From assembly GCA_020328155.1 (NCBI GenBank), contig JAIXMX010000008.1, positions 1 to 61,152 of the forward strand: 61,152 nucleotides of DNA, written 5' to 3'. A model generated the notes under the pieces. It saw only the letters and a list, made by a program, of their open reading frames with translations. It did no database searches and was not told the DNA's origin. Made by a program: the position numbers and the translations under genes. Position 1 is the first letter of the stretch; each line of letters begins with the position of its first letter. Positions 1 to 61,152 of the stretch are shown piece by piece. This DNA is from Candidatus Endomicrobiellum agilis (GTDB lineage: Bacteria > Elusimicrobiota > Endomicrobiia > Endomicrobiales > Endomicrobiaceae).

Positions 1-179
1 GTGTCATTTACCGCTGACGCACTCTTTATTTTCTTTGTTAACGCCTTATTCTGTTCCGTCAGTTTTACCACGACGTCTGCGAGCAATTCCTCCAATGCCT
101 TTTCTTTCTCGGTAGCTCCTATTACCCTGCCTGCGGAAACAGTCAAGATAATCAATACAACTGCAAGTATCTTTCTCAT
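1..179 (-). CDS. Small secreted protein, runs off the window edge (partial)
   Basis: The minus-strand frame opens with an ATG at 179-177. A strong Shine-Dalgarno, GAGGAGG (186-192), sits six bases upstream. The frame has no stop before the window ends, so the C-terminus is missing. The visible 59 residues are a Sec-type signal (MRKILAVVLIILTVSAG, likely cut near VIGA) followed by a Lys/Glu-rich helical stretch that looks like a coiled coil. It is the last visible gene of a tight minus-strand cassette of tiny genes (1-1106). The family is not recognised. A periplasmic component of a lysis (spanin-like) or envelope module is possible but is inference only. Confidence 0.6.
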   Translation of the reverse strand, partial: MRKILAVVLIILTVSAGRVIGATEKEKALEELLADVVVKLTEQNKALTKKIKSASAVND

Positions 180-192
180 TCCGATCCTCCTC

Positions 193-559
193 TTATGAAT
201 TTGCTTTAAGAACGTCCGCTTCGTTTAGTTTTGCATATATCTTATTCTGAGTCTGTACTATCAGAGCTTGCTTATTCTTCACCTTGCCCAGAGAGATGCT
301 TATCTTCCCTAGTTCTGTAGCCGCTTTATTTACTGACTCGTTCAGTTCACGTGTATTTATATGCTAAGACCGAAGCGAGCGAAGGGGAGTACCATTTTGC
401 AGCGAGGAAACTTATCACTGAATGGAACACAATAGCCATTGCAACATATGTCGTAGGACTCTTTAAGAAAGACGGCGATGAAGGCACAGGATAAGTCGCA
501 TGTTCTATCTTGTTGTCGTTGTTGTAGTTGTTAACTGTCTTCTCAAAAGGCGCTGGCAC
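193..559 (-). pseudogene. Small membrane/coiled-coil protein, frameshifted
   Basis: A GTG-started frame (559 to 347) encodes about 70 residues: an Asn-rich N-terminus, a Pro-rich piece, then one hydrophobic segment (about residues 37-55). It stops at TGA 349-347. A second frame, +1 relative to the first, continues to TAA 195-193 with about 50 helical, Lys/Gln-rich residues. Removing one A near 355-360 would fuse them into one roughly 120-residue membrane-anchored coiled-coil protein. The start lies two bases after the lipoprotein gene and the end 13 bases before the next start, so it belongs to the same cassette. Function unknown; a Rz-like or holin-like role is speculative. Confidence 0.45.
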
Positions 560-560
560 A

Positions 561-676
561 TTAAACTTCCTTAATCTGCGTTTCGTCTGGCACAGGAACT
601 GCTCTCTCTATCGTCTTTCCGCAGCCTAACACTGTTAGACACAACAACATTGCTAATATTTTTTTATTAACTCCAT
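561..676 (-). pseudogene. Tiny lipoprotein, frameshifted in an A7 run
   Basis: An ATG at 676-674 lies behind a good Shine-Dalgarno (AAGGAG, about ten bases upstream). The zero frame stops after seven codons. One extra A in the A7 run (T7 on the plus strand, 659-665) gives MELIKKILAMLLCLTVLGC, an ideal lipoprotein signal with a VLGC lipobox. A short mature part (GKTIERAVPVPDETQIKEV) then ends at 563-561. So the gene is either killed by a one-base deletion or rescued by polymerase or ribosome slippage on the A run. It overlaps the upstream coiled-coil ORF by ten bases. The mature start 'CGK' recurs in the other small lipoproteins of this window. A Pro-containing mini-lipoprotein next to a coiled-coil gene recalls phage Rz1, but no family match is claimed. 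Confidence 0.5.
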
Positions 677-789
677 TTTGCTGGTACTCCTTCTTTAATT
701 TGTTTTTCAATAGCTTCAATCCGTTTTAAAATTTCTTCAACGACTTTTTCTAAAGTCTCTATTTTTGCACGAGATTCTACTTCCATCAT
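667..789 (-). CDS. 40-residue coiled-coil protein
   Basis: This short frame starts MMEVESRAK and is almost entirely a charged amphipathic helix with heptad-like spacing (IETLEKVVEEILKRIEAIEK). Its start overlaps the stop of the upstream ORF as ATGA, and its 3' end overlaps the lipoprotein start by ten bases, so translational coupling is likely. No membrane segment or signal peptide. Function unknown. The overlaps and intact frame make it more credible than its length alone would. Confidence 0.45.
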   Translation of the reverse strand: MMEVESRAKIETLEKVVEEILKRIEAIEKQIKEGVPAKWS

Positions 790-1106
790 ACATTCCCCCG
801 TAATCCTTGTTCTTGAATTGTTGCGAGAGCATTATCAGTTCTCGCTTTAGCGGCGTTTGCACACCACGCAATAATACTGCTGTACCAGCTAAGGAAGGTC
901 GTAACAACCGTTCCGAGCGCAGCAGGGCTTTCTTGCTCCTTCCCAGCAGACGGCGTATCCGTCTTTACATAAATATTCACGTCCTTGCAGTACTGTTTAA
1001 CTTCTATCTTCGGCTTTACCTGCTCAAGACAGACGGAAAAGACAGAGTATAATCTCGCTCTTAATATCGCAGACCAGTCGCTTCGGGGGTTTTGCTTTCT
1101 CAACAC
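786..1106 (-). CDS. Hypothetical small membrane protein
   Basis: A GTG-started frame of 106 residues. A TAA lies four codons upstream of the GTG and no Shine-Dalgarno is visible, so the true N-terminus may be lost. A hydrophobic stretch around residues 64-85 (ALGTVVTTFLSWYSSIIAWC) could span the membrane and is followed by a helical tail. It overlaps the next ORF as ATGA. The family is not recognised. Size, membrane segment and neighbours resemble a phage holin/spanin module, but that is only context. Confidence 0.35.
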   Translation of the reverse strand: MLRKQNPRSDWSAILRARLYSVFSVCLEQVKPKIEVKQYCKDVNIYVKTDTPSAGKEQESPAALGTVVTTFLSWYSSIIAWCANAAKARTDNALATIQEQGLRGNV

Positions 1107-1289
1107 GGCAAATAAAAGTTAAATCTTTCAACTATCTGCCAGTAATATCTTTTCTATATGTTCATCTCAATAAGTTTCGCTGGAATATTAATAAAAATAA
1201 CCAATCAATTTTAACTATCTTTTTATTTTAATCTCCTCGACATCACACAACGAAAGAAAGTTAAAATGTCAATGTCAAAAACAACCCCG

Positions 1290-2330
1290 CTATCCATTTA
1301 CAACTACAGCTCTGATTTTTGCTTCTAAATCCTGCTGAAATTTTTTAACACTTATTTCGTCTTTACTTTCCCATCTATATATTTCCTGATGTTCTACGTC
1401 AAAATGAATTTTCTTTTCTTTGTCGTTAAAAGTACTTTGTTCGCAAATATATATGACTGGTTTTCCCAAACCTTCAGCAAAACCAGCTTCAAAGTAAGCG
1501 CCGTTATTCCTATGTGTTAAATCACATATTACTAAACGACTGTCTCGTATTGCATTTCTCAATTTCAAGTCAATAGTGTTTTCTTGCGTATAAATATCAG
1601 GCAATATATACAGTTCAAATTTTAATTTATTAACAACAGATCTCACAAAATTTTTCATAAACTCTATTTGTTCATCGTCAAACTGCATAGCCATAAAAAT
1701 AAATTTAGAATCCGATCTGCTTTTTTTAAGCTTTTCATATTCCTGCCAGCCTTTTATGGTTAGACTATTATAACTTTCGCTTTTTTCTATTAAACCAAGT
1801 TCTTGCGCATACTCGCGGACTTTCAACAGATTTTGCTCGTCTATGCTTGCCGTAGCCGAAATCAGATTTAACGTTGATACTTGTTCTTTAAAACAATCAT
1901 ATTTTTTCCCCGGATATCTCAATATATTCCCTAAAAATATTATCAGATAACCCACCTGCTCGACAGGCGTGGGAAAAGGCGTGTTGAAAATATTTTCGCA
2001 CCACCCGGCTGTAATATAAAAAATATTACTGGAATCGTAAGAATAGTTGTCTTTATTTGCACTCAATTTAACATAATATTTTAGCAGAGCCTTTTTCTCA
2101 TTGCATTCGTCTTTGGTGTAACTTTTCTTGAGTTGTCGTTCAACAGCTCTAATTATTTTATCTACATCAGGGAAATAATATTGGTTTACTTTATATATGC
2201 CGCATACAGAACAAGAAATCTTAGATAGAAACTCTCCGCACCAAAAAGATGATCCAGATCCCTCCGGTTGTAGAGATTCTACACTTACTTCTTTACAACC
2301 GCAAATAAAACATTCTTTTATTGCTATCAT
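1290..2330 (-). CDS. Zinc-ribbon protein with nucleoside 2-deoxyribosyltransferase/TIR-like C-terminal domain
   Basis: 346 residues; ATG with AGGAAG five bases upstream. The N-terminus carries two Cys pairs (C7/C10 and C40/C43) that fit a treble-clef or zinc ribbon. The middle (about 60-205) is helical and unrecognised. From about residue 208 a Rossmann-like domain appears: a beta strand FIFMAMQF, then ICDLT, NNGAYFEAGFAEGLGKPVIYI. The Glu at about 281 sits where the catalytic Glu of nucleoside 2-deoxyribosyltransferase and TIR-type NAD-glycohydrolase folds lies. Such stand-alone proteins often occur as NAD- or nucleotide-consuming effectors in phage defence; here that role is inferred. It is flanked by spacers and by the tiny-gene cassette, with no obvious partner gene, so it could equally be a house-cleaning enzyme. 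Confidence 0.7.
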   Translation of the reverse strand: MIAIKECFICGCKEVSVESLQPEGSGSSFWCGEFLSKISCSVCGIYKVNQYYFPDVDKIIRAVERQLKKSYTKDECNEKKALLKYYVKLSANKDNYSYDSSNIFYITAGWCENIFNTPFPTPVEQVGYLIIFLGNILRYPGKKYDCFKEQVSTLNLISATASIDEQNLLKVREYAQELGLIEKSESYNSLTIKGWQEYEKLKKSRSDSKFIFMAMQFDDEQIEFMKNFVRSVVNKLKFELYILPDIYTQENTIDLKLRNAIRDSRLVICDLTHRNNGAYFEAGFAEGLGKPVIYICEQSTFNDKEKKIHFDVEHQEIYRWESKDEISVKKFQQDLEAKIRAVVVNG

Positions 2331-2587
2331 AAAAACTTCCTAAATATTTTCACAATAAAACTAACGGACAAAAACATGCTGCAACAACACAGATGACTGC
2401 TGCATTCTTGCAATATTACTATCTATTATTTAGATTTTACTGGAACAGCAACAGCTAATTTTCTGTTTTTTTTATTCTATTATCCTAATCAATATAAACA
2501 TGGATTCTTGATTTTTCTGAAATGCAAAACAAAAATAATCAGTTTTAATATCTATTGAAATTTTATAACCGCATTTTTTTATAGATA

Positions 2588-5095
<2,508 letters not shown>

Positions 5096-5127
5096 TCAAC
5101 TTTTTAATCTAAAAGGTTCAAGATATG

Positions 5128-5400
5128 TTATCTTATTTCCACTTTTATGTTTTTTATTTTCGAACTACCGATATATTGGTTTAACTTTTTTATTATCTCC
5201 TTTTTGCGAGTTGTAAGTTCAAAATTTGCAGTTGAACTCCGCGTCTGCGCAAAAATCGTGCCATCTTTATACCCACTTATTTCAACGCCGTTTATACCGA
5301 CTTCTTTCTCCCAGATTCTTCTTATAATAAAAAAATCTTCGTCCAATCCAAGCTGCTTCTTTAATAAGCCAATTATTTCTTCAGCTCGAGTCCAAGACAC
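5128..5400 (-). CDS. dciA: DUF721/DciA-family protein (replicative helicase loader type)
   Basis: 90 residues starting at GTG, two bases after the dnaN stop, so coupled to dnaN. The fold signature of the DUF721/DciA family is visible: an N-terminal helix with LLKKQLG, the IWEKEVG tryptophan motif, then KDGTIFAQTRSSTANFEL and a C-terminal strand (IKNIKVEIR). DciA proteins bind and help load the replicative helicase DnaB in bacteria that lack DnaC. The position between dnaN and gyrB, where recF often sits, agrees with a replication role. It is short for the family, being only the core domain. Assignment rests on motif pattern and context. Confidence 0.75.
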   Translation of the reverse strand: MSWTRAEEIIGLLKKQLGLDEDFFIIRRIWEKEVGINGVEISGYKDGTIFAQTRSSTANFELTTRKKEIIKKLNQYIGSSKIKNIKVEIR

Positions 5401-5402
5401 AA

Positions 5403-6527
5403 TTACGCTCTCATCGGCATCACGACACAGAGATAATCTTTATGTTTTGCCGGAGACATTAATGCAGGATTAAGAGAATCGGTGAATTCAAATATTAAAA
5501 AATCTTCATCGATATTCTGTAAAACTTCCTTAATGAACTTAGGGTCAAAATTAATCTCTGCCGCCTCATTTTTATATTCGATTTCAAGCTCAGTTTCACC
5601 TGAGCCGATTCCCGCCGCCGAAGCTGAGATTCTCAAAAGATTCGGACTAAAATGAAACTTTATTGACGAAGATACGTCTGATGAGATAGGATTATCAACT
5701 AGAAGAGCCATTTGTCTAACTGCAGCAAGAGTGTTCTTCACATCCAATTTCACTTTCAATTTAGGCTTTTTAGGTATGACCTGCTCATAGTTTGGAAATA
5801 GTCCTTCCACAAGCGTTGAAAGCAGGGTTATATCATCGATTTCCACTGAAATCCGGTTATTTGTGATACCAACTTGTATATTTTCAGACTTTAAATCTGA
5901 GGAAAGCAGTCTTAACATATTGCCTATCGCTTTTGTCGGAACTATAGCTTTTCCTTCTATTCCTGACTGTATTATATCAATTGTCTTAATATAAGCGAGT
6001 CGTCTGCCGTCCGTAGCAACCATCTTAAGCTGACTATCTTTCACTATAAAATAAACGCCGTTTAGAACATATCTTTGTGAGTCTCTTGATGCTGCAAAGA
6101 TAGTCTTTTTAAGCATTGAGGCAAATATTTCTTTTTTAACTGTGAAACTGCTCTCTTTTGGAGATTCCGGTATTACAGGATATTCCGTTTTTGAAATTCC
6201 CATAAGATTGAATTTTGATCTTCCCGATATTATGTCTATGTGATTCGCTTCATCGGCTCTGATTTCTATTTCGTTATCGCTGGAAAGTTCCTTTACAATA
6301 TCTGCAAACCTTTTAGCGGGTATTGTAATCTCGCCTTCCTTTATTATTTCCCCTTTGACATAGCAACTTATTGCTACCTCAAGGTCTGTGGATGAAAGTT
6401 TTATTTTATTACCTTTAGTTTCAAATAAGAAATTTGACAGTACGGGAAGCGTATTTTTAGATGAAGGCGCTGGGGATATTATCTGAATTCCTTTTATCAA
6501 TTCTTCTTTTCCACAGACCACCTTCAT
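5403..6527 (-). CDS. dnaN: DNA polymerase III subunit beta (sliding clamp)
   Basis: 374 residues, normal clamp length. The three repeated clamp domains are recognisable, from MKVVCGKEELIKGIQIIS at the N-terminus to the C-terminal tail ending YLCVVMPMRA, typical of the beta clamp. It tethers the polymerase to DNA as a dimeric ring. Transcribed with dciA and gyrB. Two DnaA-box-like TTTTCCACA sequences lie at and just before its start, so its promoter region overlaps the candidate origin. Confidence 0.97.
   Translation of the reverse strand: MKVVCGKEELIKGIQIISPAPSSKNTLPVLSNFLFETKGNKIKLSSTDLEVAISCYVKGEIIKEGEITIPAKRFADIVKELSSDNEIEIRADEANHIDIISGRSKFNLMGISKTEYPVIPESPKESSFTVKKEIFASMLKKTIFAASRDSQRYVLNGVYFIVKDSQLKMVATDGRRLAYIKTIDIIQSGIEGKAIVPTKAIGNMLRLLSSDLKSENIQVGITNNRISVEIDDITLLSTLVEGLFPNYEQVIPKKPKLKVKLDVKNTLAAVRQMALLVDNPISSDVSSSIKFHFSPNLLRISASAAGIGSGETELEIEYKNEAAEINFDPKFIKEVLQNIDEDFLIFEFTDSLNPALMSPAKHKDYLCVVMPMRA
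6507..6515 (+). promoter_or_regulatory. DnaA-box-like site (TTTTCCACA)
   Basis: One mismatch to the DnaA box consensus TTATCCACA, located inside the first codons of dnaN. A second identical copy lies 32 bases to the right, about three helical turns away, which supports a real DnaA binding pair. Confidence 0.45.
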
Positions 6528-6774
6528 TTACTTTCCTCTTTTCCACAAATTATTTCTATTTGTTTTTTTATAAATCTCTTAAAGAAGTATTAATAACAAC
6601 AATACTCTTTATATTGTCAATAACTTTTTATTAGAACTAAAAAAGTATATTTATCAAACAAAATTTGTAAGGAGTTAATAATGATAATTATGTTGATAGA
6701 ATAAAGAAGTTATTAGAGTTATTATCTTATTTTAATATTATATCAGTTTTTTTTATGTTATGCGAAATGTATTG
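6528..6774. other. Candidate oriC: AT-rich dnaN-dnaA spacer
   Basis: This 247-base spacer is very AT-rich and holds runs of TTATTA/ATAATA, suitable as an unwinding element, and a TTTTCCACA box at its left end. It lies between dnaN and dnaA, a common oriC position. Hand counts of G and C in sampled rows show C at or above G on the plus strand through gyrB-dnaN, and G at or above C from dnaA rightwards even though those genes lie on the minus strand. That places a skew change near here. A full cumulative skew plot was not possible. Confidence 0.5.
6539..6547 (+). promoter_or_regulatory. DnaA-box-like site (TTTTCCACA)
   Basis: Second copy of the one-mismatch DnaA box, just upstream of the dnaN start and in phase with the copy at 6507-6515. 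It could serve origin firing or DnaA control of dnaN. Confidence 0.5.
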
Positions 6775-8127
6775 TTATTCTATGCTGCGTATTTTTTTGA
6801 CGATTTCATTGATTTTGGCGTTAAAATATGGGTCCGAATCCATCTTTTCTTTTATCTTATTATAGGAATACATAACGGTTGAGTGATTTCTCCCGCCGAA
6901 GGCTTCGCCTATGGCGTCGGTTGAAAACTCGTCATTTAGAGTCCTTGAGAGATACATTGCGATTTGTCTTGGCAGTGTAACGGTGTCTGTTCTGCGTTTT
7001 GATTTCATATCTTTTATGTCTATATTGAAATTATCGGAAACTGCTTTTTGAATATTTTTTATCGTTATACGTGAGGAGTCGTCTATTTTGATGATGTCTT
7101 TGAGCATTTTTTTTACCAAATCTATAGTTAAAGCCGTACCTGTAAAAGTTGAGAAAGCGGCTATTCTTAAAAGTGATCCTTCAAGCTGCCTTATATTTGA
7201 TCTGACCTGTGTCGCTATATGTAAAATGATGTCGTCAGGGATATGTATTTTTTCTTCTTCGGCTTTCTTACGTAAGATTGCAACCCTTGTTTCTAAATCG
7301 GGAGGTTGTATATCTGCTATAACGCCCCATTCAAATCTTGAAACAAGTCTTTCTTCAACGTTTTTAAGCTTTTTAGGCGGTCTGTCGGAAGAAATAACAA
7401 TTTGCTTCTTTAAATTAAAGAGATTGTTAAACATATGAAAGAATTCTTCCTGCGAACTTTCTTTGCCTATCAGAAATTGTATATCGTCTATTAAAAGACA
7501 ATCTAAACTTCTGTATTTGCTCTTGAAAAGTGATATTTTGTTAAATCGGATTGATTCTATAAATTCTGTGACAAATTTTTCACAGGTGACGTAAAGAACT
7601 TTTAATTGCGTCGTCGATTGTTTTATGTGGTTGCCTATGGCGTTTAGCAGATGCGTTTTACCAAGCCCTACTCCGCTGTAAAGAAACAAAGGGTTGAACT
7701 GTTTACTCGGATTTTTTGCGACCGCTTCGGAGCATCCGTGCGCAAATCTGTTTGAAGTGCCGACAACAAAGCTGGAAAAAACATATTTGGGATTTACCTG
7801 ATCTTTTTGCATTGTCTGCGCCGGGATATCTGTGTGGTTAGGCGCGTCTTCGGCTTTTTTTATTATTTCAGATGTACTCTGCTGCGGTTTTAACGCTAAA
7901 GCTATTCGTTGTCCGCAAGAATCGGACAAAGTCTGCTCAATATTTTTTTGCTGGTTATTTACTATCCACTGCGAAAAATAAGTATTTGGCACTTCTAAAG
8001 TGAAGATATTGTTTTCAAAAGTCAAAGGTTTTACCGGTGAAATCCATAAATTATAGATTTCTGCGGTTACGGACAATTTAATATTATCTGTAACCTTTTG
8101 CCACAAATCAGAGACAGAAATGCTCAT
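6775..8127 (-). CDS. dnaA: Chromosomal replication initiator DnaA
   Basis: 450 residues, complete. Domain I at the N-terminus (DLWQKV...YNLWISP), a short variable linker rich in Gln/Asp (about 95-115), the AAA+ domain with Walker A YSGVGLGKTHL and Walker B CLLIDDIQFL, and domain IV ending in the DNA-binding signature GGRNHSTVMYSYNKI. It binds DnaA boxes and opens oriC. GGGGA precedes the ATG. A perfect DnaA box (8140-8148) lies 13 bases upstream of the start, so autoregulation is likely. Intact, unlike many genes around it. Confidence 0.97.
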   Translation of the reverse strand: MSISVSDLWQKVTDNIKLSVTAEIYNLWISPVKPLTFENNIFTLEVPNTYFSQWIVNNQQKNIEQTLSDSCGQRIALALKPQQSTSEIIKKAEDAPNHTDIPAQTMQKDQVNPKYVFSSFVVGTSNRFAHGCSEAVAKNPSKQFNPLFLYSGVGLGKTHLLNAIGNHIKQSTTQLKVLYVTCEKFVTEFIESIRFNKISLFKSKYRSLDCLLIDDIQFLIGKESSQEEFFHMFNNLFNLKKQIVISSDRPPKKLKNVEERLVSRFEWGVIADIQPPDLETRVAILRKKAEEEKIHIPDDIILHIATQVRSNIRQLEGSLLRIAAFSTFTGTALTIDLVKKMLKDIIKIDDSSRITIKNIQKAVSDNFNIDIKDMKSKRRTDTVTLPRQIAMYLSRTLNDEFSTDAIGEAFGGRNHSTVMYSYNKIKEKMDSDPYFNAKINEIVKKIRSIE

Positions 8128-8139
8128 ATAATCCCCAAG

Positions 8140-8148
8140 TTATCCACA
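8140..8148 (+). promoter_or_regulatory. Perfect DnaA box upstream of dnaA
   Basis: TTATCCACA, the exact consensus, sits in the short dnaA-rsmA spacer immediately upstream of the dnaA start. It may mediate autoregulation of dnaA or form part of a bipartite origin with the boxes near dnaN. Confidence 0.7.
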
Positions 8149-8213
8149 ACTGTGAATGATTTAATTGATATCAGAAACAAACTAAGTGTTTTTTTGATTG
8201 AAAAAAAGAAGTT

Positions 8214-8993
8214 TTATGTACTGCAAATTATATATTTTCTAATTTCGTCTGTCAAAAGTAAAAAATCTGAGATTGAAAGTTTGTCGGGTCTTAAAAACGG
8301 ATCTAAAGCGCAGTTGTCAAGGATTCGGGCGGCTTTGTTCCTTTCTAAATCTCTAAATGAGCTTAAACAGTTTAGAATTGTTTTTCTTCGCATGCTGAAA
8401 GCGTGCTTTATAAAATCAAAAAAAACGGGATCCGGCGGGTTTTGCGTCTTATTTATGAGTTTCATAACGGAAGAAATAACCTTTGGCGTCGGATTGAAAC
8501 ATCTTGGTGAAACGTCAAATAAAACCTTGCAGTCGGCGTAATATGAGGTAAATATTGAAATGTAGCCGTAAGCTTTACTATCTGGACTTGCGGCAAGGCG
8601 CTGCGTAACTTCTTTTTGGAGCATAAAAACGGCAATAGTCCAATTTTTTAAAGGCAAAATTTTTTGAATTATCGCTGTGCCGATATTATATGGGAGATTA
8701 GAAATAACCTTGAGTTCAGTGTTTGGAATATCGTATCTAAGAAAATCCATATTTATAATTTTGATGTTTTTGGCGCCGTGAAAAGAAAAATAGTGATTTA
8801 GTCGTTGAGACAGTATCTCGTCCGCTTCAATAGCAACTAAATTTTTGACCTGCGGTTGTATAATCTTTGTTAAAACGCCTTTGCCCGAACCTATCTCCAA
8901 GACTTCGTCGTGTTTCTCTAAATTTGCAGCTTTAATAATATTATTTGCTATGTTATTGTCGATTAAAAAATTCTGTCCATATTTTTGACGCAT
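8214..8993 (-). CDS. rsmA: 16S rRNA dimethyladenosine transferase RsmA/KsgA
   Basis: SAM-dependent enzyme that dimethylates two adjacent adenines near the 3' end of 16S rRNA during 30S assembly. The Rossmann SAM site VLEIGSGKGVLT and the catalytic motif NLPYNIG are present, and MRQKYGQNFL is the usual N-terminus. I place the start at ATG 8993, preceded by AGGA, giving 259 residues. An in-frame TTG 33 bases upstream would add an unsupported extension. It lies just downstream of mnmE and rseP and upstream of dnaA on the same strand. Confidence 0.95.
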   Translation of the reverse strand: MRQKYGQNFLIDNNIANNIIKAANLEKHDEVLEIGSGKGVLTKIIQPQVKNLVAIEADEILSQRLNHYFSFHGAKNIKIINMDFLRYDIPNTELKVISNLPYNIGTAIIQKILPLKNWTIAVFMLQKEVTQRLAASPDSKAYGYISIFTSYYADCKVLFDVSPRCFNPTPKVISSVMKLINKTQNPPDPVFFDFIKHAFSMRRKTILNCLSSFRDLERNKAARILDNCALDPFLRPDKLSISDFLLLTDEIRKYIICST

Positions 8994-9169
8994 ATATTTT
9001 CCTGCGGATATTCTGCTTAAAATCAAAACACAAGCTTTTTTTCCTTTTTATCAAAAAATTTGGAGAATTGTTCTCATGCAGGGTCTTGTCCGTAAACTCT
9101 TGAAAGTTTTTTATGGTGCGACGTATCCCAAAATGGATGTAGTGCAAAATAAATGTGCTGCTGGACTGG

Positions 9170-10219
9170 TTACTTAGCAAATAGTTTGCCTATGCCTAAC
9201 CTCAAAATATCGCTGTATGTTGCAAAAATAAGAATGCCTATTATAATGACCAGTCCTATTGTATTATAGACTTGAACGACTTTTGGACTTATTTGTTTTC
9301 TGATGATTCCCTCGACAAGAAATAATAATATCATCCCACCGTCAACCATAGGAATGGGAAAAAGATTGAATAATCCCAAAGCAATTGATATAACCGCAAT
9401 CAATTTTAAATAGTCCTGCATTCCTGATTTTGTGGTATTTGCTATGACCTGTATAATACCTATGGGTCCGGAAATATCAGGCTTTTCCAGAGATTTAATT
9501 TTACCTGTGAGATACACAACAGGCATGATCGTCTGGACTATTGAAGTTTCAATTCCTATGTATATTGATTTAAAAAATCCTACTTTTGTTTTTACTGGGC
9601 TTATACCTATTGTTGCCGCTCCTGTTATCGGATTTTTTGTGGCAGTCATGCTTAATTCAAAAGAATGATTTTCTCTTTCTATTACAAAAGAGATTTGTTT
9701 ATCCGCTTTATCCTTCAAATTGTCATTTAAGTCGTTCCATGTATTTATATTAACTCCGTCTATTGATTTTATTTTATCTCCGGGCATAAGTCCCGCGATT
9801 GCGGCGGGGTGGTTTTTGATGACAGCGCCTATAGAAGAATCCATGGGCATTTTTACCGCTCCCCATATATTAAAAACAAGAGTAAACATAAAAACGGCCA
9901 GAACATAATTTAGAAAAGGACCTGCAAAAGATATCCATATTTTTTTATACCACTTAAGAGATAGATATTCTCCGTCGCCACCTGTGGCTTCTTCAGGGTT
10001 TTCTCCTGCCATTGCAACAAATCCGCCAAAAGGAATAGCTTTTATACAGTATTTTGTGCCTTTGTAAATGTATTTAATTAAATCCGGACCGAAGCCGAAA
10101 GCAAAAGTCAATATCCGAACTTTACACATTTTTGCGGCAGTAAAATGTCCCAACTCGTGTATAAAAATTAAAAAACCAAGCCCTATTGTAATGCCTAATA
10201 TTTGAAAAATTATCGTCAT
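9170..10219 (-). CDS. rseP: Site-2 zinc metalloprotease RseP (M50 family)
   Basis: Inner-membrane protease that cuts substrates inside the membrane, classically anti-sigma factors and signal-peptide remnants. 349 residues. The zinc motif HELGH is at residues 21-25 in the first membrane helix. One PDZ domain (about 125-205, around HPAAIAGLMPGDKIKSIDGV) follows, and the second active-site motif NLFPIPMVDGG is in a late helix. The terminal membrane segments are intact. No anti-sigma factor or sigma-E gene is next to it. Confidence 0.93.
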   Translation of the reverse strand: MTIIFQILGITIGLGFLIFIHELGHFTAAKMCKVRILTFAFGFGPDLIKYIYKGTKYCIKAIPFGGFVAMAGENPEEATGGDGEYLSLKWYKKIWISFAGPFLNYVLAVFMFTLVFNIWGAVKMPMDSSIGAVIKNHPAAIAGLMPGDKIKSIDGVNINTWNDLNDNLKDKADKQISFVIERENHSFELSMTATKNPITGAATIGISPVKTKVGFFKSIYIGIETSIVQTIMPVVYLTGKIKSLEKPDISGPIGIIQVIANTTKSGMQDYLKLIAVISIALGLFNLFPIPMVDGGMILLFLVEGIIRKQISPKVVQVYNTIGLVIIIGILIFATYSDILRLGIGKLFAK

Positions 10220-10329
10220 TTATATTTCCTATGCCTGAAATGTTTATTCTTGGCATTATAGCAAGTTTTATATGAAATGAAAATGCTGGCATATATTATC
10301 TTTTTTATAAGAAAGAGAAGGAAGGCTGC

Positions 10330-11700
10330 TTATTTCCCTATGCAAAAAGTGGAAAAAATCGTATCTAAAATATCCTGTTTCACATTTATTCCTAAAATTT
10401 CGTTTAATGCCGTTTGAGCGGTTGCGGCTTCAAAACAAGCAATTTCGTCGGCATCTTTTGTGGCTAATGCAAGTTTTGTCCTTATTAAAGACTCTAAAGT
10501 GTTTTGCAGCAGTATAAAGTGTCGGGAATTTATCATTAAATAATCATTTTTAGAGTCTAAAACGCCAGCAGTTTTTGTAATTTCGTTTAATAGATCCGGA
10601 ATGCCAGCTCCTGTTTTGGCAGAGATTTTTATCTCTGTTTTGCACTCTTTCTCTAAAGAGGAAGATAAAAGGATGGGAGGTAAGTCGCTTTTGTTTAATG
10701 CGTATATAATGGGTATATTCAAATCAGATTTTTTTAAAAAGTCTGCTATTTTGGCGTCGTCCCGGTCAAGCTCCGAAGAAGCGTCAAGCACCCATATTAA
10801 TATGTCGGTTTTGTCGACAGTTTCTTTGGTTTTTTCCTGTCCTAAAAGTTCTATTGGACTTTCAGTGTGATCTCTGATACCCGCGGTATCTGTGATTACA
10901 AGCGGAATGCCGCGGTAGTCTATGGTTTCTTCTATTGTGTCTGTTGTGGTTCCCGCAATATCTGTGACAATCGCTCTATTTTCGCCTAAAATTGTGTTCA
11001 GCAACGACGATTTGCCTGCGTTTGGTTTGCCTATAATAGCGATTTTTATTCCTTGCTGTAAGATTTTGCCCGTTTTATAAGAATTTAAAAGATTCTGTAC
11101 ATCTTTTATGTAAGAATCAAGTCTTAAAAGCTTTTCATCGCGCGATAAAAACATAATATCTTCATCGGGATGATCCAAATTTACTTCCATAAATGCAATA
11201 AGATTTGTAATAGCGTCTCTGATATTTTTTATTCTTGAAGAGAATTCTCCCGAAAGACTGTTTAAAGCAGCTTTTGCAGACATTTCTGTTTTGCTTGTTA
11301 TGAGAGCGCAGACGGCTTCCGCTTTTGCAAGATCCATTTTGCCGTTTAAAAATGCTCTGTAAGTGAACTCGCCGGGTTCTGCGGGTCTTGCGCCGTTTTT
11401 ATATAAAAGATTTAAAACTTCGTTTATTATTACGGGATTCCCATGCACTGTGATTTCTACTAAATTCTCGCCGGTGTATGTGTGCGGCGCTTTAAAAAAG
11501 GTGCAAAGCGCCTCGTCTTTTTTTTCTGTTCCGTCTATGATATGTCCGTACTTAACCTGTTGTTCCTGTTTAGAACGGGTTTTAAATATTTTGTTTATAA
11601 TCTGAAATGAAGTTTCTCCCGACAATCGTATGACTGCAATTGCGGATTTTCCAGCGGCAGTTGATAATGCGGCGATGGTGTCTTCTTTTAAATAATTCAT
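10330..11700 (-). CDS. mnmE: tRNA modification GTPase MnmE (TrmE)
   Basis: With MnmG it installs the carboxymethylaminomethyl group on U34 of certain tRNAs. 456 residues. The N-terminal folate-binding domain (DTIAALSTAAGKSAIAVIRL) is followed by a helical domain into which the GTPase domain is inserted (GKPNAGKSSLLN, DTAGIRD, NKSD). The protein ends with the diagnostic CIGK tail whose Cys is catalytic. mnmE near dnaA and origin genes is a common bacterial arrangement. mnmG is not in this window. Confidence 0.97.
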   Translation of the reverse strand: MNYLKEDTIAALSTAAGKSAIAVIRLSGETSFQIINKIFKTRSKQEQQVKYGHIIDGTEKKDEALCTFFKAPHTYTGENLVEITVHGNPVIINEVLNLLYKNGARPAEPGEFTYRAFLNGKMDLAKAEAVCALITSKTEMSAKAALNSLSGEFSSRIKNIRDAITNLIAFMEVNLDHPDEDIMFLSRDEKLLRLDSYIKDVQNLLNSYKTGKILQQGIKIAIIGKPNAGKSSLLNTILGENRAIVTDIAGTTTDTIEETIDYRGIPLVITDTAGIRDHTESPIELLGQEKTKETVDKTDILIWVLDASSELDRDDAKIADFLKKSDLNIPIIYALNKSDLPPILLSSSLEKECKTEIKISAKTGAGIPDLLNEITKTAGVLDSKNDYLMINSRHFILLQNTLESLIRTKLALATKDADEIACFEAATAQTALNEILGINVKQDILDTIFSTFCIGK

Positions 11701-11940
11701 AATGGCGCGGTATATTTAGTTTATAAAATTTTCAGACCGGCTGAACGCAAAGCAGTTTCTAAATTATTTTGAAAAACGGTTGCATAGCTGATTCTTTACA
11801 ACTTTTTGTAATAATATTTTTCCTTTGGGCGCCCTTGAATGATTTTTGAAGGATGAGTTTTTACGTTAAAAAATTCTGATATTTGCGACTGCTTTTGCCG
11901 ACTGGCTATAAATGCAGTATAACACAGCCGTCTGTTAATA

Positions 11941-12294
11941 TCAATGATTGTGTATAATGAGTGAAAACAGTGTGATGAGAATAAAAGGAAGTAGTCGCAA
12001 GATTATAGTTTTAGAGTTTCTTCTTTGGCAGAATTCATAACTGACAAATAAAATGAGAGCTGCCGTTAAATAAACCGAAAGCAGCAAAGCCGCAAGATAT
12101 AGAAGCGAGGATATGATTGCAAAATATCTGTCCTGATTTTGCTTTAGTTCTTTGGCGTCCTGCAGCGTATAGATAAATACTGAAATAGCAGCAAGCAGCA
12201 TAGCTAAGAGAGTTGTAAATGAAAATCTTATAAGAATTCCGGTTATCAGTCCTAAAGAAAAAATTACTAGTGTTTGAAAATTCAGTTTTTGCAT
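11941..12294 (-). CDS. Small integral membrane protein, unknown
   Basis: 117 residues starting at ATG 12294. A longer frame upstream would overlap the zinc-ribbon gene and lacks support. Four hydrophobic segments are visible, around residues 8-28, 30-45, 59-80 and 92-113, with short charged loops (DAKELKQNQDR, QRRNSKT). No motif identifies the family. It follows the FmdB-like gene by 16 bases, so the two are probably co-transcribed. Confidence 0.6.
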   Translation of the reverse strand: MQKLNFQTLVIFSLGLITGILIRFSFTTLLAMLLAAISVFIYTLQDAKELKQNQDRYFAIISSLLYLAALLLSVYLTAALILFVSYEFCQRRNSKTIILRLLPFILITLFSLIIHNH

Positions 12295-12310
12295 ATGAAT
12301 TTTTCTTTTC

Positions 12311-12529
12311 TCAATGACAGCCACAATGGCATTTATGCTTACAGACGGGAGCAGATGAACGGGAATCTGTGGAATTACGACTTGAATAAGACGTCGGCGG
12401 AGCAAAGCTTGAAAATTGTTTTATAACTTTGTTGCTCTTACATTTAGGGCATTCTGTATTTTCGTCGCCGAAGACAAGCGTCTCAAATTTTTCATTGCAT
12501 TTTTTACATATAAATTCAAATAACGGCAT
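12311..12529 (-). CDS. FmdB-type regulatory zinc-ribbon protein
   Basis: 72 residues. The N-terminus MPLFEFICKKCNEKFE and the second pair CPKC are the standard FmdB/putative regulatory protein zinc ribbon (CxxC...CxxC). A Ser-rich linker leads to a Cys/His-rich tail (CKHKCHCGCH) that may bind another metal. Function in the family is poorly known. Located between a small membrane protein and the DEAD-box helicase. Confidence 0.85.
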   Translation of the reverse strand: MPLFEFICKKCNEKFETLVFGDENTECPKCKSNKVIKQFSSFAPPTSYSSRNSTDSRSSAPVCKHKCHCGCH

Positions 12530-12556
12530 ATTGCACCTCTTACCTGTGAATGTGTC

Positions 12557-14188
12557 CTATCTTTTATTTTTTGAAAAGTGTTTAAAATTTATTTTATCGC
12601 TTGCGGGTCCGTTTCCTTTTGCAATTTCGACGGAGACCCTTTTTCCCTTGATATTGCTTGAATGCAAAGCGTTGATTATATCAGCAGCGTATTCCTGCGG
12701 AACCTCTACAAATGAAAATGCATCTAAGATTTTAATGTTGCCTATCAGATTGCCGTTTATTCCGGTTTCGCCTGCAATAGCGCCGACAAAATCTCCGGCT
12801 CTTACATTGTTTTTTTTACCTATATTAATAAACAATCTTGCCACGTTGTGCTTATTTGTATTTTCCATGATATCGCTTTTTTGTTCCTGTTCTTTCTTTT
12901 CTGAGGTGGACATCATTTTTAAAAGTGCTGCCGCAACGTCTAAAGAAGTAATTTCATCTGAAATTAAGGATTCTGCCATTCTAATGTATTTTTCCACATA
13001 TTTTTCTTTTAAAACTTCTTTCACTTTATCAAGCATCAGTGTTGCTTTTACGTTTTCAACATCGGCAAGAGAAGGAACTTGTATTCTTTTGATATTTGCT
13101 TTTGTGTACCTCTGGATATCTCTTAGCTTATAAATGTCTTTTCCTGAAACAAAACTGTACGCTTTGCCCGTTTTTCCGGCTCTTCCGGTTCTTCCGATTC
13201 TATGCACGTAATCTTCGTCATCTTTTGGAATGTCAAAATTAAAAACCATATCTATATTGTCAACGTCTATGCCTCTTGCCGCGATATCGGTAGCTATGAG
13301 AAGTTCTATTGAGCCGCTTCTGAATTTTGCCATTACTCTGTCCCTTTGAGACTGATTCATATCGCCGTGAATTGCGTCGGCGGAATAGCCTCTTGCCTGA
13401 AGAGAAGAGGTAACGTCATCGACTCTTTTTTTGGTATTGCAGAAAACAAGCGAGAGTTTGGGGTCGTACATATCGAGGCATCTTGTAAGAGTTTCGAGCT
13501 TTTGGGGTTCCCTTATGTCAAAGTAATATTGTTCAATTAGAGGAACCGTTAATTTTTCGTTTACAACTTTTATGATTTCAGGGTGGTGCTGATATTTTCT
13601 AGTAAGAGACAAAAATTCTTTCGGCATTGTGGCTGAAAAGAAGACGGTTTGTTTTTCTTCGGGAGTGCTGTTGAGAATTAATTCTATGTCGTCTCTAAAA
13701 CCCATATCAAGCATTTCATCGGCTTCATCTAATACTATGGTTGAAACAGTGTCAAGTTTTAACGTTTTGCGTTCCAGATGGTCTATGACTCTGCCGGGTG
13801 TTCCTATAACAATCTGTGCTCCTTTTGAAAGAGCTGTCATCTGTCTTTGAATAGGCTGTCCGCCGTAAACTGGCACTATGCTGATGCCTTTTTTGTACTT
13901 TGAGAAAAGCTTTAATTCTTCCGCAACCTGTATTGCAAGCTCTCTGGTAGGACATAAAATTATTGACTGAACAGCTTTGTTTTTTGCATTGGTTTTTTCT
14001 AAGATGGGAATGCCAAAAGCTGCTGTTTTTCCCGTACCCGTTTGAGACTGTCCTACAATATCTATGCCGGCCATCATTTTAGGAATTGATAGACTTTGAA
14101 TAGGCGTAGCCTCTTCAAACCCCAGATTTTCAACTGCTTTAAGTATTTCGTTTGATAGATTTAATTCATTAAATTTTAATGTTGTCAT
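12557..14188 (-). CDS. DEAD-box RNA helicase (DeaD/CsdA type)
   Basis: ATP-dependent RNA helicase likely acting in ribosome assembly and RNA turnover. 543 residues. Q-motif region at the start (FNELNLSNEILKAV), motif I SQTGTGKTAAFG, motif II DEAD, motif III SAT and motif VI HRIGRTGRAG. The C-terminal 75 residues form a DbpA/CsdA-type RNA-binding domain (VARLFINIGKKNNVRAGDFV). This tail distinguishes it from RhlE-type helicases. Start ATG at 14188. Confidence 0.93.
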   Translation of the reverse strand: MTTLKFNELNLSNEILKAVENLGFEEATPIQSLSIPKMMAGIDIVGQSQTGTGKTAAFGIPILEKTNAKNKAVQSIILCPTRELAIQVAEELKLFSKYKKGISIVPVYGGQPIQRQMTALSKGAQIVIGTPGRVIDHLERKTLKLDTVSTIVLDEADEMLDMGFRDDIELILNSTPEEKQTVFFSATMPKEFLSLTRKYQHHPEIIKVVNEKLTVPLIEQYYFDIREPQKLETLTRCLDMYDPKLSLVFCNTKKRVDDVTSSLQARGYSADAIHGDMNQSQRDRVMAKFRSGSIELLIATDIAARGIDVDNIDMVFNFDIPKDDEDYVHRIGRTGRAGKTGKAYSFVSGKDIYKLRDIQRYTKANIKRIQVPSLADVENVKATLMLDKVKEVLKEKYVEKYIRMAESLISDEITSLDVAAALLKMMSTSEKKEQEQKSDIMENTNKHNVARLFINIGKKNNVRAGDFVGAIAGETGINGNLIGNIKILDAFSFVEVPQEYAADIINALHSSNIKGKRVSVEIAKGNGPASDKINFKHFSKNKR

Positions 14189-14357
14189 TGTTTTTCATGT
14201 TCTTTTGTATTAAGACTCCTTTTTTATTTATACTTTTAGAACAGAACTTGCGTAATGGACAAACTTAATTTGGCATTCTTACATATTCTGTTATCAAGTT
14301 GAAAGACGCTGCAGATATCAAGTTATATTGAGTATCGGCATATGCTCAGGTTTATCG

Positions 14358-14852
14358 TCACGAATTTGATTCAGTGTAAGCAGTGTATTTCAATACTTTT
14401 TCAACTTCTATTAGGTCTGTATCTGTAGTAGCGCAGCCGTCTTTTGTAAGCGACACAAACTGAACTGCTATATTTTCGTCTTTTAATATTTTAAACGCTT
14501 GATATCCTTCAAAAAAGCAGGCAATGCCGACTATAGCTTCTGGTTTTTCATCTCTTATGATTTTTTCGATCACTCTGCCGCCTTTTACGACATACAAAGC
14601 CTGATAATTTAATTCTCTTGCGAGTTTGGCTATATTATTTATTTTACATCTGCCGCACTCTGCGCAAGTATAGTAGCTATCTTTTTCAACGGCAGTGCAA
14701 ACTGCCATATTCCTCATGCAGTGCGGAGCAAAAATAATGCGTTTATTGAACGGGATATGAGCAAACTTTTTTGTTTGAAGTTTATTTTGTTTATCTGTAA
14801 AGGTTTTATAGATTTGTTCTTTGCTTTTTTTAGGGAACTTACATAATTTCAT
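14358..14852 (-). CDS. DUF116 domain protein, cysteine-rich
   Basis: 164 residues. The Cys-rich pattern HCMRNMAVC...YTCAECGRCKI and the later GIACFFEGYQAFKIL stretch match the DUF116 family, whose members are thought to bind Fe-S clusters; biochemical function is unknown. Start ATG 14852. It is the rightmost gene of the minus-strand block. Confidence 0.75.
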   Translation of the reverse strand: MKLCKFPKKSKEQIYKTFTDKQNKLQTKKFAHIPFNKRIIFAPHCMRNMAVCTAVEKDSYYTCAECGRCKINNIAKLARELNYQALYVVKGGRVIEKIIRDEKPEAIVGIACFFEGYQAFKILKDENIAVQFVSLTKDGCATTDTDLIEVEKVLKYTAYTESNS

Positions 14853-15623
14853 AGTATATTACTTTATCAAATATTGATTGAAAAAGATATATATTGCGCT
14901 CTGCAGAATAGAACACGGGATTTTAAAAATTTTCATGTGTATTGACGGACGTATCTGCCCGTCTTATTCAGTTAATGACAGTCTTTGAATCGAAGAAGAA
15001 AAATGTAAGTCAAAGGAAGTCGTTGTCGTTTAAAAATGAGGTTGGGCGGCGATTTGATTCTAAAATACGTTCTTTCCTAAAACGGGAGTGTAAAAAGGCA
15101 TTATTTTTATTGAGAAAATAGATAAAAAATGATAAAATAAGCTGTGATAGAAAAAATGTCTAAATTGCAGAAATATGAAGTGCTTTTAGAGATAGAAAAG
15201 CAAAAAGAAACATGGATACATAAGCAAAGAGCACAGCAGAGAAGAGGATGTATTTTCCAATCGAGAAATTTTTCAGCGACGTTGTATAAACAATACAAGA
15301 ATTAAGATATATGGCGCGCTGTCTGCGAGGGTTGCTGTTGGTAATGCCAAAGCGGATAAAAAAAAAGGACGTAGAAGCTTGAGAGATGCTTTCAAGAAAA
15401 TGAGTCGGAAAAAGAATATAGGTGAGGAATATGCGCAAACGTCCGAAAGTGGTCAGAGAGATTGCCTGTGAGATAAAAACAAGGGCGTGTTATTAAAAAA
15501 GGTAAAGAATGGTTGTTCTGGAAGCGATTGAAAGCATGAAGCTGAAGAGTTAGAGCGGTTTAACAGTTTAGCTCGACGTCAGTTTCCAGAATCCAGAATT
15601 AAATTAGTCAAAAGGAAATTAAA
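14853..15623. other. Divergent spacer with broken short frames, no gene recognised
   Basis: This 771-base spacer separates the minus- and plus-strand gene blocks. On the plus strand there are two short overlapping frames (15155-15304, starting MSKLQKYEVLLEIEKQ, and one ending near 15472 with GRRSLRDAFKKM) that are basic and may be parts of one decayed gene. No family was recognised, no DnaA boxes were seen, and no clear terminator was found. Confidence 0.4.
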
Positions 15624-16502
15624 ATGAGCGGTAAAGAAGACAGCATAAATCTTCCTTTGGTACATAAAGGCAAGGTTAGAAATGTCTATGATTTAGGACA
15701 AAACTATTTAATAGTTGCTTCCGATAGAATATCGGCTTTTGATTATGTTATTCCGACAATAATTCCGGATAAAGGCAGGGTCCTTCACAAGCTTTCAATG
15801 TTCTGGTTTGATTTTATTAAAGACATAGTTCCAAACCATATTATTACTGGAAATTTTGAAAATTTCCCCACAGCACTTAAGCAGTATGAATATTTGCGCG
15901 ACAGATCGATGATAGTAAAGAAAGCGAACAGAGTCGATATAGAGTGCATAGTCAGAGGATATCTTGCGGGTTCGGGATGGAAGGAATATCAGAAGTCTCA
16001 AACTGTATGCGGCGTAAAACTGCCCGCCGGGCTTAAAGAATCTTCAAGACTGCCGGAGGCTGTTTTTACCCCGTCGAGCAAAGAAGAAAGCGGGAAGCAT
16101 GACGAGAATATTTCTTTTGAAGAGACGGTAAAAAGAGTGGGAAAAGATAGTGCCGAAAGTTTGAGGAAAGTATCGCTTGAGCTATATAAAAAAGTGAGCG
16201 AATATTCCTTTTCGAAAGGCATAATACTTGCGGATACGAAACTAGAATTCGGTTTTTACGATAACCAGTTGATATTGATAGATGAGGTTTTTACTCCCGA
16301 TTCGTCAAGGTTTTGGGAAATCGATAAATATGAAGAGGGAAAAGCGCAGGATAGTTTAGATAAACAGTATGTGAGAGATTATCTTGAACGAATAAAATGG
16401 AATAAATCGTCTCCAGCTCCGGAACTCCCAAAAGACATTATTGAAAGAACCATGAAAAAATATATCGGCGCGTATGAAAAGCTGACAGGGGTAAATTTCT
16501 AA
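15624..16502 (+). CDS. purC: SAICAR synthetase (phosphoribosylaminoimidazole-succinocarboxamide synthase)
   Basis: Joins CAIR and aspartate with ATP in purine synthesis. 292 residues. The N-terminal loop HKGKVRNVYDLG and the motif DRISAFDYVIPT are diagnostic, followed by VDIECIVRGYLAGSGWKEY and the C-terminal LIDEVFTPDSSRFW. AAGGAA precedes the ATG. The stop overlaps the purS start as TAATG. It opens the plus-strand nucleotide gene block. Length is the longer (eukaryote/Proteobacteria-like) form. Confidence 0.96.
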   Translation: MSGKEDSINLPLVHKGKVRNVYDLGQNYLIVASDRISAFDYVIPTIIPDKGRVLHKLSMFWFDFIKDIVPNHIITGNFENFPTALKQYEYLRDRSMIVKKANRVDIECIVRGYLAGSGWKEYQKSQTVCGVKLPAGLKESSRLPEAVFTPSSKEESGKHDENISFEETVKRVGKDSAESLRKVSLELYKKVSEYSFSKGIILADTKLEFGFYDNQLILIDEVFTPDSSRFWEIDKYEEGKAQDSLDKQYVRDYLERIKWNKSSPAPELPKDIIERTMKKYIGAYEKLTGVNF

Positions 16503-16975
16503 TGTTTTATATAGAGATTTATACAAAAAAAGGTTTTAAAAATTCGCACGGAGAGCATGTCCTATCCGACATTTTGGGCATCGGCGTTAAAGACATAACA
16601 AAAGTTGAATATTCTCCTCTGTATGTTATTGACGGTGACATAACTTCTGCCGAAGCTGAAACAATAGCTTCGGAACTGTTGAGCGATAAAATAATTGAGA
16701 CTTATATTTGTCGTTCTGAAAAACAGAGCAAAGAAGAAGATGGAAAAATCGGATCTCCTTTTTCTGTCATAGAAGTTTGGTACAGAAAAGGCGTTACCGA
16801 TACGGTGTCTGAAAGCGTGGTAAAAGCCGTAAAGGATTTAGGAATTTTGAAAGAAATCAAAGTTAAAACGGGACATAAATATTATCTGTATGGTAAAGTT
16901 TCGCAAATAGTTTTAAGTGATGTAGCTACAAAATTGCTGGCAAATACGTTAGTACAGGAGTATATTGCGCAATAA
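16502..16975 (+). CDS. purS: PurS, tandem duplicated (FGAM synthase accessory subunit)
   Basis: PurS bridges the small-type PurL and PurQ in the FGAM synthase complex and is normally about 80 residues. This one has 157. Residues 1-75 form one PurS unit (MFYIEIYTKKGFKNSHGEHV, ending SDKIIETYI). Residues 86-157 form a second, diverged unit (SVIEVWYRKGVTDTVSESV, ending ANTLVQEYI). A Ser/Glu/Lys-rich linker joins them. The gene overlaps purC by one base and abuts purL, so the three are tightly coupled. The fused dimer may replace the usual PurS homodimer. Confidence 0.85.
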   Translation: MFYIEIYTKKGFKNSHGEHVLSDILGIGVKDITKVEYSPLYVIDGDITSAEAETIASELLSDKIIETYICRSEKQSKEEDGKIGSPFSVIEVWYRKGVTDTVSESVVKAVKDLGILKEIKVKTGHKYYLYGKVSQIVLSDVATKLLANTLVQEYIAQ

Positions 16976-19408
16976 ATGAAAAATACAACAGGTTGTAAAA
17001 TTATTGAAATCTTAAATCTATCCGATGAACAGCTGGTTGAATTAAGCAGGAAAAATGTTCTTTCTCTGTCGCTTGAAGAGATGAAAGCGGTTCAAAAATA
17101 TTTTGAAAAATTTAAAAGAAATCCTACCGATATTGAGATCGAAACCATAGCTCAGACGTGGAGCGAACACTGCAAGCATAAAACGCTGACGGGAATAATA
17201 GAATATACTGAAGAAAAAGAAGACGGTAAAAAGACGGAGAGGACGTATAATAACCTTCTCAAGGAAACTGTTTTTAAGGCTACGGTTGAGTTAAATAAAG
17301 AGTGGTGTTTATCTGTTTTTAAAGATAACGCAGGTGTTATTGAATTTGATTCTGAAAACGGTGTTGCTTTTAAAGTTGAGACGCATAATCATCCGTCAGC
17401 TCTTGAACCGTACGGCGGTTCTGCGACGGGTATTGGCGGTGTTATAAGAGATATACTTGGAGTCGGTCTTGGAGCGAAACCTTTAGCTAATACAGATGTG
17501 TTTTGTTTTGGGAATCCGAATACGGAATCTTCAAAAGTACCGGAAGGAATGCATCATCCAAAAAGAATAGCTAAAGGCGTTGTGTCGGGCGTCAGAGACT
17601 ATGGGAATAGAATGGGTATCCCTACGGTAAACGGAATGGTTTGTTTTGACGACGGCTATATGGCAAATCCGCTTGTTTACTGTGGAACTATGGGAATAAT
17701 CCCGAAAGATAAAATAGAAAAGAAAGTCAATTCCGGCGACTTGATTTTAGTTGTCGGTGGAAGAACAGGCAGGGATGGAATACACGGAGCAACGTTTTCT
17801 TCAGTGCAGCTCGATCAGGAATCGGACGTAAGTGCCGTTCAGATAGGGAATCCCATAATTGAAAAAAAGGTCTTAGATACGATGATTAAAGCGAGAGATT
17901 TAAACCTTTATAGAGCAGTTACCGATTGCGGAGCGGGCGGTTTGTCCAGCGCTGTAGGGGAACTAGGCGAAGAAACGGGCGCTGTTGTTTATCTTGATAA
18001 AGTTCCGTTAAAATACGATGGACTCTGTCCGTGGGAAATATGGATATCGGAAGCGCAGGAGAGAATGGTTTTTGCGGTTCTTCCGGAAAATAAAGAGAAA
18101 ATCGTTGAAGTATTTGAAAAAGAAAATGTAGAAGCTGTTTTTATTGGAGAATTTACTGCCGATAAAAAACTTACTCTTATGTATGGCGGTAATGTTGTGG
18201 CGAGTATGAATATGGAGTTTCTTCATAATGGAGTTCCCAAACCCACAAGACCTGCAGTTTATAAAATAAAAGAAGAAAAAATACAAAAATCGGTTGAAAT
18301 GGATTCTTCCGAAATTTCAAGAGCTTTAAAAGCTTCGCTTTCGGATTTGAATGTTTGTTCCAAAGAATGGATTGTGAGACAGTACGATCATGAGGTGCAG
18401 GGACAGACTGTTATAAAACCGTTGCAGGGAAATAATGTTGAAATATCAGGTCCGGGCGACGCTTCCGTTATTTTTCCCTATACTGTTGTCAAAGGCACAA
18501 AAAAAGGCATTGTTTTGTCTAACGGTTTAAATCCGCAGTACGGGAAAATAAATACTTATAAAATGGCGGCGTCCGCAATAGAAGAAGCTTTGAGAAATGC
18601 GGTTGCTGTCGGAGCCAGTATCGAAAAAATGTCGGTGCTGGATAATTTTTGCTGGGGAAATCCCGATAATCCGGAAATTTTAGGAAGTTTGGTACGCGCT
18701 GCAAACGCTTGTTATGATATGTCAAAAGCTTTTGGTGTTCCTTTTATATCGGGAAAAGATAGTTTACACAATGAGTATTCTATAGGCGGAAAAAGATATT
18801 CGATACCTCCCGCCCTTTTGATATCTGCAATGGGCGTTATTGAAAATATCGCAAATACTGTTACAATGCCTTTAAAAAATGACGGGGATAAAATATTTTT
18901 TCTCGGAACTACAAGAAACGAACTAGGCGGTTCTGTTCTTGCTAAGATAAAGGGTATTAAAGATGGAATAGCGCCTGACGTGTATCCGGAAGAATCTAGA
19001 GATATAATGAAAAAAATCTATCAGGCGGTAAATGAAAGTTTAGTGGAAGCCTGTCATGACTGTTCGGAAGGCGGACTTGCAGTTGCAATAAGCGAGATGG
19101 CTTTTGCGGCGGGAAAAGGCGTAAAAGTAAATATAGATGCTGTTAAGATTGCTGGAGCGAAATCGCAAAGAACGGACTTGACTGCAGCTGAAATACTATT
19201 TTCAGAATCTAACGGCAGGTTTGTTGTTGAAGTAAAACCTGAAAATGAAGACAGGTTTAAAGAGATATTAAAAGGCGCGGTCTTTGCTGAGGTTGGGTGT
19301 GTGAAGGATGATAAAAATGTAGTTTTTGAAAGCGAAAAAAATAAAATAGAGATACGGGAAGATGTGGGAGTTCTTTTGAATTCTTGGCGTAGCACTATCA
19401 ATTGGTGA
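16976..19408 (+). CDS. purL: FGAM synthase, large subunit PurL
   Basis: ATP-dependent amidation of FGAR using ammonia channelled from PurQ. 810 residues, the small-type PurL without its own glutaminase. Motifs: TWSEHCKHKT, FKVETHNHPSALEPYGGSATGIGGVIRD, ATFSSVQLDQ, and later AVGASIEKMS and the DCSEGGLAVAISEMAFA block. The start abuts the purS stop. It is somewhat longer than Bacillus-type PurL. Confidence 0.96.
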   Translation: MKNTTGCKIIEILNLSDEQLVELSRKNVLSLSLEEMKAVQKYFEKFKRNPTDIEIETIAQTWSEHCKHKTLTGIIEYTEEKEDGKKTERTYNNLLKETVFKATVELNKEWCLSVFKDNAGVIEFDSENGVAFKVETHNHPSALEPYGGSATGIGGVIRDILGVGLGAKPLANTDVFCFGNPNTESSKVPEGMHHPKRIAKGVVSGVRDYGNRMGIPTVNGMVCFDDGYMANPLVYCGTMGIIPKDKIEKKVNSGDLILVVGGRTGRDGIHGATFSSVQLDQESDVSAVQIGNPIIEKKVLDTMIKARDLNLYRAVTDCGAGGLSSAVGELGEETGAVVYLDKVPLKYDGLCPWEIWISEAQERMVFAVLPENKEKIVEVFEKENVEAVFIGEFTADKKLTLMYGGNVVASMNMEFLHNGVPKPTRPAVYKIKEEKIQKSVEMDSSEISRALKASLSDLNVCSKEWIVRQYDHEVQGQTVIKPLQGNNVEISGPGDASVIFPYTVVKGTKKGIVLSNGLNPQYGKINTYKMAASAIEEALRNAVAVGASIEKMSVLDNFCWGNPDNPEILGSLVRAANACYDMSKAFGVPFISGKDSLHNEYSIGGKRYSIPPALLISAMGVIENIANTVTMPLKNDGDKIFFLGTTRNELGGSVLAKIKGIKDGIAPDVYPEESRDIMKKIYQAVNESLVEACHDCSEGGLAVAISEMAFAAGKGVKVNIDAVKIAGAKSQRTDLTAAEILFSESNGRFVVEVKPENEDRFKEILKGAVFAEVGCVKDDKNVVFESEKNKIEIREDVGVLLNSWRSTINW

Positions 19409-19760
19409 TTTTTTGTTTTGGTCGGTAGGCGGATATCGCTCTTTAACTCTGAACTTTATTTATTGCTGTTTACAGCTGTTTGCTGCACTGAATACTGAGT
19501 TTTTAAACGTCAGAATGCATTTAGCGGGAGCAAAAAATGAAAAGGGTTTTACCTATTCTTTTAATTATTTAGATTATGTCCGGATACGATATGCACGTTC
19601 GTATATCGCCGCAAGCATAGAAGCCTCAAGGGGTAAGATGTAGTTTATCAGAAGATTCGTGGCGGCAACGGGACTCTCTTGTTATTTCTCTCTCGAGGGA
19701 AGAAGGATAACTCAGCAAATAACGCATATTGGGAATATTTAATTTATATCAGGGTAAAAT
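19409..19760. other. Spacer between purL and purQ
   Basis: 352 bases. One short open stretch (19413-19643) has no start signal and no recognisable motif. I see no promoter or terminator that I can support. It interrupts what is usually an adjacent purL-purQ pair. Confidence 0.4.
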
Positions 19761-20546
19761 ATGAAAAAGGTCAAGGTACTAATTTTAAGAACTGCGGGGA
19801 CAAATTGTGATTGTGAAACGCAGGCTGCTTTTGAATTGTCCGGAGCTGTTGCTGAGCGCATACATATTAACGCTCTTATTGAAAAAAAAGATAAAATTCT
19901 TGAATATGATATTTTGGCTTTTCCCGGCGGATTTTCTTACGGCGACGATATAGCGTCTGGCAAAATACTATCAAACGAGATCAAAAATAAACTTGGCGAT
20001 AAAATTAAAAAGTTTGCCTTAAGCGGCAGACCGATTATCGGAATATGCAACGGTTTTCAGGTTTTGGTTAAGATGGGATTACTTCCTGATCCTGAAATTT
20101 TTGAACAGATCTCTACCCTTTCTTATAATGACTCGGATAAATTTGAATGCCGATGGGTTTATTTAAAAACTGAAAAGAAAATTCAAAATGAATCTAATTG
20201 TATTTGGACAAACAATCTGCCTGACGTCATCAGTCTGCCTGTGGCTCATGGCGAGGGAAAGTTTATTCCAAACGATGAGAAACTTTTATACAGTTTAAAT
20301 AAAAACAACCAAGTTGTTTTTAGGTACTCTTCAAAAGATGGTGGCAAACCGGAATATCCTTTAGATCCTAACGGTTCTGTAGAGCAGATAGCCGGAATAT
20401 GCAATACGAAGGGAAACGTTTTCGGACTCATGCCTCATCCGGAGAGATATGTTTTTGCTTTACAGCATCCTGCCAGAGAGAGCATTAGCGGCGAATACGG
20501 TTGGGGAAAAATCATTTTCCAAAATGCCGTTGATTTTGTGAAATAG
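19761..20546 (+). CDS. purQ: FGAM synthase, glutaminase subunit PurQ
   Basis: Class I glutamine amidotransferase that supplies ammonia to PurL. 261 residues. N-terminus KVKVLILRTAGTNCDCE, oxyanion region FPGGFSYGDDIASG, nucleophile Cys in GICNGFQVLV, and catalytic His/Glu in LMPHPER. Longer than the 220-230 residues of most small PurQ proteins. AGGG precedes the ATG. It should form a complex with PurL and the duplicated PurS. Confidence 0.95.
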   Translation: MKKVKVLILRTAGTNCDCETQAAFELSGAVAERIHINALIEKKDKILEYDILAFPGGFSYGDDIASGKILSNEIKNKLGDKIKKFALSGRPIIGICNGFQVLVKMGLLPDPEIFEQISTLSYNDSDKFECRWVYLKTEKKIQNESNCIWTNNLPDVISLPVAHGEGKFIPNDEKLLYSLNKNNQVVFRYSSKDGGKPEYPLDPNGSVEQIAGICNTKGNVFGLMPHPERYVFALQHPARESISGEYGWGKIIFQNAVDFVK

Positions 20547-20711
20547 TAAAAAATATCGTCAATAAATCGACTCTTCTCATTATTAAATTGCAAACATAAG
20601 CAGATTTACTGTTCTATAGTATTTGCCGTACCGTATACCGCAGTCAGGAAATGTGCGTAAAAAGTCGGGACTGTAGAACTGCGTTTATATATTTGCGGAA
20701 ATATATATTAG

Positions 20712-20822
20712 ATGAATAATGTTGTTAAAGCAACCAACAGTTTTATTACAATAATAAAAAATTTAAAATATGCGGATGACAAAACTGCAACGCCGCAGCA
20801 GACTTTTGAAAATTCAAATTGA
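20712..20822 (+). CDS. Possible 36-residue leader ORF before the sulfatase
   Basis: ATG 20712 to TGA 20822. The stop overlaps the TTG start of the next gene as TTGA, which suggests coupling. Sequence MNNVVKATNSFITIIKNLKY then a polar tail. No family recognised and no clear Shine-Dalgarno, so it may be chance. Confidence 0.25.
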   Translation: MNNVVKATNSFITIIKNLKYADDKTATPQQTFENSN

Positions 20823-22819
20823 AAAAATGTTTGATTCTTTATATGAATAAAATAAAAAAAATCTTTTTAAGGCAGTACTATCGAGATATAAACCTTAAAG
20901 TACGCATATCGTTGTTTTATTTTTTATCGTCTATAATAATATTTTCTTTATTTCGTTTGTTGTTTCGTGTCGTATATTCTGATACTTTTTCCGGACTATC
21001 TCTGCAGGATACAATCGCATCGTTTTTTTATGGACTGCGTTTTGATATTTCAGTAATAAGCATGTTTTTGGGAGCTTTTATTATTTTTTTGTTTATTCCT
21101 TTGATGAATTTAATTCTGGTTACGCAAAAATCTGCTAAATTTTTTAAAATTTGTACTTTATTGATGAGTTTTTCCGTAACCGCGATGATACTTGTTTTAA
21201 GTGGCGACTTTTTTTATTTCCCTGAAGTTAACCGCCATATGACGGAAGAAATTATCACAGCGCTTGGAGATAAAAAATTCATTATTAAATATTCTTTACA
21301 ATATTATTGGTGGGTTTTATTTTTGGTCTTCTCTATTGTTGTACTTGGAACTGTAAAAATTTTTAGATACATCGATAGAAAATTTAATCCGCAGCCTGTA
21401 AGTTTGTTAAAAAGTATTATTGTTTTTCTGAGTGTTATTTGTTTTGTTGCTGTAGGTATAAGAGGGGGACTTTCCAGGGGGAGACCTGTAAACTTAGATA
21501 ATGCTTACGGTCTGATAAAAAATCTTAAAAGCGTACAACTCATTTTAAACGGGGCATTTACACAGATTCACACTTTGAAATATAAAACCGATGCATCGAT
21601 AAATAAGTACCCTCAGGATGAGGCATTTGAAAATGTCCAAAAGCTTCTTTTAAGCGACGGAGAATTCATGCCTGACAAAAAGAATTATCCTTTAATGCGC
21701 CAAATTAAAAATCCGGTAAAGGTAAAAAACTACAATATTTTTATAGTGTTACTTGAAAGCTGGACTCCGCGCTATATTGATTCTTTTGGCGATGAAAATT
21801 ACGGCGTTACTCCAAACTTTGATGAAATAGTCAAGAATGGGGTGGTTTTTACCAATGCTTATGCTGCCGGAACAAGAAGCCTATTTGGAATATCGGCGTC
21901 TTTTTTAGGTATTCCTCTGATGCCGGGAGCAGTTGACAGGCTTAACAGATTTGGACTCATGAGCAATATATCGTTAATGTCTGAGGTATTCAACGAAAGA
22001 GGATATTGTACGATGTTTATGCAGTCAGCGATGAGAAATTCATTCCGCCTTTGTGCCTTTTCGAAAAATGTACTGCGGTTCCAAGAAAGTTATGGTAAAG
22101 AAGATATGCCTCGTTTGATGGATTATATGTATAATCTAGACTGTGGATACGATTATGATTTGTTTGATTTTGCCGCCAAAAAAGCCGGGAATAATTGGAG
22201 GCAAGGTCGTCCTTTCTTTATTTTTTCATTTACAGGTACCACGCATGCAGGCTTTGTTCCTACGGTAAAAAAATTTGATAAATATCCTTCCAATAACAGT
22301 CGCAACAAATATCTTAATACTTTGTACTATTCGGACTATTCTATAGGGCATCTTATGGATACAGCAAAAAAAGAAGGATGGTTTGACAATACGATATTTA
22401 TTTTTATTGCAGATCATGTTGTGGGATATTTCCGCAGAAATGACAGTGTCGGAGAAAGATTTAGGATTCCTTTTGTGATTTATGCCCCCAAAATATTAAA
22501 ACCTCAAAAAATTGACTATATCGTTTCGCAGGCGGATTTGCTGCCTACAATATATCACCTTATGGGAGTTCAAAAACCCTTTTCAGCGCTTGGGACGAAC
22601 GCATTAGATAAACAGGCGCGTCATTTTGCTTTAATAAATGACGGGACAGACATAATTTTTGTTGAAAAAAACAATTACGTAAAACACAACCGTTCAATGC
22701 TGACGGGAGCTTCGCTTGACGAAAACAGCAGTGAATTTAAACGCTTGCAGGAGACGCTGCTTTCTCTTGACAAAGCTTTAACCTCTTTATTACAGAGTAA
22801 TAAATGGTATAAAAATTAA
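20819..22819 (+). CDS. LtaS/MdoB-like sulfatase-family phosphoglycerol transferase
   Basis: Membrane enzyme of the alkaline-phosphatase superfamily, likely transferring phosphoglycerol or phosphoethanolamine to an envelope glycan or lipid. About 666 residues. Five N-terminal membrane segments (roughly residues 28-50, 75-100, 108-130, 155-180, 195-215) lead to a periplasmic sulfatase domain: YNIFIVLLESWTPR (metal), NAYAAGTRSLFG with the nucleophilic Thr, FSFTGTTHAGF, and IFIADHV (metal). The start may be TTG 20819 or ATG 20843; neither has a clear Shine-Dalgarno. It sits inside the purine block with no obvious functional link. Confidence 0.82.
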   Translation: MKKCLILYMNKIKKIFLRQYYRDINLKVRISLFYFLSSIIIFSLFRLLFRVVYSDTFSGLSLQDTIASFFYGLRFDISVISMFLGAFIIFLFIPLMNLILVTQKSAKFFKICTLLMSFSVTAMILVLSGDFFYFPEVNRHMTEEIITALGDKKFIIKYSLQYYWWVLFLVFSIVVLGTVKIFRYIDRKFNPQPVSLLKSIIVFLSVICFVAVGIRGGLSRGRPVNLDNAYGLIKNLKSVQLILNGAFTQIHTLKYKTDASINKYPQDEAFENVQKLLLSDGEFMPDKKNYPLMRQIKNPVKVKNYNIFIVLLESWTPRYIDSFGDENYGVTPNFDEIVKNGVVFTNAYAAGTRSLFGISASFLGIPLMPGAVDRLNRFGLMSNISLMSEVFNERGYCTMFMQSAMRNSFRLCAFSKNVLRFQESYGKEDMPRLMDYMYNLDCGYDYDLFDFAAKKAGNNWRQGRPFFIFSFTGTTHAGFVPTVKKFDKYPSNNSRNKYLNTLYYSDYSIGHLMDTAKKEGWFDNTIFIFIADHVVGYFRRNDSVGERFRIPFVIYAPKILKPQKIDYIVSQADLLPTIYHLMGVQKPFSALGTNALDKQARHFALINDGTDIIFVEKNNYVKHNRSMLTGASLDENSSEFKRLQETLLSLDKALTSLLQSNKWYKN

Positions 22820-23202
22820 CAAAAACAACCCTTTTTTATATGTCATTTCTGAGAAAATTGCCAATAATCTTATTATTTTGTAAAATTAAAAATTAATCAG
22901 AAGTAAAATTTTGTGTAAGAAAAGATAATGACAGCGCTTTCTGCTTGTTAAAAACTGAACTAGAGAACTGAAAGTTATTTATGTAGAAGTTTTGCCGGAT
23001 ATAACTGTATAATCAAAAAAACGTGTCGCAATATGCGTTTTAAATTCTTGAAAATAAAATCGAAAATAAAAGATGCGTTATTTAGACAAAATTGTAAAAT
23101 GGGGATAAATGCGTTTATTTTTGCTGACGGTGGAATTTTTCGGTAGATATATTTCCAATGCGGACGCGGACTGTCAGATAAAATTTTTAATTCGGAGCTT
23201 AA
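22820..23202. other. Spacer before purD
   Basis: 383 AT-rich bases with no gene, RNA or clear terminator that I can support. Confidence 0.35.
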
Positions 23203-24483
23203 ATGAAAGTATTAGTTGTAGGATCCGGCGGACGAGAACATGCGATATGTAGTCAGTTTTCAAAAAGCCCTAAAATAGACAAGATATATTGCGCTCCGGG
23301 CAACGGAGGCATATCTCAGGTTGCGGAGATCACAAATATTTCCGCAAGCGACTTTAATAAACTTACCGATTTTGTCAAAAAAAATAAAATAGATTTTACG
23401 TTTGTCGGTCCTGAAACTCCGCTGTCTTCGGGAATAGTTGATTATTTTGAAGCTGAAGGTTTAAAGATAATCGGACCGTCAAGAAATGCTGCCAGACTTG
23501 AATCAAGCAAAATATATTCAAAAGAATTTATGCGCAAATACGACATTCCTACAGCGCATTATAATAGTTTTACAGATATTAATGATGCTCTGAAATTTTT
23601 GGAAAGCTGGGAAGAAAATAAAAAGGTTGTAGTCAAAGCCGACGGACTTGCTGCTGGGAAGGGCGTTTATATGTGTAACGGCAGAAGAGATGCTCAGAAT
23701 GCCGTTAAACAGATGATGAATGATAGAGTTTTAGGCGATGCCGGGACAAGCGTAATTATAGAGGAAAATATAGACGGTCCCGAGCTTTCATACCTAATAT
23801 TTACCGACGGCATATCCTATTCGGTTATGCCTGCTTCGCAGGATCATAAGAGGATAAACGATAATGATCAAGGTCCAAATACCGGCGGTATGGGAGCATA
23901 TGCGCCTGCTCCTTTGGCAACGGACGAATTGAATAAAAAAGTTGAAGACATAATTCGTAAAGTTATAAACGGCATAAAAGTTGAAAAACTTGATTACAAA
24001 GGCGTTTTATATGTCGGCATAATTGTGAACGATTCTTCTCCTTATGTCTTAGAGTTTAACTGCCGTTTTGGCGATCCGGAAACGCAGGCGGTTTTACCTT
24101 TGCTTAATACGGATTTAACTGATGTTTGCAGCGCAATTTTAAATAGGAAACTTTCAAGCGTAAGGATTAGCTGGAAAAGAGAATTTTCAGTGTGCGTAGT
24201 GCTTGCTTCGGGAGGATATCCAGGAAATTTTAAAAAAGGTTTTGAAATCAAGGGAATCGAAAATATTAATGATGAAAACACTGTGGTGTTTCACGCCGGA
24301 ACAAAGCTTGAAAACGGTAAATTTATTACTTCCGGGGGCAGGGTTTTAGGAATTACTTCAACGGCAGCAGATGTGAAAAGTGCGATAAATAAGGTGTATT
24401 CAAGCGTTAAACTGGTATCTTTTAAAGAGATGTACTACAGAAAAGATATAGCGTGGAGAGCTTTAAATGGTAAACAGAACTGA
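23203..24483 (+). CDS. purD: Phosphoribosylamine-glycine ligase (GARS)
   Basis: ATP-grasp enzyme making GAR from phosphoribosylamine and glycine. 426 residues. VLVVGSGGREHAI at the N-terminus, FVGPETPLSSGIVD, the ATP-grasp strand KVVVKADGLAAGKGVYM, the signature DHKRINDNDQGPNTGGMGAY, and LEFNCRFGDPETQ. GGAG precedes the ATG. It overlaps purE by 17 bases. An A8 run inside the gene (near 23382) leaves the frame intact. Confidence 0.97.
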   Translation: MKVLVVGSGGREHAICSQFSKSPKIDKIYCAPGNGGISQVAEITNISASDFNKLTDFVKKNKIDFTFVGPETPLSSGIVDYFEAEGLKIIGPSRNAARLESSKIYSKEFMRKYDIPTAHYNSFTDINDALKFLESWEENKKVVVKADGLAAGKGVYMCNGRRDAQNAVKQMMNDRVLGDAGTSVIIEENIDGPELSYLIFTDGISYSVMPASQDHKRINDNDQGPNTGGMGAYAPAPLATDELNKKVEDIIRKVINGIKVEKLDYKGVLYVGIIVNDSSPYVLEFNCRFGDPETQAVLPLLNTDLTDVCSAILNRKLSSVRISWKREFSVCVVLASGGYPGNFKKGFEIKGIENINDENTVVFHAGTKLENGKFITSGGRVLGITSTAADVKSAINKVYSSVKLVSFKEMYYRKDIAWRALNGKQN

Positions 24484-25000
24484 CGTAGCAATCATAGTAG
24501 GCTCGGGATCAGATTTACCTGTGGTAAACGAAACCGTTAAAACTTTGAAGAAGTTCGAATTATCGCACAGTTTAAATATTGCTTCAGCTCACCGGACTTC
24601 CCAGTATTTAAAGAAGTGCATTCAGGACGCGGAAAGTTCAGGCGTAAAGGTTTTTATAGCTGCAGCGGGAATGGCTGCAGCGCTTCCCGGAGTTATTGCT
24701 TCTGAAACCGTTCTTCCCGTGATAGGCGTTCCAGTTGATGGCAGGAATCTTTCGAGCTTCGATTCTTTATTTTCAATAGTTCAAATGCCTAAAGGCGTGC
24801 CTGTTGCAACGGTTGCGGTAGGGAGCGCGGGAGCTGTAAATGCTGCGATCTTAGCTGTTCAGATTATAGCTGTCGGAGACGAGAGTTTAAAAGAAAAACT
24901 TAAAGCTTACAGGACTAAAATTGCGGAGGCTGTTGTCAAAGAAGATTTGAAACTCCAGAAAAGTGGAATAGAGAAATATGTTGAAAGGTTAAGCAAATAA
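24467..25000 (+). CDS. purE: N5-CAIR mutase PurE (class I type)
   Basis: Moves the carboxyl group of N5-CAIR to give CAIR. 177 residues. VGSGSDLPVV, the SAHRT motif with its catalytic His, and FDSLFSIVQMPKGVPVATVAVG are class I features, which predicts a PurK partner that is not in this window. The start overlaps the end of purD by 17 bases, and pyrR begins one base after it ends. Confidence 0.94.
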   Translation: MVNRTDVAIIVGSGSDLPVVNETVKTLKKFELSHSLNIASAHRTSQYLKKCIQDAESSGVKVFIAAAGMAAALPGVIASETVLPVIGVPVDGRNLSSFDSLFSIVQMPKGVPVATVAVGSAGAVNAAILAVQIIAVGDESLKEKLKAYRTKIAEAVVKEDLKLQKSGIEKYVERLSK

Positions 25001-25001
25001 A

Positions 25002-25535
25002 ATGCCAGACATTATACTTGATACTAAAGCATTTCAGAGTGCGGTAAGTAAGATCTCAAGGGAAATTTCTAATGATAATAAAAATATCCGCGAAACCGCT
25101 GTTGTCGGAATACAAAATAAGGGCGTGTTTTTGGCAAAAAGAATTCTTGCCGGGATTGCAAAACTTGCCGAAGTTGATATATCTCAAATTCCTTTCGGAA
25201 CTTTGGACGTTACGCTTTACAGAGACGATCTTGATAATTTCGATTCAAAAATGCCTGTTATAAAAGATACTGTGATACCTTTTGATATGAGTCGGAAAAA
25301 TATAATTTTAGTTGACGATGTTCTTTGTACCGGGAGAACGGTTAGAGCGGCTTTGGACGTTCTAATGAATTTTGGCAGGCCTAAATCCATTCAACTTGCA
25401 GTTTTGGTTGACAGAGGATTTCGGGAACTTCCCATAGAAGCAAGATATATAGGAATAAAATATCAGAGCAGAGCATTAATAAGAATTAAATGTAAGGAAA
25501 CGGACGGAGTGGATAGAGTTACATTTATAAAATAG
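25002..25535 (+). CDS. pyrR: PyrR: pyrimidine operon regulator/uracil phosphoribosyltransferase
   Basis: In many bacteria PyrR binds pyr mRNA with UMP to attenuate transcription and also has UPRT activity. 177 residues. The PRPP-binding loop IILVDDVLCTGRTVRAALD and the earlier VVGIQNKGVFLAKRIL and LDVTLYRDDL segments are diagnostic. It abuts purE and precedes pyrB by 22 bases. I could not identify a PyrR-binding loop or attenuator between these genes, so regulation in cis is unproven. Confidence 0.95.
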   Translation: MPDIILDTKAFQSAVSKISREISNDNKNIRETAVVGIQNKGVFLAKRILAGIAKLAEVDISQIPFGTLDVTLYRDDLDNFDSKMPVIKDTVIPFDMSRKNIILVDDVLCTGRTVRAALDVLMNFGRPKSIQLAVLVDRGFRELPIEARYIGIKYQSRALIRIKCKETDGVDRVTFIK

Positions 25536-25557
25536 CGATATTATAGAGGAACAGAGA

Positions 25558-26496
25558 ATGTCTCTCAACCGTAAAGACCTGCTTGGTCTCGAACATCTGG
25601 ATAAAAAGGATTTACAGACGGTTTTAGATTCTGTAAAGCCTTTTAAAGGTCTTTTTACAAGGTCTGTTAAAAAGGCTCCGACATTAATCGGTAAAACAGT
25701 GGCAACGCTTTTTTATGAACCTTCCACCCGCACAAGAAACTCATTTGAAATTGCCGCAAAAAGACTTTCTGCCGATGTGATAAATGTTACTGTGAATACC
25801 TCGAGTGTTGTTAAAGGCGAAAGTCTTGTAGATACCGGCAAAACCCTTGAAGCGATGAAAGCGGATTATCTAATCATCAGACATTCTCTGGCGGGAGCGC
25901 CCGATATACTTGCAAGGAATCTCAATGCGTCCGTAATAAATGCAGGCGACGGTTTTCACGAGCATCCTACGCAGGGTCTCCTTGATTTGTATACGATGTA
26001 TGAAAAGAAGAAAAAAATTGATGGATTAAAAGTATTGCTTGTAGGCGATATTTTGCATTCAAGAGTGGCAAAGTCGAACATTTGGGCGCTGACAAAGATG
26101 GGGGCAGAAGTTGCGGTGGCAGGACCGCCGACTTTGATTCCTCCCAATATTGAGGATTTAGGCGTAAAAGTGTATTACGATTTAGACGAGGCTGTTAAAA
26201 AGGTTGATGTTGTAAATATTTTGAGAATACAGCTTGAACGCCAGCAGGAAAATTTATTTCCGTCGGTTCATGAATACGTTGAACTTTATCAACTGACAAA
26301 AGAAAGACTTGCTATGGCGAAGCCTGAAGTTTTGATTATGCATCCCGGTCCTATGAACAGAGGTATAGAAATATCTTCCGATGTTGCCGACAGTCCCAAT
26401 GCTGTAATTAACGAGCAGGTTACAAACGGAATAGCGGTGAGAATGGCGGTTTTATATCTTTTAAAACCAAAGAGGAAAGATGCGTCTTCAAATTAA
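25558..26496 (+). CDS. pyrB: Aspartate carbamoyltransferase, catalytic chain
   Basis: Commits carbamoyl phosphate to pyrimidine synthesis. 312 residues. Carbamoyl-phosphate site FYEPSTRTRNSFEIA, then HPTQGLLDLYTM, and HPGPMNRGIEI near the C-terminus. AGAGGA precedes the ATG. Overlaps pyrC by 17 bases. No pyrI regulatory gene is present, as usual in PyrR-type clusters. Confidence 0.97.
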   Translation: MSLNRKDLLGLEHLDKKDLQTVLDSVKPFKGLFTRSVKKAPTLIGKTVATLFYEPSTRTRNSFEIAAKRLSADVINVTVNTSSVVKGESLVDTGKTLEAMKADYLIIRHSLAGAPDILARNLNASVINAGDGFHEHPTQGLLDLYTMYEKKKKIDGLKVLLVGDILHSRVAKSNIWALTKMGAEVAVAGPPTLIPPNIEDLGVKVYYDLDEAVKKVDVVNILRIQLERQQENLFPSVHEYVELYQLTKERLAMAKPEVLIMHPGPMNRGIEISSDVADSPNAVINEQVTNGIAVRMAVLYLLKPKRKDASSN

Positions 26497-27748
26497 AAAT
26501 ATTGAAATAGTCGATCCGCTCCAGAAAAAGGATTCTACCGGCGACATTTTTATTGAAAATGGCAGAATTGTGTCAAAATTTTTAAATAATGCTGATAAGG
26601 TTGTTGACGGTAAAGGAAAAATTGCCGTTCCGGGACTTATTGATGTTCATTCTCATCTTAGAGAACCGGGCGAGGAAGGAAAAGAAACCATTTATACGGG
26701 GACGCGTGCGGCTGCAAAAGGCGGGATAACGACAGTTTTTTGTATGCCTAATACCAAGCCTGTTATTGATAATGCTCCGACTGTTGAGTTTGTTCTTCTC
26801 AAAGCTCAAAAAGAGGGTCTTGTAAATGTTTTCCCCATAGGTTGCGCTACTAAAGGATCGCATGGCGCGGAACTTTCTGAAGTGGGAGTCCTTAAAAAAG
26901 CTGGGATTGTTGCGGTGAGCGACGACGGTCTTCCGATATCAAATTCGCAAATTATGCGACGTACTTTGGAATATACAAAAATGTTTAAACTTCCCGTCAT
27001 TTCACACAGCGAAGATAAAGAGTTGAGTAAAAACGGTGTGATGAACGAAGGAAAAAATTCTATGGTTCTGGGTTTGAGAGGTATTCCAAAACAGTCCGAA
27101 GAAGTTATGGTAAGCCGCGATATAATGCTTGCAGAACTCACGGGCGGCTATCTGCATGTTGCGCATGTTTCTACTGCGGGTTCAGTTGATTTGGTGAGGC
27201 AGGCAAAGAGAAAAGGCATAAAGGTTACTGCGGAGACCTGTCCGCACTATTTTACTTTGACTGATGACGTTGTAAGAGTTTATAATGCGAATACGAAAAT
27301 GAATCCTCCTTTGAGAGAACAAGAGGATATCGATGCCATAAAACAAGGTCTTGCAGACGGAACAATAGATTGTATAGCGACAGACCATGCTCCGCATATG
27401 CAGGAAGAAAAAAATAGGGAGTTTGATCTGGCTCCGTTTGGGATTATAGGTTTTGAAACGATTTTAAGTCTTATTTTAAATGAGCTAGTTGATACTGGTG
27501 TTTTAAGTCTTTCCGAAGCAATATCAAAAATGACTTCCAATCCTGCAAAAATTTTTAACCTTGAAGGAAGAGGCACTCTCAAAGAGGGAAGTATTGCCGA
27601 TATTACTATAATCAATCCGAAATATTCTTATGAATTTAAAAAAGAAAATATAGTTTCAAAGAGTAAGAATTCGCCTTTTATCGGAAGACAGTTTAAAGGC
27701 GGTGCAGTTATGACGATAGTGGCGGGAAATATAGTCTGGCAAGTCTAG
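26480..27748 (+). CDS. pyrC: Dihydroorotase
   Basis: Zinc amidohydrolase that cyclises carbamoyl aspartate. 422 residues, class I type. Metal-binding DVHSHLREPG, then CMPNTKPV, SDDGLPI, HVAHVSTAGSVDL, AETCPHYF and the catalytic ATDHAPH. Start ATG within the last codons of pyrB. Confidence 0.96.
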   Translation: MRLQIKNIEIVDPLQKKDSTGDIFIENGRIVSKFLNNADKVVDGKGKIAVPGLIDVHSHLREPGEEGKETIYTGTRAAAKGGITTVFCMPNTKPVIDNAPTVEFVLLKAQKEGLVNVFPIGCATKGSHGAELSEVGVLKKAGIVAVSDDGLPISNSQIMRRTLEYTKMFKLPVISHSEDKELSKNGVMNEGKNSMVLGLRGIPKQSEEVMVSRDIMLAELTGGYLHVAHVSTAGSVDLVRQAKRKGIKVTAETCPHYFTLTDDVVRVYNANTKMNPPLREQEDIDAIKQGLADGTIDCIATDHAPHMQEEKNREFDLAPFGIIGFETILSLILNELVDTGVLSLSEAISKMTSNPAKIFNLEGRGTLKEGSIADITIINPKYSYEFKKENIVSKSKNSPFIGRQFKGGAVMTIVAGNIVWQV

Positions 27749-27960
27749 CCGCATTGTTTTTTTTGTATTTCAATGAAAATTATATCCTTTGCTTAAGTGT
27801 TTTATCGGGGATTAATCGCTTCTTTATTTATGTTTGCGTTTAAACGCAAGGTATTTTAGTAATTTTTAATTTGTTTTGGAATCTTTTGTTATATTGTTAT
27901 TTTTTTCCTTTCTTCCTTTTCGCTGATGGCGAGGATAGAAGCGGGACGGATGAGGGCATA

Positions 27961-28821
27961 ATGTGTACGCTGAAAAGATTCGATAAGAGTTGTAAAATAA
28001 TTTCTAATAGAGAAGTATGTACTGGTTATTTTGAGTTAAAAGTTAAAGCGGACGACGTTTCTAAGTATTGTTCTCCCGGACAGTTTTTTATGATTAGTAT
28101 TGCGAACGTTTTTTTGCGCCGCCCTCTGAGTGTTCACGATGTCAAAAGAGATACTGTAAGTTTTTTATATGGCGTTGTTGGCAAAGGCACAAAAATTCTG
28201 TCTGAAATGGGACGTACCTCTAAATCGGTTTTTTCTCGCGGAGGCGGTTGTAACGAGATTAAAATACTCGGTCCTCTTGGCAGAGGATACAATTTAACTC
28301 CCGGCGTATCTTCAATGTTTTTTCCCCAAGCTTCTCTCTCCCTATCCAAAAAATGGTCGGCAGGGATTAAAGATATTAGCTTCAATCCTGTTATTGTCGC
28401 AGGTGGCACGGGAATAGCGTCGGTCTATTTTCTTGCTGCTAAATTAAAGAAAAAAGGGATTTTATATTACGGATCTCGTTCAAAAAAAGATTTGTTGTGT
28501 CTTGACAAATTTAAAAGAATAGGCTGGAAAGTTGTCGTTTCTACGGAAGACGGTTCAGAAGGATATAAAGGTTATATCACTGATATGCTGTCAAAAAATT
28601 TAAAAGACGGCGATGTGCTGTTTGCATGCGGACCCACTCCTATGCTTAAAAAGGTTTTGCAGATTGCTAAAGAAAAGAGTCTAAAAGGTTTTGTCTCTCT
28701 TGAAGAAAAAATGGCGTGCGGCATAGGAAACTGTCAGGGCTGTGCCGTGAAAATAAACGGGAAAAGTAAAATGGTTTGTAAGGACGGTCCCATTTTTGGG
28801 ATTGAAGGTTTGGAATTGTAA
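27961..28821 (+). CDS. pyrK: Dihydroorotate dehydrogenase B, electron-transfer subunit PyrK
   Basis: FAD and [2Fe-2S] protein passing electrons from PyrD to NAD. I start it at ATG 27961, four bases after GAGGG; the open frame upstream reads as noise. 286 residues. FAD motif RRPLS (53-57), NAD-binding AGGTGIAS, and the Cys cluster motif ACGIGNCQGCAVK with a fourth Cys in MVCKDGP. About 25-30 residues at 113-140 (SMFFPQASLSLSKKW region) look like an insertion relative to the family, between the FAD and NAD domains. The usual neighbour pyrD lies 1.9 kb away, across a dead insert. Confidence 0.92.
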   Translation: MCTLKRFDKSCKIISNREVCTGYFELKVKADDVSKYCSPGQFFMISIANVFLRRPLSVHDVKRDTVSFLYGVVGKGTKILSEMGRTSKSVFSRGGGCNEIKILGPLGRGYNLTPGVSSMFFPQASLSLSKKWSAGIKDISFNPVIVAGGTGIASVYFLAAKLKKKGILYYGSRSKKDLLCLDKFKRIGWKVVVSTEDGSEGYKGYITDMLSKNLKDGDVLFACGPTPMLKKVLQIAKEKSLKGFVSLEEKMACGIGNCQGCAVKINGKSKMVCKDGPIFGIEGLEL

Positions 28822-28839
28822 GATACTGATATCGAAGTT

Positions 28840-29160
28840 ATGAAGCCTCATAAGTGCGGTTTGACAGAATTTATTGCGAATTTAAACAGTCGCTTGATTG
28901 ACGATAAATTGGAATTTCAAAAAAATGAACTTATAGAAGAAAAAGAAGAGATTTTCTGCCGTAAATGCGGGAAAAAATAAGAGCTGAACTGTGATGGTTG
29001 CAATAAAAGAATATTATTCAGAAAAAAGTTTTGCGTTATACAACTCTCAAAAGAAAAAAAGAAGATTGATAAGTATCTCAAAAAAATGTTATCGTCTGAA
29101 ACCAATTTTAAAATGTACAACATTTATCGAGATAGTGAGAAAAATAGAATAATAAATTGA
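28840..29160 (+). pseudogene. Small zinc-ribbon protein interrupted by one stop codon
   Basis: One continuous frame from ATG 28840 to TGA 29160 contains a single in-frame TAA (28978-28980). The stop falls between the two Cys pairs: EEIFCRKCGKK before it and ELNCDGCNKRILF after it. Without the stop it would be a 106-residue protein with a helical N-terminus, a four-Cys zinc ribbon and a basic C-terminus. Family not recognised. It is the first gene of the dead insert between pyrK and pyrD. Confidence 0.5.
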
Positions 29161-29281
29161 AAAACATATTTTTTCTCTTATATTTACCGGCTGCGGGAAG
29201 AGAGAAAAATCCGTTGTCGTTGACGTACTTGAAGGTGCTAAAGACAAGGAGATTGAACAGCGATTTCCTGTGCTAGGGTAA
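29157..29281 (+). pseudogene. Small GCGK lipoprotein, frameshifted in a T run
   Basis: A TTG start overlaps the TGA of the upstream ORF. The T run at 29169-29174 has six bases; seven would give MKNIFFSLIFTGC, a lipoprotein signal, and then GKREKSVVVDVLEGAKDKEI to the TAA at 29279-29281. As it stands the signal and mature part are in different frames. The mature start CGK matches the other small lipoproteins in this window. Confidence 0.45.
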
Positions 29282-29354
29282 CCAAGCTTTAACTTGATAA
29301 AAGTTACTTTGCTTTTAATAGTTCTGTCGTCTTTGGCGGTGCATTTGTAGTATT

Positions 29355-29867
29355 TTGAATGATTTTTCTGTATCAGAAGCTAGTATTTTATCCCTTGCAA
29401 ATAATCAGAAAATTCTGCATGACTTTCTATACCGATATCAAAATTATGATATTGGTATTCCTAAAATGTATAGCAGCGAAAGAAAAAGAGGTGTTTCCTT
29501 TGAATATTTTGCGGGCAATGAAAAATTGAGTTTTGAAAATCTACAAATAGAAATAGATTTAACTCTTGAAAATGCTGGATATGTTACTGTTTTTGAGGGC
29601 AAAAATTCTAAATTAAATCAATGGACGGAAAATTTCAACATTTATCAATTATATAATCCTTTCAGATATTATTACAATCTGAAACAGAATAATAAATTAG
29701 GTATTGAAAAATTGACAGCATGTTACCTTATTAGGCAGAAAAACAAAGGTAATTCTATAATAAGATTGTATAATTATACATTTGAAAATCCGTTGGATAT
29801 AACGAGTGTAAAGTTGCTGAAAAAGAGAGAATATCATTTAAAAAAGAAAGAATTTGAAGATGAATGA
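29355..29867 (+). pseudogene. Probable restriction endonuclease remnant, N-terminus missing
   Basis: 170 residues with no proper start: only a TTG without a Shine-Dalgarno, after a TAG 16 codons upstream. The stop overlaps the methyltransferase start by eight bases, the standard layout of a type II system. The motif pair VTVFEGKN after an acidic helix (IEIDLTLENAGY) resembles the D...E-x-K core of PD-(D/E)XK nucleases. It is short for a type II enzyme, so probably a C-terminal remnant. Recognition site unknown. Confidence 0.5.
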
Positions 29868-30719
29868 AATTATAAACAAGATATTCAATGAAGATGTTTT
29901 GTCAACATTAAAGAGAATTCCTGATAATTCAATCGATATGGTATATGGCGATCCTGATTATAATGTAGGTATTAATTATAACGGGAAAAAATATACTCAA
30001 AGATGGGATAAATATATAAATTGGTATATAGGCTTGGCTAGTGAATGCATGAGAGTTTTAAAGCCTGAGGGCAACTTATTTATGATGAACTATCCCAAAC
30101 AGAATGCCTATTTGAGGGTGAAATACTTAGATGACAAAGCTTACAATGTTTTTGATTATGTTTGGGTTTATAATACTAATATAGGACATTCTTATAAAAA
30201 ATTTACGACAGCGCACAGATCAATACTGCATGCAACAAAGTCAAAAGATAATAATTTTTATAAAGACCAAGTTGTTGTTTCTTATCAAAATCCAGCAGAT
30301 AAAAGAATTCAGTAGCGAATGGCGAAGGGTTCAAGCGGTCGGATGCCGTATTCTTGGTGGTATTACGATTTAGTAAAAAATGTATCTAAAGATAAAACTT
30401 TTCATTTTTGCCAAATTCCGTTAAGATTGGTAGAAATGCTGATAAAGTCTTCAACAAAAAAAATGATTTGGTGCAGATATTGTTTGGAGGATCTGGTTCT
30501 GAACTTGTTTTGTGTAAAGAATTGGGAAGAAATTTTATTTCGAGCGAACTGCACAAACCCTATTATGACATGGTAATTAACAGACTGAATGGTAACGGAG
30601 CAATTAAAGAGGACTATAAATTGAAATTTAGAAATAATAGAACTAATTATGACGCGCAACCTGTCCTTTTTGAGTCTGAAGTGAAATATGAAACAAGAGA
30701 AAAATATGTTTCTAAATAA
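29860..30719 (+). pseudogene. Beta-class DNA methyltransferase (N4-C or N6-A), broken twice
   Basis: ATG 29860. The N-terminus carries catalytic motif IV (YGDPDYNVG) and the far C-terminus carries the SAM motif FGGSGSE, so the order is beta class. Two lesions break the frame: an in-frame TAG at 30313-30315, and a one-base loss in an A8 run at 30456-30463 (nine A restore the frame). Reading through both gives about 286 residues. Partner nuclease directly upstream is also damaged, so the system is most likely dead. Confidence 0.75.
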
Positions 30720-30734
30720 AATAATTGGAGTAAA

Positions 30735-31646
30735 ATGATACCGAACTTAAGCGTAAATTTTGCAGGAATTAAATTGAAAAATCCCGTGCTTACGGCATCC
30801 GGTACCTTTGGTTATGGCTATGAACTTGCAGATTTAATTCCTTTGGAAAAACTTGGCGGTATTGTAACAAAAACTATTACTTTGGAACCTCGCGCCGGAA
30901 ATTTGCAGCCGAGAATTGCCGAAGTCGCTTCCGGAATGTTAAATACTATTGGATTACAAAATATCGGTGTTAAGGCTTTCGTTGAAGAACCGCTTGAGAA
31001 ATTAAATAAAATCGGCGTGCCTGTAGTAGTAAGTGTTGCAGGGGCTGCGGTGAGCGAATATGTTGAAACGGTAAAAATACTTGGCAGACAAAACGGCATA
31101 TCGGCTATAGAACTTAATTTATCCTGTCCTAATCTTAAGAAGAAGATAATCTGCCATGATTTGCTTTTAATGCAAGATGTGATAAGAGGCGTAAAAAAAG
31201 TATCAAAAGTTCCCGTTATTGCTAAACTCTCCCCGCTTGTAACTGATATTTCTGAGCTTGCGCTAACGGCGCAGAATGCTGGTGCTGACGGAGTGACGCT
31301 TGCGAATACTTATCCGGCAATGGCTATAGATATCCGGACTTTTAAACCTAAACTCTCTACGGTAAAGGGCGGTATGTCAGGCGCTTGTGTAAAGCCTATG
31401 TCGGTGCGTTGCGTTTATGATGCTTATCAAAGCGTAAAAATACCAATTATAGGTTGCGGCGGCATAATGACGGGAGAAGATGCCGTTGAATTTATTCTTG
31501 CTGGGGCGACGGTTGTCAGCGTCGGAAGTTCAAGTTTGGTTTCTCCCGGAAATTTAATAAAAGTTATCGATGAAATTGAGAGTATATTGAGAGGAAAAAA
31601 TATCAAATCGATAAGAGAAGTGATCGGCAGTGTCAATACTGTTTAA
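30735..31646 (+). CDS. pyrD: Dihydroorotate dehydrogenase B, catalytic subunit PyrD
   Basis: FMN enzyme oxidising dihydroorotate, working with PyrK and NAD. 303 residues, class 1B. LKNPVLTASGTFGYG, IELNLSCPN with the active-site region, KLSPLVTDI, and the FMN phosphate site GCGGIMTGEDAVEFILAGA. GGAG precedes the ATG. It resumes the pyrimidine operon after the restriction-modification insert. Confidence 0.96.
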   Translation: MIPNLSVNFAGIKLKNPVLTASGTFGYGYELADLIPLEKLGGIVTKTITLEPRAGNLQPRIAEVASGMLNTIGLQNIGVKAFVEEPLEKLNKIGVPVVVSVAGAAVSEYVETVKILGRQNGISAIELNLSCPNLKKKIICHDLLLMQDVIRGVKKVSKVPVIAKLSPLVTDISELALTAQNAGADGVTLANTYPAMAIDIRTFKPKLSTVKGGMSGACVKPMSVRCVYDAYQSVKIPIIGCGGIMTGEDAVEFILAGATVVSVGSSSLVSPGNLIKVIDEIESILRGKNIKSIREVIGSVNTV

Positions 31647-31855
31647 AATGACGCAGGTTTTTATTGCGGTTTGTCGTTCTAAAAGATGGAGCGCTTTATT
31701 TGCAAAATCTTAGAGGATTAAGGAAAATAATGAGAATATTAGATTTTCAAAAGCTTTGTCCTTTCAAGATGAAAATGACAGAAAATAAGGAAAATAAAAA
31801 AGCTGAAACTGTCCGTGAACTTGTTTTGACAGCAAACGTTATATCAGGAAGATGA

Positions 31856-32512
31856 ATGAACAAAATTATTTTAGCACTAGATGTCTGCGGTTTTAAAGAA
31901 GCTGAAAAACTTGTAAAAGAAACGTCTCCTTATGTCGATGTTTACAAAGTAGGACCGATATTATTTCTGCAGTCCGGTAAAGAAATAATAAAAATGATAA
32001 AAGACAACGGAAAAGAAGTATTTTTGGATTTGAAGTTTCACGATATACCTGCTACCGTAAAGCGTTCCGTTGAGTCTGCAAACGAACTCGGCGTTTTCAG
32101 CTTGACTGTTCATTCGGTCGGCGGGGAAGAGATGCTCAAGGCTGCCGCTTCCGTTAAGAACAGACCTAAAATATGGGCGGTAACGGTTTTGACAAGCCAG
32201 ATTACGGTTCCTGAAGAAGTTATAAAAAGAGCTAGGCTTGCGAAAGCTTGCGAAACCGACGGCGTAATAGCGTCGCCGCTTGAAGCAGCGCTTATAAAAA
32301 AAGAATGCGGAAAGGAATTTAGCGTCATAGCTCCCGGTATTAGACTTGCGGAAGCTGTTGATGATCAAAAAAGAGTGGCGACTCCGGAAGTTGCAATTCA
32401 AGAAGGCGCAGACTTTATAGTTGTCGGAAGACCTATATTGAAAGCTGCAAGTCCTTATGAAGTTGTGAAAAGTATTTATGAGAGTATAATAAAGGTTAAA
32501 GTGGTTTTATGA
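31856..32512 (+). CDS. pyrF: Orotidine 5'-phosphate decarboxylase
   Basis: Final step to UMP. 218 residues. LALDVCGFKEAEKL at the N-terminus, catalytic DLKFHDIPATVKRS, and APGIRL plus GADFIVVGRPI near the phosphate site. GGAAG overlaps the end of a dubious upstream frame. The stop overlaps the exporter start as ATGA. Confidence 0.96.
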   Translation: MNKIILALDVCGFKEAEKLVKETSPYVDVYKVGPILFLQSGKEIIKMIKDNGKEVFLDLKFHDIPATVKRSVESANELGVFSLTVHSVGGEEMLKAAASVKNRPKIWAVTVLTSQITVPEEVIKRARLAKACETDGVIASPLEAALIKKECGKEFSVIAPGIRLAEAVDDQKRVATPEVAIQEGADFIVVGRPILKAASPYEVVKSIYESIIKVKVVL

Positions 32513-33204
32513 ATTATTCTACAGGAAAGACTAATAAGTTGTTGCTTGAAGGGTTAAAAATAGGATTTTTGTTACAGGTAGGCAGTATCGGTCCTATTTG
32601 TATGTTGGTTTTTCGATTGTCGTTATCTCTGCCGATGAGCAAACTGCTTATAGGCGTCGTAGGCATAACGCTTTCAGATATTATATACACGTTTTTAGCT
32701 GTTCTTTCAATATCCGTTGTCATGAAAAAAATACAGCAATATCAGCGAGTTTTTGATATTATTGTTGGTATTATATTAGTGGTGTTTGGAGTACTGTTTA
32801 TAAAGACGGGGAACGCTGTCAATGCCAATACTTTTCAAGATCATGATATATTCTTATGGCTGTTTGGACTGAATATGGCAAATCCCATTACAATTTTGTT
32901 TATTGCGGGAGTCTTTTCGCTTGAAATAAGCAAACGCAATATGCAATTGAAAGACGCAAGTATTTTTGCGTTTGGTTTTTTGTTGACTACGCCTATATTT
33001 ATGATTTTTATAATTATCATTGGCAGACTTGTAGGCACATTTTTGCCGAGTTTTGTTGTGCAGGCGCTGAATGTTATAATGGGGATTGTTTTGATAATTT
33101 TGGGTGCGAAAAGTATATTTAAAAAGTCAAAGTTTGTTGAAGGAGGTAAAAAATGCGACAAGGAGAACTTAAAGGACTGTTCGAAAAAAACGGAGCTCTT
33201 TTAA
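32509..33204 (+). CDS. LysE/RhtB-family exporter
   Basis: Inner-membrane protein with about six membrane segments in 231 residues. The N-terminal IGFLLQVGSIGPICMLVFRLSLS resembles the conserved LysE/RhtB Gly-Pro region, and the NMANPIT motif sits in the second half. Family members export amino acids or small metabolites. It overlaps pyrF by four bases and its last 17 codons overlap pyrE. The substrate may be a pyrimidine-related metabolite or an amino acid; neither is shown. Confidence 0.75.
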   Translation: MNYSTGKTNKLLLEGLKIGFLLQVGSIGPICMLVFRLSLSLPMSKLLIGVVGITLSDIIYTFLAVLSISVVMKKIQQYQRVFDIIVGIILVVFGVLFIKTGNAVNANTFQDHDIFLWLFGLNMANPITILFIAGVFSLEISKRNMQLKDASIFAFGFLLTTPIFMIFIIIIGRLVGTFLPSFVVQALNVIMGIVLIILGAKSIFKKSKFVEGGKKCDKENLKDCSKKTELF

Positions 33205-33728
33205 GCGGGCATTTTAAACTTTCAAGCGGACTTCATTCGGACACGTATTTTCAGGCGGCTTTGATTTTGCAATATCCTATAGAAGCTGCGCGGCTTGCTG
33301 AAGAACTTGCGAAGAGAATCGAAGAAAATAATATAAAGACTGACGTTGTCGTATCTCCTGCGCTAGGCGGCGTTATTATAGGGCACGAAATGGGAAGGGC
33401 GTTAAATGCGCGCGCAATATTTACCGAGAGAGTTGACGGTAAAGTCAGCTTGAGAAGAGGCTTTTCAATAAATAAAGGCGAGAAAGTTCTAGTGGTTGAA
33501 GACGTTATAACAACGGGGCTTTCCACAAAAGAAGTTATAGATTCTCTTAAACCCGTAGGCGCTGAAGTAGTTGCTGTTGTGTCGCTTGTTGACAGAAGCG
33601 CGGGAAAAGTTGATTTTGGAGTTCCGAGATTTTCTCTTTTAAGTCTTGAAGTGAAAAGTTTTAAAGAAGATGAATGTCCGATGTGTAAGGCAGGCAGCAC
33701 CGCGGTGAAACCCGGCAGCAGAAAATAA
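33153..33728 (+). CDS. pyrE: Orotate phosphoribosyltransferase
   Basis: Makes OMP from orotate and PRPP. 191 residues. GHFKLSSGLHSDTYFQ, the PRPP loop VLVVEDVITTGLSTKEVI, and a Cys-containing tail (CPMCKAG), as in the archaeal/deep-branching short form. A perfect AAGGAGG lies inside the exporter gene, seven bases before the ATG, so it is translated from within the overlap. Confidence 0.96.
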   Translation: MRQGELKGLFEKNGALLSGHFKLSSGLHSDTYFQAALILQYPIEAARLAEELAKRIEENNIKTDVVVSPALGGVIIGHEMGRALNARAIFTERVDGKVSLRRGFSINKGEKVLVVEDVITTGLSTKEVIDSLKPVGAEVVAVVSLVDRSAGKVDFGVPRFSLLSLEVKSFKEDECPMCKAGSTAVKPGSRK

Positions 33729-34014
33729 CGTTTAAAAATATGATTTAGACATCGCCGCAATCAGACGTTATATTATTTAAAATAATAGTGGATGTTGGAG
33801 AGCTTTTTAAAATGAACGCTGTAATAGGCAGCTACATAACAGGTGTCAATATTGATGTTGGAAATTAAACTTGTGAGGAATATTAAAAATAATAAATTTA
33901 AATATTGTTTTTGAAAAAAGCGATTTATCTCTTTTCTAAAACGGCAAAAAAGTTTTACTGGGAGAGGAGATATTGAAGTAAAAACACGATGGACAAAGCA
34001 AAAAGAGGGATAAG

Positions 34015-34977
34015 ATGGCAGTAACTTATAAAAAAGCGGGCGTCAATATCGATGCCGGAAATGAGCTTGTAGAAAGACTTAAAAAGAAACTCCCCGGAAT
34101 AGGCGGATTCGGCGGGTTGTTTCCCATTGCCGGAACAAAATATAATCTTGTGAGTTCAACAGATGGAGTCGGCACAAAACTGAAACTTGCGTTTCTGCTG
34201 AACAAGCATGATACGGTGGGAATAGATTTAGTTGCGATGAATGTCAATGATTTAATATGCGCAGGGGCGAAACCTCTTTTCTTTCTAGACTATTTTGCCT
34301 GCGGCAAACTCAATGTAGGTCAGGCGGAACAGGTTATTAAAGGCATAGCTAAAGGATGCGAATTGTCAGGATCGCGGCTTATAGGCGGCGAGACTGCCGA
34401 AATGCCCGGCTTTTATAAAAATGGCGAGTACGATTTAGCGGGTTTTTCAGTGGGTATAATTGAAAAAGGCAAAGAAATAAATGGAAGTAAGATAAACTCC
34501 GGCGATGTTATAGTAGGACTGCCGTCAAGCGGTCCGCATTCAAACGGTTATTCTCTTATAAGAAAAGTTTTTTCGGACGGCGAATTAAAAAAGTATTCAA
34601 AACAGCTGCTTGCTCCTACAAAGATTTATGTTAAAGAAATCCTTGTGGCTGTTGCAAAATTTAATTTGAAGAAACAGAATATAGTCGGTATTGCTCATAT
34701 TACAGGCGGAAGTTTTTACGATAAAATAGAAAGGATTTTGCCTCAGAATATCAGGGCTGTTATTGAGAAAAGTTCTTGGAAAGTTCCTGAAATTTTTAAG
34801 ATTGTGCAGGAAAAAGGCAATGTGCCGGAAAAAGATATTTACAGAACGCTCAATATGGGAATAGGCATGATTTTAATTGTGCGTCCTAAAATTGCTTTGC
34901 AGGTAAAAGAGTTTTTTAAAAGCGCAAAAAAAATAGGTTATGTTGAAGAGGGCGAAAGAGGCGTTGAACTTATATAA
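34015..34977 (+). CDS. purM: AIR synthetase (phosphoribosylformylglycinamidine cyclo-ligase)
   Basis: Closes the imidazole ring from FGAM. 320 residues. KKAGVNIDAGNELVERLK and GFGGLFPI at the N-terminus, STDGVGTKLKLA, VAMNVNDLICAGAKPLFFLDY, GGETAEMPGFY and AHITGGSFYDKIERI. GAGGGA precedes the ATG. Slightly shorter than the usual 340-350 but no motif is missing. Confidence 0.96.
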   Translation: MAVTYKKAGVNIDAGNELVERLKKKLPGIGGFGGLFPIAGTKYNLVSSTDGVGTKLKLAFLLNKHDTVGIDLVAMNVNDLICAGAKPLFFLDYFACGKLNVGQAEQVIKGIAKGCELSGSRLIGGETAEMPGFYKNGEYDLAGFSVGIIEKGKEINGSKINSGDVIVGLPSSGPHSNGYSLIRKVFSDGELKKYSKQLLAPTKIYVKEILVAVAKFNLKKQNIVGIAHITGGSFYDKIERILPQNIRAVIEKSSWKVPEIFKIVQEKGNVPEKDIYRTLNMGIGMILIVRPKIALQVKEFFKSAKKIGYVEEGERGVELI

Positions 34978-35680
34978 TGACCGTTTTCAGGAATATTGAT
35001 TGAGAAATAACTGCTGATATTCCTCTGCCCTGCCGCTTCTGAGAAAAGAATGCATCGGCGAGGTCTCTGCGGCAAAAAGAAATTCTGCTCAAAACTTGTT
35101 CCTGAGCGGCACAGTATGCGCGTATAAGGCATATTTTACAGAGAATGCCGGCATTTTTAAAACATGCTGCTATAAGAAAAGAGAGATGATTTATAATTTG
35201 CCTTTTCATGCGGTGTTTTAATGCGTTAAAAGAGTTGAAAAATATATAGCTGCGGTACGGATTTTACCGATGGCATAAAACGCAAAAGAAGGATAGCGAA
35301 TTTTCTTGAGTAAGCCCCGCAGGAATTTGAAACGGCTAATCTTTTGCTGTTGACTGTTATAGAATGTGGCAGAGGCATTGTTAGCAGATTGTATAAATGC
35401 GTTTCTAATAGTTTTAAAATGCGAAAAAATAAAGTTGTATAAAAGAGTATCTCTGGACTTTAACGAGAAGCGTAGATAAAAACAAAGAAAGAGACATTAT
35501 GAAAATTTATTGTCTTTTTTTTATATAAATTTATGAGAGCAGATTATTTCCCGCCGATTATATTTTTATGTATGATAGTATTAATTTTATCCCTATAGCC
35601 GCCGTCTGGTTTGCTTATCGGATATAGTTTAAAATGTGAGATTTTCAAGTGGAGATATAAGAAAAAACAGAGGTTAGATT
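34978..35680. other. Long spacer between purM and purN
   Basis: 703 bases. Only short interrupted frames are seen on both strands, none with a recognisable domain. Probably eroded coding DNA. Confidence 0.35.
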
Positions 35681-36274
35681 GTGAAACGTCTTGCGGTTTT
35701 AGTTTCCGGATCCGGTTCAAATATGCAGTCCATAGCGGATTCTGTAAACAGAGGGATATTGAAAGGACTTGTCGAAATTGTTTTGGTTATTTCAAATAAT
35801 CCCGGCGCTTATGCTCTTGAACGGGCGAGAAATGAAAATATAAAAGCTGTTTGCATAGAAAGAAAGAGTTTTGAAGATGAGATATCTTTTAACGGTGCGA
35901 TATTAAGAGAGTTGCGGAATGCAGAGACAGATATTGTCTGTCTTGCCGGTTATATGAGAATGATTGGACGGGAAATAATACGCGCTTACCGCGGCAAAAT
36001 GTTAAATATACATCCCGCTCTTCTGCCGAAATTTGGCGGAAAGGGAATGTATGGTCGCCATGTCCATGAAGCCGTTGTAAAATCCGGAGAAACAAAATCT
36101 GGAGCGACGGTACATTTTGTAGAGGAAGAATATGATACCGGAAAAATAATTGTACAGCGGGAAGTTGAAGTGTTTGCAAGCGATACCCCGCAGGATATTT
36201 CAAAAAGAGTTTTAGCTGTGGAACACCGGATATATCCGGAAGCAATAAAAAAAGTTATTGAAGGTAAAGTTTAA
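35681..36274 (+). CDS. purN: GAR transformylase PurN
   Basis: Formyl-THF-dependent formylation of GAR. 197 residues from a GTG start with AGAGG upstream. LVSGSGSNMQSI, VCLAGYMRMIG, the catalytic NIHPALLPKFGGKGMYG with Asn and His, and GATVHFVEEEYDTGKII. Alone between two spacers in the purine block. Confidence 0.95.
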   Translation: MKRLAVLVSGSGSNMQSIADSVNRGILKGLVEIVLVISNNPGAYALERARNENIKAVCIERKSFEDEISFNGAILRELRNAETDIVCLAGYMRMIGREIIRAYRGKMLNIHPALLPKFGGKGMYGRHVHEAVVKSGETKSGATVHFVEEEYDTGKIIVQREVEVFASDTPQDISKRVLAVEHRIYPEAIKKVIEGKV

Positions 36275-36457
36275 AAGAAAGATTGAGAATTTTAATAAAG
36301 ACATAGCGGATTCTCTCAAATCCAAGATGGCAAGTTTGAGTTTTCTGCTGTTGCTTTGAGCTTGAGTCAGAGTTTGTTGCTGAGATTTCTATTATCTATT
36401 TATTATAGTGTATTTGAGATTAAGGCAAACTAGATAAAAAGTACAAGAGGTTGGCAA

Positions 36458-37753
36458 ATGATACAGCGTTATACAAAGCCTGAAATGGCTGCTGTTTGGT
36501 CAGATGAAAACAGATTTAAAAAAATGCTCGATGTTGAAATTTTCGCTGCCGAAGCTATGTCCGAACTTGGGACAGTTCCTAAAGAAGTTGTAGAGATAAT
36601 AAGGAAAAAGGCGAAAATTAACGTTGAAAGAATTAATGAAATCGAACTTACCGTTAAGCATGACGTAATATCTTTTCTGACGGCGGTTGTTGAAACTACA
36701 GGTCCTGAGGGCAGATTTTTGCATTTGGGCATGACTTCTTCCGATGTTTTGGATACCGCCACCGGAGCGCAGTTAAGACAAGCGGCAAAGTTGCTTATTG
36801 GCGAAACAAAGAAGCTAGCTGTTATATTATCCGGTCTAGCAAAGAAGTATAAAATGACTCCGGTAATGGGAAGAACGCACGGCGTTCATGCAGAACCTAC
36901 GACGTTCGGTTTGAAAGTGGCTTCATGGTACTGTGAAATCATGAGATCTTTAGACAGACTCAATTTTGCTCTTGAAACTGTAAGCTATGGAAAGATTTCT
37001 GGCGCCGTAGGCACTATGGCTCATTTAGATCCGAAAGTTGAAAAATATGTATGTGAAAAAATGGATTTAAAACCGGAGTCTGTATCGACGCAGATTGTTC
37101 CGCGCGACAGACATTCAATTTATTTATCGATGCTTGCTCATTCGGGTGCGTCTCTCGAAAGAATTGCGATGGAAATAAGACACTTACAGAGAACTGAGGT
37201 TGCAGAAGCCGAAGAGCCTTTTACAAAAGGACAAAAAGGTTCGTCTGCAATGCCTCACAAGCGGAATCCGATAATTTCTGAAAATGTATGCGGGCTTGCA
37301 AGACTTCTCAGAGGCTATGCCGCAACCGCGATGGAAAATATTGCGCTATGGCATGAACGCGATATAAGCCATTCTTCTACAGAGAGAATTATGCTTCCCG
37401 ACGCTTCTATAGTTTTGCACTATATGCTTGTAAGAATGCAGACTTTGTTGTCGGGGCTTAATGTTTATCCTGAAAATATGCAGGTAAATTTGGATAAGAC
37501 AAAAGACGTTATTTTCTCCGGAACATTGTTGCTTTCTCTTGTAGATAAAGGACTGTCAAGAGAAGCCGCTTATACCTTGATTCAGGTCGCGGCTTTTGAC
37601 GCTAGAGAAAGCAGAATATCTTTGGAAGAAGCATGTTTAAAAAACCCCGATATAAAAGAATACTTAACTGCGGAAGAAATAAAGAAAAATTGTAATGTTG
37701 AGTCACAATTTAAAAATGTTGATTATATTTTTAAACGGACGTTTGATGAATAA
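36458..37753 (+). CDS. purB: Adenylosuccinate lyase
   Basis: Works twice: in IMP synthesis (SAICAR to AICAR) and in AMP synthesis. 431 residues. EIELTVKHDVISFL, MTSSDVLDTATG, GRTHGVHAEPTTFG, and the fumarase/aspartase signature GSSAMPHKRNPI. AGAGG lies before the ATG. Last gene of the purine block. Confidence 0.97.
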   Translation: MIQRYTKPEMAAVWSDENRFKKMLDVEIFAAEAMSELGTVPKEVVEIIRKKAKINVERINEIELTVKHDVISFLTAVVETTGPEGRFLHLGMTSSDVLDTATGAQLRQAAKLLIGETKKLAVILSGLAKKYKMTPVMGRTHGVHAEPTTFGLKVASWYCEIMRSLDRLNFALETVSYGKISGAVGTMAHLDPKVEKYVCEKMDLKPESVSTQIVPRDRHSIYLSMLAHSGASLERIAMEIRHLQRTEVAEAEEPFTKGQKGSSAMPHKRNPIISENVCGLARLLRGYAATAMENIALWHERDISHSSTERIMLPDASIVLHYMLVRMQTLLSGLNVYPENMQVNLDKTKDVIFSGTLLLSLVDKGLSREAAYTLIQVAAFDARESRISLEEACLKNPDIKEYLTAEEIKKNCNVESQFKNVDYIFKRTFDE

Positions 37754-37769
37754 AAATGTGTTTTAAGTA

Positions 37770-38054
37770 ATGATAAGAACGAACGGACTGAGTTTTGCTG
37801 GTTTCAAAGCGGGCGAGAAAACGCCGGACGGAAAAAATGAAGATGTTTATAAACCTCAGACTGAGGAAGTTTTGAGAAAGAAGTATAATAAAAATATTAA
37901 AGTTCTTTTTCAGCTCTCTCTTCTTCCTGTTATCGCTGAGAAGCCGATAACCGTGACAATAAAAGGAAAATTTTCCCTCGAGCAAAAAGTCGGCGGTATT
38001 CTTTATTTCAAAAACCGAACAGAGTCGAAGTTATGTATTCGCGCGTTGTCGTAA
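37770..38054 (+). CDS. Hypothetical 94-residue protein
   Basis: ATG 17 bases after purB, without a clear Shine-Dalgarno. The N-terminus (NGLSFAGFKAGEKTPDGKNED) is polar and Gly-rich. The middle carries a short hydrophobic stretch (LFQLSLLPVIAEKPITVTI). No family recognised. It may be real because the frame is clean next to an intact gene, or it may be chance. Confidence 0.35.
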   Translation: MIRTNGLSFAGFKAGEKTPDGKNEDVYKPQTEEVLRKKYNKNIKVLFQLSLLPVIAEKPITVTIKGKFSLEQKVGGILYFKNRTESKLCIRALS

Positions 38055-38734
38055 ATCTCTTAATTATCTAATTTGAGAGGCAATATCCTCAACATAGTTA
38101 GCCAAACTAATCGCCGAACCAGAATTATAGCCCAAAGACATAATCTGAGATAAAACAACATCAATGTGGGATTTATGAAAATCGCGCGTTTCTAGGAAAT
38201 ATTTCTTTAAAAAAATAAGTAATCCGTAATAGATAACAATCTTTCAAAGGTGCTGCAAGCAAGTCAAGCTAATAAATTAAATAAATCTCTCAATTTATTA
38301 CATAATTGAAAATCATAAAATGCTTTAAAAACAGGTTTTGTCAAAAAAGGGAAGTCGGAAAAATCATAAAAATCTTTTCTCCGAAGGAAACCTGCGATAG
38401 AAATCGGGTTTATAAGATTTTAAATCAATTTTTGGCTTTGCGTAAGTTTCAATCTTCTCAAAAGTTTTTAAACCTTTAAACAATAGTTCATATTATCAAA
38501 TGAAGAAAATGAGGTAAAATTACCAGGATTTCCAACCATTGGCATAGTGATTGAGAGCTTAATATCGGTAAATGTGGAAATACCTGAATGAACAGTCGTG
38601 ATTTGGAGCGGTTTGCAGCGCGAAGAGCAAAATTGCTTGTCATCGTTTTGTGAAGAAGAACACAATACTTAAACGCTTATAATCGCCGTTGCCTTTATTT
38701 ATATTACAAATAATATGATAAGCATAAATAAAGA

Positions 38735-38809
38735 GAAAAAACGAAGAAAGTAATAGCAATATGTTTGATAGTGCCAGTTGTTGCAGGCTGCGGCAAAAAA
38801 CGTCGATAG
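38735..38809 (+). pseudogene. Relic of a GCGK lipoprotein leader
   Basis: A frame without any start codon reads EKTKKVIAICLIVPVVAGC then GKKRR and a stop (38807-38809). The charged N-region, hydrophobic core and VAGC lipobox are those of a lipoprotein signal. The mature start CGK matches the other small lipoproteins in this window. Only the leader survives. Confidence 0.4.
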
Positions 38810-39330
38810 ATAACAATAACTGCCAGAGGGAGCAAATAGCGACGGGTTTGGCGTGCGTATAGTAGCAAAATGGAATAAGGCTAATTTTTTGTATGCATGG
38901 TGGAACGTCTGCGCCCGCGCTGCTAAGATAGTGCCGTTAATATTGTTTGTTGTGCAGACGGATATATGACAAAACAAATGGTAAGAGAAAAGAAGAAAAA
39001 GCAGACCTAGCGAAGTGCGTAGGTAGTATCAATGCGATGTAAGCAAAAGCGGACGACATGAACTCTAAAAGTCAAAACGGTGATATGGATATACTTGGAA
39101 GGATTAATCTGAACATTGTTAATATGTATGAAAATATGAAAAAGAGTTAAGCAAGTTAGCAAATATCGGTGTTCCGCACAATTGATGAGAATGCAGAGCA
39201 AAGAACCAGAAAAAGATGAAGCGGCGGATGTAAGATTTTTGCTTATTTCCGGCGCAGCGCCGTCTCACGCCAAGAAAAGTTTAATAGCGGATTCTTTGAA
39301 TCTGAACATTGGCTAAAAAAAGAGAGTAAA

Positions 39331-39564
39331 ATGAAAAAATTAGCATGTCTTATAGCGGCAATGATGTTTAGTCGTATCAATTTCCCATTTTTTTACGAGC
39401 GCTTTGTTTTCTTTGAAACTTTTAACTGCGCTTTAAATGAGGTCGTTAAAATTTCTGTTTATTTTCTGCTGGATTTTGTTTATTTGTTAATATTTTACAG
39501 CGAGCGCTATTTGCGCGTGCATAGAATTGACAAAATAAACAAAAGTTATTATATATATAATTGA
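39331..39564 (+). pseudogene. Relic of a secreted protein (signal peptide only)
   Basis: ATG behind GAGAG, then MKKLACLIAAMMFS, a credible signal peptide, followed by about 60 residues of low-complexity aromatic sequence with no recognisable domain. Probably the 5' end of a lost gene. Confidence 0.3.
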
Positions 39565-39653
39565 TAAACGCTAGGTAAATTGGCAAGCAAGTAAAGGCGC
39601 TGAAAGTTAATAAATTGGCGTTTTTGCTTTTTTTTAAAGGAGAACAATTAAAA

Positions 39654-40898
39654 GTGAACAATTTTGATAGAGGGTGGGTTTTGACGTGTTTTGGAACTGC
39701 TGTCGGAGCAGGTATGTTGTATTTACCGACTCAAGTCGGACCGGGCGGGATTTGGTCTGTTATACTTTTGACGCTAATAATTTTCCCAGTCACTTACGTT
39801 TCGCACATAGGCGTAACTAGAATAATTGCTTCTTGCCCTAAAGCGACAGATTTTGTCGGAGCGATAGAACATGACTTAGGCCGCACGGTAGGATTTACTA
39901 TTTCCATTCTTTACTTTTTATCAATTGTCACTGCCTGCATCGGGTATTCCACAGGTTTAACTAACATCATTATAGATTCGTTTTTAGTTAATCAATTGCA
40001 CTTCGTTGAAGTATCAAGACCTTTGCTGACGTTCATAGTTCTCCTGTGCATGACTATATTGCTCGGGAACGCGAGAGTTATGGTTATTATTACGTCCGCT
40101 ACGACTTTTCCTTTGATAATTCTGTTATTTTTTGTTTCTGCGTATTTGATTCCACATTGGAATTTGTCATCTTTTTACGAACCGTTTACTATAAAAAATT
40201 TCTTAAAATATACTTTTCTGCTTTTGCCGCTTTTAGTTTTTGCGATGAATTTTTCGCCGGTTTGCTCTTCGCTAGCCTCGTTTTACAGGAAAGAATACAA
40301 GAGCATAGACGAAGCAGTCGAGCATACGGATACTGTAATTAAATGGACATCTATTCTTTTGTTGATTTTTGTTATGTTTTTTTTACTTTCTGTTTGTTTG
40401 GCCAGTACGCCTGAAATGCTGCTTGGCGCTTGTAGGACTAATAAAGACGCGCTGACAACGCTCTCTTCAACGCTCTCTTTGGCTTATAATAGTCCTATTT
40501 TACAATATGTTTTTCCGCTTGTTGCATTTCTTGCGATAGCAAGTTCGTATTTTGGACATTTTGAAGGAACTAGAGACGGTTTAAACGGCATTATTATCCA
40601 GCTTATTGCTTGGAAAAACCCTGCGCTTAAGGATAAATTGAATCTTGGTAAAATGAAAATGTTCAGCACTGTAGCGTTATTTGCCATGATATGGTTTTTA
40701 TCGGTTTGTAATCTTTCAATTCTGACTATACTTAAGATTTTATCTGGTCCTATCGTTGCTATTTATGCATATTTGATGCCTGTTGTGATGATGAAACGCA
40801 TTCCAAGATTGCGTATATATCGTTCAAAGTGGGCGGCTTTTGTCTTTGTTATGGGCATATGCGCTATTGTTGGGCACTATGTCGGAAAGATCATGTAA
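39654..40898 (+). CDS. Hydroxy/aromatic amino acid permease (HAAAP/SdaC-like)
   Basis: Inner-membrane amino acid:proton (or sodium) symporter with about eleven membrane segments. I start it at GTG 39654 with AAGGAG 11 bases upstream; a TTG at 39615 is also in frame. 414 residues. RGWVLTCFGTAVGAGMLYLP at the N-terminus is the family signature, and LLVFAMNFSPVCSSLASFYR and YFGHFEGTRDGL follow. Closest types carry serine, threonine or aromatic residues. For an endosymbiont this could import a host-supplied amino acid. Confidence 0.88.
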   Translation: MNNFDRGWVLTCFGTAVGAGMLYLPTQVGPGGIWSVILLTLIIFPVTYVSHIGVTRIIASCPKATDFVGAIEHDLGRTVGFTISILYFLSIVTACIGYSTGLTNIIIDSFLVNQLHFVEVSRPLLTFIVLLCMTILLGNARVMVIITSATTFPLIILLFFVSAYLIPHWNLSSFYEPFTIKNFLKYTFLLLPLLVFAMNFSPVCSSLASFYRKEYKSIDEAVEHTDTVIKWTSILLLIFVMFFLLSVCLASTPEMLLGACRTNKDALTTLSSTLSLAYNSPILQYVFPLVAFLAIASSYFGHFEGTRDGLNGIIIQLIAWKNPALKDKLNLGKMKMFSTVALFAMIWFLSVCNLSILTILKILSGPIVAIYAYLMPVVMMKRIPRLRIYRSKWAAFVFVMGICAIVGHYVGKIM

Positions 40899-42723
40899 AT
40901 TGTCATAGTGCGCCGATGCCTCAAAAGAGTGAGCGAAAAACATAAGCATTAAACAAAATAAAGAATAAAAAAGTTAAAATATTATTGACATGCGGCGTCA
41001 AAGCAACTCAAGCCTTGAAAACTGGAAATTTACGGCAATGAAGCATTCTATAGGATAGCCGGGACGAGGCGTTTCTTATATGATAAAGTTAGTTTGACAA
41101 TTTGGCTGGCGGCAGTTTTTGTAGCTTTTTACGCGATATCTAAAAGCTATGCCCTAGACTTGCTTATTAATGAGGAGAACAGCGGCTTCGCTATAGGTTA
41201 TTATGAGAGCGGGGGACGATGACTTCTCTGCAAATTGTCGCTATAAGCGGATTGGCGAATAAAGGAACATACGGATAAAAAGTAAAATAAGGACGATGAA
41301 AAAGCAATTATAAAAATATTGCGATTTCTATAGACATTCAATAACTGTTAAAAACCTATAAAATAACTGTCGTAACGCTGTTGAAGAGAAAAGTATACAA
41401 GGGATACATTAGATATTATTTTTATTTTTGGCGCTCGCTGTTTTACTTTGGCGATATTTATATTGCTTGTTGAAGCGATTATCATCATCTATAAAAAAAT
41501 TATAAAAGAAAAATAACTGTAAGAAAGCGACGTAATATCGTTGAATGCGTCATGCCAATTTCCGCAAAAGGTTTCGCAGAAGAGAAAAAAGAGGATTTTG
41601 CTTCTTATTTCACTGTTTAAAACACAATCTCTGGCCGGACTGCATACCGTATTAAAAGACATTCTTGTTTTATATTAATTGGTTTTTTTTACAGCGGATA
41701 TAAAAGGTAAGAACCTATAGAGGAAAAAATTAATAGCATATATATGAATTTGTGCTTTTTGACAAGCTGTGAAACGCGGACAAGAATATACAACGCCTGC
41801 AACCAATATATATAAGTGATACGACAACAAAAAAGCAGAAGCCGCTCCCATAAAATATTCTTTTTTAACGAAGGCATTGCCTTATACTGACATTACTTTC
41901 ACTGAAGTATTGCCAGCCCGTGAGCATATTGGCTTCGTATGCAGTCTTTACAGCTAGAAGATAATAGCGATTTGCTTAAACAATACAAAGATTATAATGT
42001 GAAAATCATAAACAGGCAGCGTAATTATACTATAAAAGTTTATGATTTCTTCGCGGCTTCATTTGTGAGTTTGATGAATGAAAATTTATGTGCTGGACGG
42101 CAGCGAGCTTATATCTTGCTCGCAGCGTTCAACATGGCGACGCTGCGGTATATTATATAACAGACTATAACCAAACTTGACGTAATTCGCCCTTTAGAAG
42201 ATATTCACGCAGAATATCGTGGAAGTCTATTCAATCCCCAAGTTGTATATACCGCATGATCAGAAAAACTTGTTACGACCATCTTAAAAAAAACAGTTCC
42301 ATTGTGTGATGGACTGCTTACAATACATATAACATTCAAACTGCCTCTTTAAATACGTCTCGCCAAAGGAATGACATTGTATTTATTGTATAAGTTTGAG
42401 CAAACAGATAGGGAGACGTTTGTCGCATTTAAAAACTTGTTTTCGGTATGCTGTCAATAAAGACTGTATCTGTTATACATCGAATCGCGGGTAAAAGTAA
42501 CATTTGAACCAATATCGCCAAGAGCATAAGACGTATTTAAAGTCGTAAATAGATTAGCGTTTGTTATTGACTGAAAAGCTTGTTGTGTAAATCTATCTTT
42601 CTGAAGTTCGGCTGAAAAATATTTTTGGAGAGTAAAATCGGGAAGTAAATAAGAATTTTTGTTTGTGAATTCTGCGGCGGGGAAAGATTACGGATATTAT
42701 GCGGAAATAAATAGATTTATACT
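40899..42723. other. Long non-coding or decayed spacer
   Basis: About 1.8 kb with no intact gene. Plus-strand scraps include a membrane segment near 41095-41160 (IWLAAVFVAFYAISKSYALD) and a 73-codon frame at 41939-42160. On the minus strand around 42170-42600 a longer run of broken frames is present. None has a recognisable family. I interpret it as eroded genes. Confidence 0.4.
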
Positions 42724-42797
42724 GCTGCCATCGTCTAGCGGTTCAGGACACCGCCCTCTCAAGGCGGAGATCACGGGTTCAAATCCCGTTGGCAGCG
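42724..42797 (+). tRNA. tRNA-Glu (CTC)
   Basis: Full cloverleaf: acceptor GCTGCCA/TGGCAGC, D arm GTCT/GGAC, anticodon stem CCGCC/GGCGG with loop CTCTCAA (anticodon CTC), T arm ACGGG-TTCAAAT-CCCGT, discriminator G. No encoded CCA. Reads GAG codons. Confidence 0.95.
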
Positions 42798-43480
42798 TTT
42801 TAGTTTATGTTTTGAATGCGTATTTCCTCTGTATAATGCCAGCCGGACCCGTCAATAATATAGAAAAATGCTGAAAAGCAGACTGTTTTTTTTGCCGTTA
42901 TTCCGACAAAAGCGACTAACATTGATTGCAGCCGGCGGCATGAAAAAAAGATGTTGTTTGTAAACAGTAAGTAATTTAAGTTTTGTCTATCGTAGTTGAG
43001 AATTCAAATGTTCTGCCATAAGTTGTCGCGCGAAGTGCTGGATATTCCGCGGAAACGCAGCGTTCTCTCCGGCTTGTGCGTAAAAAAATATGCAAGAATA
43101 ATCGCTTTATAAATCTTTTGTTTGCGTCTCCTTCAAATAAGGATTTCTAACAATAAAAATCCCAAAACCTGACGGACTGAATCTGTCTAAAAACATGCTG
43201 ACGGTAAACTCTCTGTCAGTCGCGGAGCGGCAGCGCTTTATATTATAATGCCGTATATTTTGTTAATTGAATGCTTGCTTTTATGAGAATAGCAAGGCAG
43301 AAACTTGTCGGCAGAACGAGACAGATGAACTGTGTCTTTTCAGGTGTATAGAGATGGCGAAAGAGTCTTTCTCGCGTTTTTCACGCATCTGAAAACGCTT
43401 CTAAAATCATTCAAAAAAACACGTTGAAAATAAGTAAAGGCGTTGCTTAGACTCGAAATATTTCATAAAATCACTCAAGT
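42798..43480. other. Spacer between two tRNA genes
   Basis: 683 bases with no gene, RNA or clear terminator that I can support; only short broken frames. Confidence 0.35.
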
Positions 43481-43554
43481 GCGCCCATAGCTCAATTGGA
43501 TAGAGCATTTGACTACGAATCAAAAGGCTAGAGGTTCAACTCCTCTTGGGCGCG
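43481..43554 (+). tRNA. tRNA-Arg (ACG)
   Basis: Cloverleaf: acceptor GCGCCCA/TGGGCGC, D arm GCTC/GAGC, anticodon stem TTTGA/TCAAA with loop CTACGAA (anticodon ACG), T arm AGAGG-TTCAACT-CCTCT, discriminator G, no encoded CCA. A34 should be edited to inosine by TadA. Confidence 0.95.
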
Positions 43555-44007
43555 CTCAAATTTACGAAATTTTAGAGGAATATTTATTGATAAGTTTCAG
43601 CTCAGAATTTTTTATTTTCCGCCGTCATATCAAATTAGATAAAACTCTTATAAAAATCTTAGCGGCAGCTTTTAGAAGCAAATATGTCTAAATTGTGTCT
43701 AATGACAGTTTTACCGCTCGCTTGTTGCAGCAGTCGCAAGTCAATTATATCTCGCTTAATTTTTCAATCGAGCGTAAGAAAATTCAAATTTTTGCGTGAC
43801 GCTGCCTGCGTGATAGTATCAATATATTAGATTGTAAAAATGTGTTTAAATTTAATACAAAATAGTTGTTGTCTATTAATTTTTAAGTAAAAATATGTGA
43901 GATAGACAACAACGGAACGTAAAATATTGTAATAGAAGATAGGAAAAAATGTTTACATTGCTGCAGAACTGCTTGCCGAAAATATTAACTGGGAAAAATT
44001 ATTAATT

Positions 44008-44238
44008 TTGTTGCGAGAAACCAACGCTAAAATAGATAAATATGACAGGCTTTTGAAAGGTATGCCAACTTCCGAGATACCGCTTCCGCCGTTAATAAAA
44101 AAACAAGAAGGCATAAATATTTTGCGAAAGTATAGGCAGAAATTGATATTAGCGGAAGGCGAATTGAGAAACCGCATAGAAACTTCTTTATATTTTTTTA
44201 AAGAAACGCATAGTATGCCTGTGAGTAATTCCTGCTAA
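44008..44238 (+). pseudogene. Small coiled-coil protein, start uncertain
   Basis: The frame is open from about 43944 but has no ATG; the first usable start is a TTG at 44008. The 76 residues are mostly charged helix (KYRQKLILAEGELRNRIETS) with a Pro-rich kink (EIPLPPLIKKQEG). Family not recognised. Followed 29 bases later by another small frame, so an operon remnant is likely. Confidence 0.35.
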
Positions 44239-44267
44239 GACAGTCGTTCTATCCCGTCAATTTCAAA

Positions 44268-44509
44268 ATGAGGCAGGATTTTATAGGACAAATTGATGCT
44301 TCAATAGAACGGGCAGCTTATATTTCATCGGAATATTTTTTTGTACTTGAATGCGTGAAGAGTTAAAAGGACTGTTTGAAAAATAGTCGGGTCCGGACGA
44401 CTTATTAAACGCGGTTGTCGAGTGCGCTCAGTTTGGAACTGTACGTCTTTTTGACAGCGAGAACGGCGGAACGGGAAAAAATATCGGTAGCGTTATTTCT
44501 AATATTTAA
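44268..44509 (+). pseudogene. Small protein broken by a frameshift and a stop
   Basis: Frame one (ATG 44268 to TAA 44366) starts MRQDFIGQIDASIERAAYIS. A second frame (ATG 44351) overlaps it by 16 bases, reads MREELKGLFEK, hits TAG 44384-44386 and continues as SGPDDLLNAVVECAQFGTV to TAA 44509. The two may be one roughly 80-residue gene with two lesions. Family not recognised. Confidence 0.35.
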
Positions 44510-45098
44510 GCAGCGTTTTACGCAGCCCGATGTTTTATATGAGCTGATATTTGGAAAATAACAGGACGCAGTATAGAAAATTTCTCAAAATGATAAGTGA
44601 CAGGAGCATATAGAGTTCTTTTTAACAATCGTAAGAAAATATAAAAAAAAACAACCATTAAAATAAAAATGAAGAATTGTGTAAATAAGAAAATAAGGAA
44701 TTCAAAAAGAGCTGCAAAATCGCAGATGTTGCAGAGATGTTCTTGATATTTTTTTAAAAGGCAGGTAATAAATTTGGCTGTTTTTACAAGAGAAAACAAA
44801 ATGAAATGCGGGAAATACAACGAGAAATGCTCTTTAAAAAACTGAAAAGTAAAAGAGCGGTTAAAAGAAAGAGAATAAGTAAAGGCAGTCGTTTTCTATA
44901 TATTTGTTTGCAGCTGTTATAAATTTACTTAAACTAAAAAAATAATATCGGTTTTTGTTGTGCGGTGGATACGTGCCTTATATTATGTTATAATAATTGC
45001 GTAAAAAGAGCGTGATTGTGTTTAAAAAATTATATTTATTTCAATTATTTTGGTTTTTGAAATTTTTTGAAAGTAAAGGTTATGACGGGAGATAGATG

Positions 45099-45329
45099 AT
45101 GAGTTTAAAAGAGAGAGTTGAAAAGGCTTTGGAGTCTGTAAGACCTCATTTGCGCGCGGACGGCGGAAATGTTGAATTGATAGACGTAAGCGAGAACGAC
45201 GGTGTCGTGAAAGTGAAGCTTACGGGATCCTGCGGCGGCTGTCCTATGGCTGCTATGACTTTGCAGTACGGCGTTACGAATGCAATTAAACAAGCGGTTC
45301 CCGAAATAAAAGAAGTTCAATCGGTATAA
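45099..45329 (+). CDS. NifU C-terminal-domain Fe-S scaffold protein
   Basis: 76 residues from the second of two adjacent ATGs, which has the better distance to GGGAG. The NifU C-terminal (Nfu-type) domain is complete: VRPHLRADGGNVELIDV, then the cluster-binding GSCGGCPMA and VTNAIKQAVPEI. It should carry a [4Fe-4S] or [2Fe-2S] cluster for delivery to target proteins. No isc or suf genes are adjacent. Confidence 0.93.
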   Translation: MSLKERVEKALESVRPHLRADGGNVELIDVSENDGVVKVKLTGSCGGCPMAAMTLQYGVTNAIKQAVPEIKEVQSV

Positions 45330-45392
45330 AATTGATTTGTTTAATACCGCGCGCGACATTCATGTTGTGGTTTGTTAATAACAGGTAAGAAA

Positions 45393-46310
45393 ATGAAAAT
45401 AAAGATACGCGTGCCGTCGACGACGGCGAATCTAGGTCCCGGATTTGATGTTTTTGGAACGGCTTTGTCGCTGTATAATGAGTTTGAAACTGAATATGTT
45501 CCGGACTCAGGAGAAACAAGTTTTATATTAGAAGGCGAAGGGAAAGATTCGCTTCCTAAAGGCGAGAAAAATCTCGTTTGGCAATCGATGCAGGAAACTT
45601 TTAAGTTTTTGGGAGAAAATAAATATAATTTAAGAAATTTGAATATAAAGATTAATGCCGGCGTTCCTTTAAGCAGGGGGCTTGGTTCAAGCGCTTCAGC
45701 TATAGTCGGGGGCATTGCTCTTGCGAATGCTTTGTGCGAAGATAAGCTGGATAAATCTCAGATTGCAGACCTTGGCGTTAAAATCGAGGGACATCCGGAT
45801 AATATTGTTCCTGCAGTATTCGGAGGTTTGTGCATATGCAGTAAAGACGAGACTGGAGATCGCAACGCTATCGTGCATCTGCCCATTCCAAAACTTAAAG
45901 CCGTTTTATGCGTTCCTGCTTTTGAGCTGAAAACAGAACGCGCAAGACGGATTTTACCTGAAAGCTTAGACTTAAAGGACGTAGTTTTTAACATTTCAAG
46001 AGTTGCGATGCTTACGGCTGCTTTCTGCAGCGGAGATTATTTGCTTCTCAAACAAGGTATGCAGGATAAAATTCATCAGCCCTATAGAGAGAAAATGATT
46101 CCTGCTATGAATGAGGTTTTTGAAGCGGCGATATCTGCCGGAGCTTACGGCGCGTTTCTTTCAGGTTCTGGACCTACGCTTGCCGCTTTTTGCGCTGAAA
46201 AGGTTGCGATAGACGTTCAAAAAGCGATGGTAGAAAGATGGGAAAAAGAGAATATTTCGGCAAAAGCGCATATATTGGATTTTGACACTAAAGGGATTTT
46301 TAAAATTTAA
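45393..46310 (+). CDS. thrB: Homoserine kinase
   Basis: GHMP kinase phosphorylating homoserine on the way to threonine. 305 residues from ATG 45393 (AGG eight bases upstream); an in-frame TTG 21 bases earlier is less likely. VPSTTANLGPGFDVFGTAL and the ATP loop GVPLSRGLGSSASAIVGG are diagnostic, with SGSGPTLAAF near the end. thrC and hom are not in the window. Confidence 0.95.
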   Translation: MKIKIRVPSTTANLGPGFDVFGTALSLYNEFETEYVPDSGETSFILEGEGKDSLPKGEKNLVWQSMQETFKFLGENKYNLRNLNIKINAGVPLSRGLGSSASAIVGGIALANALCEDKLDKSQIADLGVKIEGHPDNIVPAVFGGLCICSKDETGDRNAIVHLPIPKLKAVLCVPAFELKTERARRILPESLDLKDVVFNISRVAMLTAAFCSGDYLLLKQGMQDKIHQPYREKMIPAMNEVFEAAISAGAYGAFLSGSGPTLAAFCAEKVAIDVQKAMVERWEKENISAKAHILDFDTKGIFKI

Positions 46311-46657
46311 ATACAGCTTTAATTAAGAAATTCTTTAAGTTTGTCGTTGCGGCGGTAGCCGTTGTCGGGAATTTGCAGCCAGATAGAACGTGTATCCTAT
46401 CTGAGGCTTTGAGATGTTTTCGGATTCGGCGTTTTATCTTATTTTAAACAGCCGAGATCTTTAACTGCTTTGCTGTTGTTGCGGAGAGAGATCGAAACCT
46501 TGCACCTATCTATGTTAATTATCGTCTGTCTGCGTATTTGAGAAAAAGAGCATTGTCTGGGGAAAGAGAACAAACGGCGATGTTAGTTCTGGCTTAAAGT
46601 CCTGAAATAATGCGTCTTGCGTTGTATTGAAACAGTTATAAATTAGGAGAAAATAAT
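46311..46657. other. Spacer between thrB and lysC
   Basis: 347 bases with only short interrupted frames. AGGAG before lysC is the only signal seen. Confidence 0.35.
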
Positions 46658-47905
46658 ATGGCTCTTGTGGTAATGAAGTTCGGCGGTTCATCTGTAGCGG
46701 ATTCCGATAAGATAAAACATGTTGCCAGCAGAATAGTTGCGAAGAAGAAAGCTGGCAATAAAGTTGTCGCGGTGGTTTCGGCGCCCGGCGATATGACCGA
46801 CGATCTGCTTACAATGGCTAATAAAATTACGTCTGATCCTCCCGTAAGGGAAATGGATATGCTGCTTGCAACTGGCGAAATGGTTTCAATTTCGCTTCTT
46901 GCTATGGCAATCGACGCTGTGGGCGCAAAAGTGATTTCTATGACCGGACCTCAAGCGGGGATTACGGCGGATGCAGATCATACGCGCGCAAGAATTAAGA
47001 AAATAAATCAGAAAAAAGTTAAAGACCAGCTTGATAAAAATAACATTGTCATAGTTGCTGGTTTTCAGGCTTTAAATCCCAACGGCGATATAACTACGTT
47101 AGGCAGAGGCGGATCGGATTTAACCGCTGTCGCTTTGGCGGCGGCGTTAGAGGCTGATTCATGCGAGATATATTCTGATGTCGAGGGAGTATATGCGGCT
47201 GATCCCAGAATTATAAAAGATGCGAAGAAAATTGATTATGTGTCTTACGATGAAATGCTTGAAATGGCGGGATCCGGCGCTCAAGTGCTGCAGTCGCGGA
47301 GCGTTGAAGTCGCAAAAAAGTTTGGCGTTGAAATACATTCAAGAAGCACTTTCAGCGAAAATCAGGGAACTATAATAACAAGCGAAGAAAAAATCAGGAG
47401 GAAGAAGATGGAAGCGTTGCTTGTTTCGGGAATAGCTTTTGATAGAAATCAGGTGAAATTTACAATAATAGATTTGCCGGATCTTCCGGGCGTTGCCGCA
47501 AAAATTTTTGGCGGGCTTGCGAAAATCGGCGTCAACGTAGATATGATTGTCCAATCTGCAGCTGTCGATAAAAAAAATGATATTTCTTTTACCATAAGCA
47601 GGCAGGATATGAAAAAAACTCAAATGGAGCTTGATAAAACAGTTTCTGAATTTGACGGCGCGAGCGTTATTTGTGACGAACATATTGCAAAAATTTCAAT
47701 TATTGGCATAGGTATGAAAAGCAATCCGGGCGTGGCGGCGCAAATGTTTGAAATACTTTCCAAAAAAGGCATAAATATTGAAATGATTTCCACAAGCGAA
47801 ATTAAAATATCGTGTATTATTGACGAAGTTGATGTGATAAAAGCGGTTGATGAACTGCACAAAGATTTTGGTTTGTCTAAAAAAAAGCAGGAGAATTTAA
47901 TGTGA
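46658..47905 (+). CDS. lysC: Aspartate kinase
   Basis: First step of the aspartate family (Lys, Thr, Met, diaminopimelate). 415 residues, monofunctional type. Kinase signature VMKFGGSSVADSDKI, TLGRGGSDLTAVALAAAL and YSDVEGVYAADPRI, then two C-terminal ACT domains (about 265-405) expected to bind Lys or Thr for feedback control. AGGAG eight bases before the ATG. Its stop overlaps the truncated pilin start. Confidence 0.97.
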   Translation: MALVVMKFGGSSVADSDKIKHVASRIVAKKKAGNKVVAVVSAPGDMTDDLLTMANKITSDPPVREMDMLLATGEMVSISLLAMAIDAVGAKVISMTGPQAGITADADHTRARIKKINQKKVKDQLDKNNIVIVAGFQALNPNGDITTLGRGGSDLTAVALAAALEADSCEIYSDVEGVYAADPRIIKDAKKIDYVSYDEMLEMAGSGAQVLQSRSVEVAKKFGVEIHSRSTFSENQGTIITSEEKIRRKKMEALLVSGIAFDRNQVKFTIIDLPDLPGVAAKIFGGLAKIGVNVDMIVQSAAVDKKNDISFTISRQDMKKTQMELDKTVSEFDGASVICDEHIAKISIIGIGMKSNPGVAAQMFEILSKKGINIEMISTSEIKISCIIDEVDVIKAVDELHKDFGLSKKKQENLM

Positions 47906-48081
47906 TCTCGAAAAAAGGGTTCACATTAGTAGAATTTATAGTGGTGATTGTTATAGTGACCATATTGAGCATCATAGCCGTTCCCGTTTACAGAAGTTAT
48001 ATAGAAAAAACAAAAACTGCGCAAAATATCTCCGCCGTTGAAAAATCGGCGTCAGAAAAAATTCCTCTAGGCAAACAATAA
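47902..48081 (+). pseudogene. Type IV pilin/pseudopilin N-terminus, truncated
   Basis: GTG 47902 overlaps the lysC stop, with AGGAG eight bases upstream. Only 59 residues remain: the class III signal KKGFTLVEF (prepilin peptidase cuts after Gly, Glu at +5), the hydrophobic helix IVVIVIVTILSIIAVPVYRSY and a short helix. Full pilins have 120-170 residues. After the TAA the next frame continues with Gly/Asn- and Cys-containing sequence, so a frameshift probably removed the globular domain. Without that domain it cannot form a normal pilus subunit. Confidence 0.65.
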
Positions 48082-48266
48082 CGGCGGAGGATATTCAAAC
48101 TGCATAGACAGCGTGTTGCAGCGGTAAGAGCAAAACATCATAATAATCAAATCTGCAATGACAGAACTGTGTTTTTCATCGTTTTGAGCAAACTCAGTTT
48201 AATTTGTTAGAATCTTTATTGGCGTATCTTTGCAGTTATAACGCAAATTTAGATTTAGGAGTGAGA

Positions 48267-49856
48267 GTGAAACGAATATCAGTGTTTGATACAACTTTAA
48301 GGGACGGTTCACAAGGAGCGGGCATAGCTTTTACCGTCGAAGATAAAATAAAAATAGCAAAAGCTTTGGACTCTTTTGGAGTTTCGTATATTGAAGGCGG
48401 CTGGCCTGGTTCTAACCCAAAAGACGAACTGTTTTTCTCTAAAATGAAGAAACTTGGCAACTTAGGTCTCAAAAATGCAAAACTTGTAGCTTTTAGTTCC
48501 ACGCGGCGCAAGGGAATCGAAGTTTCGGAAGATGAGAATTTATGCGCGATAATTAAGTCGGGAGTTAAAACGGTGTGTATATTTGGCAAATCGTGGGATT
48601 TGCACGTCAAATATGCGCTTAAAACTACGGACGAAGAAAATCTAAAAATGATTTCTGAAAGCGTTGCTTTCCTAAAATCTAAAAAACTCGAAGTGATATT
48701 TGACGCGGAACATTATTTTGACGGTTATAAAAGTAATAAAGAGTATGCTGTTAAAGCGGTGCAGGCTGCCATAGCCGGCGGCGCGGATACCATTTGCCTT
48801 TGCGAGACTAACGGAGGAATGCTTCCGTCCGATATACAAAAGATTGTCAGGGAAACAATAAGTCTTTTTCCAAAAATTGGATTTGGAATACACGCCCATA
48901 ATGATTCCGGATGCGCCGTTGCAAATTCCATAGCCGCCGTTGAGGAAGGCTGCATAATGGTTCAGGGTACGATGAACGGAATCGGCGAGCGGTGCGGAAA
49001 TGCAAATTTGTGTTCAATAATACCTGCTCTTGAGTTGAAAAGAGGCTACGAATGCATATCTTCCAAAAAAAATATAAAAAAACTTTCGGAGCTTTCAAGG
49101 TATGTCAATGAAATAGCGAATCTCATACCAGACGATACAAGACCGTATGTCGGAAACAACGCTTTTGCGCATAAAGCGGGAATTCATGTTTCCGCAATAG
49201 AAAGGAATCCCGAAACTTACGAACATATAAATCCTGTCCTTGTCGGGAACACGAGAAGAATTTTGATAAGCGATTTATCAGGTAAAAGCAATGTCATATC
49301 TAAAGCCAACGAAATGTCGCTGAGCATTGAGGATACCGCTACTGAAAGCGCCTCCGAAAAAGTTAAAAAAGTTATAGATATAGTTAAAGATAAGGAAAAT
49401 AACGGATACCAATATGAAGATGCCGAGGCTTCTTTCTTTTTAATTGCAAAAAAAGCTTTAGGATCTTTTAAACCGTTCTTTTCTTTAGTGCAGTACAGAG
49501 TTATCATTGAAAAAGATACGGACGGAAGTATAGTTTCCGAAGCGACGGTTAAACTTAATGTGAAAGGCAAAGAAGAGCATAGCGTTGCGGAAGGAAAAGG
49601 ACCGATTGATGCTTTGAATAAATGTTTATTTAAGGCGCTGATAAAATATTATCCGGATATAAAAAGCGTATTTTTGATGGATTTTAAAGTGAGAGTTATA
49701 AACAGCGCCGCAAACACGGCTGCAAAAGTAAGAGTTCTAATTGAATTTTCCGATTCTTCAAAAAGCTGGGGAACAATCGGCGTCAGCGAAAATATTATAG
49801 ATGCGTGCTGGCAGGCTCTTTCCGATTCAGTTGAATATAAACTGTTAAAAAAATAA
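48267..49856 (+). CDS. cimA: (R)-citramalate synthase
   Basis: Condenses pyruvate and acetyl-CoA to citramalate, feeding 2-oxobutyrate and isoleucine without threonine deaminase. 529 residues from GTG 48267 with AGGAG five bases upstream; a longer frame to 48204 lacks support. RISVFDTTLRDGSQGAGIAF, the metal site HAHNDSGCAVANS, GTMNGIGERCGNANL, and a C-terminal LeuA-type allosteric domain. The overall pattern is CimA (TIGR00977 type) rather than 2-isopropylmalate synthase or homocitrate synthase. Pairs logically with lysC and thrB. Confidence 0.88.
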   Translation: MKRISVFDTTLRDGSQGAGIAFTVEDKIKIAKALDSFGVSYIEGGWPGSNPKDELFFSKMKKLGNLGLKNAKLVAFSSTRRKGIEVSEDENLCAIIKSGVKTVCIFGKSWDLHVKYALKTTDEENLKMISESVAFLKSKKLEVIFDAEHYFDGYKSNKEYAVKAVQAAIAGGADTICLCETNGGMLPSDIQKIVRETISLFPKIGFGIHAHNDSGCAVANSIAAVEEGCIMVQGTMNGIGERCGNANLCSIIPALELKRGYECISSKKNIKKLSELSRYVNEIANLIPDDTRPYVGNNAFAHKAGIHVSAIERNPETYEHINPVLVGNTRRILISDLSGKSNVISKANEMSLSIEDTATESASEKVKKVIDIVKDKENNGYQYEDAEASFFLIAKKALGSFKPFFSLVQYRVIIEKDTDGSIVSEATVKLNVKGKEEHSVAEGKGPIDALNKCLFKALIKYYPDIKSVFLMDFKVRVINSAANTAAKVRVLIEFSDSSKSWGTIGVSENIIDACWQALSDSVEYKLLKK

Positions 49857-50405
49857 AAATATGCCGGCGCAGCGTGCTTTTGAATTTTCCTATTGTTTTT
49901 TAGCGTTTGTTTCATCTGTAATAAACCTTAAAGACATTACAGCTTAACGAAAAATCTAGATTGGAAAAGTTTGGCTAAAGACTGGACGCTGGAAGGTTTT
50001 GGTTTCAGCTTTCTAAAAAAAGGTTGTCCTCCGCTTTTAGATAAGGAATGATAAAAGAAAATGCGCTAAGAGAAGAAGAGAGGAGAAAACAATCTCATTC
50101 TGCTGACGCTGGAGCGTCTGCTTCCTAATGAAACAGGAATCCTTTACAAGGATTGCCCGCGGGTAACCGATTGCTGAGTTATTTGAAAGTGCATACTATT
50201 TCCAAAACAGATAATACAAAGAGGATAATTATAAGTTAAAAATATTTTAGCGGAGCAGTCTGCTGATAATTGGACGTTCCGCTAATTGGGAAAACAAGGA
50301 ATAATTTCAGCTTTTCCCAACTTTTTACTAATCCGTCAAAGCTGAAACCTCTGAAAACTTGGTTGAAGAAGAAATTAAAAATGCCTGTGAGTTGTTTATA
50401 AGAAA
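49857..50405. other. Spacer before the lipoprotein array
   Basis: 549 bases. No intact gene; short frames only. The left copy of a 24-base direct repeat (50329-50352) lies near its right end. Confidence 0.4.
50329..50352 (+). repeat. 24-base direct repeat, left copy
   Basis: Core CGTCAAAGCTGAAAC. It matches 52549-52572 at 22 of 24 positions in the same orientation. The two copies bracket the lipoprotein array, as expected for an insertion footprint or a recombination pair. Confidence 0.6.
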
Positions 50406-50798
50406 ATGAAAAAAATTATATGTGTATGTTTATGTATATGTCTGATGTCTGGCTGCGGCAAGCGGCCTAATCATGGAAGCACTGTGAATACTGTCGCTGA
50501 TAGCGGGGAAAGTATTCCAATCTCCGAGCCTTCAAAATCTCCCGCGACTGAACCGACATTTACGCCAAATCCAACGCCTGAGCCGAAAGGAACTAATCCC
50601 AGCTTGCCCGCTAATGGTGAGCCTTCCTCTTGGTTTTCTTGTGTTTCTTGGTATTCTCCTACGATTAATACAGGTTTTTGGGGTATAGATTGTATTTTGT
50701 ATTTTTTTTATTATGATTTTATTGTTTTTGTTTCATTTTACATGTTTGCTAACTGTGTATATCCTTTCATGTACTTATTTGAGTCTGCGCATACATAA
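50406..50798 (+). CDS. Array lipoprotein 1
   Basis: 130 residues. Signal MKKIICVCLCICLMSGC with the lipid Cys at residue 17, then GKRPNHGSTVNTVADSGE, a Pro/Thr/Glu-rich linker with PTFTPNPTPEPK, and a strongly hydrophobic aromatic tail (about 95-125) that could be a membrane segment. Homologous to array lipoproteins 2 and 3 through the linker; the tail differs, possibly by frameshift. Exported lipoprotein anchored at both ends is the simplest reading. Family not known to me. Confidence 0.6.
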   Translation: MKKIICVCLCICLMSGCGKRPNHGSTVNTVADSGESIPISEPSKSPATEPTFTPNPTPEPKGTNPSLPANGEPSSWFSCVSWYSPTINTGFWGIDCILYFFYYDFIVFVSFYMFANCVYPFMYLFESAHT

Positions 50799-50815
50799 GT
50801 CTTATCGGCGAAAGA

Positions 50816-50970
50816 GTGTATAGCGCATGCCACGATAAGGCGAAAATCTACGAGGCTGAAGATAGAACATTTATAAACGATAACGCATATAAGCAGACTG
50901 ATTTTCATTACTCGCTTGAGAAAGGAAAAAAGCTGATTTTCAAACGAGTGTTCAAAGAGGAAATAGAATG
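50816..50970 (+). other. Short open frame between array units
   Basis: A frame with a possible GTG start near 50816 and GAAAGA upstream reads YSACHDKAKIYEAEDRTF, then a basic tail ending at TGA 50968-50970. The stop overlaps the start of the next small ORF as ATGA, which argues for co-translation. Family unknown; it may be the displaced 3' end of an array gene. Confidence 0.3.
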
Positions 50971-51180
50971 ATTGAAAACGTTGAGAGCGTTACAGAAGAC
51001 ATTTTAAAGGAAACACGTAATATCTACATTTCCGCGCAGTCGTTAATAAGGCGGTTATGAGATAAGTTTGGCGAGCCTCCGAGAGAGTTAATTGAGCTAT
51101 GTGCGAAGATATAAAAAGTTCAGTTTACAAGATTGAGGACAACTAAGAAAATGAAAAAAATTATATGTATATGTATATGT
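50964..51180 (+). repeat. About 210-base direct repeat, copy 1
   Basis: Runs from just before the small-protein ATG into the lipoprotein 2 signal sequence. It is near-identical to 51779-51990, differing at scattered bases and by small indels. It gives the array an 816-base period. Confidence 0.75.
50968..51114 (+). pseudogene. 48-codon small protein, copy 1, with in-frame TGA
   Basis: Starts MIENVESVTEDILKETRN behind AGAGGAA. The frame is unbroken in phase to TAA 51112-51114, except for TGA at 51058-51060. Copy 2 has TGC (Cys) at the same place (RRLCDRF), so this copy carries a Cys-to-stop change. Predicted helical, ending PPRELIELCAKI. Lies directly upstream of lipoprotein 2. Confidence 0.5.
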
Positions 51181-51774
51181 ATATGTATATTCTTGTCGTC
51201 TGGCTGTGGTAAGCTGCTTGATCATGGAAGACCTGCGGATACTGTTGTTGAGTATAAAGGAAGCGAAGCACCGCATTCGCTGACGTCAGATACTCCAAAT
51301 GCTTCCGCTCCTGAACCTTCAAACACTCCTGCTCCAACACCTGAACCGAGTAAGTCTGTTCCGTCGTCTGATACTGCTGATACAGGTAGCTCAGTTAAGA
51401 AATATGCTGTGAATGCTCTTCTTTGTGTTGTTGCTCTTGCTGTTGTTACTTGTGCGGTGATATATAGGCGTGTAAGCCCTGAAATTTTTGAAAATGTTTA
51501 TATTGTTCCTGAGCCTAAGAATGTAAATATTCTTAATTCTACTTCTGAGCAATTGATGTCGCAGGGTTATAAACGTTGTTATTATGGTTATGTTTGTTCC
51601 ACTTCTTATATTTGGCGTTTTTTTAAGAAGGTAAAGAATACAATTTATCATTGGTCTTATTTTGATTTTGAAACGAAGCAACCGATTAGAGGAATGCCTG
51701 CTTTGTTATGTAAGGCTGGTTTGTCTATTGGGCATTTGCTTCATTATAAGCCTGAGCTTGCACCTAACCAATAG
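51151..51774 (+). CDS. Array lipoprotein 2
   Basis: 207 residues from ATG 51151; an in-frame TTG 18 bases upstream is nearer to a GAGGA. Signal MKKIICICICICIFLSSGC, whose core is encoded by a TGTATA hexamer repeat; lipid Cys at 19. Then GKLLDHGRPADTVVEY, a Pro-rich linker (PSNTPAPTPEPSK), one membrane helix (about 95-118, NALLCVVALAVVTCAVIY) and a Cys/aromatic-rich C-terminal domain. The longest copy and probably the only intact one. Function unknown. Confidence 0.65.
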   Translation: MKKIICICICICIFLSSGCGKLLDHGRPADTVVEYKGSEAPHSLTSDTPNASAPEPSNTPAPTPEPSKSVPSSDTADTGSSVKKYAVNALLCVVALAVVTCAVIYRRVSPEIFENVYIVPEPKNVNILNSTSEQLMSQGYKRCYYGYVCSTSYIWRFFKKVKNTIYHWSYFDFETKQPIRGMPALLCKAGLSIGHLLHYKPELAPNQ

Positions 51775-51778
51775 GAGA

Positions 51779-51990
51779 ATAGAATGATTGAAAACGTTGA
51801 GAGCGTTGCTGAAGACATTTTAAAGGAAACAACGCAATATTTACATTTCCGCACAGTCGTTAATAAGGCGGTTATGCGATAGGTTTGAAGAGCCTCCGAG
51901 AGAGTTAATTGAGCTGTGTGCGAAGATATAAAAAGTTCAGTTTACAGAATTGAGGACAGCTAAGAAAATGAAAAAAATTATATGTATATG
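51779..51990 (+). repeat. About 210-base direct repeat, copy 2
   Basis: Second copy of the segment at 50964-51180, placed between lipoproteins 2 and 3. The repeat covers a small ORF plus the start of the following lipoprotein, so the duplicated unit is small ORF plus lipoprotein. Confidence 0.75.
51784..51931 (+). pseudogene. Small protein, copy 2, with +1 frameshift
   Basis: Starts MIENVESVAEDILKET, then one extra base (ACAACG against ACACG in copy 1) shifts the frame. After correction it reads RNIYISAQSLIRRLCDRF and ends at TAA 51929-51931. It thus carries a different lesion from copy 1, and the ancestral 48-residue sequence can be rebuilt from the two. Confidence 0.5.
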
Positions 51991-52480
51991 TTTGTCGTCT
52001 GGCTGCGGCAAGCTGCCTAATCATGGAAACCCTGTGAATACTGTCGTTGAGAATGATGAAGGAAGAGAAGACGTTCCAACGGCGACGCAGACATCAGAGC
52101 CTGCTCTTGAACTTTTAAAAGCTTCCGCTCCTGAACCGACATTTACGCCAAGTCCAACGCCTGAGCCGAATGAGTCCGTTTCAGTCTTGCCCGACAGCGT
52201 TGAGCCTGCTTCTCGGTTTTCTTGGCATTGGCGGTTTCCTACGGTTAATAGAAGTAACTCAATTACAAAATATGTTGTGAATATTGGTATTTACGCTATT
52301 GCTGTTGTTGTTATTAACGGCGGTTATAAGTTTTATAGATTTGTAAACCCTAACTTTATTCCTATAAATAAATTAGATACTGTTAATCTTTCTGCGCCTG
52401 AAATTATCTTCAAAGGTTATAAACCTTGTTTTACGTCTTCTTTTAATAATGGTTATTTTGATTGTTTTTCAAGTTATTAG
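51968..52480 (+). CDS. Array lipoprotein 3 (shortened)
   Basis: 170 residues from ATG 51968. The signal is very short: MKKIICICLSSGC, lipid Cys at 13, probably too short for normal export. Then GKLPNHGNPVNTVVEN, the linker PTFTPSPTPEPNE shared with lipoprotein 1, and a hydrophobic helix (YVVNIGIYAIAVVVI). It ends at TAG 52478-52480, but the frame runs on as IDEIPVWNKGVPVGSHC, similar in spacing to the lipoprotein 2 C-terminus. So the C-terminus is probably cut by a nonsense change. Confidence 0.5.
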   Translation: MKKIICICLSSGCGKLPNHGNPVNTVVENDEGREDVPTATQTSEPALELLKASAPEPTFTPSPTPEPNESVSVLPDSVEPASRFSWHWRFPTVNRSNSITKYVVNIGIYAIAVVVINGGYKFYRFVNPNFIPINKLDTVNLSAPEIIFKGYKPCFTSSFNNGYFDCFSSY

Positions 52481-52926
52481 ATTGACGAGATACCTGTTTG
52501 GAATAAAGGTGTTCCTGTGGGTTCCCATTGTTCACTTCTTTATAAATCTAATTCGTCAAAGCTGAAACTTCTTCATTTGTTTAGCTGTCTTATATGTAGA
52601 GCTTGCAGGTAACTGCAGGCTCGTTTTTGTTGGTTGTATTTGCTTTAAAGGTAATAAATATCTGACGGCGAGGAATGCTTTGCGGTTAATAAATACGCTG
52701 GTTAGAGAGCTTGCAGATAGCTGGGCTGTCAGAAATTTGGCAGTATAAATTATTACAGGTCGCTGCGCATTATCGCAGAACAATTTGAAAAAAAGATTTA
52801 ATTATATTTGCATACGTATAAAAGATATTTATCCAATAAGTCTATGCTGTTAAAAATTCACGCTCGCACAAAGCTGGTTAAAAAAAAACGATGGCGGAAG
52901 AATATCGTAACAATAGCGAGAAATAA
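52481..52926. other. Spacer right of the lipoprotein array
   Basis: 446 bases. Holds read-through coding of lipoprotein 3 and the right 24-base repeat (52549-52572). Otherwise no gene recognised. Confidence 0.4.
52549..52572 (+). repeat. 24-base direct repeat, right copy
   Basis: Matches 50329-50352 at 22 of 24 positions. It overlaps the run-on coding of lipoprotein 3, so it may mark the edge of a homologous unit whose left partner is degraded. Confidence 0.6.
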
Positions 52927-53601
52927 ATGAATAAAAAATTAAAGGAATTCAAAACAAAAATTTTTAAAGCAGCGTTGTTTGATATGGACGGCATAATAAT
53001 AGATTCAATGCCGTACCATTTTATTTCATGGTTTGAGGTTTTAAAACAGTATGGCGTGCGGATAAGTCCTATGATTATTTTTGAGATGGAAGGTGCAAAA
53101 TGGGATAAAGTGATAAAACTTGCGTTTAAACAGTCGGGTAAACCGCTATTCCGTCAGGTAACACAAAAAATCCGCAAAGAAAGAGAACAAATTTTTAATC
53201 GGTATTTTAAAAGATATATTTTTACAGGCGCGCCGGAATTTATAGAATCATTAAAAAATAATGGCGTTTTGGTGGGGCTTGTCACAGGTTCTTCTCTAAA
53301 AGAAGCGCAAAAAATGCTGCCGAAAGATGTGTACGACTTGTTTGATACCATTGTTGCTGGAGATAAAGTGAAAAGAGGGAAGCCGTACCCCGATCCTTAT
53401 TTAATTGCTGCGAAAAATTTAAAAGTTTTACCTGAAGAGTGCGTAGTTATAGAAAATGCTCCGTACGGCATAAAATCGGCAAAGGCTGCAAAAATGTATT
53501 GCTGCGCCGTAGCTACAAGTTTGCCGGAAGCTTTGCTGTCAAAAGCTGATATAGTATTTGATACTCATAGAAGTTTATATAAGTGTTTTGAAAGTAATTA
53601 A
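52927..53601 (+). CDS. HAD-superfamily hydrolase (beta-phosphoglucomutase-like)
   Basis: 224 residues. Motif I FDMDGIIIDSMPYHF with the nucleophile and acid Asp, motif II LVTGSS, Lys in KRGKPYPDPYL, and motif IV VIENAPYGIKSAKAA. The helical cap and the sugar-phosphate-mutase-like motifs place it with the beta-PGM/phosphatase group. Substrate unknown. GAGAAA lies just before the ATG. Confidence 0.85.
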   Translation: MNKKLKEFKTKIFKAALFDMDGIIIDSMPYHFISWFEVLKQYGVRISPMIIFEMEGAKWDKVIKLAFKQSGKPLFRQVTQKIRKEREQIFNRYFKRYIFTGAPEFIESLKNNGVLVGLVTGSSLKEAQKMLPKDVYDLFDTIVAGDKVKRGKPYPDPYLIAAKNLKVLPEECVVIENAPYGIKSAKAAKMYCCAVATSLPEALLSKADIVFDTHRSLYKCFESN

Positions 53602-54906
53602 ACTTCTATATATTTTTTCTTTTGAAAAATTTGTCTTGTCGTAGAATGCATTTTTGAATGTTTTTTTGACGGAATTAAAGAAGAGAGGCTTTTTATGGAG
53701 CGCAGCGCTTCAATTATCATTCTTAATCGAAGTACTTGGTTTAATCGAAGTTCGTCCTTATAAATATTGTTTGGCATATAGATTTAAGCGAAGTTCTAAG
53801 TGGTCTTTGTGCATTGAAAAGGATGCTTAAACGCGTGGGCGCAGTCTTTTTTTTGAGTTATTTGCCTCTGCTGTCCGACAGAGCGCTTGCTCCCAATCAC
53901 ATTGGCTCTTATGGTTCTTTTAGACGTACTTTTTTTGGAGATTTGGCTTGAATTTTTTTGCGTAGCGAAAATATTAATAAAGAATCAATTTGGAAATATT
54001 GTGCTTCCTTGGTGAAAATTTGCATTTTTTTTTCATCAAAATTGTTTTCATATATTGCATATCTTTTAAATGCAAAATTGCTGATTTTACGTTTTGTCGT
54101 TCATTCTTTTCCATCAAATTTAAAATATTGCGATTTGGCTTATACAAGATTGATAATCTAAAAAGAGCGCAGTGCCAATAAAAACTGAACTGAAGATCCA
54201 GCGTTCTGTTGCCTTTTTCCAAATAAAAGATAATCTAGAATTTATTTTATCTAAAACTTTTCCTATGAGAGAAGTTTTAGTATTAGCAGGGAAGAGTCGT
54301 TACTATCTTTGTTTATTATTCTTTTTAAGCTTTTACAACCGGCATAATGTAACGGTATATTGTTTTTCATTTTGAGTTTTCTTTAATTTTAAAGTATATT
54401 GATAAGTTTTTGAAGACGAATCCTCTTCCAGCGATGATGTTCAAAAAAAAGTTTCTCTTGAAAAAAGGGGAAAGACAAAGATATTACTCTTATGAACTAT
54501 CGCAAACTTTAATATCCATTCTCTCTTTGATGAAAGAGAAAAGGAGTATTGTTACAAGCTGAGACGGAAAGTCTTGACGAAATAAGCTGTATCGTAAATG
54601 CTGTTATAATGATATTGGAGAATAAACAAAATCGTTCAAGCTCGACAGAGTAAAAATCTTATCTTGGCAGTGCTTATGATATTAACTCCGGACTGGAAAA
54701 TATGTTCTATTTCTGAATTCATGTCATTATGGCAGCATTTACGCATATTTGATATAATAGCTGGTTTAGAAGATTTTATAATCTAATCTTAGTGGTTGAA
54801 ATTTAGTCTATCGCGCCAAAACAATTACTTCATGTTTCACGTGAAACATAAAAATCTATCAGACAAGTCCCCATAATACAACAGCAGCATATAAATGGAG
54901 TTTTAA
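53602..54906. other. Long spacer before parA, contains parS
   Basis: 1.3 kb with no intact gene. Three short TTAATCGAAGT-like repeats occur near 53725-53800. The only clear functional site is parS at 54833-54848. Confidence 0.45.
54833..54848. promoter_or_regulatory. parS centromere site
   Basis: Exact 16-base palindrome TGTTTCACGTGAAACA, the bacterial parS consensus, extended by one base pair on each side. It lies 58 bases before parA, so ParB loading starts beside its own operon. It supports proximity to the replication origin. Confidence 0.95.
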
Positions 54907-55671
54907 ATGAGCAAGGTAATCGCAATCGCTAATCAAAAAGGCGGAGTAGGAAAAACTACTACTGCAATCAATTTTGCGGCAAGTTTAGCGCATTTGGGGC
55001 AAAAATGTCTGTTAATTGATATGGATCCGCAAAGCAACGCTACAAGCGGATTTGGAATTAACAAAAGTAATCTTGAAAAAAACATATATAATGTTTTAAT
55101 AGACGAGATTTCTTTGGAGGATATATTGCAGAGTGCCGTTATAGCCGGACTTGATATTGCACCCGCGACTACCGATTTAAGCGGAGCGGAGATAAATTTG
55201 GTTAATATGGCCGACAGAGAAAAAAAGTTGAAGTCTGCGTTGGAAAAACTGCAAAAAACATATAAATACATTGTTATAGATTGCCCTCCGTCTCTCGGTT
55301 TGCTTACGATAAATGCTCTGGTTGCGGCAGATGCCGTTTTAATTCCTATGCAATGCGAATTTTTTGCGCTGGAAGGATTAGGACAGCTTTCAGAGACGAT
55401 TTTCGCGTTAATGCAAAGCTATAACTTAGATTTGGAAGGCGTTTTGTTTACAATGTTCGATTCAAGAACTAATCTTGCGGATCAGGTTATAGAAGAAGTA
55501 AAAAAGTTCTTTAAAGAAAAAGTCTATGAAACGAAAATACCGAGAACAATAAAACTTGCTGAATCTCCGAGTTTTGGAAAGCCTATTCTACTGTATGATC
55601 CGTCGGGCAAAGGTGCTCAAGCGTATATGTGTTTTGCTGAGGAATTTCTTTCAAAACAGAGCGGAGAATAA
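54907..55671 (+). CDS. parA: Chromosome partitioning ATPase ParA (Soj)
   Basis: 254 residues. Deviant Walker A KGGVGKTTTAINFA, Walker B VIDCPPSLG, and the C-terminal AESPSFGKPILLYDP typical of Soj/ParA. No N-terminal HTH, so chromosomal type. GGAG precedes the ATG. With ParB and parS it segregates origins. Confidence 0.96.
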   Translation: MSKVIAIANQKGGVGKTTTAINFAASLAHLGQKCLLIDMDPQSNATSGFGINKSNLEKNIYNVLIDEISLEDILQSAVIAGLDIAPATTDLSGAEINLVNMADREKKLKSALEKLQKTYKYIVIDCPPSLGLLTINALVAADAVLIPMQCEFFALEGLGQLSETIFALMQSYNLDLEGVLFTMFDSRTNLADQVIEEVKKFFKEKVYETKIPRTIKLAESPSFGKPILLYDPSGKGAQAYMCFAEEFLSKQSGE

Positions 55672-55735
55672 AGTTTTAAAGTCAGTGCGGGTTATGAAAT
55701 TGAAAACAGACTTATATATCAAGGAGAAATAAAGT

Positions 55736-56596
55736 ATGCAGAAAAAAGCGTTGGGCAGAGGTTTGGAATCATTGATGCCGTCATTGTCGATGAATAAACC
55801 ATCAGCAGATGAGACAATAATAACAATACCTTTAGATAAAATTAAGCCTAGCAGATTTCAGCCTAGAAATAAGTTTGATGAGACGAAGCTTCAAGAACTT
55901 GCAGATTCAATAAAAAAATATGGACTTGTACAGCCTATTTTGGTCGCCGCGTCGGTAGTTTCTGGAGAATATGAGATTATTGCAGGCGAAAGAAGATACA
56001 GAGCGTCTAAGCTTGCAGGCGACAAAAATATAAAAGCTATAGTAAAGCGGTCTGCGGATGACAAACAGAAATTTGATATGACATTGATTGAAAATCTTCA
56101 AAGAGAGGATTTAGATCCTATAGAAGAGGCAAAAGCTTTTAAAAAGCTTATTGAGGAATTCGGGCATACGCATGAGCAGATATCGGAAATTGTCGGTAAA
56201 GATAGATCTGTAATATCAAATTCATTGAGACTTTTATCCCTAGCGGAGGATATACAATTATTGATAGCTGAAGGTAAAATTTCATCAGGCCACGGCAGAA
56301 TGCTTGCCGGAATGGAAGATAAAAGTAAAATGAGAGCTGTTGCAGATAGAATATTGAATGAGGATCTCTCAGTGAGAGCGGTAGAAAAAATTGTTGCAGG
56401 GTTTAAATCTGAGAAGAAGTCTGTCAAACAAAAAGAGCAGGAAATAGAATTTGCATCTTTGAAAGAAGAAATCCAGAGAAAACTTGGTACAAAAGTAAAT
56501 ATTTCAGGGACAAACAAAAAAGGCAAAATAGAAATTTATTATTATTCTTTGGAAGACTTGGAAAGAATTGCGAAAGAACTTAAATTTAACTGTTGA
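55736..56596 (+). CDS. parB: Chromosome partitioning protein ParB (Spo0J)
   Basis: CTP-dependent clamp that loads at parS. 286 residues. KALGRGLESLMP at the N-terminus, the CTP-binding domain with RFQPRNKFDE and AGERRYRASKLAG, the helix-turn-helix region (HEQISEIVGKDRSVISNSLRLL), and a C-terminal dimer domain. AAGGAG eight bases before the ATG. Confidence 0.96.
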   Translation: MQKKALGRGLESLMPSLSMNKPSADETIITIPLDKIKPSRFQPRNKFDETKLQELADSIKKYGLVQPILVAASVVSGEYEIIAGERRYRASKLAGDKNIKAIVKRSADDKQKFDMTLIENLQREDLDPIEEAKAFKKLIEEFGHTHEQISEIVGKDRSVISNSLRLLSLAEDIQLLIAEGKISSGHGRMLAGMEDKSKMRAVADRILNEDLSVRAVEKIVAGFKSEKKSVKQKEQEIEFASLKEEIQRKLGTKVNISGTNKKGKIEIYYYSLEDLERIAKELKFNC

Positions 56597-57197
56597 TAAA
56601 TTTTATTTATTTTTTGTTTGAGAATCTAGATATAGAAGTATATCAAAAAAATAATTTGCAAAAACATATTGAAAAATCAATATGAAATTTAAAATGTATA
56701 ATACTGTGTTAGACGGGTAATCGTTGCAAAACAGGCCGGTGTATAAGTTGTTGATAACTGTCCGTCAAAATTAAGCGCCGGCGGACTGTCAGACAAATCT
56801 TTATGTCTCTTTTAATTATTAGAGATATCGGTAAAGCACGCTTAAAAAGCTGTTTTACCGATTTTAGACGCGTATTTTAGAAGTAAGAGATAAAATATTT
56901 GCGGGTTGGTTTGATTAAGTTGTATTTATAGAATCTTTAAATCTTAAAAATATTTTTTGAAAATACGTTAATGTCCCTGTCTGTCATTTTGAAAGGCGGA
57001 GTAACTTTGCCGCTGAATGCTGGGAATCCCATGTCAAACGGATAACTAAATGAATTTTATAGCGGAATTGCTTTGTCCTTTCAATATTAATATGGCAAAC
57101 AAGAATAGGCGCAAAAGTTCTGCGTAAATAACGTTTATCATTTCCGCTTTGGCAAAAAAGACACAGATTTAGGAAAGAACATTTTAATTGAGGATTT
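56597..57197. other. Spacer downstream of parB
   Basis: 601 bases with no gene seen. Holds a stable hairpin (56829-56860) that may end parAB transcription. Confidence 0.4.
56829..56860 (+). terminator. Hairpin, possible terminator
   Basis: Arms CGGTAAAGCA and TGTTTTACCG pair with one G-T wobble. An inner GCTT/AAGC extends the stem past a bulged C, leaving an AAA loop. ATTTTA follows, which is weaker than a classic T tail. It lies 230 bases after parB. Confidence 0.45.
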
Positions 57198-58484
57198 ATG
57201 GAAGACAAAATGGAAGACAGAATTGAAATAAACGATGAATTTAAATGCGCTTATGATTTAATAAACAGCGGTAGCGAATGCGTTTTTATTACCGGAAAAG
57301 CTGGCGTCGGAAAAACCACGTTTTTACATTATTATGTAAAGCGTGCAAATAAAAGAACTGTAGTTCTTGCTCCGACCGGCGTGTCGGCTCTCAATTGCGG
57401 CGGTGAAACAGTGCATTCGTTTTTTAATTTTAAACCCGACGTAACGCTTTCAAAAATAAAAGGGAAAAAACTTTCGGAAAAATCTATATATAAAAAAGTT
57501 AAAACAATTATTATCGACGAAGCGTCAATGCTGCGCTGCGATATTTTAGATTGTGTAGATAAATTTTTAAGACTAAACAGAGGAAACCAGCAGGAACCGT
57601 TTGGCGGCGTGCAAATGGTTTTTATAGGAGATTTAAGGCAATTGCCGCCTGTGGTAAAAAGAGAAGAGTATCAAATATTTAATTCTATTTACAAATCTCC
57701 TTATTTTTTAAGCGCAAAGTCTTTAGGTAAATGTATGCTTCGCACTGTGGAGCTTAAGAAAATATACAGACAACGGGACGGGAACTTTGTTAAATTGTTA
57801 AATAATGTACGCGATGGAACGGCAGACGCCTGCGAAATTTCTGAACTCAACAAAAGAGCATCGTCCCAAAATTCTGATAAACCGATGGCTATATATCTTA
57901 CAACTACAAACAAAAGAGCAGCGTCTATAAACAGTGAATATCTTTTAAAAATAAAATGTGAACCAGTGCGTTTTATGGCGAAAACCAAAGATATAGAAGA
58001 AAATTTAAAAGTTATGCCCGCCGAACTCGAACTTATAATAAAAAAAGGCGCGCAGGTGATGATGTTAAATAATGACGCGAAAAACAGATGGGTTAACGGC
58101 AGCATAGGCGTAGTTGAGGGTATAAAAGGCAGCGTAGATCCCGATAAAGCGTTAATACAGGTAAAATTCCCAAATGAAAAAGTTGAAAATGTTGAGCGGT
58201 ATAAGTGGGAATTGTTTAAATACAGATGGGACGAAAAAAAAGGGCAGATAGAAACAGAAAGCGCAGGGATTTTTGAACAGTACCCTTTAAGACTTTCGTG
58301 GGCGATTACCATACATAAAAGTCAGGGAAAAACTTTTGACAATATTATTATTGATATGGAACACGGCTCGTTTGCTCCCGGACAATTATATGTAGCGTTG
58401 AGCCGATGCACGTCTTTTGGCGGAATAACGCTTTCAAGACCGCTTACTCAAAGAGATATTCTTACTCCTACAGTGCAGTATTGA
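57198..58484 (+). CDS. Pif1/RecD-like superfamily 1 helicase
   Basis: 428 residues. Walker A ITGKAGVGKTTFLHYY, motif TVVLAPTGVSALNCGG (Ia), Walker B IIIDEASMLRCD, motif III FIGDLRQLPPV, and the C-terminal SWAITIHKSQGKTFDNIIIDM plus YVALSRCTSFGGI. The Pif1 group of 5'-3' helicases resolves G-quadruplexes and stalled forks. It is short, a core helicase with no accessory domains. GAGG precedes the ATG. Confidence 0.9.
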   Translation: MEDKMEDRIEINDEFKCAYDLINSGSECVFITGKAGVGKTTFLHYYVKRANKRTVVLAPTGVSALNCGGETVHSFFNFKPDVTLSKIKGKKLSEKSIYKKVKTIIIDEASMLRCDILDCVDKFLRLNRGNQQEPFGGVQMVFIGDLRQLPPVVKREEYQIFNSIYKSPYFLSAKSLGKCMLRTVELKKIYRQRDGNFVKLLNNVRDGTADACEISELNKRASSQNSDKPMAIYLTTTNKRAASINSEYLLKIKCEPVRFMAKTKDIEENLKVMPAELELIIKKGAQVMMLNNDAKNRWVNGSIGVVEGIKGSVDPDKALIQVKFPNEKVENVERYKWELFKYRWDEKKGQIETESAGIFEQYPLRLSWAITIHKSQGKTFDNIIIDMEHGSFAPGQLYVALSRCTSFGGITLSRPLTQRDILTPTVQY

Positions 58485-59304
58485 GTGAGTTTAGAGCGGA
58501 TGTAAATTGTTTAACGTCATGCGTTTCAATTTTACAAAGATGCTTTTACAGGACTATTGTCGTCGTTCTGCGCTGTGTAGAGTTTCGCATTTCGCTGATT
58601 GTCCAATGCATAATGTTTTCTAAGGACTTAGGCATCAATAGAAAAATAGAACAAGAAAAAGAATTCCTCACCAAAGAATTAAACAGATATCCTTGAATCC
58701 TTGTATTATTATTTGATGGCTTAAACGCTTGTGGCGGCGGTAGAGGAGATATCTGTATTGTAATGTGTTTTAGTCCGTTGTGGCTTAAAAAATGAAAACA
58801 TAAAAATATTACAAAAATAATATTTTCCATTATTAAAGAATTGACAGCTCTGAATTAAATTCAGCGTGGCGTCGCTGAAGGCTTAATAAGTGTTCCTTAA
58901 CCTTTCAAAATGATCGCATTCTCAACGGTAACTTCATTTTTCTCTTCATTCAAAGGAAATGGATGAGAAGTGGAAAAAAATAGAATAAATTCAGATTAGT
59001 TTCTCGTCCTCTTCTTTCTTGTAAGAGAAAAAAATTGTGGTGTGTCAAAAAGACATAAAATTCTTATTATTTGTTGATAATGTTTTTTCATGTACTTTTT
59101 GTAATCAATGAAAGAAGTGGTTTTCTGTTTCAGATGGAATAAGATATAAAGTAATAGCCCAAACAGCAAACGCAATAACCGTTTGTTTCTTTATTTAATT
59201 TCTGTCAATGATTGGAGTAAAAACAATAAAGACTTTTGCTCTTAAAAGAGGCAGCTTTCTGCTTTAGACAGAATAACGCTTTATTATTTATCTGGGTGTA
59301 AATC

Positions 59305-59333
59305 TTGACAAAAAAATATAAATGTAATATACT
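59305..59333 (+). promoter_or_regulatory. rRNA promoter P1
   Basis: TTGACA, 17-base spacer, TATACT (one mismatch to TATAAT). The best match of the three upstream of the 16S gene. Confidence 0.7.
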
Positions 59334-59442
59334 GACTGGCTAGCTGCAGTGCATATGAAAATAAAGACGAGTCGCAGGTAATTTTTGCATGTTTTGGTAT
59401 ATAAAAATTATACTGCCTTTTTTAGATATATTAAACGAGCGC

Positions 59443-59471
59443 TTGACAAGAAAATTTAAATATTGTTAAAT
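59443..59471 (+). promoter_or_regulatory. rRNA promoter P2
   Basis: TTGACA, 17-base spacer, TTAAAT (four of six). Weaker -10 than P1 and P3. Confidence 0.5.
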
Positions 59472-59515
59472 GTTATAAATTAATAATACAGTTCGTACAA
59501 TTGATAGCGAAAGAC

Positions 59516-59544
59516 TTGACAGGTTAAAAAAAATTTGTTTTAAT
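59516..59544 (+). promoter_or_regulatory. rRNA promoter P3
   Basis: TTGACA, 17-base spacer, TTTAAT (five of six). Nearest to the 16S gene, with a leader of about 390 bases. Confidence 0.65.
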
Positions 59545-59764
59545 TATTTTTATCCAGTATCCAGCTCGCAAAAATAAGAATTCTTTTTTATATCAAATAA
59601 AGAAAAGATAATTAATTCTAAACAAGTGCTTAGAATTTTTAGAATAATTCAAAAAATGTGAGATTCCGAAAGGGTCTGTCTCTGACTGATTTAATGGCGA
59701 TGGAGTCTTTACTGAAGCCCAAAAGCAGATAGTAAAGATGAGAGGTATTTTTTTTCTCTCAAAA

Positions 59765-59778
59765 GTTCTTTGAAAACT
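59765..59778 (+). promoter_or_regulatory. boxA-like antitermination site
   Basis: GTTCTTTGAAAACT in the pre-16S leader resembles the boxA element (TGCTCTTTGAAAA type) bound by NusB-S10 in rRNA operons. Confidence 0.5.
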
Positions 59779-59934
59779 GAAAAAACACGCAGATAAGCGC
59801 CTCGTAAAAGAGGCAATCATGTAATTCAAGAGTCTTTTGTAAAAGTCAATTCAAATGGGAAATCGAAAGATTCTCGTTTAAAAGACAATATCAGTAATTT
59901 AGAGCTTATAGACAAATCTCTTATAAATATAAAT

Positions 59935-61152
<1,218 letters not shown>

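Follow-up and report, generated by a model that had tools for sequence, protein, structure and literature searches.

In Candidatus Endomicrobiellum agilis, a tandem array of lipoprotein genes between leuA and a HAD hydrolase gene appears to be a small island, partly decayed, of a family of membrane-tethered lipoproteins that is lineage-specific and driven by recombination. The most likely role of this family, which we propose with moderate confidence, is that of a variable envelope repertoire. The array lies in a stretch of 61,152 nucleotides, hereafter the window, within a genome of 1,285,918 bases (23 contigs, 99.9% complete) that is the one genome of its species. Gene families are expected to disappear as the genomes of endosymbionts shrink; the endosymbiont described here carries and diversifies a family without a relative found in its phylum.

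Family size and distribution

Used as a DNA query, the 2.2-kb array matched 83 places in the same genome. A profile (A1) built from 19 intact members gave 71 matches in this 1.29-Mb genome at a threshold of E<=0.01, of which about 22 are open and nearly complete in length. Many copies are fragmentary or broken, and the family (hereafter family A) is spread over about 20 islands, the window array being one. The Elusimicrobiota search proposed in the preliminary description placed the family in its own genome, with no A1 match in 340 other genomes of the phylum, 41 of which are congeneric. Profiles for the accompanying small ORF and a pattern for the leader behaved alike, with 35 and 32 matches, respectively, in the same genome and none among 76 other genomes of the bacterial family. 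Two further groups of island lipoproteins, tried as bridges to relatives, were absent from those 76 genomes, and a scan of GTDB-220 contigs detected no relative of the family. Judged by the neighbouring leuA, the nearest named relatives are termite-gut Endomicrobium and Endomicrobiellum metagenome-assembled genomes; such a lipoprotein family goes unmentioned in two papers on Endomicrobia genomes (PMC11257099; PMC8809381).

A pattern scan of the island stretches yielded 75 lipoprotein-like ORFs, several groups of which combine a common architecture with unrelated bodies. Near-identical cassettes of upstream region and leader front unrelated bodies, a further sign of mosaicism.

Some island lipoproteins are made up of short DGYDKDGYDR-type repeats (L021:2155-2778 and 3471-3863; L016:16185-16460), and a 604-residue lipoprotein at L023:2376-4190 carries a coiled-coil body behind the same (IC)n leader. 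An identical pair of 181-residue lipoproteins is found at L020:4012-4557 and 5618-6163, 1606 bases apart and close to a run of N; it represents either a duplication or an assembly error.

Composition of the window array

Three homologous lipoprotein genes are present in the window (Table 1). As the preliminary description stated, they share a lipoprotein leader, a CGK..[ND]HG mature start and a PTPEP linker, and the 816-base period reported there corresponds to a direct repeat of 816-817 bases that carries the small ORF and the start of the next lipoprotein (173 nt at 91% identity and 54 nt at 96%). LP2 is the only intact lipoprotein of the three, both LP1 and LP3 being broken. In LP3, homology to the family runs on in frame past the TAG to about 52573, according to the family alignment and profile. 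Because LP1 is devoid of the conserved C-terminal domain, homology between its hydrophobic tail and the family membrane helix is not shown. Position 50329, originally given as the start of the array, belongs to what is left of the 3' end of a fourth copy; the tandem array itself is real.

Table 1. Features of the lipoprotein array and its flanks, numbered from the first base of the window.
Feature	Position	Strand	Description	Source
leuA/cimA-type synthase, left flank	48270..49856	+	HMGL-like and LeuA_dimer	Pfam
Remnant of another island gene	50110..50327	+		blastn
Lipoprotein copy 4, 3' remnant	50328..50401	+	NPSKLKPLKTWLKKKLKMPVS; family tail in alignment	direct repeat D7, 50328/52548
LP1	50406..50798	+	leader and linker, then hydrophobic tail; conserved C-terminal domain absent	
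Fragment of another ORF	50801..50971	+	56-aa reading	tblastn
Small ORF copy 1	50968..51114	+	in-frame TGA at 51058-51060	
LP2	51151..51774	+	207 aa; complete lipoprotein	
LP2 parts			signal 1-18, lipidation Cys19, P/S/T linker, C-terminal domain to 207	
LP2 (ATATGT) microsatellite	51162..51190	+	4.8 units; codes ICIC.. of signal peptide	TRF
LP2 membrane helix	51406-51462		about residues 86-104	
Small ORF copy 2	51784..51932	+	frameshift after about codon 16	
LP3	51968..52480	+	leader, linker and membrane helix; TAG at 52478-52480 cuts C-terminal domain	
HAD hydrolase, right flank	52927..53601	+		

The two small ORFs had been described as 48-codon helical ORFs. Both loci exist, but neither is open, and the intact form elsewhere in the genome has 58 or more codons. 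The pairing of lipoprotein and small ORF into a unit is borne out by intact arrays elsewhere in the genome, in which a lipoprotein is followed, usually after 1-25 bp, by a small ORF and, after about 4 bp, by the next lipoprotein. The small ORF is constrained, with a pN/pS of 0.24. The ORF fragment preceding copy 1 has a relative on contig C11 (L018:4870-5034; 69% identical by tblastn) that adjoins another small-ORF copy.

No RNA element was recognized in the array by Rfam. Promoter-like sites were no more numerous than in shuffled sequences, and terminator-like sites were slightly commoner. AlphaFold, given a two-row alignment of the window proteins, returned a pLDDT of 33, too low for the model to be of use.

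A dispersed stretch of ~55 bases (TGCATACTATTCCAAGATAGATAATACAAAGAGAATAATTATAAGT) occurs at 50183-50240 of the window and in about 10 islands (e.g., L026:1427-1477); it sits near the ends of island genes and is read as a common coding tail, ..SKTDNTKRIIIS. Upstream of the array, a prepilin-like short ORF (ISKKGFTLVEFIVVIVIVTILSIIAVPVYRSYIEKTKTAQNIS) is located at 47902-48081, between a lysC-type gene and leuA.

Leader, linker and membrane topology

The family layout consists of MKKI-(IC)n-x-SGC[DG]K, a Pro/Ser/Thr-rich linker of about 60 residues, one hydrophobic helix and a variable C-terminal part, which in most family-A members extends about 75-130 residues beyond the helix. Of the members for which a helix is predicted, most have about 50-85 residues between the lipid-bearing Cys and the helix, and this spacing also holds in the groups with unrelated bodies. 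All 32 ICIC-type leaders have GC at the cleavage site, together with a basic n-region, a hydrophobic core and a lipobox with Cys; at -3, Ser, Met or Thr frequently takes the place of Leu. Genes for the processing enzymes are also present, LspA (C11:65321-65740, E 1.9e-36) adjoining Lgt (C11:65785-66522, E 4.8e-68). Family members are predicted to be bacterial lipoproteins that follow the Lgt/LspA pathway.

The leader is coded by (ATATGT)n, and the number of exact units ranges from 0 to 12 in the 32 genes; signal peptides span 12 to 34 residues, and the frame is kept. This repeat and the genome-wide set of islands are both additions to the preliminary description.

According to the positive-inside rule, a positive flank marks the cytoplasmic side of a membrane helix. 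On average, the flank that follows the helix carries more positive charge than the one that precedes it, which suggests that the variable C-terminal domain is cytoplasmic. Such a location would be a poor fit with surface variation, and the earlier designation of these genes as surface-type is unproven, given that lipid, linker, helix and positive flank together predict a cytoplasmic variable domain. Most family-A members have Asp at +2, which in E. coli is an inner-membrane retention signal.

Recombination and selection

In a comparison of 20 intact genes, the identity of the linkers showed no correlation with that of the C-terminal parts (rho -0.008), and in only 2 of the 20 did both parts have the same gene as their nearest neighbour. 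The gene L017_1792 agrees with one copy at 19 of 20 informative linker sites but with a different copy at 75 of 94 C-terminal sites (Fisher p=2.8e-10). Because the linker and the C-terminal domain vary independently of each other, the copies are mosaics. RecA is encoded in the genome. The preliminary description had envisaged recent tandem amplification, a proposal that lacks support: LP2 and LP3 are only 45% identical, and the C-terminal part of LP2 has its closest counterpart on a different contig (85% of nucleotides). Shuffling and decay account for the window array better than fresh local duplication.

Pairwise counting on paralogues of one genome, which is not a codon model and takes paralogue variation as a proxy open to distortion by alignment error and recombination, gave a pN/pS of 1.83 for the membrane/C-terminal part over six disjoint pairs (p=1.7e-7, kappa 3). 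Removal of gap-near codons and poorly aligned stretches, which reduces such distortion without eliminating it, gave 2.69 (p=1.5e-6), or 2.16 at kappa 1. Neutral simulations of matching base composition averaged 1.05-1.22 and peaked at 1.81, and leuA compared with a relative by the same counting gave 0.24. The evidence that diversifying selection acts on the membrane/C-terminal part is good but not final, and the diversification suspected in the preliminary description is supported. Mosaic recombination and diversifying selection, the marks of variable (antigenic-type) multigene families, both appear to be present here.

Comparison with known systems

Judged by sequence, the family belongs to none of the known families tested, in agreement with the earlier impression that no described family accommodates it. 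A search with Pfam, PHROGs, NCBIfam, PADLOC and PDB profiles gave no significant match; 2 of 19 members weakly match the phage exclusion lipoprotein Cor (best E 0.01). The preliminary description had allowed that the copies might be remnants of a phage or transposon gene. This origin was rejected, as no relative turned up when LP2 was compared by tblastn with records of phages and plasmids or when viral contigs were scanned with the family alignment. By analogy, the architecture would resemble a u-spanin with an extra domain, and the population strategy that of families of the SVM or antigenic type.

In the sequence-variable mosaic (SVM) proteins of phytoplasmas, which are intracellular bacteria with reduced genomes, the leader is conserved and the mature part is variable and mosaic. 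Compared by description, the present family is alike in all these respects; unlike SVM proteins, its members are predicted lipoproteins with a membrane helix, an in-frame leader hexamer and a small-ORF partner, in a lineage with Lgt and LspA. In the opa genes of Neisseria, CTCTT repeats in the leader shift the frame and so switch expression on or off. Here, too, a short tandem repeat lies in the part of a multigene family that encodes the signal peptide, but the hexamer is frame-neutral, and its effect is limited to the length of the hydrophobic core.

The lpl, or tandem-type, lipoproteins of S. aureus are likewise tandem paralogous lipoproteins on genomic islands (vSa-alpha; PMC4470592), whereas the present family occupies about 20 dispersed islands in a single species and carries a linker and helix. 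The tandem-type model gave no hits for 19 family-A members (Pfam and NCBIfam, E up to 0.1). Phage u-spanins such as T1 gp11 unite a lipoprotein signal, a periplasmic stretch and a transmembrane helix in one polypeptide (PMC6139136). By hydropathy and spacing, the lipoprotein signal and the one downstream helix are found here as well; however, the helix is not C-terminal, and a large variable post-helix domain and about 70 paralogues set the family apart. No phage relative of the u-spanin kind was found with LP2 against phage records, in viral contigs or in PHROG, with island neighbourhoods read from ORF lists.

Possible functions of the family

In the variable-repertoire reading, variants would arise in two ways, as dispersed copies undergo RecA-type exchange and as the leader hexamer slips, and selection would keep novelty in the C-terminal domain. 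Located at the symbiont's envelope, such a repertoire may face a changing antagonist or partner, be it the protist host, phage or a competitor; a host- or phage-facing role is possible. If found, the partner would reveal what a bacterium that lives obligately inside a protist must still fight or bind. The signal-peptide microsatellite may act as an export dial. A more elaborate version, which we regard as speculative and rather unlikely, would have the slipping hexamer set signal-peptide length and hence the exported share. RecA exchange among the islands would reassort cassettes of leader, linker and C-terminal domain, and would also remodel the chromosome of the reduced endosymbiont; the diversified domain would be cytoplasmic or pushed through a host-derived membrane into the protist.

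The predicted cytoplasmic location of the variable domain makes intrabacterial conflict a serious rival, albeit one to which we give a low probability. The lipoprotein would then act as a toxin, as an immunity protein or in phage exclusion; anchored in the membrane, it would diversify its C-terminal domain against targets of phage or toxin kind, and the conserved small ORF would encode its partner or antitoxin. The positive post-helix flank, the close spacing and constraint of the small ORF in intact arrays, and the weak matches to Cor all point in this direction. However, PADLOC, PHROGs, NCBIfam and Pfam offer no significant match, and LP2 is intact between two broken small ORFs, so that an antitoxin would need to protect in trans. 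Slightly less probable still is that the copies are neutral or selfish repeats, spreading and decaying without function by recombination in a drifting genome. The many fragments and broken copies, the breakpoints at islands and the absence from all relatives searched would be expected of such repeats, whereas the near full-length open copies and the lipoprotein-processing genes would not. The results on selection are not explained by neutral decay alone, since the C-terminal pN/pS lies significantly above neutral simulation and the small ORF is constrained.

Improbable among these readings is a u-spanin-shaped trans-envelope tether serving envelope organisation, with its lipid in the outer membrane, a periplasm-crossing linker and a helix in the inner membrane. 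The Cys-to-helix spacing, which also holds in groups with unrelated bodies, is what such a tether would call for; about 100 more residues beyond the helix in family A, the Asp at +2, the lack of any phage relative found and diversifying selection, unexpected for a scaffold, argue against it.

Gene order around the islands

In two relatives (L097 and L105), leuA is followed by glnA, and the HAD gene is not next; in two congeners (L191 and L192), the HAD gene follows a CoA-binding gene. In the present genome, leuA, array and HAD gene are joined in the window, an island follows the CoA-binding gene on C7, and another follows glnA on C18. The order leuA-array-HAD would be the expected product of exchange between two arrays, an event that we infer from these arrangements. 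Several contigs end within islands. A misjoin at the window array, or the assembly duplication considered in the preliminary description, is unlikely because the longest exact match between this array and any other island is only 60 bp. Islands coincide with gene-order breakpoints, and they may offer a mechanism for gene-order change in reduced endosymbiont genomes. A co-oriented lipoprotein array at L016:2816-6390 (C18:16815-20389) lies between gcvPB and gcvPA and splits the glycine-cleavage cluster.
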